Origin: an uncultured Candidatus Melainabacteria bacterium
GTDB taxonomy: Bacteria > Cyanobacteriota > Vampirovibrionia > Gastranaerophilales > Gastranaerophilaceae
DNA length: 37,344 nt
Assembly (NCBI GenBank): GCA_934757245.1
Contig: CAKVLH010000016.1
Span: 1-37,344 of the forward strand
Direction of reading: 5' to 3'
A program made the position numbers and the translations under genes. Positions 1-37,344 of this stretch are shown here, in pieces. The notes below the pieces were generated by a model. The model saw only the letters and a program-made list of their open reading frames with translations, was not told the DNA's origin and did not search any database. How positions within the stretch are numbered: the first letter of the stretch is position 1; each line of letters starts with the position of its first letter.

Positions 1-120
1 GTTGAATATTATTTGACGGATATTGGCTATACTCTTCGTCCGGTTCTCGATTCTATGCAACAATGGGGCAAAGAATATAAACGCTTTAGAAAGTTGCAAG
101 AGAAGTATAAAAATTATTAA
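1..120 (+). CDS. HxlR-family winged-helix regulator, C-terminal 39 residues
   Basis: The window opens inside a plus-strand gene; frame 1 is open from base 1 to a TAA at 118-120. The residues VEYYLTDIGYTLRPVLDSMQ followed by QWGKEY match the end of HxlR/MarR-like regulators, whose typical pattern is VEY.LT..G.SL.PVL..L..WG. This part covers the end of the beta-wing and the C-terminal dimerisation helix. Family members bind DNA as dimers and often respond to reactive aldehydes or oxidants, but the DNA-recognition helix lies outside the window, so the target cannot be judged. The tail after WG is short and basic. Confidence 0.8.
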   Translation, partial: VEYYLTDIGYTLRPVLDSMQQWGKEYKRFRKLQEKYKNY

Positions 121-524
121 ATTTCTCTTCGCATTTTTTAGACGATAAATTTAAAAAGCTGGATTGCTTTAGGCTAAACATTTTTGCAATGGCGAGAAAA
201 TCGCTAGATTTTCGTGGCAGTCCAGTTTTTATAAACGGTTTTCTTTAACTAATTTATAACACCCTCTCCCGCCTTCGGCACCCTCTCCATGTAGAATTGA
301 AAAAAGGAGAGGGGCGCGAGACACGTTTGCGTGGATGTCGTAAGCTCAATCCCCTCTAACGGACATATTCCACATCACCCCCTCTCTCAGCACTGTTATC
401 CATGATAATTTTGATAAAATTAAAATAGTTATTATAAAGCTGGATTGTTTCGGTTCTAACGAACCTCACAATGACGCCCAACAAGTAGTCCCACGCCATG
501 TCATTGCGAAGGCGATTTTATACT
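121..524. repeat. Non-coding gap made of interspersed palindromic repeats
   Basis: No gene is seen here. The stretch holds fragments of two repeat families. (a) About 153-220 and 430-480 carry AAGCTGGATTG on one side and a CATTG/ATGACG-type end on the other; 498-550 has a related CATTGCGAAGGC end that reappears near 6005-6055. This is the widespread TCATTGCGAGG...AATCCAGC style of bacterial palindromic repeat in degenerate form. (b) About 262-316 has CACCCTCTCCCGCC, then a segment around TGTAGAATTGAAAAA and GGAGAGGGG; it is repeated in inverted orientation at 29836-29894. These GC-rich blocks stand out against the AT-rich background. Confidence 0.7.
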
Positions 525-746
525 TCACTTCCTTACTAGTAGTGATACTTTTTCGAGCGCTTTTGCATATCTTCTCTGATTTTCTTCATTTCCTTTACGC
601 AATTGTTCGGATAATTCTTTATCGGCTTTATTTGCAGTATATTGTTTTTTTAGCTTACTGAACAAACATTCCCCGCTTACTTCTGAATCAGCCATATCTC
701 CTACTAAATATGCCTCTTTTTCCACAAAACGAGTCCGATAAAGCAT
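525..746 (-). CDS. Small hypothetical protein, possibly truncated by a repeat
   Basis: An open frame of 73 residues, charged and helical in its second half (ADKELSEQLRKGNEENQRRY). It lies 26 bases downstream of the next minus-strand gene and could be co-transcribed. No clear Shine-Dalgarno sequence precedes the ATG. The last nine or so codons fall inside an interspersed repeat (related copy near 6020-6055), so the present stop codon may have been supplied by repeat insertion and the ancestral protein may have been longer. I do not recognise a family. It may also be a chance frame. Confidence 0.35.
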   Translation of the reverse strand: MLYRTRFVEKEAYLVGDMADSEVSGECLFSKLKKQYTANKADKELSEQLRKGNEENQRRYAKALEKVSLLVRK

Positions 747-772
747 TAAAACAAATTTGGTTGTCTATAAAA

Positions 773-1411
773 TTAATAAAACATTTCCGGTGCATCTGTT
801 TTTTTTACCATTTTGCCGTCTACAAACAATTTATCTTGTGGTGCGATTTTAATTTCCTCAAAACTTTTTTTGAGCTCGTCTAGTGTCAAGACGTCCTTTC
901 GTACCATTGGAGTTTTAACATCAACCGGCTTGGTAAGGTTTATAAACCAAGTATCAGTTTGTTTATCATAGCCTATATCACTTTCAGCATATATGCTTTT
1001 ATAAATTTTGAAATAACTTGGATTTACAACCTCTTTTATTTTGTCTAGCACAGTATATATGAGTTGAATTGAATTCTTTGTTAATCTTTTTCCACCGATG
1101 AGAAGAGCAGATTTAGTTTGATAATTTTCTTTCTGGATAATTGAAATTAAGTCTTTTTTTACTTTTTCAATTGTTTCTTCGCAATTAAAAAAGTGAAAGC
1201 CGAGAGCTCCTTTATTATCGACTAATCCTCCACCGGAGCAGGTTCTAATGCTTTGCGTCCAAATATCGGCACCTTTTCGCATTGAATCCATAAGCGGTTT
1301 TTTAGCACTGCAATAGAAATAGCTTCTAAACATCTGTTTATCAAAATTTGGGGATGAGACAAAATGTATGTTTGATTTAAAATTTAAACTGTTATAATTT
1401 TGGACGTTCAT
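773..1411 (-). CDS. Hypothetical protein with N-terminal NFKS segment
   Basis: A 212-residue protein of unknown family. It has no signal peptide or membrane segment. Residues 9-16 (LNFKSNIH) resemble the (N/P)xFKG motif near the start of three other unknown proteins in this window, with Ser replacing Gly. The middle contains CSGGG and a GGKR turn, and the C-terminal half is basic with two proline-containing loops. The ribosome-binding site is weak (nothing better than TTATGG before the ATG). It lies downstream of fliF but a strong terminator separates them, so it probably has its own promoter. Function unknown. Confidence 0.7.
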   Translation of the reverse strand: MNVQNYNSLNFKSNIHFVSSPNFDKQMFRSYFYCSAKKPLMDSMRKGADIWTQSIRTCSGGGLVDNKGALGFHFFNCEETIEKVKKDLISIIQKENYQTKSALLIGGKRLTKNSIQLIYTVLDKIKEVVNPSYFKIYKSIYAESDIGYDKQTDTWFINLTKPVDVKTPMVRKDVLTLDELKKSFEEIKIAPQDKLFVDGKMVKKTDAPEMFY

Positions 1412-1495
1412 ACCATAATTAAAACTTCTAAAAAATAAATTTGCTAGGTTAAATTTTAAGTAGGAATTTGAAAGGATTTGCTATATATAGAACTA

Positions 1496-1523
1496 AAAAG
1501 GTGCGCCATTTGGCGCACCTTTT
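1496..1523 (-). terminator. Intrinsic terminator after fliF
   Basis: A perfect 12-bp stem (AAAAGGTGCGCC / GGCGCACCTTTT) with a four-base loop. Read on the minus strand it ends in a T run, as expected for a Rho-independent terminator 45 bases past the fliF stop. The core also resembles the GTAGGGTGC-type palindromic repeats found elsewhere in the window, so it may be a repeat recruited as a terminator. Confidence 0.85.
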
Positions 1524-1542
1524 ATAATCTAAAATTTTATAT

Positions 1543-1578
1543 TATTAAATTATCCTTGCTTATTAAATTATCCTTGCT
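1543..1578. repeat. 18-bp tandem duplication across the fliF stop
   Basis: TATTAAATTATCCTTGCT is present twice head to tail (1543-1560 and 1561-1578). The second copy holds the fliF stop and last two codons. Because 18 is a multiple of three, the extra copy lies in frame downstream of the stop and does not alter the protein. Confidence 0.9.
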
Positions 1579-3238
1579 CAATCCAGCTTCTGATTTTTTC
1601 ACCGGCTTCGCCTTCATCTACACCGTCAAATTCACGTTTTAATTCTCTTAAAGCATCGCGAATCTCTGCTCCTGAAGTCGGAATTGCAACAGGTTTATTT
1701 TGCTGTTCCAACAAGCCTTGTTGAAGTTGGGATTGTTTTTGAATCATATCGGCGGCATTAACGCTTAAATCTTTAATTTGTTTTTCTTGTGCTTCATTCA
1801 TTTCTCTCAAGCGCATCAATTCTTCTTCTTGAGCTGCTTTTGCAGCGTTAATCTTTTGAGTTAAAGCTTTATGACCAAAGAATAAACCAAATGCAAGGAG
1901 TGCAATTGCCAACCACCAAGGATTACCGTGTTCAGCCTTAATTGGTGCTTTAACGTTCTTATCACCAGCCATAAACGGATCTAAAGAATCCGCAAAAGCG
2001 ATAGTTACGTTTTCAGGATCTGCCTTAGGGCTTGCGGCGTGTGCAACTAATTCTTTCAATTCTTCCAAAGTTAATTCTACAGGCAACGCGTCTTTTTCCA
2101 AAGTTACCGCAATTGAAATTTCTTCCAAAGTTCCCGGAGACATATATTCATTCGTTTGAACTTTAGTTACGCCATATTGAGTTTCACGCGCTGTTCTTGA
2201 ATAGCTTCTATTCTGAGTTGAATCTGAACTTCCTGCAGGTAAACCGTTTGGAAGATAAACACTTACAGCATTTGTATTCTTGTTAACGTCTTGTGTTTGA
2301 TCGCCCAATCCTTCTGAGAAAGTTTGTTCATTAACAGCAGCTTTCTTTTCTGGATCATAAGCAATTGTAAATTTTTCAACAGGCGCTTGTTTTAAGAAGG
2401 TACTAACCGTTGCAACGTATTTACCTTGACCGATTAATCTGTTCAATTGAGTTTGAACTTTCTCTTGCATGTATTTGTCGTTTTCTTGAAGTTTAGCAAG
2501 CATTTCTGATTGAGCGTCAATCATACTGTTATAAACATGTCCATTTGTATCTGTAATTGAAATGTTTTCAGCTTTCAAACCTGAAACACTGCCTAACAAC
2601 AAGTTAGAAACAGCTTTGATTGTACCCATATTAAGAGTTTGTCCAACTGCAACTTGAAGTTGAACGGTTGCAGTAATTGGTTTTTGCATAGAAGAAAACA
2701 TTGTTTGTTCCGGAATAGAAATAAATACAGAAGCGTTTTCAATTCCGTCAATTCTTCTGATTAAACGAGCAAGTTCGCCATCCATTGCACGAACTAATCT
2801 AATTCTTTTATCTTCTTTAGTTGAAGTAAAATCACCTTTATCAAAGATTTCCAAACCAACGTTTTGGTCATACAAACCGCTTTCAACGATTACCATAATC
2901 GCTCTATCACGTTGTTCGGTTGTACATTTTTTCATCCCCGGAGTGCAGTCGCCTTTTTTAAGTCTTAAAACAGACTTTGTACCGTCAACCGCACGAGCTG
3001 CTACAATATTGTTTCTTGCTAATAGGGCTTGAATTTCAAGAGCTTTACCTAAATTGTCGGTAGTAAGTAAATCAACGTCTTCTTTCAAAGGTTCTTTACT
3101 TACATCAATTTGTTCATCTTTAGATTTGTTAGACATTGCGAGTGAACCGCAAATAATAAAAATTACCAACAAAAGAACGATACCACCGGCAACGGAGGCT
3201 AAAAGCACTTTATTCTCTAATAATTTTTTGAAATCCAT
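1568..3238 (-). CDS. fliF: Flagellar MS-ring protein FliF
   Basis: FliF forms the MS ring in the cytoplasmic membrane, the base on which rod, export gate and C ring assemble. The 556-residue length is usual. One membrane helix lies at about residues 11-34 and a second near 442-457 (WWLAIALLAFGLFFG). Between them are the ring-building periplasmic domains, including LLTTDNLGKALEIQALLARN, the DGELARLIRRIDGIENASV segment of the secretin-like YscJ/FliF domain, and VSNLLLGSVSGL. After the second helix comes a coiled coil and a C-terminal tail ending in EKIRSWIEQG, the FliG-binding end. A short insert with two cysteines (KKGDCTPGMKKC, about residues 94-105) is unusual. It follows fliE by 47 bases. 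The expected next gene fliG is absent; a terminator follows instead. Confidence 0.95.
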   Translation of the reverse strand: MDFKKLLENKVLLASVAGGIVLLLVIFIICGSLAMSNKSKDEQIDVSKEPLKEDVDLLTTDNLGKALEIQALLARNNIVAARAVDGTKSVLRLKKGDCTPGMKKCTTEQRDRAIMVIVESGLYDQNVGLEIFDKGDFTSTKEDKRIRLVRAMDGELARLIRRIDGIENASVFISIPEQTMFSSMQKPITATVQLQVAVGQTLNMGTIKAVSNLLLGSVSGLKAENISITDTNGHVYNSMIDAQSEMLAKLQENDKYMQEKVQTQLNRLIGQGKYVATVSTFLKQAPVEKFTIAYDPEKKAAVNEQTFSEGLGDQTQDVNKNTNAVSVYLPNGLPAGSSDSTQNRSYSRTARETQYGVTKVQTNEYMSPGTLEEISIAVTLEKDALPVELTLEELKELVAHAASPKADPENVTIAFADSLDPFMAGDKNVKAPIKAEHGNPWWLAIALLAFGLFFGHKALTQKINAAKAAQEEELMRLREMNEAQEKQIKDLSVNAADMIQKQSQLQQGLLEQQNKPVAIPTSGAEIRDALRELKREFDGVDEGEAGEKIRSWIEQG

Positions 3239-3285
3239 ATTCCTACCCTATATTATTATACACATATATATCAAATATGAGAAGC

Positions 3286-3633
3286 CTAAATCTGAATTTG
3301 CATTATTTTATCATACGCTTGGATGATTTTTCCTGTCGCAGTTGTTGCAACGTTAACCGCGATTTCTGCTTTTGACATTGCAACCATAACGTCGTGAATA
3401 TCAACATTTTCAGAACCCATCATAGCGTCTTTCAACAAGTTATCAGGTGCATTCATCGATGTATTAAGGTTTTCAACAAGTCCAGACATTACGCTTTGAA
3501 AATCTGCGCCTGCCGGTTCTTCAACACGATTCATTCTAGCCGATGGCATATCGCCCCAGCTATCGAGCTTTGTGTGTTGAATTCTAGCTTCTAAATCGTA
3601 TCTTGGATAAAAACCGTTAAACATATTGTTCAC
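3286..3633 (-). CDS. fliE: Flagellar rod / MS-ring adaptor FliE
   Basis: FliE links the MS ring and export gate to the rod. The 115-residue length is typical. The C-terminal region HDVMVAMSKAEIAVNVATTA then AYDKIMQIQI is the conserved FliE signature (VHDVMIAMQKAEIA...AYQEIMRMQ in other bacteria). The N-terminal third is not conserved with the family and is lineage-specific. A strong ribosome-binding site (AGAGGTGA) precedes the ATG. It heads a two-gene fliE-fliF unit and is preceded by a candidate sigma-28 promoter. Confidence 0.95.
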   Translation of the reverse strand: MNNMFNGFYPRYDLEARIQHTKLDSWGDMPSARMNRVEEPAGADFQSVMSGLVENLNTSMNAPDNLLKDAMMGSENVDIHDVMVAMSKAEIAVNVATTATGKIIQAYDKIMQIQI

Positions 3634-3648
3634 CTCTTTTTTTTATTG

Positions 3649-3675
3649 TTATCGGTTGGATTTTGGTTTAGTTGA
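3649..3675 (-). promoter_or_regulatory. Candidate sigma-28 (FliA-type) promoter of fliE-fliF
   Basis: On the minus strand this reads TCAA, 15 bases, then ACCGATAA. The flagellar sigma-28 consensus is TAAA-N15-GCCGATAA, so 10 of 12 positions match with exact spacing. The -10 element ends about 15 bases before the fliE ATG, which is tight but possible with the ribosome-binding site in between. Motif recognition only. Confidence 0.5.
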
Positions 3676-3717
3676 GATTTTTTATAAGAAATCGTTCGTT
3701 TGGTGGAGGGGAGAGGA

Positions 3718-3844
3718 GTCAATAAGTGAATAGGTGAATAGGTGAATAAGTTCGTATTAAATATGTTCAATGTAAAACTAGCTTTAATATTGAAAATAAA
3801 CTAAAATGAACTTATTCACTTATTGACTTATTCACCTATTCACT
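3718..3844. repeat. Inverted pair of period-8 GTGAATAR arrays, copy 1
   Basis: The left arm is four 8-base units of the form GTGAATAA/G (one with GTCAATAA) ending in GTTCG. The right arm is the reverse complement of a similar run of four units. The AT-rich centre is about 50 bases, so the whole can fold into a long imperfect hairpin. A second copy, with different unit order, is at 32466-32592. Both copies flank flagellar genes. The rest of the 3634-4111 gap shows no gene. Confidence 0.85.
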
Positions 3845-4111
3845 TTCTTCAATTCATCCATTCATACTATTTTTTTAATAATCCTTCAAGAAAAGTCAAT
3901 ATTTGCCGTTTTATATAGTATGAATTTACATGAAGAATGCTTATTAAAATACTTATTAAACCCTTTAGATTTACTCAAATCAACGGAGTTGTTAAAGATT
4001 AATAACACGCTAATAGAAAAAACTGTTTGCGTAGACAAGCTCCTTGCGAAAAAAACTGAGATTCACTACACTAGGGCTTAAGTGTTTTTACTAAGCTTAG
4101 GAGAGGGAATT

Positions 4112-5926
4112 TTGAAAAATCTGATTAAAACTAAGTGGTTTATTTTTGGAACTTATTTGTTGCTTGTTTTGGCAACTCTTTTGATTGGTTTTGTTTTATT
4201 ACAAAATAATAGTACGCTAAGACATGGATTGATTGAATTTTTTGAGGTAGCTGAAAATAGGACTTTTGACTACAGACAAGTAATTCAAGTTGCACATAAA
4301 CGCCCAGTTCCAAACAAAGATATCGTAATTCTTGCAATTGATGATGCAAGCTTGGAATCACTTTGGGACAAATATGGAGAATGGCCTATTCCGAGAAATG
4401 TTTATGCGGATATGATAAACTACATAGAAGCTCAAAAACCTCAAGCAATCATGTTTGATTTAATGTTTTTGAAATCTGTTCGTTCAGAAGCGGAAGCTGA
4501 TAAAAGTTTGGCTGACGCAATGAATAAATATCCAAATGTCTATACTGCGATGAATTTTGATAGTAGCGATAGCGACGTAAGACTTCCTATCGATTTACCA
4601 AAAAGATTAGAAGTAAATATTGATAACCAAGCGAAAGTTAATCTAAAATGGGATGATATCAAAAATTGCCGTCCGATTTTAGCTTCGCTATTAAACGGCA
4701 AAGTTAATGTCGGAATTATTAATATAAAAAGAAACCGCGACGGTATTACTCGTAGTATTTCACCAATTCTTACATACAAAGATAAGACATATCCGTTTAT
4801 GTCATTTATAGCCGGTGCAGATTATTTGAATGCCAACAAACAAAAAGATTTCACTATTGATAAGAATTCTAATCTTCTTGTAAGTACAACAAAAATTCCT
4901 CTTACAAAAAATGGTGAAGCAATTTTGAATTGGTATGGAAGTGCAGAGACTTATACAACAATTCCAATGTACAAATTGATTAATGAGATGCAAGGCGGTG
5001 CAAAAATTGATTATGACTTTAGAGATAAAATTATTTTAATCGGCACAACTGCTGTATCGTTGCACGATGCGAAAAGTGTGCCAATAGAAAATGGTACTTA
5101 TCCGGGCGTAGAAATTCATGCAACATTCTTTAATAATATGTTAGATGATAATTTCATTTATAAAACAGGAATTTTTACTAACCTTTTAATTTTAGTTGGT
5201 TCAATTACAGCAATTGGTGCAATAGTAATGCTTTCATCTTCAACATTGTTTGCATTTTTATCAACTGTATTATTTGGTATAGCTTATTTATTTGTTTCTT
5301 ACTACGCAATGGAATTATACAATTTGTGGATTCCGATTGTACTACCTGTAATCTCTATGATGGTGTCGTTTGCGCTTTCATTCTTAGCAAAATATTTAAT
5401 GAAAGCAAAAGATTTCGAATACCAATATAAATTGGCAACAATAGACGGGTTGACAGAACTTTATAATCACAGATATTTTCAAGACACTTTGAGAAAGCAA
5501 ATGGATATTGCAAGAAGATACAACCAGCCATTCTCATTGATTATTGCAGATATTGATTTCTTCAAAAAGTTTAACGATACTTACGGGCATCAAGCCGGAG
5601 ATGCGGTTTTAAGACAAGTTGCACATTTGCTTAAAACAAATTCCAGAACAACTGACTATGTTTGCAGATACGGTGGTGAAGAAATGAGCATAATTTTGCC
5701 AAACACTTCTGCAGAAGAAGCTATGAATCACGCAAACAGATTATGCAAAGCTATTTCTGAAAAACCGTTCCATTTAACCCCTGTTGATACAGCATCAGTA
5801 ACAATCAGCCTTGGCGTTGCAACATTCCCGGAAAATGCTCAAACTCCACAAGATTTGATTGAATGGGCAGATAAAGGTTTGTATTACGCAAAAGAACACG
5901 GCAGAAATCAGGTTGGAAGATACTGA
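4112..5926 (+). CDS. CHASE2-domain transmembrane diguanylate cyclase
   Basis: A membrane protein predicted to make cyclic di-GMP from two GTP in response to an extracytoplasmic signal. After one N-terminal membrane helix comes a CHASE2 sensor domain (NRTFDYRQVIQ, then DIVILAIDDASLESL and the PIPR turn), then three membrane helices (about residues 350-450), then a GGDEF domain. The active-site loop is GGEEM at about 521-525, with Met in place of the usual Phe. A full I-site RTTD (512-515) lies five residues before it, so product inhibition is expected. I prefer the TTG start at 4112 because AGGAGAGGG lies just upstream; an in-frame GTG at 4082 would add ten residues but lacks a good site. Its position next to fliE-fliF suggests a link between c-di-GMP and motility (inference). 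Confidence 0.9.
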   Translation: MKNLIKTKWFIFGTYLLLVLATLLIGFVLLQNNSTLRHGLIEFFEVAENRTFDYRQVIQVAHKRPVPNKDIVILAIDDASLESLWDKYGEWPIPRNVYADMINYIEAQKPQAIMFDLMFLKSVRSEAEADKSLADAMNKYPNVYTAMNFDSSDSDVRLPIDLPKRLEVNIDNQAKVNLKWDDIKNCRPILASLLNGKVNVGIINIKRNRDGITRSISPILTYKDKTYPFMSFIAGADYLNANKQKDFTIDKNSNLLVSTTKIPLTKNGEAILNWYGSAETYTTIPMYKLINEMQGGAKIDYDFRDKIILIGTTAVSLHDAKSVPIENGTYPGVEIHATFFNNMLDDNFIYKTGIFTNLLILVGSITAIGAIVMLSSSTLFAFLSTVLFGIAYLFVSYYAMELYNLWIPIVLPVISMMVSFALSFLAKYLMKAKDFEYQYKLATIDGLTELYNHRYFQDTLRKQMDIARRYNQPFSLIIADIDFFKKFNDTYGHQAGDAVLRQVAHLLKTNSRTTDYVCRYGGEEMSIILPNTSAEEAMNHANRLCKAISEKPFHLTPVDTASVTISLGVATFPENAQTPQDLIEWADKGLYYAKEHGRNQVGRY

Positions 5927-6167
5927 TAAAATGGACAATTGAAAATGGAAAGTGGAAAATTGTTTTAAATGCAAGATGACAAGGCGTATAACTTTAAGCT
6001 TAGAACGTCATTCTGAAGCCGATTTTACACTTCACTTCCTTGTTAGTAGTGATACCTACAAGCTCGGAAGTGTATTGTAAAATGAAGAATCCAGCCTTTT
6101 ATCAACCTGCCAAAATCAAAACCGCGCGACTTTAATAGCAGAGAAAATACTCGAGTTTCTATAAAAT
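5927..6167. repeat. Repeat mosaic between the CHASE2-GGDEF and DUF2130 genes
   Basis: No gene is seen. At 5932-5965 there is a run of GGACAATTGAAAATGG-like words that recurs near 14110-14140 and 37100-37135. At 6003-6095 a copy of the TCATTCTGAAG...GAATCCAGC family contains a long imperfect hairpin: TTTTACACTTC and CTTGTTAGTAG on the left pair with CTACAAG, GGAAGTGTA and TGTAAAA on the right. Confidence 0.65.
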
Positions 6168-6200
6168 AAGTTAATGGTACAATTTTTGCACCATTAACTT
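6168..6200 (+). terminator. Hairpin upstream of the DUF2130 gene
   Basis: AAGTTAATGGT and ACCATTAACTT form an 11-bp perfect stem, extended by AC/GC-side pairs, around a T-rich loop, followed by a short TTTT. It could end transcription from the CHASE2-GGDEF gene. The right half (TTTTGCACCATTAAC) recurs at about 36400-36415, so it may also be part of a dispersed repeat. Confidence 0.45.
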
Positions 6201-6205
6201 TTATA

Positions 6206-6214
6206 TGCTAAAAT
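6206..6214 (+). promoter_or_regulatory. Extended -10 promoter of the DUF2130 gene
   Basis: TGCTAAAAT, an extended -10 element (TGn plus TAAAAT), lies 29 bases before the ATG. The identical nonamer precedes the phosphohexomutase gene at 24274-24282. No convincing -35 box, as expected for this promoter class. Confidence 0.5.
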
Positions 6215-6242
6215 GAATTACAAATTTATGGGAGTATAATTC

Positions 6243-7493
6243 ATGCAAGAAATCAAGTGTCCAAAGTGTGGCGAAGTTTTTCAGGTTGACGAATCTGGCT
6301 ATGCAGCAATTGTTAAGCAGGTTAGGGATAAAGAATTTTCTAAAGAAATTCAAAGCAGAGAAACTCAATTTGAATCTGAAAAAGATAATGCAGTTCAACT
6401 TGCAAGACTGGAAGCAGAAAAAGCTTTCAACGAAAAATTGAGTCAAAAAGAAGCGGAATTAAACCAGACAGAAATCTTAAAAGACAAAGAAATTGCTGAT
6501 TTAAAAAATCAATTAGCAACATTTGATAAAGATAAAGAACTTGAAATTCACAAACTTGTTACAAAATTGAATACTGAGCTTACGGAAAAAGATAATCACA
6601 TTGCGATGCTAAAAGGCGAAAAAGCTTTGACAGAAAAAGAATGTCAATTAAAAGAGCAATCTTTGAAAGATCAGTATGAAGAAAAATTGCGTTTTAAAGA
6701 TGAAGAAATAGCGCGTTATAAAGATTTTAAATCAAAACTTTCTACAAAAATGGTCGGAGAAAGTCTTGAACAACATTGCGAAATCGAGTTTAATCAATTG
6801 CGCGCAACAGGATTTAAGAATGCGTATTTTGAGAAAGATAATGATGCTAAAACAGGTAGTAAAGGTGATTATATTTTTCGCGATAAGGATGAAAACGGGA
6901 TTGAATTTATTTCAATTATGTTTGAAATGAAAAACGAAATGGATACGACTTCCACAAAAAAGAAAAATGAAGATTTTTTGAAAGAGTTAGATAAAGACAG
7001 ACGTGAAAAGAATTGTGAATATGCGGTTTTGGTGTCATTATTGGAACCTGAAAGTGAACTTTATAATAGCGGTATTGTTGATATGTCGCACCGTTATCCT
7101 AAAATGTATGTAATAAGACCGCAATTTTTTATTCCGATAATTACACTTTTAAGAAATGCGGCAGGAAATTCTTTGGAATATAGAAAAGAGCTTGAAATAA
7201 TTAAAGCTCAAAATATTGATATTTCAAATTTTGAATCAGAAATGAACGATTTTAAGGACAAATTTTCAAGAAACTTTAGACTTGCAAGTGAAAAATTTCA
7301 AAAAGCTATTGATGAAATTGATAAAACTATTGATCATTTGCAAAAAACAAAAGAAGCTTTATTGTCATCAGAAAATAATTTAAGACTTGCTAATAGCAAA
7401 GCTGAAGATTTGAGCATTAAACGTTTGACAAAAAATAATCCGACAATGGAAGCAAAATTTGCTGCGTTAAAACTTGAAAATGGTGATAAGTAG
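6243..7493 (+). CDS. DUF2130 protein with zinc-ribbon start, coiled coil and nuclease-like domain
   Basis: A 416-residue protein of the DUF2130 family, whose function is not established. It begins with CPKCGEVF (Cys6, Cys9), resembling half of a zinc ribbon; no second CxxC pair is present. Residues about 25-165 form a long charged coiled coil. The DUF2130 domain follows (about 165-330), starting [15 protein letters not shown]. It contains KGDY with Asp209 and FEMK with Glu228-x-Lys230, spaced like the catalytic D...ExK of PD-(D/E)XK nucleases, so DNA binding or cleavage is plausible but inferred. A second helical, basic tail follows. A GGGAG site precedes the ATG. The gene stands alone. Confidence 0.85.
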
Positions 7494-7597
7494 ATAATTC
7501 TACGGCATATTTTTGTAAAATTTTGTAAAATTTGTGTTGCATAATAGCAAATTTGTTTGCTTTCATATTTTTATATATACAGAAGGAATGTGTTTTA

Positions 7598-9223
7598 ATG
7601 TCTACTTTTGGTGATTACAAATCATATAAAAAATATGAACCTGCTTATGCAAACTGGAAAAATAAGCGTGATATTCAAGAATCAAAGCGCATGGCATACT
7701 TAAAGCAAAATCCAAACGAAATGTCAAAAGAAGACATACAACGTGGGCAGGCACTTGTTCGTGCGATTGATATTATGGATGAATATTCACAGAAACGCGC
7801 ACAAGATGTAGAAGTTGCAACTCAATCTGTTGTCTCAATGGCGCTAGAATTTATGATATTTGCCGGCATGGGGTTAGGTGCACTTGTTGGTAAATTAAAA
7901 CCTGTTAATAATTTGATTTCCAAGCATATAAAAAATAAAAAACATGCATCCTTTTTAAGTACGATTATTCCTGTTGCTATTGGTGGTGCATTAGGTACAA
8001 TTGCATCCTTCCCTTTACAGGCTTGGGGTGCGAAAGCAGAAGTTTCGGCATCAAGACGCGGACGTTTTGAAGCAATGCGTAACGAATTAAAAAATCCGAA
8101 TGGATTTGCGGTTCTTACTGATGAACAAATTGCAGAAGCTCGTAAAAACTCAAAAGACATTGTTCTAGATGAAGACAAGAAAACAAATAAAATGACCGCC
8201 AAGCTTTCAGAAGCTTTTGGTATTGGAACGCTAAAATCTATGGCGCTGGATGGCGGTGAATATAAAAAGCAAAGAAAAGCGTTTGAACTCGAACTTGCCA
8301 GTGATAATGCTCATATAAATGATAAAATGAGCCCAAAAGACATTGAAAAGGCTAAAAAAGACCAGCAACTTTTAACAAAACTTGTAGAAAAAATTGATAT
8401 TGCATCACAAGATTATGCAGAAAATGCTGAACTTGCAGCAGGTACGTTTGTAACCGGTGTAATGGCATTATCATTCTTAGGCGATTTAGCGGTATCTAAG
8501 TTGATGAAAATGTGTAAAGTGCAATCTGCGCAAAAGATTTCTGTAGCGACAAAAATTGCAGGATTAGTTGCTTCCATAGGTGCTGCGATTTGGACTTCTC
8601 AAATTACTAAACAAGCTTCAAGAGTGGGCAGGTACAAAGTTAAACAAGAATTAATGCAAAATCCGGAAGCATTCGTCTATGTTGATGATAAAAAAGCTAA
8701 CGAAGTAAAAGATTTTGAAATTAATACAACCAAAAAGCAAAGCTTGATTGAATTCTTAAAATCTGCTTATAAAAATAATAAGGAATACGAAAAACATCAA
8801 AAAGCAACTGCAAAAGACGAAAAACGTTTTTATAAAGCAATTGAAGATTTGGAACTTAGTGAAGAACAAATAAAAGATGCAAAACAATTACAAAAGAATG
8901 CATTTAGAACATTTAATAAAGTCGATGATAATTCACAAAAATATTCTGAAAGCGTAGAAGCTCTCGGTCAAGCAAGCATGTTCCCAATTAATTTGATTTG
9001 TACAGGTATTGGTATGGCAATTGGAATACCATTATTATTAAAGAAATCAAAAACTTCTTTGCAGGAAGCTGAGAAGTTTGCAAAATACTTCGGGATTACG
9101 CTATTAAGCTCTATGCCGGCAGTTTTAGCCAATGCATATATTACTAAACAACAAAAGAAAGCTTCTCGAGTTGCGGACATGCTTGCTATAAATGAAATGC
9201 AAGATTACCGTAACTTTAAGTAG
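7598..9223 (+). CDS. Unknown membrane protein with three internal repeats
   Basis: A 541-residue protein of no family I recognise. I take the ATG at 7598, which has AGAAGGA at good spacing; an upstream ATG at 7532 has none. It contains three repeats at about residues 56-172, 262-362 and 436-540. Each has a helical D..SQ.YAE-like segment, two hydrophobic helices, and then a basic motif: KAEVSASRRGRFEAM with LKNPNGF, ITKQASRVGRYKVKQ with LMQNPEAF, and ITKQQKKASRVADML. The N-terminus (ESKRMAYLKQNPNEM) looks like the tail of a fourth unit. Six membrane helices are predicted by eye. No signal peptide. Charged soluble linkers of 70-90 residues separate the repeats. Function unknown. Confidence 0.85.
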   Translation: MSTFGDYKSYKKYEPAYANWKNKRDIQESKRMAYLKQNPNEMSKEDIQRGQALVRAIDIMDEYSQKRAQDVEVATQSVVSMALEFMIFAGMGLGALVGKLKPVNNLISKHIKNKKHASFLSTIIPVAIGGALGTIASFPLQAWGAKAEVSASRRGRFEAMRNELKNPNGFAVLTDEQIAEARKNSKDIVLDEDKKTNKMTAKLSEAFGIGTLKSMALDGGEYKKQRKAFELELASDNAHINDKMSPKDIEKAKKDQQLLTKLVEKIDIASQDYAENAELAAGTFVTGVMALSFLGDLAVSKLMKMCKVQSAQKISVATKIAGLVASIGAAIWTSQITKQASRVGRYKVKQELMQNPEAFVYVDDKKANEVKDFEINTTKKQSLIEFLKSAYKNNKEYEKHQKATAKDEKRFYKAIEDLELSEEQIKDAKQLQKNAFRTFNKVDDNSQKYSESVEALGQASMFPINLICTGIGMAIGIPLLLKKSKTSLQEAEKFAKYFGITLLSSMPAVLANAYITKQQKKASRVADMLAINEMQDYRNFK

Positions 9224-9225
9224 AT

Positions 9226-9252
9226 TTGTTAAAAACTTTTTCGTACTATAAT
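9226..9252 (+). promoter_or_regulatory. Promoter of the kdsC-like gene
   Basis: TTGTTA at 9226-9231 and a perfect TATAAT at 9247-9252, spacing 15, lie just past the stop of the previous gene and 28 bases before the kdsC start. The kdsC-like gene therefore probably has its own promoter. Confidence 0.5.
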
Positions 9253-9279
9253 AAATATAGAATTTATAAGGAGCGAGAT

Positions 9280-9816
9280 ATGGCAAAATTAGATGCGTTA
9301 GAAGCTGCAAAAAAAATTAAAATGCTTGTGTTTGATTGTGATGGCGTTATGACTGACGGAAGTGTTACTTATGATGAAAATGGTGTTGAGTATAAGACAT
9401 TTAATGTTAAAGACGGGCATGGAATAGTAAGAATGAATAAATCCGGTTTTATTACTGCAATTATTACTGCAAGAAATAACGGAACTGTTGCGCATAGAGC
9501 AAAAAATCTTAATTTTACAGAAGTTTATCAAGGTAGGCAGTACAAGCTTCCTGCGCTAGAAGAACTTATGGAAAAATATAATTTGAGCTATGAAAATGTT
9601 TCTTACATGGGTGATGATTTGCCGGATGTTTGCATTTTGGAAAAAGTCGGTTTAGCTTGTTGTCCGGCAGACGCGGTTAAAGAAGTCCAAGAAATTTGTA
9701 ATTTTAAGTCCTCTATTAATGGCGGACGTGGTGCAGTTCGTGAGCTTTGCGACTTTATACTTGACGCTCAAGGTATTGAGAAACAATACATTGTTTCTGA
9801 AGGTGCCGGCAGATAA
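9280..9816 (+). CDS. kdsC: KdsC-type 3-deoxy-D-manno-octulosonate-8-phosphate phosphatase
   Basis: A 178-residue HAD-superfamily phosphatase without a cap domain, predicted to hydrolyse Kdo-8-phosphate to Kdo in lipopolysaccharide core synthesis. The nucleophile motif is FDCDGVMTDG (Asp19, Asp21), followed by the KdsC-typical FNVKDGHGI, then ITAR, Lys89 (GRQYKLPALEE) and the acidic GDDLPD (112-117). Length and motifs fit KdsC; a related N-acylneuraminate-type enzyme (fused CMP-NeuNAc synthetase family) is the main alternative. AAGGAGCG precedes the chosen ATG; an upstream in-frame start at 9226 would overlap the promoter. Presence of KdsC suggests a diderm with Kdo-containing LPS. Confidence 0.88.
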   Translation: MAKLDALEAAKKIKMLVFDCDGVMTDGSVTYDENGVEYKTFNVKDGHGIVRMNKSGFITAIITARNNGTVAHRAKNLNFTEVYQGRQYKLPALEELMEKYNLSYENVSYMGDDLPDVCILEKVGLACCPADAVKEVQEICNFKSSINGGRGAVRELCDFILDAQGIEKQYIVSEGAGR

Positions 9817-9818
9817 AA

Positions 9819-10418
9819 TTAGTAGGTAGTTCTTCTTAAAATAACTTCAGACTTTGTGTTATATAAATTATGTTTGTACCAAACTCCTTCAAAATCGCCT
9901 TTAGGAGTAAATAGATACTGGCAATCTTTTGATACAAAATAGATTGCGCTAACAGGAGTGCCTGTAATCTTGTATTGGATTGAATAATATGGGTAATCCG
10001 GATATTCACCATACATAAAATCGACGTACTTTAAGTGTCCCAGTGCATCATAATAATATGCTTTTGAAACATCTTTTTTATCTTGTAAAGCATACATATA
10101 AAGGCTCTTAAGTCGTTTGAAATAAAAAGCTGAAATGTTATTGCCTTTATATTCTTTGTAGCCGGCAGAAGCGGCCATATAGTTCTCGAGATAATTTTTA
10201 TCTTTTAGTCTGTCTTTAAATTGAGAACGAAAATCTTTTTGTTTTACAACCGGATTTTCAAAAATAATATCTTTTACTTCGGAAATGATGGCTTCTTTCT
10301 CAACTTCGGATTTGTTAATCCAATCATAAGTTATATCCGCAATATAGATGTCATTGTAATTTGCAAATGCTGCAGTTTGAGTTAACAGTAAAATTGTAAA
10401 AAAGATTTTCTTGAACAT
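9819..10418 (-). CDS. Hypothetical secreted protein
   Basis: A 199-residue protein that starts with a clear Sec signal peptide (MFKKIFFTILLLTQTAAFA, cleavage expected after AFA). The mature part begins NYNDIYIADITYDWINKSEV and is rich in Tyr and Lys. The C-terminal half has a pattern of short beta-strand-like segments (YYYDALGHLKYVDFMYG, YYSIQYKITG). No cysteine pair or lipobox; probably periplasmic. I chose the internal ATG because GGAGAAAATT precedes it; a start four codons earlier is possible. The gene converges with kdsC with a 2-base gap and no terminator. Family unknown. Confidence 0.8.
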   Translation of the reverse strand: MFKKIFFTILLLTQTAAFANYNDIYIADITYDWINKSEVEKEAIISEVKDIIFENPVVKQKDFRSQFKDRLKDKNYLENYMAASAGYKEYKGNNISAFYFKRLKSLYMYALQDKKDVSKAYYYDALGHLKYVDFMYGEYPDYPYYSIQYKITGTPVSAIYFVSKDCQYLFTPKGDFEGVWYKHNLYNTKSEVILRRTTY

Positions 10419-10580
10419 AATTTTCTCCAACTATAAGTATACAAAAAATTTGATACTACGTCTAGGTTGAATGCTGATTTAATTTTGTTACGATACATTG
10501 CAAAATTTGAAAAATTTTAAACTCTTTGTTACAATTCTTAATAAAACAAGTCAAAAAAGGCAATTTTTTATGAGTTAAAT

Positions 10581-10598
10581 ACTTTATATATACATAAG
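10581..10598 (+). promoter_or_regulatory. Promoter-like motif ACTTTATATATACATAAG
   Basis: This 18-mer matches 30041-30058 at 16 of 18 positions; related forms occur at 7568-7585 and, on the minus strand, at 20420-20439. It sits 31 bases before a small ORF. A TTGTTACAA word lies about 50 bases further upstream (10529-10537), as TGTAACAA does before the 30041 copy. Probably a strong -10 region or a regulator site (inference). The surrounding gap 10419-10628 shows nothing else. Confidence 0.4.
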
Positions 10599-10628
10599 AG
10601 ATATTTAAACATAAGAGAGGCATAAGAA

Positions 10629-10799
10629 ATGACAACTGAACAAAAGAGATTTACAGTAATTACTAATAAAGAATTTGTTAATCACAATGAGGAACGACAT
10701 CGAACTTATCAGACAAACCCATTAAAAGAAAAGTTGATGAAGTTCACAAACGAAGAAGCAGGAAAGAAATTTGGAATTGAAGACTTGCTAAAATGGTAA
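10629..10799 (+). CDS. Small basic protein, 56 residues
   Basis: ATG at 10629 with AGAGAGG eight bases upstream, ending in TAA at 10797-10799. The product begins MTTEQKRFTVITNKEF and ends KKFGIEDLLKW; it is polar and basic with no hydrophobic segment. The good ribosome-binding site and the promoter-like motif upstream argue that it is translated. It precedes the 168-residue gene by 91 bases and may be in the same operon. No family recognised. Confidence 0.55.
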   Translation: MTTEQKRFTVITNKEFVNHNEERHRTYQTNPLKEKLMKFTNEEAGKKFGIEDLLKW

Positions 10800-10890
10800 A
10801 AGTTGTTGGTGCAAAACACACTGCACAACAGAACCTAAGCGAAAGTGGCTAAGCGGAAAAGGAAAAAGAAAAACAGAGGAAATGGTTTAA

Positions 10891-11397
10891 ATGTACCAGA
10901 TTAAAAACAGAATATACCCCGACTTTGATAAAACACAAAAAAGCGGGGTATGTAATTATTTAAGGGCGTTAGTGAAACAGAATTTAGGTTTAACTTATTC
11001 AGATATATTGGATAAGTTTCTTGAGGATGAAAAATATTATCTTGCGCAACACGCATCACGATTTCCATTTTTGGAAAAAGTGATTGATGATAGGGATTTT
11101 TTGCATGATACAGAAGAATATATCAAAGAGTGCATTAAATATTATGAGTATAAAGAACGTCAACGCCCAATAATTGAAGCTAACAAAGAATTTGAACGCA
11201 AGAAACGTAAATTTTTGCAGGAAGTAAAGATGTCAAAAGAAAAACCTACAAAAAAACAACTTTACTATTATGATAGATTATGTAAAAAATATTCTATAGA
11301 AAAAAAGAATGTGGAAGAGCTGTCTAAGCTTGATATAAGAGATGAGATTGAGAGAATTTTAAATGAACATTCAGACGATTACAAAAACCTTGATTGA
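10891..11397 (+). CDS. Hypothetical helical protein upstream of prmC
   Basis: A 168-residue, highly charged, mostly helical protein. The middle (YKERQRPIIEANKEFERKKR) looks like a coiled coil. The C-terminal part, KEKPTKKQLYYYDRLCKKYS, resembles the small P(T/S)xKQ...L motif found in several DNA- or nucleotide-associated helical domains, but I cannot assign a family. It overlaps the start of prmC by 35 bases, so the two are translationally linked. The ribosome-binding site (AGAGGAAATGG) is moderate. Confidence 0.75.
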   Translation: MYQIKNRIYPDFDKTQKSGVCNYLRALVKQNLGLTYSDILDKFLEDEKYYLAQHASRFPFLEKVIDDRDFLHDTEEYIKECIKYYEYKERQRPIIEANKEFERKKRKFLQEVKMSKEKPTKKQLYYYDRLCKKYSIEKKNVEELSKLDIRDEIERILNEHSDDYKNLD

Positions 11398-12187
11398 TGC
11401 CGGAATTGAGCCAAATGAGGCAAAAAGAGAAATAAAAATGTTGCTTGAATATTTTTGCAATTATACAGAACTTGATAAGTGCAAAGGCGTTGAATTAACT
11501 GACGAACAATTAGAAATTCTTAATGAAAAAGTAGAAAAACGTGCAAATACAAGATTACCTATTCAATATATTATTGGTGAAGCGTATTTTATGGGTGATT
11601 TTTTTAAAGTTACGCCGGACGTTCTTATTCCACGCGATGAAACTGAAATTCTGGTAACAAAAGCGATTGAATTAATTAAACAAAATAGTTTTGAAAATGC
11701 TTTGGATATCGGCACAGGTTCCGGTTGCATTGCTTGTACAATCGCAAAAAAAACTAAGGCTACTGTTTTAGGAGTTGATATATCTTCTGATGCTCTAAGA
11801 ATCGCGCTTGATAATGTAACAAGATTAGGTATTAACAATCGAGCGGTTTTTAGAAAATCTGATTTATTTTCGAAAGTGCGTGATGAAGAAAAATTTGATA
11901 TGATAATTTCAAATCCACCTTATATTCCACTTGGAACAATACTTTCAGATGAAGTTAATTATGAACCGCAAATTGCTTTATTTGCGGATGAAAATGGCTT
12001 AAGATTTTATAGAGAAATTGTTGCTCATGCGCCGGAATATTTAAAACCAAACGGTTATCTACTGTTTGAGCTTGGCATTGGCGAATCTGAATCAGTAAAA
12101 GAATTTATGGAAAAAGATTTTACGGATATTGCTGTAGAAAAAGATTTGGCGGGTATTGATAGAATAATTTACGGCAGATTGAAGTAA
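11363..12187 (+). CDS. prmC: Release factor glutamine N5-methyltransferase PrmC (HemK)
   Basis: PrmC methylates the GGQ glutamine of peptide release factors RF1 and RF2 with S-adenosylmethionine. The 274-residue length is normal. Features: an N-terminal helical domain, LIPRDETE (88-95, usually IPRPETE; Asp replaces Pro), the SAM-binding loop ALDIGTGSGCIA (113-124), the acidic VLGVDISSDAL, and the catalytic NPPY (184-187) that holds the glutamine amide. The C-terminal GIDRIIYGRLK is typical. The start overlaps the preceding gene by 35 bases; GAGAG upstream supports it. prmC often pairs with prfA, which is not visible here. Confidence 0.93.
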   Translation: MNIQTITKTLIDAGIEPNEAKREIKMLLEYFCNYTELDKCKGVELTDEQLEILNEKVEKRANTRLPIQYIIGEAYFMGDFFKVTPDVLIPRDETEILVTKAIELIKQNSFENALDIGTGSGCIACTIAKKTKATVLGVDISSDALRIALDNVTRLGINNRAVFRKSDLFSKVRDEEKFDMIISNPPYIPLGTILSDEVNYEPQIALFADENGLRFYREIVAHAPEYLKPNGYLLFELGIGESESVKEFMEKDFTDIAVEKDLAGIDRIIYGRLK

Positions 12188-12262
12188 TTTTGAATAAATG
12201 TTTGACTTATGGATTATTTTATATTAAGATAAATTCTGTTGATGTTTGTGTCAACGAAAGCG

Positions 12263-12297
12263 AAATGACAACTAAATAATCTGCTTGCCCTTGTGGC
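12263..12297 (+). repeat. Partial copy of the tRNA-Leu promoter region and 5' end
   Basis: These 35 bases match 12379-12413 with three mismatches. The copy includes the first 11 bases of the tRNA (GCCCTTGTGGC) and the AT-rich sequence before it, then diverges. It is a remnant of a duplicated tRNA gene or of a recombination event at its 5' end. Confidence 0.8.
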
Positions 12298-12345
12298 ACT
12301 CTGCCGAACAAAAGTTGACTAAATGTCAAGTTTTGTGAGAGGGGA

Positions 12346-12372
12346 GGTAGACTAGTCTACCGATTCCACCGC
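12346..12372. repeat. Palindrome plus inverted copy of the tRNA-Leu D-arm
   Basis: GGTAGACTAGTCTACC (12346-12361) is a perfect 16-base palindrome. It runs into GTCTACCGATTCCACCGC (12355-12372), which is the reverse complement, with 2 of 18 mismatches, of the tRNA D-arm segment at 12409-12426. A primary transcript could pair these. Confidence 0.8.
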
Positions 12373-12402
12373 AGAGGAAAATGACAGTTAAATAATCCGC
12401 TT

Positions 12403-12489
12403 GCCCTTGTGGCGGAATCGGTAGACGCGTTGGACTTAAAATCCAATCGGGGTTCACCCTCGGTGCCAGTTCAAGTCTGGCCAAGGGCA
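12403..12489 (+). tRNA. tRNA-Leu (anticodon UAA)
   Basis: The acceptor stem GCCCTTG pairs with CAAGGGC, with discriminator A at 12489. The D-arm is TGGCGGAATCGGTAGACGC, typical of leucine tRNAs. The anticodon stem TTGGA/TCCAA encloses CTTAAAA, giving anticodon TAA, which reads UUA. The long variable arm (CGGGG, loop TTCA, CCCTCG) is the class II hallmark. The T-arm is GCCAG-TTCAAGT-CTGGC. CCA is not encoded. Confidence 0.97.
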
Positions 12490-12493
12490 ATTT

Positions 12494-12527
12494 AAAAAAA
12501 GACTTTCCATTTTGGGAAGTCTTTTTT
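12494..12527 (+). terminator. Terminator of tRNA-Leu
   Basis: AAAAAAAGACTTTCC pairs with GGGAAGTCTTTTTT around a short loop, ending in six T. It begins five bases after the tRNA 3' end. Confidence 0.9.
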
Positions 12528-12552
12528 GTGTTGTTTTATATACTAATGCAAA

Positions 12553-12580
12553 TTGTAAATTCTTAAAAACATGATATAAT
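12553..12580 (+). promoter_or_regulatory. Promoter of the EF-hand gene
   Basis: TTGTAA (12553-12558), 16-base spacer, then TATAAT (12575-12580) preceded by TGA, giving an extended -10. It lies 69 bases before the chosen start. Confidence 0.55.
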
Positions 12581-12648
12581 AAGAATATCTAGGATGATAT
12601 TTGTGTTCGCGTAAATACAAAGGTGTACAATTAAAAGGATTTAATATT

Positions 12649-13260
12649 ATGCAAAACAACATCTCCAATAATGCCGGTTTTGGTTTGCAATCAAATTTTC
12701 TAAAAACGAATAATGTAAACATCAATAAAGTGCATTCTAAATCTGGTTCGGCATATTATGCCAAAAAAGGTGAACCTATGTATATGAAGGAAATGGACGC
12801 TGATGAAGACGGCGTTGTTTCGTTTGAAGAATTTAGAGATTACTGCGATGAAAAAGGTATTTCAGTTGCAGAAAGAATTAAAATGACGCAATTGGCATCA
12901 TCGTATCGTACTATGCAAGCTCAAAAGAATGCATCTGAGAAAGTAAAAAAAGAAAGTCAAACTGAAAAACAGACAGAAACTGATAATAAATCAGGAAACG
13001 AAGATTCTGCTGTTTATGCAAAACGTGGCGACGGCAAGTATGATGAGCTTATGGATGCAAATAATGATGATAAAATAACTTACAAAGAGTATATAGAATA
13101 TTGTAGAGAACATTCAAAACCGCAAGAAGAAAAGGCTAACACAAAAGCTGAAACAACTGAAGACGGCGAGTTTAAGACAACAAGTTCCGGCAAGGCAATA
13201 AATGCGTATGCCCAACAAGAATTTCAGCCTGCTGAAGGCAAAGTTGATGATGAAGGTTAG
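12649..13260 (+). CDS. EF-hand protein with two calcium-binding loops
   Basis: A 203-residue soluble protein. Two units of about 36 residues recur: AYYAKKGEPMYMKEM followed by loop DADEDGVVSFEE (50-61) and FRDYCDEKG, and AVYAKRGDGKYDELM followed by loop DANNDDKITYKE (136-147) and YIEYCREHS. Loop 1 is a perfect EF-hand; loop 2 has Asp for the usual Gly at position 6 but keeps D1, N3, D5 and E12. A third AYA motif (NAYAQQEFQP) near the C-terminus looks like the start of a missing third unit. The linker is Lys/Glu/Thr-rich and probably disordered. No signal peptide. AAAAGGAT precedes the ATG at 12649; an upstream in-frame start at 12601 (GTG) is less likely. Probably a calcium-binding or scaffold protein (inference). 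Confidence 0.85.
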   Translation: MQNNISNNAGFGLQSNFLKTNNVNINKVHSKSGSAYYAKKGEPMYMKEMDADEDGVVSFEEFRDYCDEKGISVAERIKMTQLASSYRTMQAQKNASEKVKKESQTEKQTETDNKSGNEDSAVYAKRGDGKYDELMDANNDDKITYKEYIEYCREHSKPQEEKANTKAETTEDGEFKTTSSGKAINAYAQQEFQPAEGKVDDEG

Positions 13261-13309
13261 TTTTATTTAATTTTGCATGAAAATGCGGAACTTTCGCCCC
13301 TTTACTTTA

Positions 13310-13342
13310 CTCCTGTTCATGGTAGCATGGTTTCATAAGGAG
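13310..13342 (+). promoter_or_regulatory. Possible hairpin masking the rpsF ribosome-binding site
   Basis: CTCCT at 13310-13314 can pair with AGGAG at 13338-13342, the Shine-Dalgarno of rpsF, around an inner CATG/CATG stem with loop GTAG. S6-S18 is known to repress its own operon by binding a leader hairpin in many bacteria; I do not see the full published motif, so this is only a candidate. Confidence 0.3.
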
Positions 13343-13352
13343 AAATATTATT

Positions 13353-13655
13353 ATGAAAAATTATGAATTATTAGCGGTTTTGAAACCAAGTCTTGATTCA
13401 GAAGAATTAGATAAAGTTGTGGATAAAATTTCTGAAGAAATTAAATCTTACCAAGGTTCTGTTGCTTCTGTTGACAAAATGGGACGCAAAAAATTAGCTT
13501 ACGATGTACAAGGATACAGAGATGGTTTCTTCACAACTATGGTTGTATCACTTCCTGCTGAATCTATCGTTGAATTCAAGAAAAACTTGAAGCTTAACGA
13601 AAATGTTTTAAGATTCATGTTTATGGAAGTTGCTAAGAAAGCACAAACAGTTTAA
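13353..13655 (+). CDS. rpsF: 30S ribosomal protein bS6
   Basis: A 100-residue S6 protein, which pairs with S18 on the platform of the small subunit. Diagnostic segments are YELLAVLKPSLDSEEL at the start, the central GRKKLAYDVQGYRDGFF (the usual G.RKLAY.I....G.Y motif) and LKLNENVLRFMFMEV. It has no glutamate-rich tail. Strong AAGGAG site. First gene of rpsF-ssb-rpsR; 14 bases separate it from ssb. Confidence 0.96.
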   Translation: MKNYELLAVLKPSLDSEELDKVVDKISEEIKSYQGSVASVDKMGRKKLAYDVQGYRDGFFTTMVVSLPAESIVEFKKNLKLNENVLRFMFMEVAKKAQTV

Positions 13656-13669
13656 TTTAAGAGGTAATT

Positions 13670-14068
13670 ATGGCATTCGCAAAAGCAGTTGTTACAGGCA
13701 CAGTATTTAGAGCTCCGGAAAAACGTTTTACACAAAACAATGTTCCGGTATCATCATTTGTTCTAAATATTGGTGAAAAAGAAGAAATGCTAATCAGAGT
13801 TATCGCAGGTCGTACAGCTCTTGATGAAGTTGTTTCTGGTATTTCACAAAATGATAGAGTTCTTGTGGAAGGCGCACTTCAAATTACAACTGTAAAAAAT
13901 GACAGCGGTGCTGAAAGAAGAATTTTCGAAATCGACGCAAGTACAATTGAAATGATGGGTGGCTCAGTTCCGGCTTCATCAGCTTCAAATAGTGGCGAAG
14001 ATATCGTTAAATTCTCTCAAGAAGAATTCTCTGATGAGCTAATCGGAGAAGACGAAATTCCATTCTAG
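13670..14068 (+). CDS. ssb: Single-stranded DNA-binding protein
   Basis: A 132-residue OB-fold protein that coats single-stranded DNA in replication and repair. The N-terminal VVTGTVFRAPEKRFTQNNVP and the VLVEGALQI segment are SSB-like, although the tetramer core is divergent (no aromatic-rich WFN motif). The C-terminal tip DEIPF matches the DDDIPF peptide that recruits partner proteins. Its place between rpsF and rpsR is the classic arrangement. AAGAGGTAATT precedes the ATG. Confidence 0.92.
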   Translation: MAFAKAVVTGTVFRAPEKRFTQNNVPVSSFVLNIGEKEEMLIRVIAGRTALDEVVSGISQNDRVLVEGALQITTVKNDSGAERRIFEIDASTIEMMGGSVPASSASNSGEDIVKFSQEEFSDELIGEDEIPF

Positions 14069-14158
14069 GTGCTACGCACGTAGGCATTGGGTCGGCTTTC
14101 ACAAGTTGATAGTGGAAAGTTGAAAATTGAAAGTTATTTAATAACAACAAATAGAAAA
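14069..14158 (+). repeat. CTACGCACGTAG repeat inserted between ssb and rpsR
   Basis: Directly after the ssb stop comes GTGCTACGCACGTAGGCATT, the same 5' boundary as the repeats at 30220-30666. A hairpin follows (CTTTCAC / GTGGAAAG), then GAAAATTGAAAG words of the 5932 and 37100 family. The element separates rpsR from the usual close spacing and ends just before its start region. Confidence 0.8.
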
Positions 14159-14182
14159 ATGGCTAGAAAGGCAAATAAAACA

Positions 14183-14416
14183 ATGGCAAAACAAGATGCA
14201 CAAGATAGAAAAAAACGTAAGACTTGCTCATTCTGTGCAGATCACGTAGAATCTATCGATTACAAAGATGCAGCAAAATTGAAAAGATACTTAACTGAAG
14301 CAGGAAAAATTATTCCTCGTAGAGTAACAGGCAACTGTGCTAAACATCAAAGAATGATTACAACTGCTATTAAAAGAGCTAGAGAAGCTGCAATCATCAA
14401 TTATGTATTTGACTAA
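14183..14416 (+). CDS. rpsR: 30S ribosomal protein bS18
   Basis: S18 binds S6 and 16S rRNA. The sequence [20 protein letters not shown], then [20 protein letters not shown] and [14 protein letters not shown], is diagnostic. A CxxC motif is present (TCSFC), with a further Cys in GNCAKH, so this is the zinc-type C+ form. I choose 14183 (77 residues), which has AGAAAGG 11 bases upstream; an ATG at 14159 adds eight residues but lacks a ribosome-binding site. The repeat inserted just upstream may have altered the original leader. Confidence 0.94.
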
Positions 14417-14443
14417 TTTAAAAAAGTCAGTATAATTATTTTA

Positions 14444-14474
14444 AAGGAATGGCGGATTTATTTTGCCATTCCTT
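14444..14474 (+). terminator. Hairpin after rpsR
   Basis: AAGGAATGGC and GCCATTCCTT form a perfect 10-bp stem 28 bases past rpsR. The T run is short (GTTTAAC), so termination may be partial, allowing read-through into the next small gene. Confidence 0.55.
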
Positions 14475-14504
14475 GTTTAACACTATAGTAAGAAGGATTA
14501 AACT

Positions 14505-14693
14505 ATGAACAATCAAATCACAATCAGATCAGACAGAAAAGACGATTACACTTTTCAGTACAAAGGCGAAGATGTAACTTTAAGAGCCGGAAGCATTATT
14601 AGCATTGCAGACGGTTTAAATGAAGTTGTTCTTCCAACTTGTGCAATGAAAATTGTTAAAAACTTGATTGTAATTAAGGAAGATGTGAAGTAG
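14505..14693 (+). CDS. Small hypothetical protein, 62 residues
   Basis: A compact, probably beta-rich protein (ITIRSDRKDDYTFQYKGEDV, then LRAGSIISIADG, then IVKNLIVIKEDVK). It has one Cys and no membrane segment or signal peptide. AGAAGGATT lies at good spacing before the ATG. It may be co-transcribed with rpsF-ssb-rpsR or start from its own promoter. No family recognised. Confidence 0.7.
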   Translation: MNNQITIRSDRKDDYTFQYKGEDVTLRAGSIISIADGLNEVVLPTCAMKIVKNLIVIKEDVK

Positions 14694-14720
14694 TTAGATA
14701 TTTATTATAATTATTTAGAG

Positions 14721-14756
14721 AATGGCGGGATTTTCGTTAACGAAAATCCCGCCATT
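14721..14756. repeat. Perfect 36-base palindrome between convergent genes
   Basis: AATGGCGGGATTTTCGTT is followed at once by its exact reverse complement. It lies between the stops of the plus-strand 62-residue gene and the minus-strand glycine-rich gene. There is no long T run on either side, but such a stem could act as a two-way terminator or mRNA 3' end stabiliser. Confidence 0.85.
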
Positions 14757-14799
14757 TCTGTAATTTTTAATTGGAATCAAACGATGTTTTAACTGCAAG

Positions 14800-15114
14800 C
14801 TAATCCTTTTTTTTGCCTGTTATTTTATCTTCAATATCACTGCCTATTTTTCCTCCGGCAAGTCCGCCACCCAATACTGCAGCTCCACCTGCTAAGGCTG
14901 GTAATGCTAAACCACCGGTTATAGCTCCGATACCAATTGTTAGTAGGGCTAATGTTAATCCGCCGCCAGTTCCGATTAGCCAACCATCGCCACCTTTAAA
15001 TGAAGGGACATTTTTGGGTTCTTGTGGTACTTCGTGGAGAACTTTGCGTGAGTTTTTGTTTGATAAACCTTTTGTTTGATAATTAACTTGACCTTGAATA
15101 GCTGAAATACGCAT
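14800..15114 (-). CDS. Small glycine-rich membrane protein with VPSFKG motif
   Basis: A 104-residue protein. The N-terminal 38 residues are polar; then comes VPSFKGG (36-42), the motif shared with two long unknown proteins nearby. Residues 44-92 are a hydrophobic hairpin full of Gly and Ala (GGGLTLALLTIGIGAITGG, then AGGAAVLGGGLAGGKIG), which looks like a glycine-zipper membrane segment pair. The C-terminus is basic (KITGKKKD). The ribosome-binding site is strong (AGGAGGT). It could insert in a membrane and oligomerise (inference from glycine-zipper spacing); a role as toxin or pore is only speculative. It has no signal peptide. Confidence 0.8.
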   Translation of the reverse strand: MRISAIQGQVNYQTKGLSNKNSRKVLHEVPQEPKNVPSFKGGDGWLIGTGGGLTLALLTIGIGAITGGLALPALAGGAAVLGGGLAGGKIGSDIEDKITGKKKD

Positions 15115-15213
15115 AAATACACCTCCTATTTTTTATTTAAAACATATTAATGCAAAATAATATTTAATGCAATACTTAAAATCTTGAGATTGCCGATAAT
15201 CATGCTACAACGA

Positions 15214-15241
15214 TTGACATTAATTATTTATAGACTAGAAT
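15214..15241 (+). promoter_or_regulatory. Promoter of tuf
   Basis: A perfect TTGACA at 15214-15219, 16-base spacer, and TAGAAT at 15236-15241. The leader to the ATG is about 55 bases. Confidence 0.6.
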
Positions 15242-15304
15242 TATAATATAACTTAGTATAGTAAGTTAACGTAGTATATTTAATCAAAGAAGGAGATTAA
15301 TCTC

Positions 15305-16513
15305 ATGGCACGTGAAAAGTATGAACGTACAAAACCGCACGTTAACATTGGTACAATCGGCCACGTTGACCACGGTAAAACAACATTGACAGCAGCTATT
15401 ACAGGTGTTATGGCTGCAGCTGGTAAAGCACAAGCTAGAAAATTCGATGAAATCGATGCTGCTCCAGAAGAAAAAGCAAGAGGTATAACCATCTCTACTG
15501 CTCACGTAGAATATGAAACAGATGCTAGACACTACGCACACGTAGACTGCCCAGGCCACGCTGACTATGTTAAAAACATGATCACAGGTGCTGCTCAAAT
15601 GGACGGTGCAATTCTTGTAGTTGCTGCTACTGACGGTGCTATGCCTCAAACTCGTGAACACATCTTGTTAGCAAGACAAGTTGGTGTTCCTAACCTAGTT
15701 GTATTCTTAAACAAATGCGATATGGTTGACGATCCAGAATTATTAGAATTAGTTGAAATGGAAGTTAGAGAACTTCTTTCTTCATACGAATTCGATGGCG
15801 ACAACATTCCATTCATCCACGGTTCTGCATTAAAGGCATTGGAAGCTGTTCAAGCTAATCCAAACATTCAACGTGGTGAAGATAAATGGGTTGACAAAAT
15901 TTGGGAATTGATGGATGCAGTTGATAGCTACTTCCCAACTCCAGAACGTGATTTGGACAAACCATTCTTGATGCCAGTTGAAGACGTATTCTCAATCACT
16001 GGTCGTGGTACAGTTGCTACAGGTAGAGTAGAACGTGGTATCGTTAAAGTTGGTGATGAAGTTGAATTAGTTGGTTTAGGCGAAACTAAGAAAACAACTG
16101 TAACTGGTGTTGAAATGTTCAGAAAACAACTTGATCAAGGTCAAGCTGGTGATAACATTGGTGCTTTGTTAAGAGGTATTGATAAGACTGAAATTCAACG
16201 TGGTCAAGTTCTTGCAAAACCTGGTTCAATTCACCCACACACTAAATTCACAGCTAACGTTTACGTTCTAACTAAGGATGAAGGCGGACGTCACACTCCA
16301 TTCTTCCCTGGTTACAGACCACAATTCTACATCAGAACAACTGACGTTACTGGTTCAATCAAATTCGATGGCGAAATGGTAATGCCTGGTGATAACGTAG
16401 TTATGGAAGTTGAACTTATCGCTCCAGTAGCTATTGAAGAAGGTATGAGATTCGCTATCCGTGAAGGTGGTAGAACAGTTGGTGCCGGTGTTGTAGATAA
16501 AATTATTGAATAA
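15305..16513 (+). CDS. tuf: Elongation factor Tu
   Basis: EF-Tu delivers aminoacyl-tRNA to the ribosome. The 402-residue sequence has all GTPase motifs: GHVDHGKT (19-26), RGITIST (switch I), DCPGH (81-85), NKCD and the GSALKALE segment. Domains 2 and 3 are intact ([13 protein letters not shown], then [16 protein letters not shown]). Codon choice is more uniform than in neighbouring genes, as expected for a highly expressed gene. The Shine-Dalgarno GGAG is part of a 12-base palindrome, GAGATTAATCTC (15293-15304), that abuts the ATG. It stands alone, without fusA, rpsG or rpsJ. Confidence 0.98.
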
Positions 16514-16538
16514 TTGATTTAAAATTATCTATAATATA

Positions 16539-16574
16539 AATAACTCGATTTCTTTTGAAGTCGAGTTATTTTTT
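16539..16574 (+). terminator. Terminator of tuf
   Basis: AATAACTCGA pairs with TCGAGTTATT, extended inward by weak pairs, followed by seven T. It begins 25 bases after the tuf stop. Confidence 0.9.
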
Positions 16575-16598
16575 TATCAATGCTAGAACGACAGTCGC

Positions 16599-16936
16599 GC
16601 CGCGAGCGTTTTTTAGCGAGCGTGAAAGTGCAAGCTCTGCTTGCTACATCCATTTTGTCAACGCTCGTAAGAGCGTAGAAAACTATGACGTATTTTCTCT
16701 TTCTTTTGGTTCTTTTCTTTCTCTTTTTTTCGCAACAAAAGAGAAAGAAAAGGACATTAAAAAAACTTTTTCATAATTTAAAATAATTCTTACTTTTTTC
16801 TTCTTTGAAAAAGCAAGAAGAAAAAAGTAACAAAAAAGAAGAAACTTTAATCGTTTCCTACAACCTTACGGTTGTGGTTCAAATGGATGTAGCGGGTTTA
16901 CCCGCTCTCTCACGCTCGCTAAAAAACGCTCGCGGC
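16599..16936. repeat. 338-bp composite element with 58-bp inverted ends and internal hairpins
   Basis: The ends are inverted copies: GCCGCGAGCGTTTTTTAGCG with AGCGTGA, a variable hairpin, then TACATCCATTTTG on the left; the reverse complement of the same on the right. In each arm the variable hairpin differs (GCAAGC/GCTTGC versus AGCGGG/CCCGCT) but stays paired. Inside are further hairpins (CGCTC/GAGCG, ACAACC/GGTTGT) and long purine/pyrimidine stems built on TTTCTTTCTCTTTT and its complement and on CTTACTTTTTCTTCTTT and its complement. No transposase. The whole 16575-17072 gap has no credible gene. Confidence 0.75.
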
Positions 16937-17072
16937 ACGAATGCCGTTCAATTTTAGTCTTGGCTCAATATTTGCAACATAACTATATTTGTCTTTCGAA
17001 GAATCCAGCTTTCTATAAACTTCGATTTTGTCTTTAAGGCGACGAAGCAAACTAGTTTGTACAATAAAAACT

Positions 17073-18698
17073 TTAAGCGACTTGTTGTTTTTTTGCAGCT
17101 TCTGCTTTTCTCTTTTTATCAAGCATGTTTGTTACATAAATATTTAAGTTTGGAATACCAAGACCTAAAACAAGACCAGAAACCATATAACCTGCAACTT
17201 GTGCAACATTCAATGTTCTTAAACGTTTTCTAACAAGTTTTTTCACTTCCGGTTTATTTTCCAAATCCTTTAACATTTCATTGAATTTTTTATTAAACAA
17301 TTTGCCGTTTTCAGTTTTAGTTGTTGAAATACCTTCTTTTGCAAGTGCTTCAACTAAAACTTCATCTCTTGTTTTTAGGCTGCCATTGAATGTACGCTTG
17401 AATTTACCTGCATCTTTAGAATCTGCTCTATAGTTCATAGTAGTTTTATCCATAGAATCAGCAACAAGTTTATTTACGATATCACCAAGAACAAGCCAGC
17501 TTAAATAACCTAAGAAGTCTTTAGTTAAGCTTTCACGAAGCTCGTCTTTATCACGAGTAGAGAAAATTCTTGAAATAATTGTTAAACCATATAAACCTTT
17601 TAATTGGTTGATAGTAGGCATTTTGCCGTTGAATGACATTTTATCCATGAATTTTCCAGGTGATTTAATGAATTTTATAGGAGACATTTTTAATGTTGCT
17701 AAAATCATTGAAAAGAATGCAGCTGCACTAACAGCTTTCATAGCTTTAAATCCGGCACTTTTATCTTTAGAACGACCTTCTACGCCAACAAAACCGTCAG
17801 AACCTGTTTTTAATTTAGTTAAATACATATTAATAGGCTGAACTGATAAGCCAATCGCGGTTGCAATTCCAAATCCCAACGCAGAACGAGTTTTCATGAA
17901 TTTAGAAACACCTTTAATAAAACTATTTTCTTGAACCATTTTACCAGCTTTAATTTGCTCTGCGAATGCTTCTTTAACATTGTTTTTGTTGAATGAATCA
18001 GAAACAATGAACATGTCGTTCAATAATGATTTCAAGTTAGTCTTACTAACAGTTTTTTTATTTGCAGATTCTAAAATATATTCAGATTGAGCACCTGTGC
18101 TTTCTGTAATTTTATTGATTAAAACTTGTCTTGAAGATGCTGTTTTGTCTTTTGTCCAATCATTGAATTTTACATTTCCATTCAATGATTCATCCAAAAT
18201 CTTTGCAACTTCGTCAATTTTTTCTTTTGAAATTCTAGTGTAACCGTCTTTATCGGCATTTTTTGCGTCCGGATTAAAAGCTTTTACATTTTCTAGAGTT
18301 GATTTGATATAATCTAATTGCGATTTGTTGTCTTTTATTTGTTGAGCTTTGTTTTCTGCAAGGATGTTTAGAGTTTCAGGTGCTGTAAACATGTCATTTA
18401 CGTTGAGCCCAAATTTTTTATTAATGCTTTTTGCAATCAACCAACCGGCGCCTGCGCCAAATAAACCAATACAAGAATCGTTAATTGTCCCCATAACTTC
18501 ACGTCTACCGGTTTCTAAACCAGCTGCAGGACCACGTTTAACAAAGTCAGTAGTAGTTCTTGGTGCAACCATAAAGCAAAAGTCAACGCCATTTGCGCCA
18601 ACTGCTTGATTCGTAGCCAAAAATCTAAGACCTGTGTCTACCGGGCCTTTAAATTGTGGGTGATAGTTCTTTTGTTGTTGATTAAATTGTACTTTCAT
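17073..18698 (-). CDS. Unknown FKG-motif membrane-associated protein, paralogue B
   Basis: A 541-residue protein of no recognised family. It has HPQFKG at 13-18, then VDFCFMVAPRTTTDFV, a RREVMG segment and a hydrophobic stretch (LFGAGAGWLIAKSI). A soluble helical region of about 170 residues follows. Then come hydrophobic helices (SALGFGIATAIGLSVQPINM; KAVSAAAFFSMILATLKM), SRIFSTRDKDELRESLTKDF with a LGDIVNKL helix, and a final membrane helix (GYMVSGLVLGLGIPNLNIYV) with a basic tail. It aligns end to end with the upstream neighbour (18709-20376): shared PRT, E..RRE..G, KT(R/K)S, PT..Q, SR....DK.EL.E....D and LGD. It lies 10 bases after that gene; AAGGT precedes the ATG. Function unknown. Confidence 0.85.
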   Translation of the reverse strand: MKVQFNQQQKNYHPQFKGPVDTGLRFLATNQAVGANGVDFCFMVAPRTTTDFVKRGPAAGLETGRREVMGTINDSCIGLFGAGAGWLIAKSINKKFGLNVNDMFTAPETLNILAENKAQQIKDNKSQLDYIKSTLENVKAFNPDAKNADKDGYTRISKEKIDEVAKILDESLNGNVKFNDWTKDKTASSRQVLINKITESTGAQSEYILESANKKTVSKTNLKSLLNDMFIVSDSFNKNNVKEAFAEQIKAGKMVQENSFIKGVSKFMKTRSALGFGIATAIGLSVQPINMYLTKLKTGSDGFVGVEGRSKDKSAGFKAMKAVSAAAFFSMILATLKMSPIKFIKSPGKFMDKMSFNGKMPTINQLKGLYGLTIISRIFSTRDKDELRESLTKDFLGYLSWLVLGDIVNKLVADSMDKTTMNYRADSKDAGKFKRTFNGSLKTRDEVLVEALAKEGISTTKTENGKLFNKKFNEMLKDLENKPEVKKLVRKRLRTLNVAQVAGYMVSGLVLGLGIPNLNIYVTNMLDKKRKAEAAKKQQVA

Positions 18699-18708
18699 TA
18701 TTACCTTG

Positions 18709-20376
18709 CTATTTATTATCAGCTCTAAAGCCTGTTGTTAATTTTGAATATTTAATATTCATAGGCGTAACTGATGGTTCATCTTTTTTAGTTTCAATGT
18801 TTTGGGCATTTTCTTGAGCAAGCTTTAGTGCTTGTTCATGTTTTTTCTTCGTTTTATGTCTGGTATAAAGTGGAACGATAATCCCTAATAATGCTAATGA
18901 TACACCAAGGTTGGTTACTTGGCAAGCAGAACGCAAGTTTTTAGCATGTTTTATTTCTTTTTCTATAATTTTTGCTTGTGCTTCTGTTGGTTTAGCTCCA
19001 TTTAGACTTTGTTGAGTTTTACTTACAACTTCTTCTGAAGATTTAATATTTACATCTTTAACCCAATGCCAAGCTTTTTTAAATACATTTTCATCACCTT
19101 TAAGAGGTTTTGTATCGTTTAATAATGTAATACCTGTATTCTTTTGGATTACAGTTGCAGCTCCTTTAGCAGCATAATCTCCCAAGAAATATAAGCCTGA
19201 GAATGTTGCAATATCTCTTACAGTAGCTTCTGCAAGTTCGTTTTTATCATCAGCAGCTGCCATACGAGACGCGAATGTTGTTGTTGAAATTACACGTGCT
19301 TGATCCATTGTTGGGAACATTCCCTTAAATTCAAGCATATTCATACTTGGACGTTTCATCATTGACAATAACGAAATTCCAATCATTGAAGAAATTGAAA
19401 TAATCTTTTGTTTCAACAAACCTTCTTTTGCTTTAGAAGTTTCTTCTACATTATCTTTTTCTTTTCCAAAATCATCGTAAATTGGAGCACCTTTAACACC
19501 GGAAATTTTGCCTGTAATCCAGCGGTTAATGTATTGCATAGAAGCAGCTAGTGGAAGAATTACAGCTAAACCTGCTAAACTCTTAGTTTTCACAAGTTTT
19601 TTACTCTTTTTAGCAAATTCTTCAATGCCAACACCTGATTTTTGGAATTCTTTGAAGTATTTAACGGAATCTTCCAGCATAGAATTTACAGAAGATGCGT
19701 TAACTGTTTTGTTACTATCTGCAATTTTAATATTTTCAGCAACATGAACTTTTCCAACTATTTCATTTGCAAGTTTTTTAATTTCTTTTCTTACATTTTT
19801 ATCAGTATCACCAGAACGTGATAGCTCTGCAAGTTTTTTAGAATATTTTTCAATTTCTTCCGGTGTTAAGGCTTCATTAAATTTAACAAAGTTTTTGCCT
19901 TCATAACCTTGAATATTTTCTAAAATATTCTTTAATGATTCTTTAACTTTGTCGTCAGAGCCTGCACTCTTATAATATTCAGAAGCTTTATCTATCAATG
20001 AACTATCAGCCCAACATCTTGACATGTTTACACCTTTTGGCATCATTGCAGGGTTTATACATTTAGCAATGCCAAGTGTTATAAGACTTGGAATTAAACA
20101 GTTTACAACAAGACCTGAAGATTCTCTTCTAAAAGCTTCAAAACCTGCAAACCAGTTTGTCATTGATTCAACAACAGTTCTAGGTAAAATAGCAGATAAC
20201 ATGTCAATAACCGTAACGTTCACCATAGGCATTCTTTCGCATGCTTGAATTCCTGCCAAAGCAATCGCTCCAACACCTTTAAAGTTTGGATTTTGTTTGC
20301 TCTGTTCTTTGTTATGAACGTTATTGCTATTAAATCTGCTAGTAGTATCTACACTAATTTTGTTTATCATACACAT
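18709..20376 (-). CDS. Unknown FKG-motif membrane-associated protein, paralogue A
   Basis: A 555-residue protein, first gene of a two-gene unit and tandem paralogue of the next gene. The polar Asn-rich N-terminus leads to NPNFKG (29-34). Then come VIDMLSAILPRTVVESMTNW, FRRESSGLV and a hydrophobic helix (NCLIPSLITLGIAKCI). A charged helical domain of about 150 residues is followed by KTKSLAGLAVILPLAASMQY, KIISISSMIGISLLSMM, MLEFKGMFPTMDQAR (a second FKG), SRMAAADDKNELAEATVRDI, GLYFLGDYAAKG and a last helix (NLGVSLALLGIIVPLYTRH). The C-terminus is disordered and Lys-rich. The start could be residue 1 or 3. No signal peptide, catalytic motif or known domain seen. Confidence 0.85.
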   Translation of the reverse strand: MCMINKISVDTTSRFNSNNVHNKEQSKQNPNFKGVGAIALAGIQACERMPMVNVTVIDMLSAILPRTVVESMTNWFAGFEAFRRESSGLVVNCLIPSLITLGIAKCINPAMMPKGVNMSRCWADSSLIDKASEYYKSAGSDDKVKESLKNILENIQGYEGKNFVKFNEALTPEEIEKYSKKLAELSRSGDTDKNVRKEIKKLANEIVGKVHVAENIKIADSNKTVNASSVNSMLEDSVKYFKEFQKSGVGIEEFAKKSKKLVKTKSLAGLAVILPLAASMQYINRWITGKISGVKGAPIYDDFGKEKDNVEETSKAKEGLLKQKIISISSMIGISLLSMMKRPSMNMLEFKGMFPTMDQARVISTTTFASRMAAADDKNELAEATVRDIATFSGLYFLGDYAAKGAATVIQKNTGITLLNDTKPLKGDENVFKKAWHWVKDVNIKSSEEVVSKTQQSLNGAKPTEAQAKIIEKEIKHAKNLRSACQVTNLGVSLALLGIIVPLYTRHKTKKKHEQALKLAQENAQNIETKKDEPSVTPMNIKYSKLTTGFRADNK

Positions 20377-20419
20377 TTACTTCTGGGATTCACCCTACGA
20401 TATAAGTCAATTATATCAA

Positions 20420-20439
20420 CTTACATATATATTTAAAAG
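20420..20439 (-). promoter_or_regulatory. Promoter-like AT motif upstream of the FKG paralogue pair
   Basis: On the minus strand this reads CTTTTAAATATATATGTAAG, related to the motifs at 10581 and 30041 (shared TATATATRTAAG). It lies about 44 bases before the gene start. The remaining gap 20440-20660 contains a TTGTAACAA word (20625-20633) but no gene. Confidence 0.35.
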
Positions 20440-20660
20440 CGGGGCAAAATAAAAATTGCCATGTTTTTTGCTTTTGTTAAGGAAATGTAAAGATGAATTT
20501 TTGAGTATTTTTTTTAGGTAAGGAATGTTTGATAAAATCGTATAAATATTGGATGTTATGATACCCTAACATTTAAAATTAGGTTAAAATAAGCAAGAAT
20601 TTGCTATAAAAATAATTGTAAAGTTTTGTAACAATTTTAATAGGTCGTGCTGTTTTTGAG

Positions 20661-23600
20661 CTAATCTCTTAATTTTACACCGGTAACCTTTGAAATACCT
20701 TTTTCTTTTTGAGTTACACCAATTGTTCTGTTAGCTGATTCAATCATAGGTTTTCTGTGGCTTACAACGATAAATTGCGTTGTTTCGGCTTGTGATTGAA
20801 CGATATGTGCAAGTTTTTCTACATTTATACCGTCAAGGCTGGCGTCAACTTCGTCAAAAGCGTAGAATGGTGCAGGCATGTATTTTTGAATAGCAAATAC
20901 AAATGATAGTGCTGTTAAAGCCTTTTCACCACCTGACATACCTGCTAGACGCTGTTTTTTCTTGTCTCTAGGCTGTGCCTCAATATCAAGTCCGCCTTCA
21001 AACGGTTTTTCTTCGTTTTCTAAAATCAAAGTACCTTCACCGTCAGAAAGTCTATGGAAAATATCTTTGAAGTTTTCGTTAAGCACGTTATAAGTTTTTA
21101 AGAAAGTTTCTTTTTTCAAATCTTCATAACCGCGCATACGTTCGAGAATTTGCTCTCTTTCAGAGCTTAATGTTTCGATTTGATTTTGCAATTCTTGTTG
21201 ACGCGCAAGCACTTTTTCATAATCTTCTAGCGCCTTCATGTTAACAGCGCCCAAATCGTCCATGCGTCTTTGCAATCTTTGAATACGGCTTGTAATCTCT
21301 TCGATTGACATTTCAATTGGCGCAAGTCCATTCGTATTAACACCTGATTCTGTCAAAAGTTTGCGAGTTTCTTCTAATTGAGGTTCTAATTCGCGTCTGC
21401 GTGCTTTAAATGACTCTATTTGCTCTGCAATTTTTTCAATATCAGAAGCTTTTAAATTACGTTGAGTTTCAATATCAACCAAATCTTTATTGATGTCATC
21501 TCTTTGTTTAAGAAGTTCGCCCAACTTATCTGTAATTTCTTTAATCTGCACATTTAAAACTTCAAGCTGTTCGTTTAAACCTTTGATTTCTTCTGTGAAT
21601 TTAGCTTTATCAAGTTCCAAATCTTTATTTGTATTCAAAGAACGCGCAATAGTTTCATTGTGAGTATTGATTGTTGTTGTGAAAAAGTCAATTTGTTGGT
21701 GCAAGCCATCAATATCATTTTGAGCGTTCGCCATATTTTTTTCGTAGCGTTTTATTTCGGCTTCAACACCTGCTGTTTTTTCTTTCAAATCCTTCAAATC
21801 AGAGTCATTCATAAGTTTTTCAACTTCTGAAATTGAAGTCTGAACATCTGTCATTTTTTCGGAAAGAATGATGTGTTCTTCTTCCATTTTATCAAGATTT
21901 TTTTCTAAAGCAGTAATTTCAGGTTCTGTAACCTTGATTAATTCTTGTTTTTCATCAATATTTTTCTGAGTATTTGCAAAATTTGTTTCCAAGCTTGTTA
22001 ATTCTAATTTCGCTTTATTAAATTCTGTCGTTGAAGCTGAATATTTACTTCTGACATCTTCCATTTTTGATTCTAAATTTGAGCGTTTAGATACCAAAGA
22101 CGCATATTTGCTTTCCATTTCACGAAGTCTGGCTTTGAATGTATCTAATTCGCTATCAGAATTTTGTGAGAATTTTAAGCCTGTTTTTCTGATAGCACCA
22201 CCGGTAATTGAACCTGATTTTTCAAACAAATCGCCAGATAGTGTTACCATTCTGTATTTGCCGATAAGCTTGTTTGCAACGCTTCTATCTTCAACAACAA
22301 GCGTATCGCCTACTGCATAATAGAAAGCGTTTAAATATTCATCATCAAAATCAATAAGGTTGATAGCAAAATCTATTACACCTTTTTCTTTTGGTAAATT
22401 CAAACTGCGTGGACATTTTACGATTTTATTCAAAGGCACAAATGTTGCACGTCCTGCGTTTGCAGATTTTAGAAGCTCAATACAAGTAGAAGCTACGTGT
22501 TCGTCTTCAACAACAATATGCGACATTCTTCCACCAACAGCAATTTCCATTGCTGTTGAAAACTCTTCATCAACCTGACCAAGTTTTACAAGTGGTGCGT
22601 GTACGCCTTGAATATTAGCATTTACAACGGTATCAACAGCACGTCCGAGGTTAGCTTCTTCGCTTGCGTTTTTAATCGCCTCAAGCTTGTAAATCTTGTT
22701 GCGTGCTGTCTGAACGTCGTAGTCCATGTCCGAGATTTCGTTTTTAGTTTTATCCAAATCATTTAATGTATTTTTAAGGATGATTTTGAAATCGTCAAGC
22801 TCTTTGCCTAATTGTTCTATTAAAAGTTCTTTTGAAGACTTTGTTTCAGAAAAATTCGCTTTAAACGCTTCCAATTCACCAAGTTTCGCTTTTGCATCCT
22901 CTAATGCTTTCTTTTTAGTGGATAAATCAGCTTCCATTGGAGCTTGTTTTTGAATAAGCTTAGTTTCTTTATCTTGTAATTCTTCAAGTTCTTTTCTTAA
23001 AGTATTTCTTCTTTCGATATGCTTTTCAGCGGTTTCGTTTAAACCTGACATATCTTCCAAAATCTTATGCAAGATAGCTTTTTGTTCTTCAATATTTTTT
23101 TCAATTCCTTTAATTTCGTCTTGCTTAAGAGAAATTTTTAATTCGGAATCTTTAATTTTGCCTTGTTGAACTTCAATACCGTTTTTTGTGTTTTCAATTG
23201 TTTTTAAATTATCTTGAATTTGTTTATCCGCAAAAACAATTGAAGAATTTTTTCTTGAGATTGAACCTTTTAATTCTTCGGCTTTTTGTTTAAGTTCTAG
23301 TTGATGACCTTCGCCTTTTTCAGTAATTGTTTTTGAAATCTCGTCATATTTTTCTTTGATAAGTTTCAAACGTTCTTCGAGGTCTTTTGATTTTAATTCT
23401 TCTTCTTTTTTACGTTTAGTGAATTCTAAAATGTTTTCGTGCGCTTTTTCCAAATTACGTCTTAAATCAAAAAACTTAACAGTATTAATTTGGCTTTCTA
23501 ATCCTGTTTTTTCTTCTTTAAGTTTTTGATATTTTAGCGCAACTTCTCTTTCTTCGTTAAGTTGTTCAAGACGAGTATTAACTTCATTCAAAATCAATGT

Positions 23601-24152
23601 CGAATTAACAACGCGCTTTTCAACCGTTTCAAGTTCGTTTGTTGCTTGGTCTATTCTTCTGTCAAAATCTGCAACTCCGGCGATTTCGTCAATTATTTTA
23701 CGGCGTTCATTCGGAGTACAGTTTGTAATGCTCATAACGTCGCCTTGCATCATTACGTTGTAGCTGTTTGGCGTAATGTTATATTTTTCTAATCGAGCGT
23801 GAATATCAGATAATGTTGCAATTTTGTCATCAAGATAATAAATACTTACAAAACCTTGAGAGGATTTTCTGATTCTTCTTGCAACTGAAAAATCACCGTC
23901 CTCAGTTTCACCAAATGTTACTTTTACAAAAGCTTCATTTCTTTTGTTGTAGGTTGAAATTAAGTGGAAAAGTTTTTCTGCACGCAAAGTTCTGCTTGTA
24001 GAAAGCCCGAGAGCAAAAAGAATACTGTCGATAATATTACTTTTCCCGGAACCGTTTGGTCCTGAAATAGTTGTAAAACCTTTCAGCATAGGGATATCAA
24101 CTTTGTTAGCAAAAGATTTAAAGTTATCAATCTCAAGCTGTTTTATGAACAT
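20661..24152 (-). CDS. smc: Chromosome partition protein SMC
   Basis: SMC is the ATPase of the bacterial condensin complex with ScpA and ScpB. The 1163-residue length is typical. The N-terminal head has Walker A GPNGSGKSN (31-39) and a QGDV..I Q-loop. A long coiled coil leads to the hinge (about 510-640; GVHAPLVKLGQVDEEFSTAM, GGRMSHIVVED, GSITGGAIRKTG), then the returning coil. The C-terminal head has the signature LAGMSGGEK (from about 1069), Walker B FYAFDEVDASLD and the H-loop VVSHRK. AAGGGG precedes the ATG. scpA and scpB are not in the window. It is divergent from the phosphohexomutase gene. Confidence 0.97.
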   Translation of the reverse strand: MFIKQLEIDNFKSFANKVDIPMLKGFTTISGPNGSGKSNIIDSILFALGLSTSRTLRAEKLFHLISTYNKRNEAFVKVTFGETEDGDFSVARRIRKSSQGFVSIYYLDDKIATLSDIHARLEKYNITPNSYNVMMQGDVMSITNCTPNERRKIIDEIAGVADFDRRIDQATNELETVEKRVVNSTLILNEVNTRLEQLNEEREVALKYQKLKEEKTGLESQINTVKFFDLRRNLEKAHENILEFTKRKKEEELKSKDLEERLKLIKEKYDEISKTITEKGEGHQLELKQKAEELKGSISRKNSSIVFADKQIQDNLKTIENTKNGIEVQQGKIKDSELKISLKQDEIKGIEKNIEEQKAILHKILEDMSGLNETAEKHIERRNTLRKELEELQDKETKLIQKQAPMEADLSTKKKALEDAKAKLGELEAFKANFSETKSSKELLIEQLGKELDDFKIILKNTLNDLDKTKNEISDMDYDVQTARNKIYKLEAIKNASEEANLGRAVDTVVNANIQGVHAPLVKLGQVDEEFSTAMEIAVGGRMSHIVVEDEHVASTCIELLKSANAGRATFVPLNKIVKCPRSLNLPKEKGVIDFAINLIDFDDEYLNAFYYAVGDTLVVEDRSVANKLIGKYRMVTLSGDLFEKSGSITGGAIRKTGLKFSQNSDSELDTFKARLREMESKYASLVSKRSNLESKMEDVRSKYSASTTEFNKAKLELTSLETNFANTQKNIDEKQELIKVTEPEITALEKNLDKMEEEHIILSEKMTDVQTSISEVEKLMNDSDLKDLKEKTAGVEAEIKRYEKNMANAQNDIDGLHQQIDFFTTTINTHNETIARSLNTNKDLELDKAKFTEEIKGLNEQLEVLNVQIKEITDKLGELLKQRDDINKDLVDIETQRNLKASDIEKIAEQIESFKARRRELEPQLEETRKLLTESGVNTNGLAPIEMSIEEITSRIQRLQRRMDDLGAVNMKALEDYEKVLARQQELQNQIETLSSEREQILERMRGYEDLKKETFLKTYNVLNENFKDIFHRLSDGEGTLILENEEKPFEGGLDIEAQPRDKKKQRLAGMSGGEKALTALSFVFAIQKYMPAPFYAFDEVDASLDGINVEKLAHIVQSQAETTQFIVVSHRKPMIESANRTIGVTQKEKGISKVTGVKLRD

Positions 24153-24185
24153 AAATTCCCCTTCTTAATACTCCTCTATTCATTA

Positions 24186-24214
24186 AAATTACATTAAAAA
24201 TCGGCTCATGTCAA
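24186..24214 (-). promoter_or_regulatory. Candidate promoter of smc
   Basis: On the minus strand a perfect TTGACA (24214 to 24209) is followed after 17 bases by TAATTT, a weak -10. It lies about 34 bases before the smc start. Confidence 0.3.
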
Positions 24215-24273
24215 CTTTTTATAATAGTTTAACAAGTTTAAAATAAACCTCAACTGTTATAAAAATGCGCTTA

Positions 24274-24282
24274 TGCTAAAAT
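24274..24282 (+). promoter_or_regulatory. Extended -10 promoter of the phosphohexomutase gene
   Basis: TGCTAAAAT, identical to the element before the DUF2130 gene, sits 20 bases before the GTG start, followed by AAGGAG. Confidence 0.5.
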
Positions 24283-24302
24283 AATAAAAAAGGAGATTAA
24301 TT

Positions 24303-25673
24303 GTGAGTATAAAATTTGGAACAGACGGCTGGAGAGCTATTTTAGATAAAGATTTTACAGAAGAAAATGTTAAGCGCACAACACTTGCTATAGGTAAGTA
24401 TGTTGCAGATAATTTTGGTTTTTCAAAACCAATTATTGTAGGTTATGATCCTCGTAGAATGGCTGATGAATATTCTTTGCTTTGTGCAGAAATCTTAAAA
24501 GACAAAGGCTTTACGGTTTTCTATTCTAGCAGAGTTGTGCCAACGCCGATTCTTGCCTATAATGCACTTGTTAAAAATGCGTGTGCGATTATGTTTACGG
24601 CATCCCACAATCCTCCTGAATATTTGGGTATGAAATTTATTCCGGACTATGCAGGCCCTGCTACAGCAGAAATTACGGATGAAATCGTTTCAAATTTGGA
24701 TAAATATTATGAAAAATCTGCAAATTCAGGAGTTTTACATAAAGTTGATTTAGCTCCAAAATATTACGAGCATTTGAATTCATTAATTGATTTTGAAGTT
24801 TTTAAAAATTTAAAAACAAATATAATTTTTGACGGACTTTATTCTGCATCAATCGGATATTTTGACGAAATTTTGAAAAACAAAGGCATAAAATTTGATT
24901 CTATGCACATGTTCCACGATACAAATTTTGGTGGTGGAATGCCTGATCCTAAACCTAGATTTTTGAAAGAATTAATTGAAAAAATCAAGAATTCAAAAAA
25001 TACTATCGGGTTAGCAAATGACGGCGACGCCGACAGATTTGGTGTTGTAGATGAGAATGGTGAATATGTTTCTCCGAACGAAATTATCGCAATTCTTTTA
25101 AAACATCTTATTGAACGCGGGTTTGAAGGCGCAGTTGTAAAAACTGTCGGCTCAAGCTTATTAATTGATTGTGTAGCTAAAAAACTTGGTGTAGAAGTAA
25201 TTGAAACGGCTGTTGGGTTTAAGCATGTTGGCGAAGCTATGCGAAAAAACAAAGTTATTATTGGTGGTGAAGAATCAGGCGGTTTAAGTATCTTAGGACA
25301 TATTCCAGAAAAAGACGGACTTGTTGCAAACTTGCTTATCTTGGAAGCTATGGCTGCTAGTGGCAAAAGCTTAGTAGAATTACAAAAAGAATTGTACGAT
25401 TTAGCAGGTGCAAAATTCTATACAGACAGAATTGACTTGAAGCTTGATAACCAAGAAGAAATTAAACCGATTTTAGCGAAGGCAAAAGAAATTAAAGAAA
25501 TAGGCGAATACAAAGTAACCTCAATTGATACAAAAGATGGTGTAAAATTAATGTTGGGTGATAAAACAAAAATTCTTGTTCGTCCGAGCGGAACAGAGCC
25601 ATTGCTTAGAATTTATTTCGAAACAGATAGTGTTGAAAAGCTTGAAGAATTAAAGAAAAAATTGGAGCTTTAA
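24303..25673 (+). CDS. Phosphoglucomutase/phosphomannomutase-family enzyme
   Basis: An alpha-D-phosphohexomutase that moves phosphate between C1 and C6 of hexose phosphates. All four family sites are present: catalytic TASHNP (99-104, Ser101), metal loop DGDADR (240-245), sugar-binding GGEESGG (321-327) and phosphate-binding RPSGTEP (427-433). The 456-residue length is normal. The SHNPPEYLGMKFIPDYAGPA sequence is like the PGM/PMM proteins of cyanobacteria rather than classic GlmM, so the substrate (glucose, mannose or glucosamine phosphate) is not settled. GTG start with AAAGGAG. It is divergent from smc and upstream of rbfA-truB. Confidence 0.92.
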   Translation: MSIKFGTDGWRAILDKDFTEENVKRTTLAIGKYVADNFGFSKPIIVGYDPRRMADEYSLLCAEILKDKGFTVFYSSRVVPTPILAYNALVKNACAIMFTASHNPPEYLGMKFIPDYAGPATAEITDEIVSNLDKYYEKSANSGVLHKVDLAPKYYEHLNSLIDFEVFKNLKTNIIFDGLYSASIGYFDEILKNKGIKFDSMHMFHDTNFGGGMPDPKPRFLKELIEKIKNSKNTIGLANDGDADRFGVVDENGEYVSPNEIIAILLKHLIERGFEGAVVKTVGSSLLIDCVAKKLGVEVIETAVGFKHVGEAMRKNKVIIGGEESGGLSILGHIPEKDGLVANLLILEAMAASGKSLVELQKELYDLAGAKFYTDRIDLKLDNQEEIKPILAKAKEIKEIGEYKVTSIDTKDGVKLMLGDKTKILVRPSGTEPLLRIYFETDSVEKLEELKKKLEL

Positions 25674-25689
25674 TATTGCTTAGAAGTCA

Positions 25690-25698
25690 TGCTATAAT
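25690..25698 (+). promoter_or_regulatory. Extended -10 promoter of rbfA-truB
   Basis: TGCTATAAT, a consensus extended -10 (TGnTATAAT), lies 30 bases before the rbfA ATG. Confidence 0.6.
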
Positions 25699-25728
25699 AA
25701 ATTTATAGACTACAAAAAGGAGAAAACA

Positions 25729-26076
25729 ATGTCTTTAAGAAATGAACGAGTTAGAAAAGAATTAATGCGCGATATCTCTGATATTTTTAGAAAAGAAGTT
25801 AGAGGGCTTGAAGGTGTTGTTTCAATCGTTGACGTGGAAGTCTCTCACGATAATTCTTACGCCAAAGTTTTTTATAGCGTTTTGGGTTCACCTGAACAAA
25901 TCGAAAAAGACAAAAATATTATCGAGAAAAATACAGGTAAAGTTAGATTTGAAATTGGAAAACGCATTAGACTTCGCGTTACTCCTGAAATTAAATTTAT
26001 ATACTCTGACGGCTTAGAACAGGGTTCTCGCGTTCTTGATTTAATCGAAAAAATCTCAAGAGGTGAGATTAAGTAG
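25729..26076 (+). CDS. rbfA: Ribosome-binding factor A
   Basis: RbfA binds the 30S subunit during late maturation of 16S rRNA and helps in cold adaptation. The 115-residue KH-fold protein has RNERVRKELMRDISDIFRKE at the start, VSIVDVEVSHDNSYAKVFYS in the middle and RLRVTPEIKFIYSDGLEQGS near the end, all typical. Strong AAGGAG. Its TAG stop overlaps the truB GTG start by one base, indicating coupled translation; rbfA-truB is a common pair. Confidence 0.96.
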   Translation: MSLRNERVRKELMRDISDIFRKEVRGLEGVVSIVDVEVSHDNSYAKVFYSVLGSPEQIEKDKNIIEKNTGKVRFEIGKRIRLRVTPEIKFIYSDGLEQGSRVLDLIEKISRGEIK

Positions 26077-26933
26077 TGTTCGGCTTTCTTAATATCTACA
26101 AACCTAAAGGCAAAACATCTCATGATGTTGTTGCTATTTTAAGGCGCATAACAAAAGTCAAACAAATCGGACACACCGGAACGCTTGATCCGTTCGCAGA
26201 AGGTGTTTTGCCAATTTGTATCGGAAAAGCAACGCGTTTAATCGAATACTTGAAAGATGATAAAGCTTATGTTGCTACTGTTCAATTTGGCTCTGCGACT
26301 GATACTTATGATTTGGAAGGTGAGACGACAAAATCTTCTGATTTAATTCCGTCTTTGGATGAAATAGAAGCAAAATTGGACGATTTTAGAGGAGAAATTG
26401 AACAAACTCCGCCAATTTATTCTGCAATAAAAGTTAATGGCAAAAAACTCTATGAATATGCAAGAGCCGGTGAACAAGTAGAAGTTAAAACACGCAAAGT
26501 TTGTATTAGTGAATTAAAATTGCTTGAATATAATCAAGAAACCAGAACTTTAGAACTTTATATTGCGTGCTCTAAAGGTACTTATATCCGCTCTATTGCA
26601 AATGATTTGGGCGAAAAGTTAGGATGCTTCGGACATTTGATTAAACTCGTTAGAGTACAAGCTGGCGATTTTGTGGTGGAAGATGCAATTAAGCTTGAAG
26701 ATTTGCAGTCAAAAGATGATGTTGAAAAGCAATTAATTTATCCGTTACAAAAATTGAATTATCAAGCTTATTCTTTAGATGAAATTGAGAAAGAAAAGAT
26801 TTCGCATGGCATGCAGATTTTTGCAAAAAATGATTTAGAAAATGGAATTGTAATTTTGACATACGAAGACACACTAATTGCGGTTGCAGAATCAAACGCA
26901 AACAAGATTACATGCAAAAAAGTGTTTATCTAG
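26076..26933 (+). CDS. truB: tRNA pseudouridine-55 synthase TruB
   Basis: TruB makes pseudouridine 55 in the T-loop of tRNAs. The 285-residue protein has the N-terminal YKPKGKTSHDVV, the catalytic GHTGTLDPFAEGVLP with Asp38, and the YVATVQFGSATDTYD and CSKGTYIRSIANDLG motifs. The C-terminal PUA-like part is short. GTG start overlapping the rbfA stop. It converges with trmFO with a 23-base gap and no visible terminator. TruB and TrmFO both modify the T-loop, at positions 55 and 54. Confidence 0.96.
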   Translation: MFGFLNIYKPKGKTSHDVVAILRRITKVKQIGHTGTLDPFAEGVLPICIGKATRLIEYLKDDKAYVATVQFGSATDTYDLEGETTKSSDLIPSLDEIEAKLDDFRGEIEQTPPIYSAIKVNGKKLYEYARAGEQVEVKTRKVCISELKLLEYNQETRTLELYIACSKGTYIRSIANDLGEKLGCFGHLIKLVRVQAGDFVVEDAIKLEDLQSKDDVEKQLIYPLQKLNYQAYSLDEIEKEKISHGMQIFAKNDLENGIVILTYEDTLIAVAESNANKITCKKVFI

Positions 26934-26956
26934 TTCGCAACTTCTCGATTTTTGTT

Positions 26957-28303
26957 TTATTTCAAGAAGTTTTCCAATGTTTCTATTGCACGTTTTGCAA
27001 GTAATTCATTTTTAAGTTTTTTGTTCTTACGTTCGCCTTTTGGTAATTCAATTGGAGGTAAAATTCCCCAGTTTGAATTGATAGGTTGAGGCGGAAGGTA
27101 TCTCAGTGAATTATCGCGGGAAGATATATGCTCCAGATGCGCTTTATCAGTTATATAGAAGGTAATGGCGCCAAGCATTGTTTCTCGTGGTAAAACTAAT
27201 TCTTCGTCGCCTGCAAGTTTTTTGGCCATGTTAATTCCGGCAAGCATTCCTGTCGCAATTGATTCTGTATAACCCTCTGTACCTGTGATTTGACCTGCAA
27301 AAAACAAGCCTTTACGCTCTTTAGTTTCCAAGGTTGGATTAAGCACTTGTGAACTATTAATAAAAGTATTTCTGTGCATAACTCCATATCGCACAATATT
27401 AGCGTTTTCTAAACCGGGGATAGAGTGTACTAATTCTTTTTGTGCACCCCATTTTAAATTAGTTTGAAAACCTACAAGGTTAAATAGAGTTTTTGCTGAA
27501 TTGTCTTGTCTCAATTGAACAACAGCATAGTTTTCTACTCCTGTTCTTTTGTCAATAAGCCCAACAGGCTTCATCGGTCCAAATCGAAGCGTGTCAACGC
27601 CACGAGAAGCCAAGACTTCAACAGGGAGACAAGATTCAAAATATTTAGAATTCTTATCCACTTGATGTTGTTCTATTCGAGGAGCGTTTGTTAGAATGTT
27701 ATAAAAGTTTTCATACTCATCTTTGTTCATCGGGCAATTTATATAAGAAGCTTCCCCTTTATCGTATCTTGATGCCCAAAAAGCTTTATCAAAATTGATA
27801 GAATCAACTTCTACGATTGGTGCAATTGCGTCAAAAAAATGCAAATGTTCGCTTTTGGTAAATTCTTGGATTGCGTCAGCAAATTTATCACTGGTAAGTG
27901 GGCCAGAGGCTATAATAACATTACCTTCAGGAATTTCTGTAATTTCCTCGCGGATTAATTCAATGTTTGGATTATTTTTGATTTTTTCTGTTACGGCTTT
28001 TGCAAAATCTTCTCTTGCAATCGCTAGAGCATTACCCGCGGGAACCGCGTTTTCGTAAGCTATTTTTAGAAGTTCTGAACCAAGAAGTTCCATTTCCTTT
28101 TTTAAAAGTCCGCTTGCGTTAGAAATATCAGCAGAGCCGAGACTGTTAGAGCAAACAAATTCCGCGCAATCTTCCGTTACGTGTGCGCCTGTAGTTTTAT
28201 TTGGACGCATTTCATATAATTTAACTTTAATTCCCTTTTTTGAAAGCTGTAGAGCTGCTTCCGAGCCGGCTAATCCGGCACCAATGATTTTTACTTCTTG
28301 CAT
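26957..28303 (-). CDS. trmFO: tRNA m5U54 methyltransferase TrmFO
   Basis: TrmFO forms 5-methyluridine 54 in tRNA with methylenetetrahydrofolate and FAD. The 448-residue length is usual. The N-terminal FAD motif is IIGAGLAGSEAAL (6-18), followed by KLYEMRP, EFVCSNSLGS with the conserved Cys, ASGLLKKEM and AVPAGNALAIAREDF. The C-terminal half has GLFFAGQITGTEGYTESIAT and PIELPKGERKNK. AAGGAATACC precedes the ATG. It lies downstream of upp, separated by a hairpin repeat. Confidence 0.97.
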   Translation of the reverse strand: MQEVKIIGAGLAGSEAALQLSKKGIKVKLYEMRPNKTTGAHVTEDCAEFVCSNSLGSADISNASGLLKKEMELLGSELLKIAYENAVPAGNALAIAREDFAKAVTEKIKNNPNIELIREEITEIPEGNVIIASGPLTSDKFADAIQEFTKSEHLHFFDAIAPIVEVDSINFDKAFWASRYDKGEASYINCPMNKDEYENFYNILTNAPRIEQHQVDKNSKYFESCLPVEVLASRGVDTLRFGPMKPVGLIDKRTGVENYAVVQLRQDNSAKTLFNLVGFQTNLKWGAQKELVHSIPGLENANIVRYGVMHRNTFINSSQVLNPTLETKERKGLFFAGQITGTEGYTESIATGMLAGINMAKKLAGDEELVLPRETMLGAITFYITDKAHLEHISSRDNSLRYLPPQPINSNWGILPPIELPKGERKNKKLKNELLAKRAIETLENFLK

Positions 28304-28318
28304 GGTATTCCTTATTTT

Positions 28319-28342
28319 GGTGCGCTAGTGAGCGCACCCTAC
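28319..28342. repeat. Palindromic repeat, GTAGGGTGC type
   Basis: Minus-strand reading GTAGGGTGCGCTCACTAG then CGCACC; a hairpin between upp and trmFO. One of several GTAGGNTG-led palindromes in the window, similar to REP sequences mobilised by RAYT transposases. Confidence 0.7.
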
Positions 28343-28358
28343 TTTTATTTGATTAATT

Positions 28359-29009
28359 TTATGTATTGAAAATTCTATCACCGGCATCGCCCATTCCCGG
28401 TACGATATAGCCGCGTTCGTTTAAATGGTCATCAACGGCAGCTACAATCAACGTTATATCTGGAAAATTATTAAACACAGCTTCAATGCCGACAGGAGAA
28501 GATATCATACAAACACAGCAAATATTGGATTGTGGAATGCCTTTATCAACGTAAAGTCTGATAGCTTCAATGAGCGAGTTTCCTGTTGCAAGCATTGGGT
28601 CTGTAATATAAACGTAATAATTGTCCGGATTATCAACAGGCATTGGAACTTTGTTATAATACCAAACCGGTTTCAATGTTTTTTCATCACGATACATGCC
28701 AATATGGCGAATGGTTGCTTGTGGCAAAATATCAACTGCTTCGTCTGTAAAAATTAAACCGGCTCTCAAAATTGGAGAAATGATAATCGTAATATCCGGG
28801 TTAATCGTCTTAGTAACAAATTTTGTTAACGGAGTTTCGATTTCAACATCCTTTTGAGGCAAGTTTTTAGTCGCTTCGTACAAAAGAATTCTTGTAAGCT
28901 TTCTGGCAGCCAATCTTACTCCTTGCGTGTCAGTATCTTTATTGCGCATTGTACACAAGCTCTGATTTACAATCGGATTTGATATTATTTTTAAATTATT
29001 TCTTTCCAT
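28359..29009 (-). CDS. upp: Uracil phosphoribosyltransferase
   Basis: Upp salvages uracil to UMP with PRPP. The 216-residue protein has the start of the family (NPIVNQSLCTMRNKDTDTQG, usually HPLI.HKL..MR), SPILRAGLIF, the PRPP loop TDPMLATGNSLIEA (136-149) and the uracil-binding GYIVPGMGDAGDR near the end. It overlaps the upstream MCE gene by 14 bases; GGAG precedes the ATG. Confidence 0.95.
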   Translation of the reverse strand: MERNNLKIISNPIVNQSLCTMRNKDTDTQGVRLAARKLTRILLYEATKNLPQKDVEIETPLTKFVTKTINPDITIIISPILRAGLIFTDEAVDILPQATIRHIGMYRDEKTLKPVWYYNKVPMPVDNPDNYYVYITDPMLATGNSLIEAIRLYVDKGIPQSNICCVCMISSPVGIEAVFNNFPDITLIVAAVDDHLNERGYIVPGMGDAGDRIFNT

Positions 29010-29682
29010 TATTGTTTACTCCATTTAATTTTTTACCCAAATCGTTCGCCTTTTTATTTGCGTCATTAACCATTTGATCTGCAAAATCCAAAAATTCTTC
29101 GGCGTTTTGTTCGTTACCGGCAGGCAAATCCAAATCTTTAACTTTTTCACCAAAAGAAGTTGAAGTGTAGAAAATCGCATTTAATTTATCAAACATTTCA
29201 TTCAATAAGCCCATGGCATCATGCAATCTCTTTGGAGGATTTACCGCCAAAATTGGCACATTATTATTGATATAAGTGTTTTTATTTGGTAAATATAATT
29301 CCAATGACTTAGACCCTGCCATTCCGCTGAATTCAACCGTAGCAACCGTTCCTTGCGGAAGCTGAATTGAACTGTCTGTTATTATAAATTTTACAAAAAC
29401 TTCTTCATTTGTTGGTTTGATTTTAGTAATATGACCGACTTCTATCCCCATCATTCTAACAGGCGAACCGACAATCAATCCGTCTACATCCGGCATGTAA
29501 ATGCTGAAAGTGTTGTCATTTTTAACCTTGTTCATGTAAAAAAAAGTAGAAAACGCAATAACAACGAGGATTACAATAAGCCAAATCAGTAATTCACCGC
29601 TATGCGTGATATAAATCGTGTTTTTTTCTTTCTTTTCCTTGGTCATATTAGGTTTATTATATAAAAAATTTTCTAATTGCAC
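28996..29682 (-). CDS. MCE/MlaD-domain membrane protein
   Basis: A single-pass protein of 228 residues, with one membrane helix (LLIWLIVILVVIAFSTFFYM) followed by an MCE domain (FSIYMPDVDGLIVGSPVRMM, GIEVGHITKI, then VEFSGMAGSKSLELYLP). MCE proteins form hexameric rings that carry phospholipids between the inner and outer membranes; MlaD is the type member, and cyanobacteria use such a protein with a chloroplast TGD2-like role. The C-terminal 80 residues are helical and acidic, then Lys/Asn-rich. The GTG at 29682 has only a weak ribosome-binding site; an ATG at 29646 is an equal candidate. No MlaE or MlaF partner lies nearby. Confidence 0.85.
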   Translation of the reverse strand: MQLENFLYNKPNMTKEKKEKNTIYITHSGELLIWLIVILVVIAFSTFFYMNKVKNDNTFSIYMPDVDGLIVGSPVRMMGIEVGHITKIKPTNEEVFVKFIITDSSIQLPQGTVATVEFSGMAGSKSLELYLPNKNTYINNNVPILAVNPPKRLHDAMGLLNEMFDKLNAIFYTSTSFGEKVKDLDLPAGNEQNAEEFLDFADQMVNDANKKANDLGKKLNGVNNNGKK

Positions 29683-29737
29683 AAGAATAGACCGAAAAAA
29701 TTATCATAGAAACATAAAATGATTATAAAAAGTAAAA

Positions 29738-29751
29738 GTTGCGCAACCTAC
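29738..29751. repeat. Short GTAGGTTGC palindrome
   Basis: GTTGCGCAACCTAC, the reverse complement of a GTAGGTTGCGCAAC word; a fuller copy with loop is at 29926-29949. Both lie in the long gap after the MCE gene. Confidence 0.6.
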
Positions 29752-29771
29752 TTTTCTAAATAGTTAATAAA

Positions 29772-29894
29772 ACCCTCTCCCCCGCCCCTCCCCCGAGGGA
29801 GGGGATGCGCTAAAGACATCTAAACAAGCAAGTCTCACTCCCCTCTCCTTTTTCAATTCTACATGGAAAGGGAAACGAGAAGGCGGGAGAGGGT
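29772..29894. repeat. GC-rich element with ACCCTCTCCC inverted ends
   Basis: It starts ACCCTCTCCCCCGCCC and ends GGCGGGAGAGGGT, so the ends are inverted repeats. Internally GGAG-rich and CTCC-rich tracts can also pair. The segment 29836-29894 is a diverged inverted copy of 262-316. No coding capacity; short frames seen here follow the repeat. Confidence 0.8.
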
Positions 29895-29925
29895 ATTATT
29901 AATATAAGATTTATAAAAGAAGAAT

Positions 29926-29949
29926 GTAGGTTGCGCATACTTGCGCAAC
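29926..29949. repeat. Palindromic repeat, GTAGGTTGCGC type
   Basis: GTAGGTTGCGCATACTTGCG then CAAC: a hairpin with stem GTTGCGC(A)/TGCGCAAC, of the GTAGGNTG family. Confidence 0.65.
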
Positions 29950-30040
29950 AACAACTTTGTAAAAAACGAGTAAATTTAAAAAAGTATGTAAAGAAATGTA
30001 ACAATATAGAACGTATAGTGAAATTCTAGAAAAGAAATAT

Positions 30041-30058
30041 ACTTTATATATATGTAAG
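30041..30058 (+). promoter_or_regulatory. Promoter-like motif ACTTTATATATATGTAAG
   Basis: Sixteen of 18 positions match the motif at 10581. TGTAACAA lies about 47 bases upstream. Downstream there is no gene on the plus strand before a strong terminator, which suggests a short RNA. Confidence 0.4.
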
Positions 30059-30059
30059 T

Positions 30060-30219
30060 CGAAACAAAGAAAACCGACAAGCATTAAATAAACACGAGAC
30101 CTAAAAAGAAACACATAACACAAACCTTTCATACAACCTACACACTAACCTTCTACACATGAGGAATTATTAAAAAAGATTCCAATCCTTTCTTAAATTA
30201 AAGAAAGGATTTTTTTTGT
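30060..30219 (+). ncRNA. Candidate small RNA
   Basis: Between the promoter-like motif and the terminator lie about 160 bases without a plausible reading frame. The first part can form a small GTCG/CGAC stem. From about 30109 to 30155 the sequence contains C and A but essentially no G, so it should be unpaired; this suits a target-pairing region or a Rho-loading site. The RNA would end in the hairpin at 30185-30217. This is inferred from layout only, with no match to a known RNA family. Confidence 0.4.
30185..30217 (+). terminator. Intrinsic terminator
   Basis: ATCCTTTCTT and AAGAAAGGAT form a 10-bp stem with a six-base loop, followed by eight T. Confidence 0.9.
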
Positions 30220-30666
30220 GCTACGCACGTAGACATTGGGACGGGGAACATTCCATAGAACTACTGATTATAAGCACTTTTCTAAGTTCCCCTTAATACC
30301 TAACTCCAACATTTTACGTTCTTTTCGGTGCTACGCACGTAGGAAATTGGACGGATGACATAAGTTGGACAACTAGACCTTTTTCAGCTTCCAAGTCATC
30401 CTTTTGGTTGGACTATCGGTATAAAGCAAAGCTCGATGCTACGCACGTAGGAAATTGGACGGATGACATAAGTTGGACAACTAGACCTTTTTCAGCTTCC
30501 AAGTCATCCTTTTGGTTGGACTATCGGTATAAAGCAAAGCTCGATGCTACGCACGTAGGAAATTGGACGGATGACATAAGTTGGACTACTAGACCACTTT
30601 CTGTTTCCAAGTCATCCTTTGGGTTGGACTACAGGTACAAAGCAACACTATGTGCTACGCACATAG
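30219..30666 (+). repeat. Tandem array of CTACGCACGTAG units, period 108
   Basis: CTACGCACGTAG occurs at 30221, 30331, 30439 and 30547, with a variant CTACGCACATAG at 30655. Spacing is 110, then 108 three times. Units starting at 30331 and 30439 are nearly identical; the third (30547) has diverged; the first (30221) is quite different in sequence. Every unit has a 7-bp hairpin starting ten bases after the 12-mer: GGGGAAC/GTTCCCC in the first, GGATGAC/GTCATCC in the others, with loops of about 35 bases. The same 12-mer starts the repeat at 14070. A frame open from 30297 to 30677 runs through the array but lacks a credible start. Confidence 0.85.
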
Positions 30667-30799
30667 ATATCGTGTAGATGAGAAAAGTCAGACTAGAACC
30701 TCTTGTTGACAAAAATTATAACATTTTGAAGCAATGACATACTGAGAAATGGGGCTTTTTATTAAAAGCCTCGTTTATTATGCTTTAATGAAAAATTGC

Positions 30800-30826
30800 A
30801 AAATAAAAAGGGTGCAAATGCACCCT
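30800..30826 (-). terminator. Terminator of the yggS-sepF unit
   Basis: On the minus strand GGGTGCA and TGCACCC form a stem with a two-base loop (probably opening to four), followed by CTTTTTATTTT. It lies about 165 bases past the sepF stop. Its core is of the GGTGC palindrome type. Confidence 0.7.
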
Positions 30827-30922
30827 GAAAATCCAACTATCACAAATCAATATATTATAAAAATTTCATACTTCATTTTGACTATCTGTCAAAATTCTTT
30901 AAACGAGTAATTTCATCTTTGA

Positions 30923-30971
30923 GGCAGACTTGGCAAATTGCTTAAAACCGGTAGTTTTTCTAATGTCTGCC
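30923..30971 (-). other. Nested stem-loop just downstream of sepF
   Basis: GGCAGAC and GTCTGCC form an outer 7-bp stem; inside, AAAAC and GTTTT form a hairpin with a five-base loop. It begins 19 bases past the sepF stop and would be part of its 3' untranslated region. Role unknown. Confidence 0.4.
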
Positions 30972-30989
30972 GACAGGATTCATTTACCC

Positions 30990-31514
30990 CTAAAGTGGTT
31001 TATTCCACAAAGATTCAGCAAATTTGCTTTGAACAGCGCCATTTTCAACTGACAATGAAACATTGCTTGGAGTGAAAATGAATACCATGTCGCTGATTTT
31101 TTGAGCAGTACCGCTTAAAGCGTGTGAAGCACCACAAACAAAGTCAATTGTTCTTTGAGATTGTTCTTTATCTAACAAATCTAAATGAAGGATAACAGTC
31201 TTTTTATCAATTAATTTCTTAACAATTTGAGCAGATTCTGAGAATGAACGTGGTTCAATAACTGTAACTTCACTTGATTTATATGAATTTGGATGAGAAA
31301 CTACTTTTGATTCTCTTTCAAAAGAACGTTCAGGTTTTGAATTAACTCTTGTGCCGTACATACTGTCAATATCTCTATTAATAGCTAAAGTACCGTCTGT
31401 TTCATACTCGCCATCATTGTCTACTAAATCCATGAAAGCGTCTTCGCTTTCTCCATCGTTAAAACTTTTAGCAAAAAAGTTTACAAACCCTTTTAATCCT
31501 TCTGATAATGCCAT
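30990..31514 (-). CDS. sepF: Cell division protein SepF
   Basis: SepF anchors FtsZ to the membrane and bundles its filaments; it is found in Gram-positives, cyanobacteria (Cdv2/YlmF) and some archaea. The 174-residue protein starts with an amphipathic helix (MALSEGLKGFVNFFAKSF), then an acidic disordered linker (about 18-75), then the SepF core (about 80-165): VTVIEPRSFSESAQIVKKLI, VILHLDLLDKEQSQRTIDFV, GTAQKISDMVFIFTPSNVSL. A strong GGAGG site precedes the ATG. It follows yggS by 20 bases, the classic yggS-sepF pair. Confidence 0.95.
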   Translation of the reverse strand: MALSEGLKGFVNFFAKSFNDGESEDAFMDLVDNDGEYETDGTLAINRDIDSMYGTRVNSKPERSFERESKVVSHPNSYKSSEVTVIEPRSFSESAQIVKKLIDKKTVILHLDLLDKEQSQRTIDFVCGASHALSGTAQKISDMVFIFTPSNVSLSVENGAVQSKFAESLWNKPL

Positions 31515-31534
31515 TTCTCCTCCAATTTATATTT

Positions 31535-32239
31535 TTAACTAAATAACTTTCTACCTACTCTAATAATTGTTGCACCTTCTCTAATCGCAATTTTGTAGTC
31601 GTTGCTCATTCCCATTGATAGTTCCGGAAGTTTTATGTCGAATTCCCGTTCAAGCTCATCTCTAAATAAACGGATATCTTTGAATAATCCTTCCAATTCA
31701 TTATCATTTAAATTAAGCGGTGCAATATTCATCAAACCGATTATCTCAAGCCCTTCCAAATTAAGAAGTTCTTGCATATCAGTTTTCAAAACATCTTTTG
31801 CATAACCAAATTTCTGTTCTTCTTCTGCGTTATTGACTTGTAATAAAACCTTCTCTCTCTTATTTAATTGACAAGCCACATTTGATATAGCTTTTGCAAC
31901 TTTTAATGAATCCACTGAGTGAATTACATCAAAATGTTTTACAACTTTTTCGACCTTATTCGTTTGTAAGTGTCCGATAAAATGGAATGTTGAATTCTGT
32001 TTGATTTCCTCCGGCAAAGCTTCAATCTTGTTGATTGCATCAATTGCTCTAGATTCGCCAAAATCTCTTATTCCAACCTCGTAACCTGCTTTAATTGAAT
32101 CAAGTCCGAAATATTTTGTAACTGCGATTATTTTAATTTTAGAATGTGCGATACTTTTTTGGATTTCTTCAAGATTTGCTTTTACCTTAGTGCGGTCAAT
32201 ATGAATATCCTCGCCCCAAATTTGTGATGGTATCAACAT
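31535..32239 (-). CDS. yggS: YggS/PROSC-family pyridoxal phosphate homeostasis protein
   Basis: A PLP-binding protein with alanine-racemase-like fold that buffers vitamin B6 and amino-acid pools without known catalysis. The 234-residue protein has the PLP lysine in IIAVTKYFG (Lys42), the GIRDFGESR segment (GENR is usual; Ser replaces Asn), HFIGHLQTNK, IHSVDSLKVA and the phosphate-binding end GMSNDYKIAIREGATIIRVG. First gene of yggS-sepF. The site GGGATGAAGGGAA precedes the ATG. Confidence 0.94.
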   Translation of the reverse strand: MLIPSQIWGEDIHIDRTKVKANLEEIQKSIAHSKIKIIAVTKYFGLDSIKAGYEVGIRDFGESRAIDAINKIEALPEEIKQNSTFHFIGHLQTNKVEKVVKHFDVIHSVDSLKVAKAISNVACQLNKREKVLLQVNNAEEEQKFGYAKDVLKTDMQELLNLEGLEIIGLMNIAPLNLNDNELEGLFKDIRLFRDELEREFDIKLPELSMGMSNDYKIAIREGATIIRVGRKLFS

Positions 32240-32327
32240 TTCCCTTCATCCCTTTACTGTATTATATAATACAAATCATGTTCTGTACAAGTCTTTATTT
32301 GTAACAACTTTCAGCTTATATCTAAAA

Positions 32328-32409
32328 CATGCTGAAACCCATGTTTCACATGGATTTCAACCATGTTCTAAATTGTTAAGTTTTGTTAAGTTGTCAATGT
32401 TTTGTTAAG
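32328..32409. promoter_or_regulatory. Repeat-rich leader region of yggS-sepF
   Basis: CATG occurs at 32328, 32340, 32349 and 32362, with local hairpins TGAAAC/GTTTCA and CCATG/CATGG. Then TTGTTAAG is repeated at 32373, 32383 and 32402. The region lies 90-170 bases upstream of yggS and could hold regulator sites. Inference only. Confidence 0.3.
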
Positions 32410-32441
32410 AAGTTGACATGGATTTTGCGACTTGTGCTTAC

Positions 32442-32461
32442 AAAAGGCATGCCTTTTTTTT
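32442..32461 (+). terminator. Short terminator-like hairpin on the plus strand
   Basis: AAAAGGCATGCCTTTT followed by further T (eight in a row at 32454-32461). No plus-strand gene ends here, so it may end an unknown short RNA from the 32280-32440 region or work weakly on the minus strand after flgE. Confidence 0.45.
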
Positions 32462-32465
32462 AAAA

Positions 32466-32592
32466 GTGAATAAGTGAATGAGTGAATAGGTGAATAAGTT
32501 CGTTTTTAAATTACTGTCAATATTGAACGGCGTTTATATTTGAATATATTTTATACGAACTTATTCACTCATTCACTTATTGACCTATTCAC
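32466..32592. repeat. Inverted pair of period-8 GTGAATAR arrays, copy 2
   Basis: Left arm: four 8-base units (GTGAATAA, GTGAATGA, GTGAATAG, GTGAATAA) ending GTTCG. Right arm: reverse complement of four units, ordered differently, also ending next to the centre with GTTCG. The central 50 bases are AT-rich. It ends eight bases from the flgE stop codon, so it probably shapes the flgE mRNA 3' end. Confidence 0.85.
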
Positions 32593-32599
32593 TTCATAC

Positions 32600-33913
32600 T
32601 TATTGTCCCAAATAACTCAAAGTTTCCATCACGCTACTAGCCGTTGAGAACACTCTTGAGTTCATCTGAATCATTCTCTGCGCTGTAATCATGTTAGAAA
32701 GTTCTGCTGCAATATCTACGTTAGAGCCTTCATAACCGCCGGATTCTATTGAGCCGAAAGAAACTTCGCCCGCCATTCCATAATAAACTTCACCAACGTC
32801 AGCGCCCCATTCCCAAAGGTTATTGTTAATAGAAACTAAGCCTTCTTCGTTTACCATTGTAGCAAGTTCAATAACGAAGTTTGAATTTTCAATACTTGAA
32901 CCTGTTGCTTGAACATCACCGCTTCTGATTGTAACACCTTGCGGAGTTGTGTATTTCCATTGTGTTGTATAAGTATCATCAACATATTGAGTCAAAATTG
33001 AACCATCGCTATAAGTTGCTGCAATGATACCATTTTCATCAACTGTTGTTGATTTTAAAGTAATGCCGTTTTGGTCGTTATAGTTAACCATTTCTTGCAA
33101 TGTTACTGTTTGGTTAATTTGTTTTGTAGAAGGGTTGTTGTTGCTAATACCCGTTTGACCGACAAAGTTACTTGTTGCTGAATCAAATGAAATTGTAGCC
33201 CCCTTTGTATATGATACAACGCCGTTTGCTACCTCAAACTCAACATCGTTAATGCCGGCAGCTTTAATTTGTTCATTGAATTTCGCGACTACCGCACCCA
33301 TTGTAGGGTCGCCTTTTTCAACCGTCAAAGTTACTTTTGTACCATTAATTGTTACATTTATATCACCATCTGTAATACTTGCATTATTCAATTCGCTTAA
33401 TTTTTTATTAGCAATATTTGCATCACCTTTAACAACAGCTGCTAAATTTTTAGGAATTTGAACTGTATGTCCTGAACTTGCATTCGAATAAGGAGTGCTG
33501 GCAGCTACAACTTTCATGCCGGACTGGTTTACAACATTTCCTTCTGAATCAGTTGAGAAAACGCCATCACGTGTATAATACAGTTTACCGTCAGAATCTT
33601 GTACAACAAAGAAGCCGTTGCCAGAAATCATTAAGTCCATATCACGTCCTGTGCTTACAAAATCACCGGCAGTAAAATCTCTTGTAATACCACCAACTTT
33701 TACACCAAGACCAATTTGTTTAGGGTTTGTACCACCGCCATCTTTTGTAGCTGCGCTACCATAAGACAGGTTTCTTGAATATAATGTTTCAAAAGTCATA
33801 TTCGCAGACTTGTATGCTGTCGTATTGATGTTTGCAACGTTATTTGCTACAACGTTGATTTGTGATTGTCCGGCATTTATACCGGTACTGGCTGTGTGTA
33901 ATGCTTGAGACAT
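32600..33913 (-). CDS. flgE: Flagellar hook protein FlgE
   Basis: FlgE builds the hook, the universal joint between rod and filament. The 437-residue protein has the N-terminal rod/hook signature (QALHTASTGINAGQSQINVV then ANNVANINTTAYKS), the FlgE/F/G core (MDLMISGNGFFVVQDSDGKL, YYTRDGVFSTDSEGN) and the C-terminal coiled-coil end (NVDIAAELSNMITAQRMIQM, NSRVFSTASSVMETLSYLGQ). The length and the variable central domain fit FlgE rather than FlgF or FlgG. Strong AGGAGGATG site. Last gene of fliJ-fliK-flgD-flgE; two hairpin repeats separate it from flgD. Confidence 0.93.
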   Translation of the reverse strand: MSQALHTASTGINAGQSQINVVANNVANINTTAYKSANMTFETLYSRNLSYGSAATKDGGGTNPKQIGLGVKVGGITRDFTAGDFVSTGRDMDLMISGNGFFVVQDSDGKLYYTRDGVFSTDSEGNVVNQSGMKVVAASTPYSNASSGHTVQIPKNLAAVVKGDANIANKKLSELNNASITDGDINVTINGTKVTLTVEKGDPTMGAVVAKFNEQIKAAGINDVEFEVANGVVSYTKGATISFDSATSNFVGQTGISNNNPSTKQINQTVTLQEMVNYNDQNGITLKSTTVDENGIIAATYSDGSILTQYVDDTYTTQWKYTTPQGVTIRSGDVQATGSSIENSNFVIELATMVNEEGLVSINNNLWEWGADVGEVYYGMAGEVSFGSIESGGYEGSNVDIAAELSNMITAQRMIQMNSRVFSTASSVMETLSYLGQ

Positions 33914-33959
33914 TTATGTCATCCTCCTGTTGTTGTCTGGGTTTGAATTTAAATTTATT

Positions 33960-34016
33960 GTAGGTTGGATTTACCAATCCAACAATATAAATTGTAGGTT
34001 GGGCTTTCAGCCCAAC
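33960..34016. repeat. Two adjacent GTAGGTTGG palindromes between flgD and flgE
   Basis: GTAGGTTGGATTTACCAATC then CAAC (33960-33983), and GTAGGTTGGGCTTTCAGCCC then AAC (33994-34016). Each folds as a hairpin (TTGGAT/ATCCAA; GTTGGGCT/AGCCCAAC). The second ends one base before the flgD stop. They may tune expression between the two genes. Confidence 0.85.
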
Positions 34017-34017
34017 A

Positions 34018-34521
34018 TTAACTCTTTGCTGTGCTACTTTCGCCTTTTTCTCTAATAGAAGTAATATTAGAAATAGAATAATATTCGCCGTTAACTTTAA
34101 CTTTACCTGTGCCGTCTTTAAAGTTAGCTTCCGTTACCTTACCTGTGATTTCAGTTGTTTTTGAACTGTCTTTTTCATCAGGAACAGTAATTGTAACTTC
34201 TTTTCCGACCATTGAAAGCGTTTGAGTAATTTCCGCATTCATTGACATATCTTTGTACATTGCAGAAATATAGTTCATACAATTTGTTAAACCGGTATTC
34301 ATTTGAGTCATTTGCTCAAGAGAAGAATACTGAGCCAACTGCGATAACCATTCTGTATTATCAGTCGGTTGTGTCGGGTCTTGGTTCTTTAATTGTTGCA
34401 ACATAAGATTCAAAAACATGCTACTGTCGTTTTTAGAACTTGTTTTTCTATCCGTTGTATTTGATTGTGTAAATGCAGTCTGGTTCTGCAAATTTGTTAT
34501 TTCAGTTGAAACCGTGGTCAT
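34018..34521 (-). CDS. flgD: Flagellar hook capping protein FlgD
   Basis: FlgD is the scaffold at the tip of the growing hook. The 167-residue protein has the conserved N-terminal region MFLNLMLQQLKNQDPTQPTD, NTEWLSQLAQYSSLEQM, and a shortened C-terminal part with VGKEVTI and a beta-rich TGKVTEANFKDGTGKVKV. It lacks the larger FlgD Ig-like and Tudor domains of enteric bacteria. Ribosome-binding site AGGAGAAGG. Nine bases after fliK. Confidence 0.94.
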   Translation of the reverse strand: MTTVSTEITNLQNQTAFTQSNTTDRKTSSKNDSSMFLNLMLQQLKNQDPTQPTDNTEWLSQLAQYSSLEQMTQMNTGLTNCMNYISAMYKDMSMNAEITQTLSMVGKEVTITVPDEKDSSKTTEITGKVTEANFKDGTGKVKVNGEYYSISNITSIREKGESSTAKS

Positions 34522-34530
34522 AACCTTCTC

Positions 34531-35787
34531 CTAATTTTCTTCATTTTGCGCAAATGACATCATTTCTTCAAAATGTTCTTTTTCCTTTTGTCCTTTGCGT
34601 GAGCCTTGCTCTTTGTTTCCGCCTCTTGAACCTTCTTGTTCTGTCCAATCAGCGTTGTATTCGCTCTCTTGCGTTTCGCTTAATTTAACCGTTACATTGT
34701 CAACATTAACACCTTGCGCTAACAATGAATCTTTAAGTCCGTCTAAACCCTTCATAATAAGATTTTTAGCATCCTGCGTTGCAACCGTAAATTGTGCCGA
34801 CAAACCTTCTTTTGTATTGATAAGTTGTACCGAAACCTTACCCAAAGACTCAGGATTCAAAACAATGTTTACCTTAGAGCCTGTATTCATATTTTCCATT
34901 TGTTTGGAAATTTGATCAATAATTTTGCTCGGTGTAACATCGCTGTTTCCTGTTGGCTTCGCCGCTTGAAGCGATACATTAGACTGAGTAGAGTCTGTTT
35001 TTAACTCCCCAAAATTTGCGTCTGCTTGCTGCAAACTCGCCTTAATCCCCTGTTCTTCCGCTGTCTGGTTTTGCATTAAATCTGAGCTCTCTTCTTCACC
35101 TGATGACGTATCAGTTTCTACAGATTCAATGTTTAACTCTCTCAAAGTATCTTCGTCAACAAGTTCTTCTAAAGTTTTTCCTTCACTTTCCTCTGCATTT
35201 TCCGCTTTTAGAGGTTGAATTTCAGGCAAATCATCTGTGTTGTTGAATCCGAAATCTTCAAGCATCTTATCCAAATCTATTCCGTTAATTGTTACATTAA
35301 GTTCATCCTCTAATGTTTCACTAACATTAGAAATTACTTTTTCTGCAACATTCTTAACTGTATCTTCAACTTGCTCAATTTGGTTTGTAATCTGTTCCAC
35401 CAAAGGCTGAACAAGATTCTGTAATGTTGTTTCTACATCTTCTGAAGTTGTATTTTCTGAAACAGTATCTTCTGGCTCTATAGCACTATTCGTATCTTCT
35501 GTATCTTCTGTATCTTCTGCACTTGCTAAAGACAAATTCAATGCTGATTCGCTTCCAACTTCTTTATATGTTTCTTGAATTTTATCTTGCAATTTTTGAA
35601 AAGTATTTTCGGTTGTTTTCTTCATTCCGCCAATACTGTCTTTTACTGCATTAGCTTTTGTTTGCAAATCGGTTTGCTTATCCAAAACATTTTGAAAATC
35701 AGACTGTGCAAAGTCTTTAGCGTTTAATTTATCACTAAATGACTGTTGATTATTAGATATTAAATTGTTTAATAATGCTTGTGTCAT
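34531..35787 (-). CDS. fliK: Flagellar hook-length control protein FliK
   Basis: FliK measures hook length and switches export from hook to filament subunits. The 418-residue protein has a long acidic, Gln/Ser/Glu-rich N-terminal ruler region and a conserved C-terminal domain (about 285-375: SKVNIVLNPESLGKVSVQLI, GLSAQFTVATQDAKNLI, LKDSLLAQGVNVDNVTVKLS). The last 45 residues are Glu/Lys-rich. A 9-base repeat codes TED three times in the ruler region. Its ATG overlaps the fliJ stop (ATGA). Confidence 0.92.
   Translation of the reverse strand: MTQALLNNLISNNQQSFSDKLNAKDFAQSDFQNVLDKQTDLQTKANAVKDSIGGMKKTTENTFQKLQDKIQETYKEVGSESALNLSLASAEDTEDTEDTNSAIEPEDTVSENTTSEDVETTLQNLVQPLVEQITNQIEQVEDTVKNVAEKVISNVSETLEDELNVTINGIDLDKMLEDFGFNNTDDLPEIQPLKAENAEESEGKTLEELVDEDTLRELNIESVETDTSSGEEESSDLMQNQTAEEQGIKASLQQADANFGELKTDSTQSNVSLQAAKPTGNSDVTPSKIIDQISKQMENMNTGSKVNIVLNPESLGKVSVQLINTKEGLSAQFTVATQDAKNLIMKGLDGLKDSLLAQGVNVDNVTVKLSETQESEYNADWTEQEGSRGGNKEQGSRKGQKEKEHFEEMMSFAQNEEN
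35492..35518. repeat. Three 9-base repeats within fliK
   Basis: GTATCTTCT is repeated three times head to tail, coding EDT units on the minus strand. Slippage here would change the ruler length by three residues without a frameshift. Confidence 0.9.
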
Positions 35788-36227
35788 CCGAGTCTGAACC
35801 TTGCTGATGTTATATCGTCAATTTCTTTCATTTCAGCTTGCAGAAAGCTTTTGTAAAACTCTTTTTCTTGCTTTTCTTTAAGCTTTTTAAGAACTTCTAC
35901 TTTTTGATGCGCTTCTTTTACTTCTTGTTGTTTTCTTGAAAGAATGTGTTTTGTGTTGTTAATTATTCTTTCTTGATTGTTTGCATCAGTTACGAGTTTT
36001 ATGCCGAATTTTCTGTGGCTTTCAATTTGCATAATATCTAGTTCTGATGCCGAATAAAGAGCTTCCATCTCAGAAGTGTTGTTATCTTGAGCTTGCAGGA
36101 TATTTTGAAGTTTTTCTTGTTGCAAATTTAAAGCTGCAACAATTTTAGCCATTTCCATTTGTCTTTGCTCAAGTTCTTTTTCTCGCATGTCAAGCACGAC
36201 TTGCAATCGAAACTTGAATTTCTTCAA
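35784..36227 (-). CDS. fliJ: Flagellar export protein FliJ
   Basis: FliJ is the coiled-coil stalk of the FliI ATPase and escorts export chaperones. The 147-residue protein starts KKFKFRLQVVLDMREKELEQ (the F.F.LQ.VLD.R...E motif of FliJ) and is helical throughout. The start codon is TTG at 36227, supported by GAGGTAGG just upstream; the first in-frame ATG would lose the conserved N-terminus. First gene of the block; fliI, which often precedes it, is not here. The upstream 240 bases show no gene. Confidence 0.9.
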   Translation of the reverse strand: MKKFKFRLQVVLDMREKELEQRQMEMAKIVAALNLQQEKLQNILQAQDNNTSEMEALYSASELDIMQIESHRKFGIKLVTDANNQERIINNTKHILSRKQQEVKEAHQKVEVLKKLKEKQEKEFYKSFLQAEMKEIDDITSARFRLG

Positions 36228-36467
36228 TTTTACCTACCTCACCAAGATGATACTAAAATTAATACTATTAGTACCTCTTATACTTTACATCATGTTTGCA
36301 TGTTTCCCATCATTTATTTGGTTGATTTATTTTCAATTAATCAAAAAACTTTTTGTCGTAAACGATGACAATAGGACGTAAATAATTATATATATTTGTT
36401 TTTGCACCATTAACGTTTATACGTTTGCTCTGTGGGATGAAATAGTTTAACGCAACCTATCAACACT

Positions 36468-36683
36468 CTAAACATCTTCAAATAAATCTTTTAATGATAC
36501 ATTAAGAGCCTTCGCGATATCAATTAATGTATACAAAGAAGGGTGGTCAAAACCAACTTCTACTTTGCCAACAAAATTTAAAGACTTGCCAATTTTATCT
36601 GCAAGAATTTGTTGAGTAATTCCTTCTCTCTTACGGAATTTCTTAATATTAAGTCCTATTTGTTGAAATTCTTGTTCGTACAT
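36468..36683 (-). CDS. XRE-family HTH transcriptional regulator
   Basis: A 71-residue protein that is little more than one Cro/C1-type helix-turn-helix: IGLNIKKFRKREGITQQILA, DKIGKSLNFVGKVEVGFDHP, LYTLIDIAKALNVSLKDLFE. The helix-turn-helix lies at about residues 20-45. There is no Shine-Dalgarno site; the start codon overlaps a TTACGT...ACGTAA inverted repeat (36683-36703), which suits autorepression or a near-leaderless transcript. It is divergent from a small helical gene. Confidence 0.9.
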   Translation of the reverse strand: MYEQEFQQIGLNIKKFRKREGITQQILADKIGKSLNFVGKVEVGFDHPSLYTLIDIAKALNVSLKDLFEDV

Positions 36684-36749
36684 TACGTACAGTCTAAACG
36701 TAAATAATTGTTAATAATACGTGCTGATATTACGTAATTAATGTATAAT
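36683..36749. promoter_or_regulatory. Divergent control region with ACGTAA sites
   Basis: TTACGT and ACGTAA form an inverted repeat at 36683-36703 over the regulator start. A second site, the palindrome ATTACGTAAT, is at 36729-36738. It sits just before TATAAT (36744-36749), inside the expected spacer of the promoter of the plus-strand gene. A repressor bound there would block both genes. The word ACGTAAATAATT (36698-36709) recurs at 36376-36387 on the other side of the regulator gene. Confidence 0.5.
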
Positions 36750-36778
36750 ATTTTTACTTATTTAATCGGATGTAAAAT

Positions 36779-36997
36779 ATGAAACAAGAGTTAATGAATC
36801 ATTTAAACCAAGTAGAACAATTGGTGCAAAGAAACTATATAGTACTAGATATAATGAAAAATCTTTATGAAAACAGTGAAGATGATTTTGAAAGTTCTCA
36901 AAAAATACTTATAATATTGAAAGATATGATTGAACAACAAAAGTCTGTTTTGAATGGTTTGAACATATTTATTACATCACTAAAAGAACAAAAATAA
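36779..36997 (+). CDS. Small helical protein divergent from the XRE regulator
   Basis: A 72-residue protein, all helical by pattern (NHLNQVEQLVQRNYIVLDIM, QKILIILKDMIEQQKSVLNG), with a heptad-like spacing of hydrophobic residues that suggests a coiled coil. No membrane helix or Cys. The ribosome-binding site is weak (CGGATG). The TATAAT and ACGTAAT site upstream suggest control by the neighbouring regulator. No family recognised. Confidence 0.65.
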   Translation: MKQELMNHLNQVEQLVQRNYIVLDIMKNLYENSEDDFESSQKILIILKDMIEQQKSVLNGLNIFITSLKEQK

Positions 36998-37013
36998 TAT
37001 TTACTAAATAGCC

Positions 37014-37092
37014 GTAGGGTGGGAAAAAGCGTAAGCGGTTCCCACCTTTTAATATTTTAACAAATATAATTGGTGCAAAAATTTGCACCCTA
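37014..37092. repeat. Two GTAGGGTG palindromes
   Basis: GTAGGGTGGGAAAAAGCG, then a loop, then GGTTCCCACC (37014-37046), and in the other orientation GGTGCAAAAATTTGCACCC plus TAC (37072-37092). Same family as 28319 and 33960. Confidence 0.75.
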
Positions 37093-37099
37093 CTTTTCT

Positions 37100-37190
37100 A
37101 AATTGAAAATGGAAAATGGACAATTGAAAATTATTTAATACTATTTTTCATTTTCTACTTTCAATTCTCCATTGAAAGATACAAGATAAT
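37100..37190. repeat. Inverted GAAAATGGA/TCCATTTTC repeat
   Basis: AATTGAAAATGGAAAATGG and CAATTGAAAATTATT on the left pair imperfectly with TTTTCATTTTCTACTTTC and AATTCTCCATTGAAAG on the right. Left-arm words recur at 5932-5965 and 14110-14140. The rest of the window to 37344 shows no gene, only AT-rich DNA with a TTGTAACAA word near 37269. Confidence 0.6.
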
Positions 37191-37344
37191 GTCTACTTTG
37201 TTAAGTATTTCTTTTTTTGCTATTTTTTATTTATCAAGCTATTAGCGAGTTTACGGCTTTTAATGTAACGATTTGTAACAATGTTGTTCAAAACCCTAAA
37301 GTTTTTAAAAAAAATGCCGATATATATGATGTAAAGAAAAGCAT

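Follow-up and report, generated by a model that had tools for sequence, protein, structure and literature searches.

The window, that is, the whole stretch of DNA analysed here (37,344 nt, contig CAKVLH010000016.1 of assembly GCA_934757245.1), comes from an uncultured Candidatus Melainabacteria bacterium of the Gastranaerophilaceae. Four of its proteins carry a short motif around Phe-Lys near the N-terminus, and the question is whether this motif marks a common signal and, if so, what would read it. A sequence-only reading had noticed VPSFKGG, HPQFKGP, NPNFKGV and LNFKSN and had suggested a role in targeting, anchoring or processing, which is plausible. All four motifs were re-located in the open reading frames of the window:

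773-1411, minus strand, gene of a 212-aa protein with the leader MNVQNYNSLNFKS; fits the two-part rule described below
1370-1387, minus strand, codons of LNFKSN, residues 9-14 of the 212-aa protein
14800-15114, minus strand, gene of a 104-aa glycine-rich protein; fits the two-part rule
14989-15009, minus strand, codons of VPSFKGG, residues 36-42 of the 104-aa protein, where the polar leader MRISAIQGQ... ends
17073-18698, minus strand, gene of a 541-aa protein
18642-18662, minus strand, codons of HPQFKGP, residues 13-19 of the 541-aa protein, after the leader MKVQFNQQQKNY
18709-20376, minus strand, gene of a 555-aa protein, with a probable start at Met3 (20370)
20272-20292, minus strand, codons of NPNFKGV, residues 29-35 of the 555-aa protein, a paralog of the 541-aa protein

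The true start of the 555-aa protein is probably Met3, because many of its close homologs are 553 aa long.

Conservation of the motif and nature of the leaders

The proteins had been read as unrelated. However, the 541-aa and 555-aa proteins share 26% identity (E 8e-15) with the FKG of both aligned, and thus are paralogs rather than independent cases of the motif. Their genes are adjacent in all 25 Gastranaerophilales genomes. The 541-aa family, present in 25/25 of these genomes, keeps FK while its leaders differ; in the 555-aa family P, F, K and G are invariant across 22 sequences, and FKG is retained in 120 of 120 homologs though the leader varies in length. A third paralog retains F[KRQT][GSN] in 117 of 120 homologs, with a leader identity of 47% versus 86% over the next 40 residues.

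No Sec signal was apparent by eye or by the hydropathy filter, in agreement with the sequence-only reading. A Sec/Tat or lipoprotein signal peptide was rejected for the four window leaders, which are polar and have no hydrophobic segment within the first 35 residues. The type IV prepilin leader (a short basic leader, G-F-[ST]-L-x-E and a hydrophobic helix) was found in no tagged protein of the window; prepilin-like K-G-F-T-L proteins do occur, and the hydropathy filter took them out.

The two-part N-terminal tag

The sequence-only reading had proposed to check the pattern [NPS]-x-F-[KNT]-G for enrichment at N-termini. The N-termini in two 400-kb contigs gave 3 of 382 proteins versus a shuffled mean of 1.9, and 2 of 393 versus 2.0 in shuffles; with internal segments of these proteins as the reference, the counts were 3 versus 0.9 (maximum 3) and 2 versus 2.6. 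The literal pattern, being as frequent as in shuffles, was rejected as a signal. The signal is visible only with an M-x-I start, a wider F-[KTRS]-[GSA] class and a polar leader. The tag has two parts: an M-x-[IV] start, followed through an acid-poor polar leader by [NPSTA]-F-[KTRS]-[GSA]. The start is hydrophobic (M-x-I-x-x-I), and the linker is rich in Asn, Ser, Gln, Thr and Pro.

For counting we used a wide rule: a start M-nonacidic-[IVL], a leader with at most 12% D/E, and [^DE]F[KRTSN][GSA] within about 64 residues. Families came from Gastranaerophilales genome stretches and were pre-filtered for low hydropathy, so that their low hydropathy results from this selection, and the residue classes of the rule were chosen after looking at the data. 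Gene starts were assigned by a Shine-Dalgarno-based method, which replaced a choice by coding score because the latter clipped leaders such as that of the 212-aa protein. The wide rule was satisfied by 52 of 1071 families versus 21.9 ± 4.7 after shuffling (maximum 34 in 100 runs), and by 38 of the 836 families of at least 130 aa versus 17.9 with internal segments (maximum 29). In M-x-[IV] proteins F[KR][GSA] had a density of 5.95 per 1000 at residues 11-20, six-fold above the 0.99 past residue 100; in proteins that start differently the density was 1.18. The genome G024 had no excess of tagged proteins (7 versus 5.3 ± 2.0).

Several other lines were tried and set aside. Physical clustering of tagged genes (6 neighbour pairs versus 3.0; 75 of 1000 permutations) was not significant. 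The top solution of a motif search over all M-x-[IVL] N-termini was an F-containing core, but controls scored high too. The consensus MxIxxI...FK has no value as proof, since it was derived from proteins picked for the motif.

Among the domains of tagged proteins are a HAD-type hydrolase and pentapeptide repeats, and there are HTH members and others which, from their sequences, we take to be AAA+-like. Several tagged proteins appear membrane-bound or regulatory. A short motif near the N-terminus is also known from PEXEL in Plasmodium and RxLR in oomycetes, which target proteins to the host and follow a Sec-type signal peptide. Like these, the tag is a single short N-terminal motif in many unrelated, fast-evolving proteins; unlike these eukaryotic motifs, the Gastranaerophilales leader is bacterial and has no Sec-type signal peptide.

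An upstream element that predicts the tag

A subset of tagged genes is closely preceded by a promoter-like 26-bp element, GCAAAWWWWWTTTTBASVDGKTTTWW (in another notation GCAAA-W5-TTTT-B-A-S-N-N-G-[TG]TTT-WW), which in most cases lies 5-50 nt ahead of the start codon. Exact matches number 97 and occur in 23 of the 25 Gastranaerophilales genomes; 52 further genomes of the same class have none, and the reversed element has none either. With a matrix, 41 of 3325 genes scored above 20 bits versus 0 in reversed or complemented upstreams. The sites in and around the window proteins are:

1419-1444, minus strand, the element GCAAATTTATTTTTTAGAAGTTTTAA without any mismatch, 7 nt ahead of the 212-aa gene's start codon
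1417-1444, minus strand, the same site as scored by the 28-bp matrix, 23.4 bits
20432-20459, minus strand, a tentative degenerate copy before the 555-541 operon, -0.8 bits

The site at 1419-1444 is the sole match in the window with at most 2 mismatches (0.02 expected), and among the named proteins of the window only the 212-aa gene has the element. The 104-aa gene has no upstream element (best matrix score -20.3 bits). The copy before the 555-541 operon is at background level in the window (all-gene 95th percentile 0.4 bits); the ortholog scores 10.7 bits in G004 and 0.7 bits in G005. A sigma-28-type promoter was rejected for tagged genes, with 0 of 50 upstreams versus 4 or 10 of 629 by two patterns.

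The arrangement resembles the HrpL/hrp-box regulon of Pseudomonas syringae, in which, as described in part of PMC4149516, scattered and diverse genes share one box that can be found from DNA; here too a shared sequence stands upstream of many unlinked genes. Unlike that regulon, in which type III genes are included and the box is proven, the element has a putative promoter role and is absent from FliE and FliF, the apparatus genes scored here and described below, whose upstreams fall far short of the threshold.

Element and tag predict each other. In a blind set of 10 element sites picked by DNA alone, with the downstream genes unread beforehand, 7 of the 10 genes satisfied the strict protein rule versus a background of 4.9% (52/1071; p 7e-8), and 6 of these 7 proteins match none of 3325 proteins at E 1e-3. 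With seed families dropped, a relaxed tag was found in 24 of 39 element families versus 222 of 1037 others (p 1.4e-7), and residue 3 was I or V in 21 of 39 versus 196 of 1037. A motif search on element genes, seeds and 8 of the 10 blind genes gave [NSQ][PIVT][SN]F[KTQ][GSA] with a log-likelihood of 139.1 versus at most 106.4 in 12 random sets. Once seed families were left out, an unbiased search recovered the core in part only: on element genes without seeds or blind genes it returned a core ending in F only (92.6 versus at most 82.0 in 20 random sets).

These results bear on an explanation by chance and composition, in which Asn/Ser-rich N-termini yield the pattern and the rule is tuned on the same data. 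The shuffled level of the literal pattern and the post hoc residue classes speak for it, as does one decoy, F-[ILVYFM]-[GSA], which also shows a link to the start class (odds ratio 1.97, p 0.009). The blind sites, the element families without seeds and the deep conservation all argue against it, and this already disfavoured explanation is hardly credible.

A spreading 5' cassette, by which recombination would have copied element and leader codons jointly before different genes, would be compatible with a functional tag. Unrelated tagged genes match each other in DNA nine times; two of these matches cross from the upstream region into the leader and one is at the start codon, but five lie wholly upstream, most tagged gene pairs have no DNA similarity, and in most tagged families the element is not detected (of 62 non-seed families, 8 reach 12 bits and 54 do not). 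We consider such a cassette very unlikely.

It is also conceivable, though we regard it as quite unlikely, that no sorting is involved: the starts and the AT-rich polar leader would aid translation from short 5' ends, F-x-G would cap the first helix or strand, and the rest would be co-regulation. Several element sites stop only 5-7 nt short of the ATG, with scant space for a ribosome-binding site, and in the 555-aa protein a helix is predicted at low confidence immediately after FKG, in a model that is poor overall (mean pLDDT 52.5). However, many tagged genes have normal Shine-Dalgarno sites, FKG persists in all 120 homologs while leader length shifts, and decoys with L, I, V or Y replacing F have no association with the start class, though the F-containing decoy has.

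Taken together, the element, the enrichment, the conservation of F-[KR]-G alongside diverging leaders and the mutual prediction indicate that the motif marks a real protein class, and they support the conclusion that proteins with the tag share an N-terminal design and are partly co-regulated. Of the common N-terminal design claimed in the sequence-only reading, then, what survives is the wider tag, which is enriched, conserved and predicted by a DNA element, and not the literal pattern.

The second export system and possible roles of the leader

Two proteins of a candidate machine are encoded in the window:

1568-3238, minus strand, FliF-type M-ring protein of a second, flagellum-derived export system (YscJ_FliF 7.6e-33)
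3286-3633, minus strand, FliE-type protein of the same system (FliE 4.2e-17)

Orthologs of the FliF-type protein were found at E <1e-180 in 51 of 146 genomes of the class. Second-type FliP and FlhB are present in 25/25 Gastranaerophilales genomes and second-type FHIPEP in 23/25; flagellin is absent in 9/25. The second FHIPEP is missing in G005 and G011, and G005 has tagged proteins despite this, its MAG retaining FliOPQR and FlhB. Incomplete flagellar sets of Melainabacteria are known, as parts of PMC3787301 and PMC5877343 record, where they are read as genome reduction or incompleteness and where one genome has two flhA genes. The lineage is the same; what differs here is a distinct second FliP/FlhB set in 25/25 genomes, nine of which lack flagellin.

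A close parallel to the tag is in the early flagellar subunits FlgD, FlgE and FlgG of Salmonella, to which parts of PMC8983047 assign an N-terminal hydrophobic signal and a gate-recognition motif. Like those rod/hook subunits, the tagged proteins have small hydrophobic residues at 3-7, a polar linker, a short downstream motif and no Sec signal, and a related export gate is encoded in Gastranaerophilales genomes. The position of the F-[KTRS]-[GSA] core is comparable to that of the gate-recognition motif, but its F is often at residues 8-18, a spacing shorter than Salmonella FlgD tolerates according to the same parts. Unlike in the rod/hook subunits, one core is common to dozens of unrelated families, and the window's own FlgE and FlgD lack it.

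We weighed two roles for the leader. The one we prefer, at somewhat less than even chances, is a lineage-specific leader with a promoter-like element that serves as a Sec-independent targeting or export signal, maybe read by a flagellum-derived type III apparatus. A dedicated regulator would act on the element as a promoter, and the leader would direct targeting or export independently of Sec. The second flagellum-derived apparatus might then read the leader: the hydrophobic start would perhaps engage the export gate, and the Phe core a docking site.

In the other role, which we think somewhat unlikely, the leader acts inside the cell as an anchor to membrane, pole or assembly, or as a site for a dedicated protease, and the flagellum-type system is not involved. 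This would agree with the FliE and FliF genes lacking the element, with the HTH and presumably AAA+-like members among tagged proteins, and with the known type III substrates in the window (the hook protein FlgE, and FlgD) lacking the tag, as do the lineage's ASQAR proteins. No candidate receptor or protease was found, which speaks against it, as does the high diversity of the tagged families, often seen in secreted sets.

The export reading can be extended to a Gastranaerophilales delivery programme, in which a flagellum-derived secretion system would serve dozens of scattered substrates, recognised by a single conserved tag (M-x-I-x-x-I ... F-K-G), with a subset of them under one promoter box; we consider this broader version unlikely. 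Under it, the secretion system would be retained even in members without flagellin.

The papers listed by literature searches announce, in their titles and abstract openings, neither such a motif nor such a promoter box in this lineage, nor a type III system of non-flagellar kind. The proteins mostly have no known domains and belong to a largely uncultured gut lineage, and the tag or the element makes them definable as a class, an apparently undescribed one that may be made and delivered together. Parts of PMC8983047 state that type III substrates have no common peptide sequence; should the tag be an export signal, it would provide a sequence rule for such substrates, contrary to that statement, and a possible reason why non-motile members retain a partial flagellum. 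If the delivery programme is real, the tag would be the first shared substrate motif of a type III system, found in a gut relative of Cyanobacteria.

A conserved N-terminal tag

The sequence-only reading had reported PxFKG-type motifs near the N-terminus of unrelated proteins. All four motifs lie where that reading had placed them: VPSFKGG in a 104-residue protein, HPQFKGP in a 541-residue protein, NPNFKGV in a 555-residue protein and NFKS in a 212-residue protein. None of the four window proteins reached the Pfam cut-off. Not all of them are independent: the 541- and 555-residue proteins are neighbouring paralogs that share 26% identity and align at FKG. The pair is present in 25/25 Gastranaerophilales genomes, and a third paralog is about 500 residues long. 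Against shuffled N-termini, the literal pattern [NPS]-x-F-[KNT]-G showed no enrichment (3/382 vs 1.9 and 2/393 vs 2.0). The observation touches the tip of something real; its pattern is too narrow, and one claim of independence is false.

Window features, with coordinates and strand
773-1411, minus strand: gene of the 212-residue NFKS protein
7598-9223, plus strand: 541-residue protein MSTFGDYKSYKKYEP, no Pfam match
12649-13260, plus strand: 203-residue EF-hand protein; its Asn-rich start, MQNNISNNAGFGLQSNF, may be a diverged leader
14800-15114, minus strand: gene of the 104-residue protein, with AGGAGGTGTATTT upstream

The wider tag consists of an M-x-[IV] start, a polar, acid-poor leader and an F core, [NPSTA]-F-[KTRS]-[GSA]. 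It was examined in about 3.8 Mb of DNA (GC 0.345) made up of contig stretches of a few genomes and shorter loci, in which genes were called with Shine-Dalgarno sites and 3325 proteins were grouped into 1309 families. In M-x-[IV] proteins whose N-terminus is not hydrophobic, F-[KR]-[GSA] occurred at 5.95 per 1000 at residues 11-20 vs 0.99 beyond residue 100, a six-fold difference resting on 23 weighted hits, of which the SMC family itself contributes about one; proteins with other starts had no such rise (1.18 vs 1.05 per 1000). The window SMC protein matches 80 loci, many of them Candidatus Gastranaerophilales or Melainabacteria. Under a fixed rule, 52/1071 families were positive vs 21.9 +/- 4.7 after shuffling. 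The F motif was associated with the start class (odds ratio 2.12, p = 1.5e-4), as were two of ten decoy motifs, F-[ILVYFM]-[GSA] (1.97, p = 0.009) and N-[KRTSN]-[GSA] (1.61, p = 0.019); the other eight were not significant. By genome, G005, one of the compared Gastranaerophilales, showed a clear excess (16 vs 6.6 +/- 2.2), G024 showed none (7 vs 5.3 +/- 2.0), and in others it was weak. In a small sample (284 kb) from 20 relatives in the class that had no match to FliF, 19 of which lacked FliP as well, the fixed rule gave no excess (3/157 families vs 1.5 +/- 1.1).

The core is conserved in homologs. Among the matches listed, FKG was kept in 120/120 homologs of the 555-residue protein and F[KRQT][GSN] in 117/120 of the third paralog, the remaining three having FGG or YKG. 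Leaders of the third paralog were 47% identical on average vs 86% for the following 40 residues. An 18-member family at one locus has a constant F[TKS][GS] behind varying leaders (MQVNKTSGTN, MHSNLS, MISTINSAQSNSIS, MLVSSVQYNPT). In distant relatives of the 541 family elsewhere in the class, the leader ends in SPKFSG, ILFSG, PRFSG or PTFGRG, with two of six listed homologs starting downstream of that point. Among 47 soluble families at seven loci from these other class members, two of them picked because they hold such 541 relatives, a polar leader with F[KRTSN][GSA] was found in 11 cases vs 3.6 +/- 1.8. A low-confidence model of the 555-residue protein predicted coil at residues 1-32 and a helix from residue 33.

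Ten of the 46 examples picked for the tag were scanned individually. Seven had no Pfam family at E 0.001, and the others showed a HAD-type hydrolase, pentapeptide repeats and a sub-threshold ABC1-kinase match. Scanning all 46 added a single HTH protein and two members with CheR. Several tagged proteins sit in one cluster with ATPases, which we take to be FtsH/Clp-like.

An upstream element and the tag predict each other

When upstream and leader DNA of 68 tagged genes was compared, nine matches between unrelated genes were found: five wholly upstream, two extending into the leader and two others touching leader DNA. Several shared the centre GCAAAAAATTTTTTTACGTGTTTTAATA. A matrix refined from 26 sites scored above 20 bits at 41/3325 genes vs 0 in reversed or complemented upstreams, and at 12 bits it found 79 genes vs 8 and 3, respectively. 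The exact 26-bp consensus, GCAAAWWWWWTTTTBASVDGKTTTWW, had 97 sites in 23/25 Gastranaerophilales genomes (all except G001 and G023) and none in 52 other class genomes; of these, 18 have a FliF relative scoring 238-397 bits, 14 match FliF more weakly and 20 do not match it at all. Because the other genomes are richer in G+C (0.44 and 0.49 in those sampled vs 0.345), this zero is partly compositional, unlike the reversed-sequence control in the same genomes: read backwards, the consensus had no site in all 77 genomes.

The window holds one match:
1419-1444, minus strand: element, 7 nt before the 212-residue NFKS gene

Upstream of the 555 gene there is a degenerate copy at best, and the 104-residue gene has none. 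The element precedes the genes for relatives of the 7598-9223 (plus strand) protein in G005, G020 and G009; the window copy lacks it.

With six seed families left out, 42 other element families remained, 39 with a soluble N-terminus. Of these, 24/39 had the relaxed tag vs 222/1037 of the other families (p = 1.4e-7). For the strict core the counts were 14/39 vs 118/1037 (p = 9e-5), and 21/39 vs 196/1037 had I or V as residue 3 (p = 2.1e-6). Conversely, most tagged families had no detectable element: at 12 bits it was present in 8/62 non-seed families. In a blind test with the prediction fixed beforehand, genes were read behind 10 element sites outside the stretches already read, and a script found 7/10 positive under the strict rule vs 52/1071 (p = 7e-8). 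The positives were MNLSVSTVSANPQFKG, MRILPIT...ETVFTA, MQVQRVQNNNLSFTA, MQITNNFQLNFKS, MNIIILN...NVHTFKG, MKVNNNYSKIHFTG and MILKICP...SVSFKS; one is related to a family seen earlier and the other six have no match among the 3325 proteins. The failures were a narrow miss (MISAINGNNPSFTC), a member of an untagged 539-residue family and a site without an open frame from ATG.

In G005, AGTGTGTGTA recurs right at the ribosome-binding site of some tagged genes (upstream of 129761, 132740, 134064 and 8814); the 104-residue gene of the window has AGGAGGTGTATTT. AGTGTG occurred in 7/50 tagged vs 11/629 other upstreams.

A second export system as candidate reader of the tag

The window also encodes FliE and FliF homologs (1568-3633, minus strand) that belong to a second, flagellum-derived export system. 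Its gene order, FliE-FliF-unknown-FliH-FHIPEP, recurs in relatives (including loci L193, L198, L204 and L209); the unknown protein (340-350 residues) has no Pfam match. Second-type FliP and FlhB are present in 25/25 Gastranaerophilales genomes and second-type FHIPEP in 23/25, being missing from G005 and G011. The 25 genomes also carry an extra copy, a protein of about 495 residues matching only the C-terminal half of FHIPEP (e.g. G005:C26:103292-104347). No flagellin was found in 9/25 genomes; these nine also have the second export set, and eight of them keep rod-type proteins (G024 has none). A lineage family starting MGMAASQARLLxxTAR, which resembles flagellar rod or axial N-termini, has neither tag nor element (G005 361204, G013 287585, G024 221544, L070 6671 and others).

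Across 146 genomes, the 541 family (52 genomes) and a strong FliF homolog (51) occur in near-identical sets, G109 being the sole difference, a co-occurrence that also reflects shared ancestry. Weak 541 relatives were found in 11 further genomes, all with the intermediate FliF; in 4 of the 11 their distance to FliP is about 10-12 kb, and in the two loci read FliO is about 9 kb away, separated from them by other genes.

The analysis shows the tag, its conservation, the element and the prediction of each by the other. The tag may be a Sec-independent sorting signal. More tentatively, the second type III system might be its reader. The analogy is with early subunits of the flagellum, for which export depends on small hydrophobic residues close to the N-terminus and on a docking motif that keeps a minimum distance (PMC8983047). 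Against a type III reading, the element is missing from the FliE/FliF genes, the tag is missing from FlgE and FlgD, and its spacing is often shorter than the minimum that Salmonella FlgD tolerates. The element, for its part, would be the promoter of a dedicated regulator. Taken together, the tag defines a class of proteins in these bacteria with a partial, apparently dedicated regulon.
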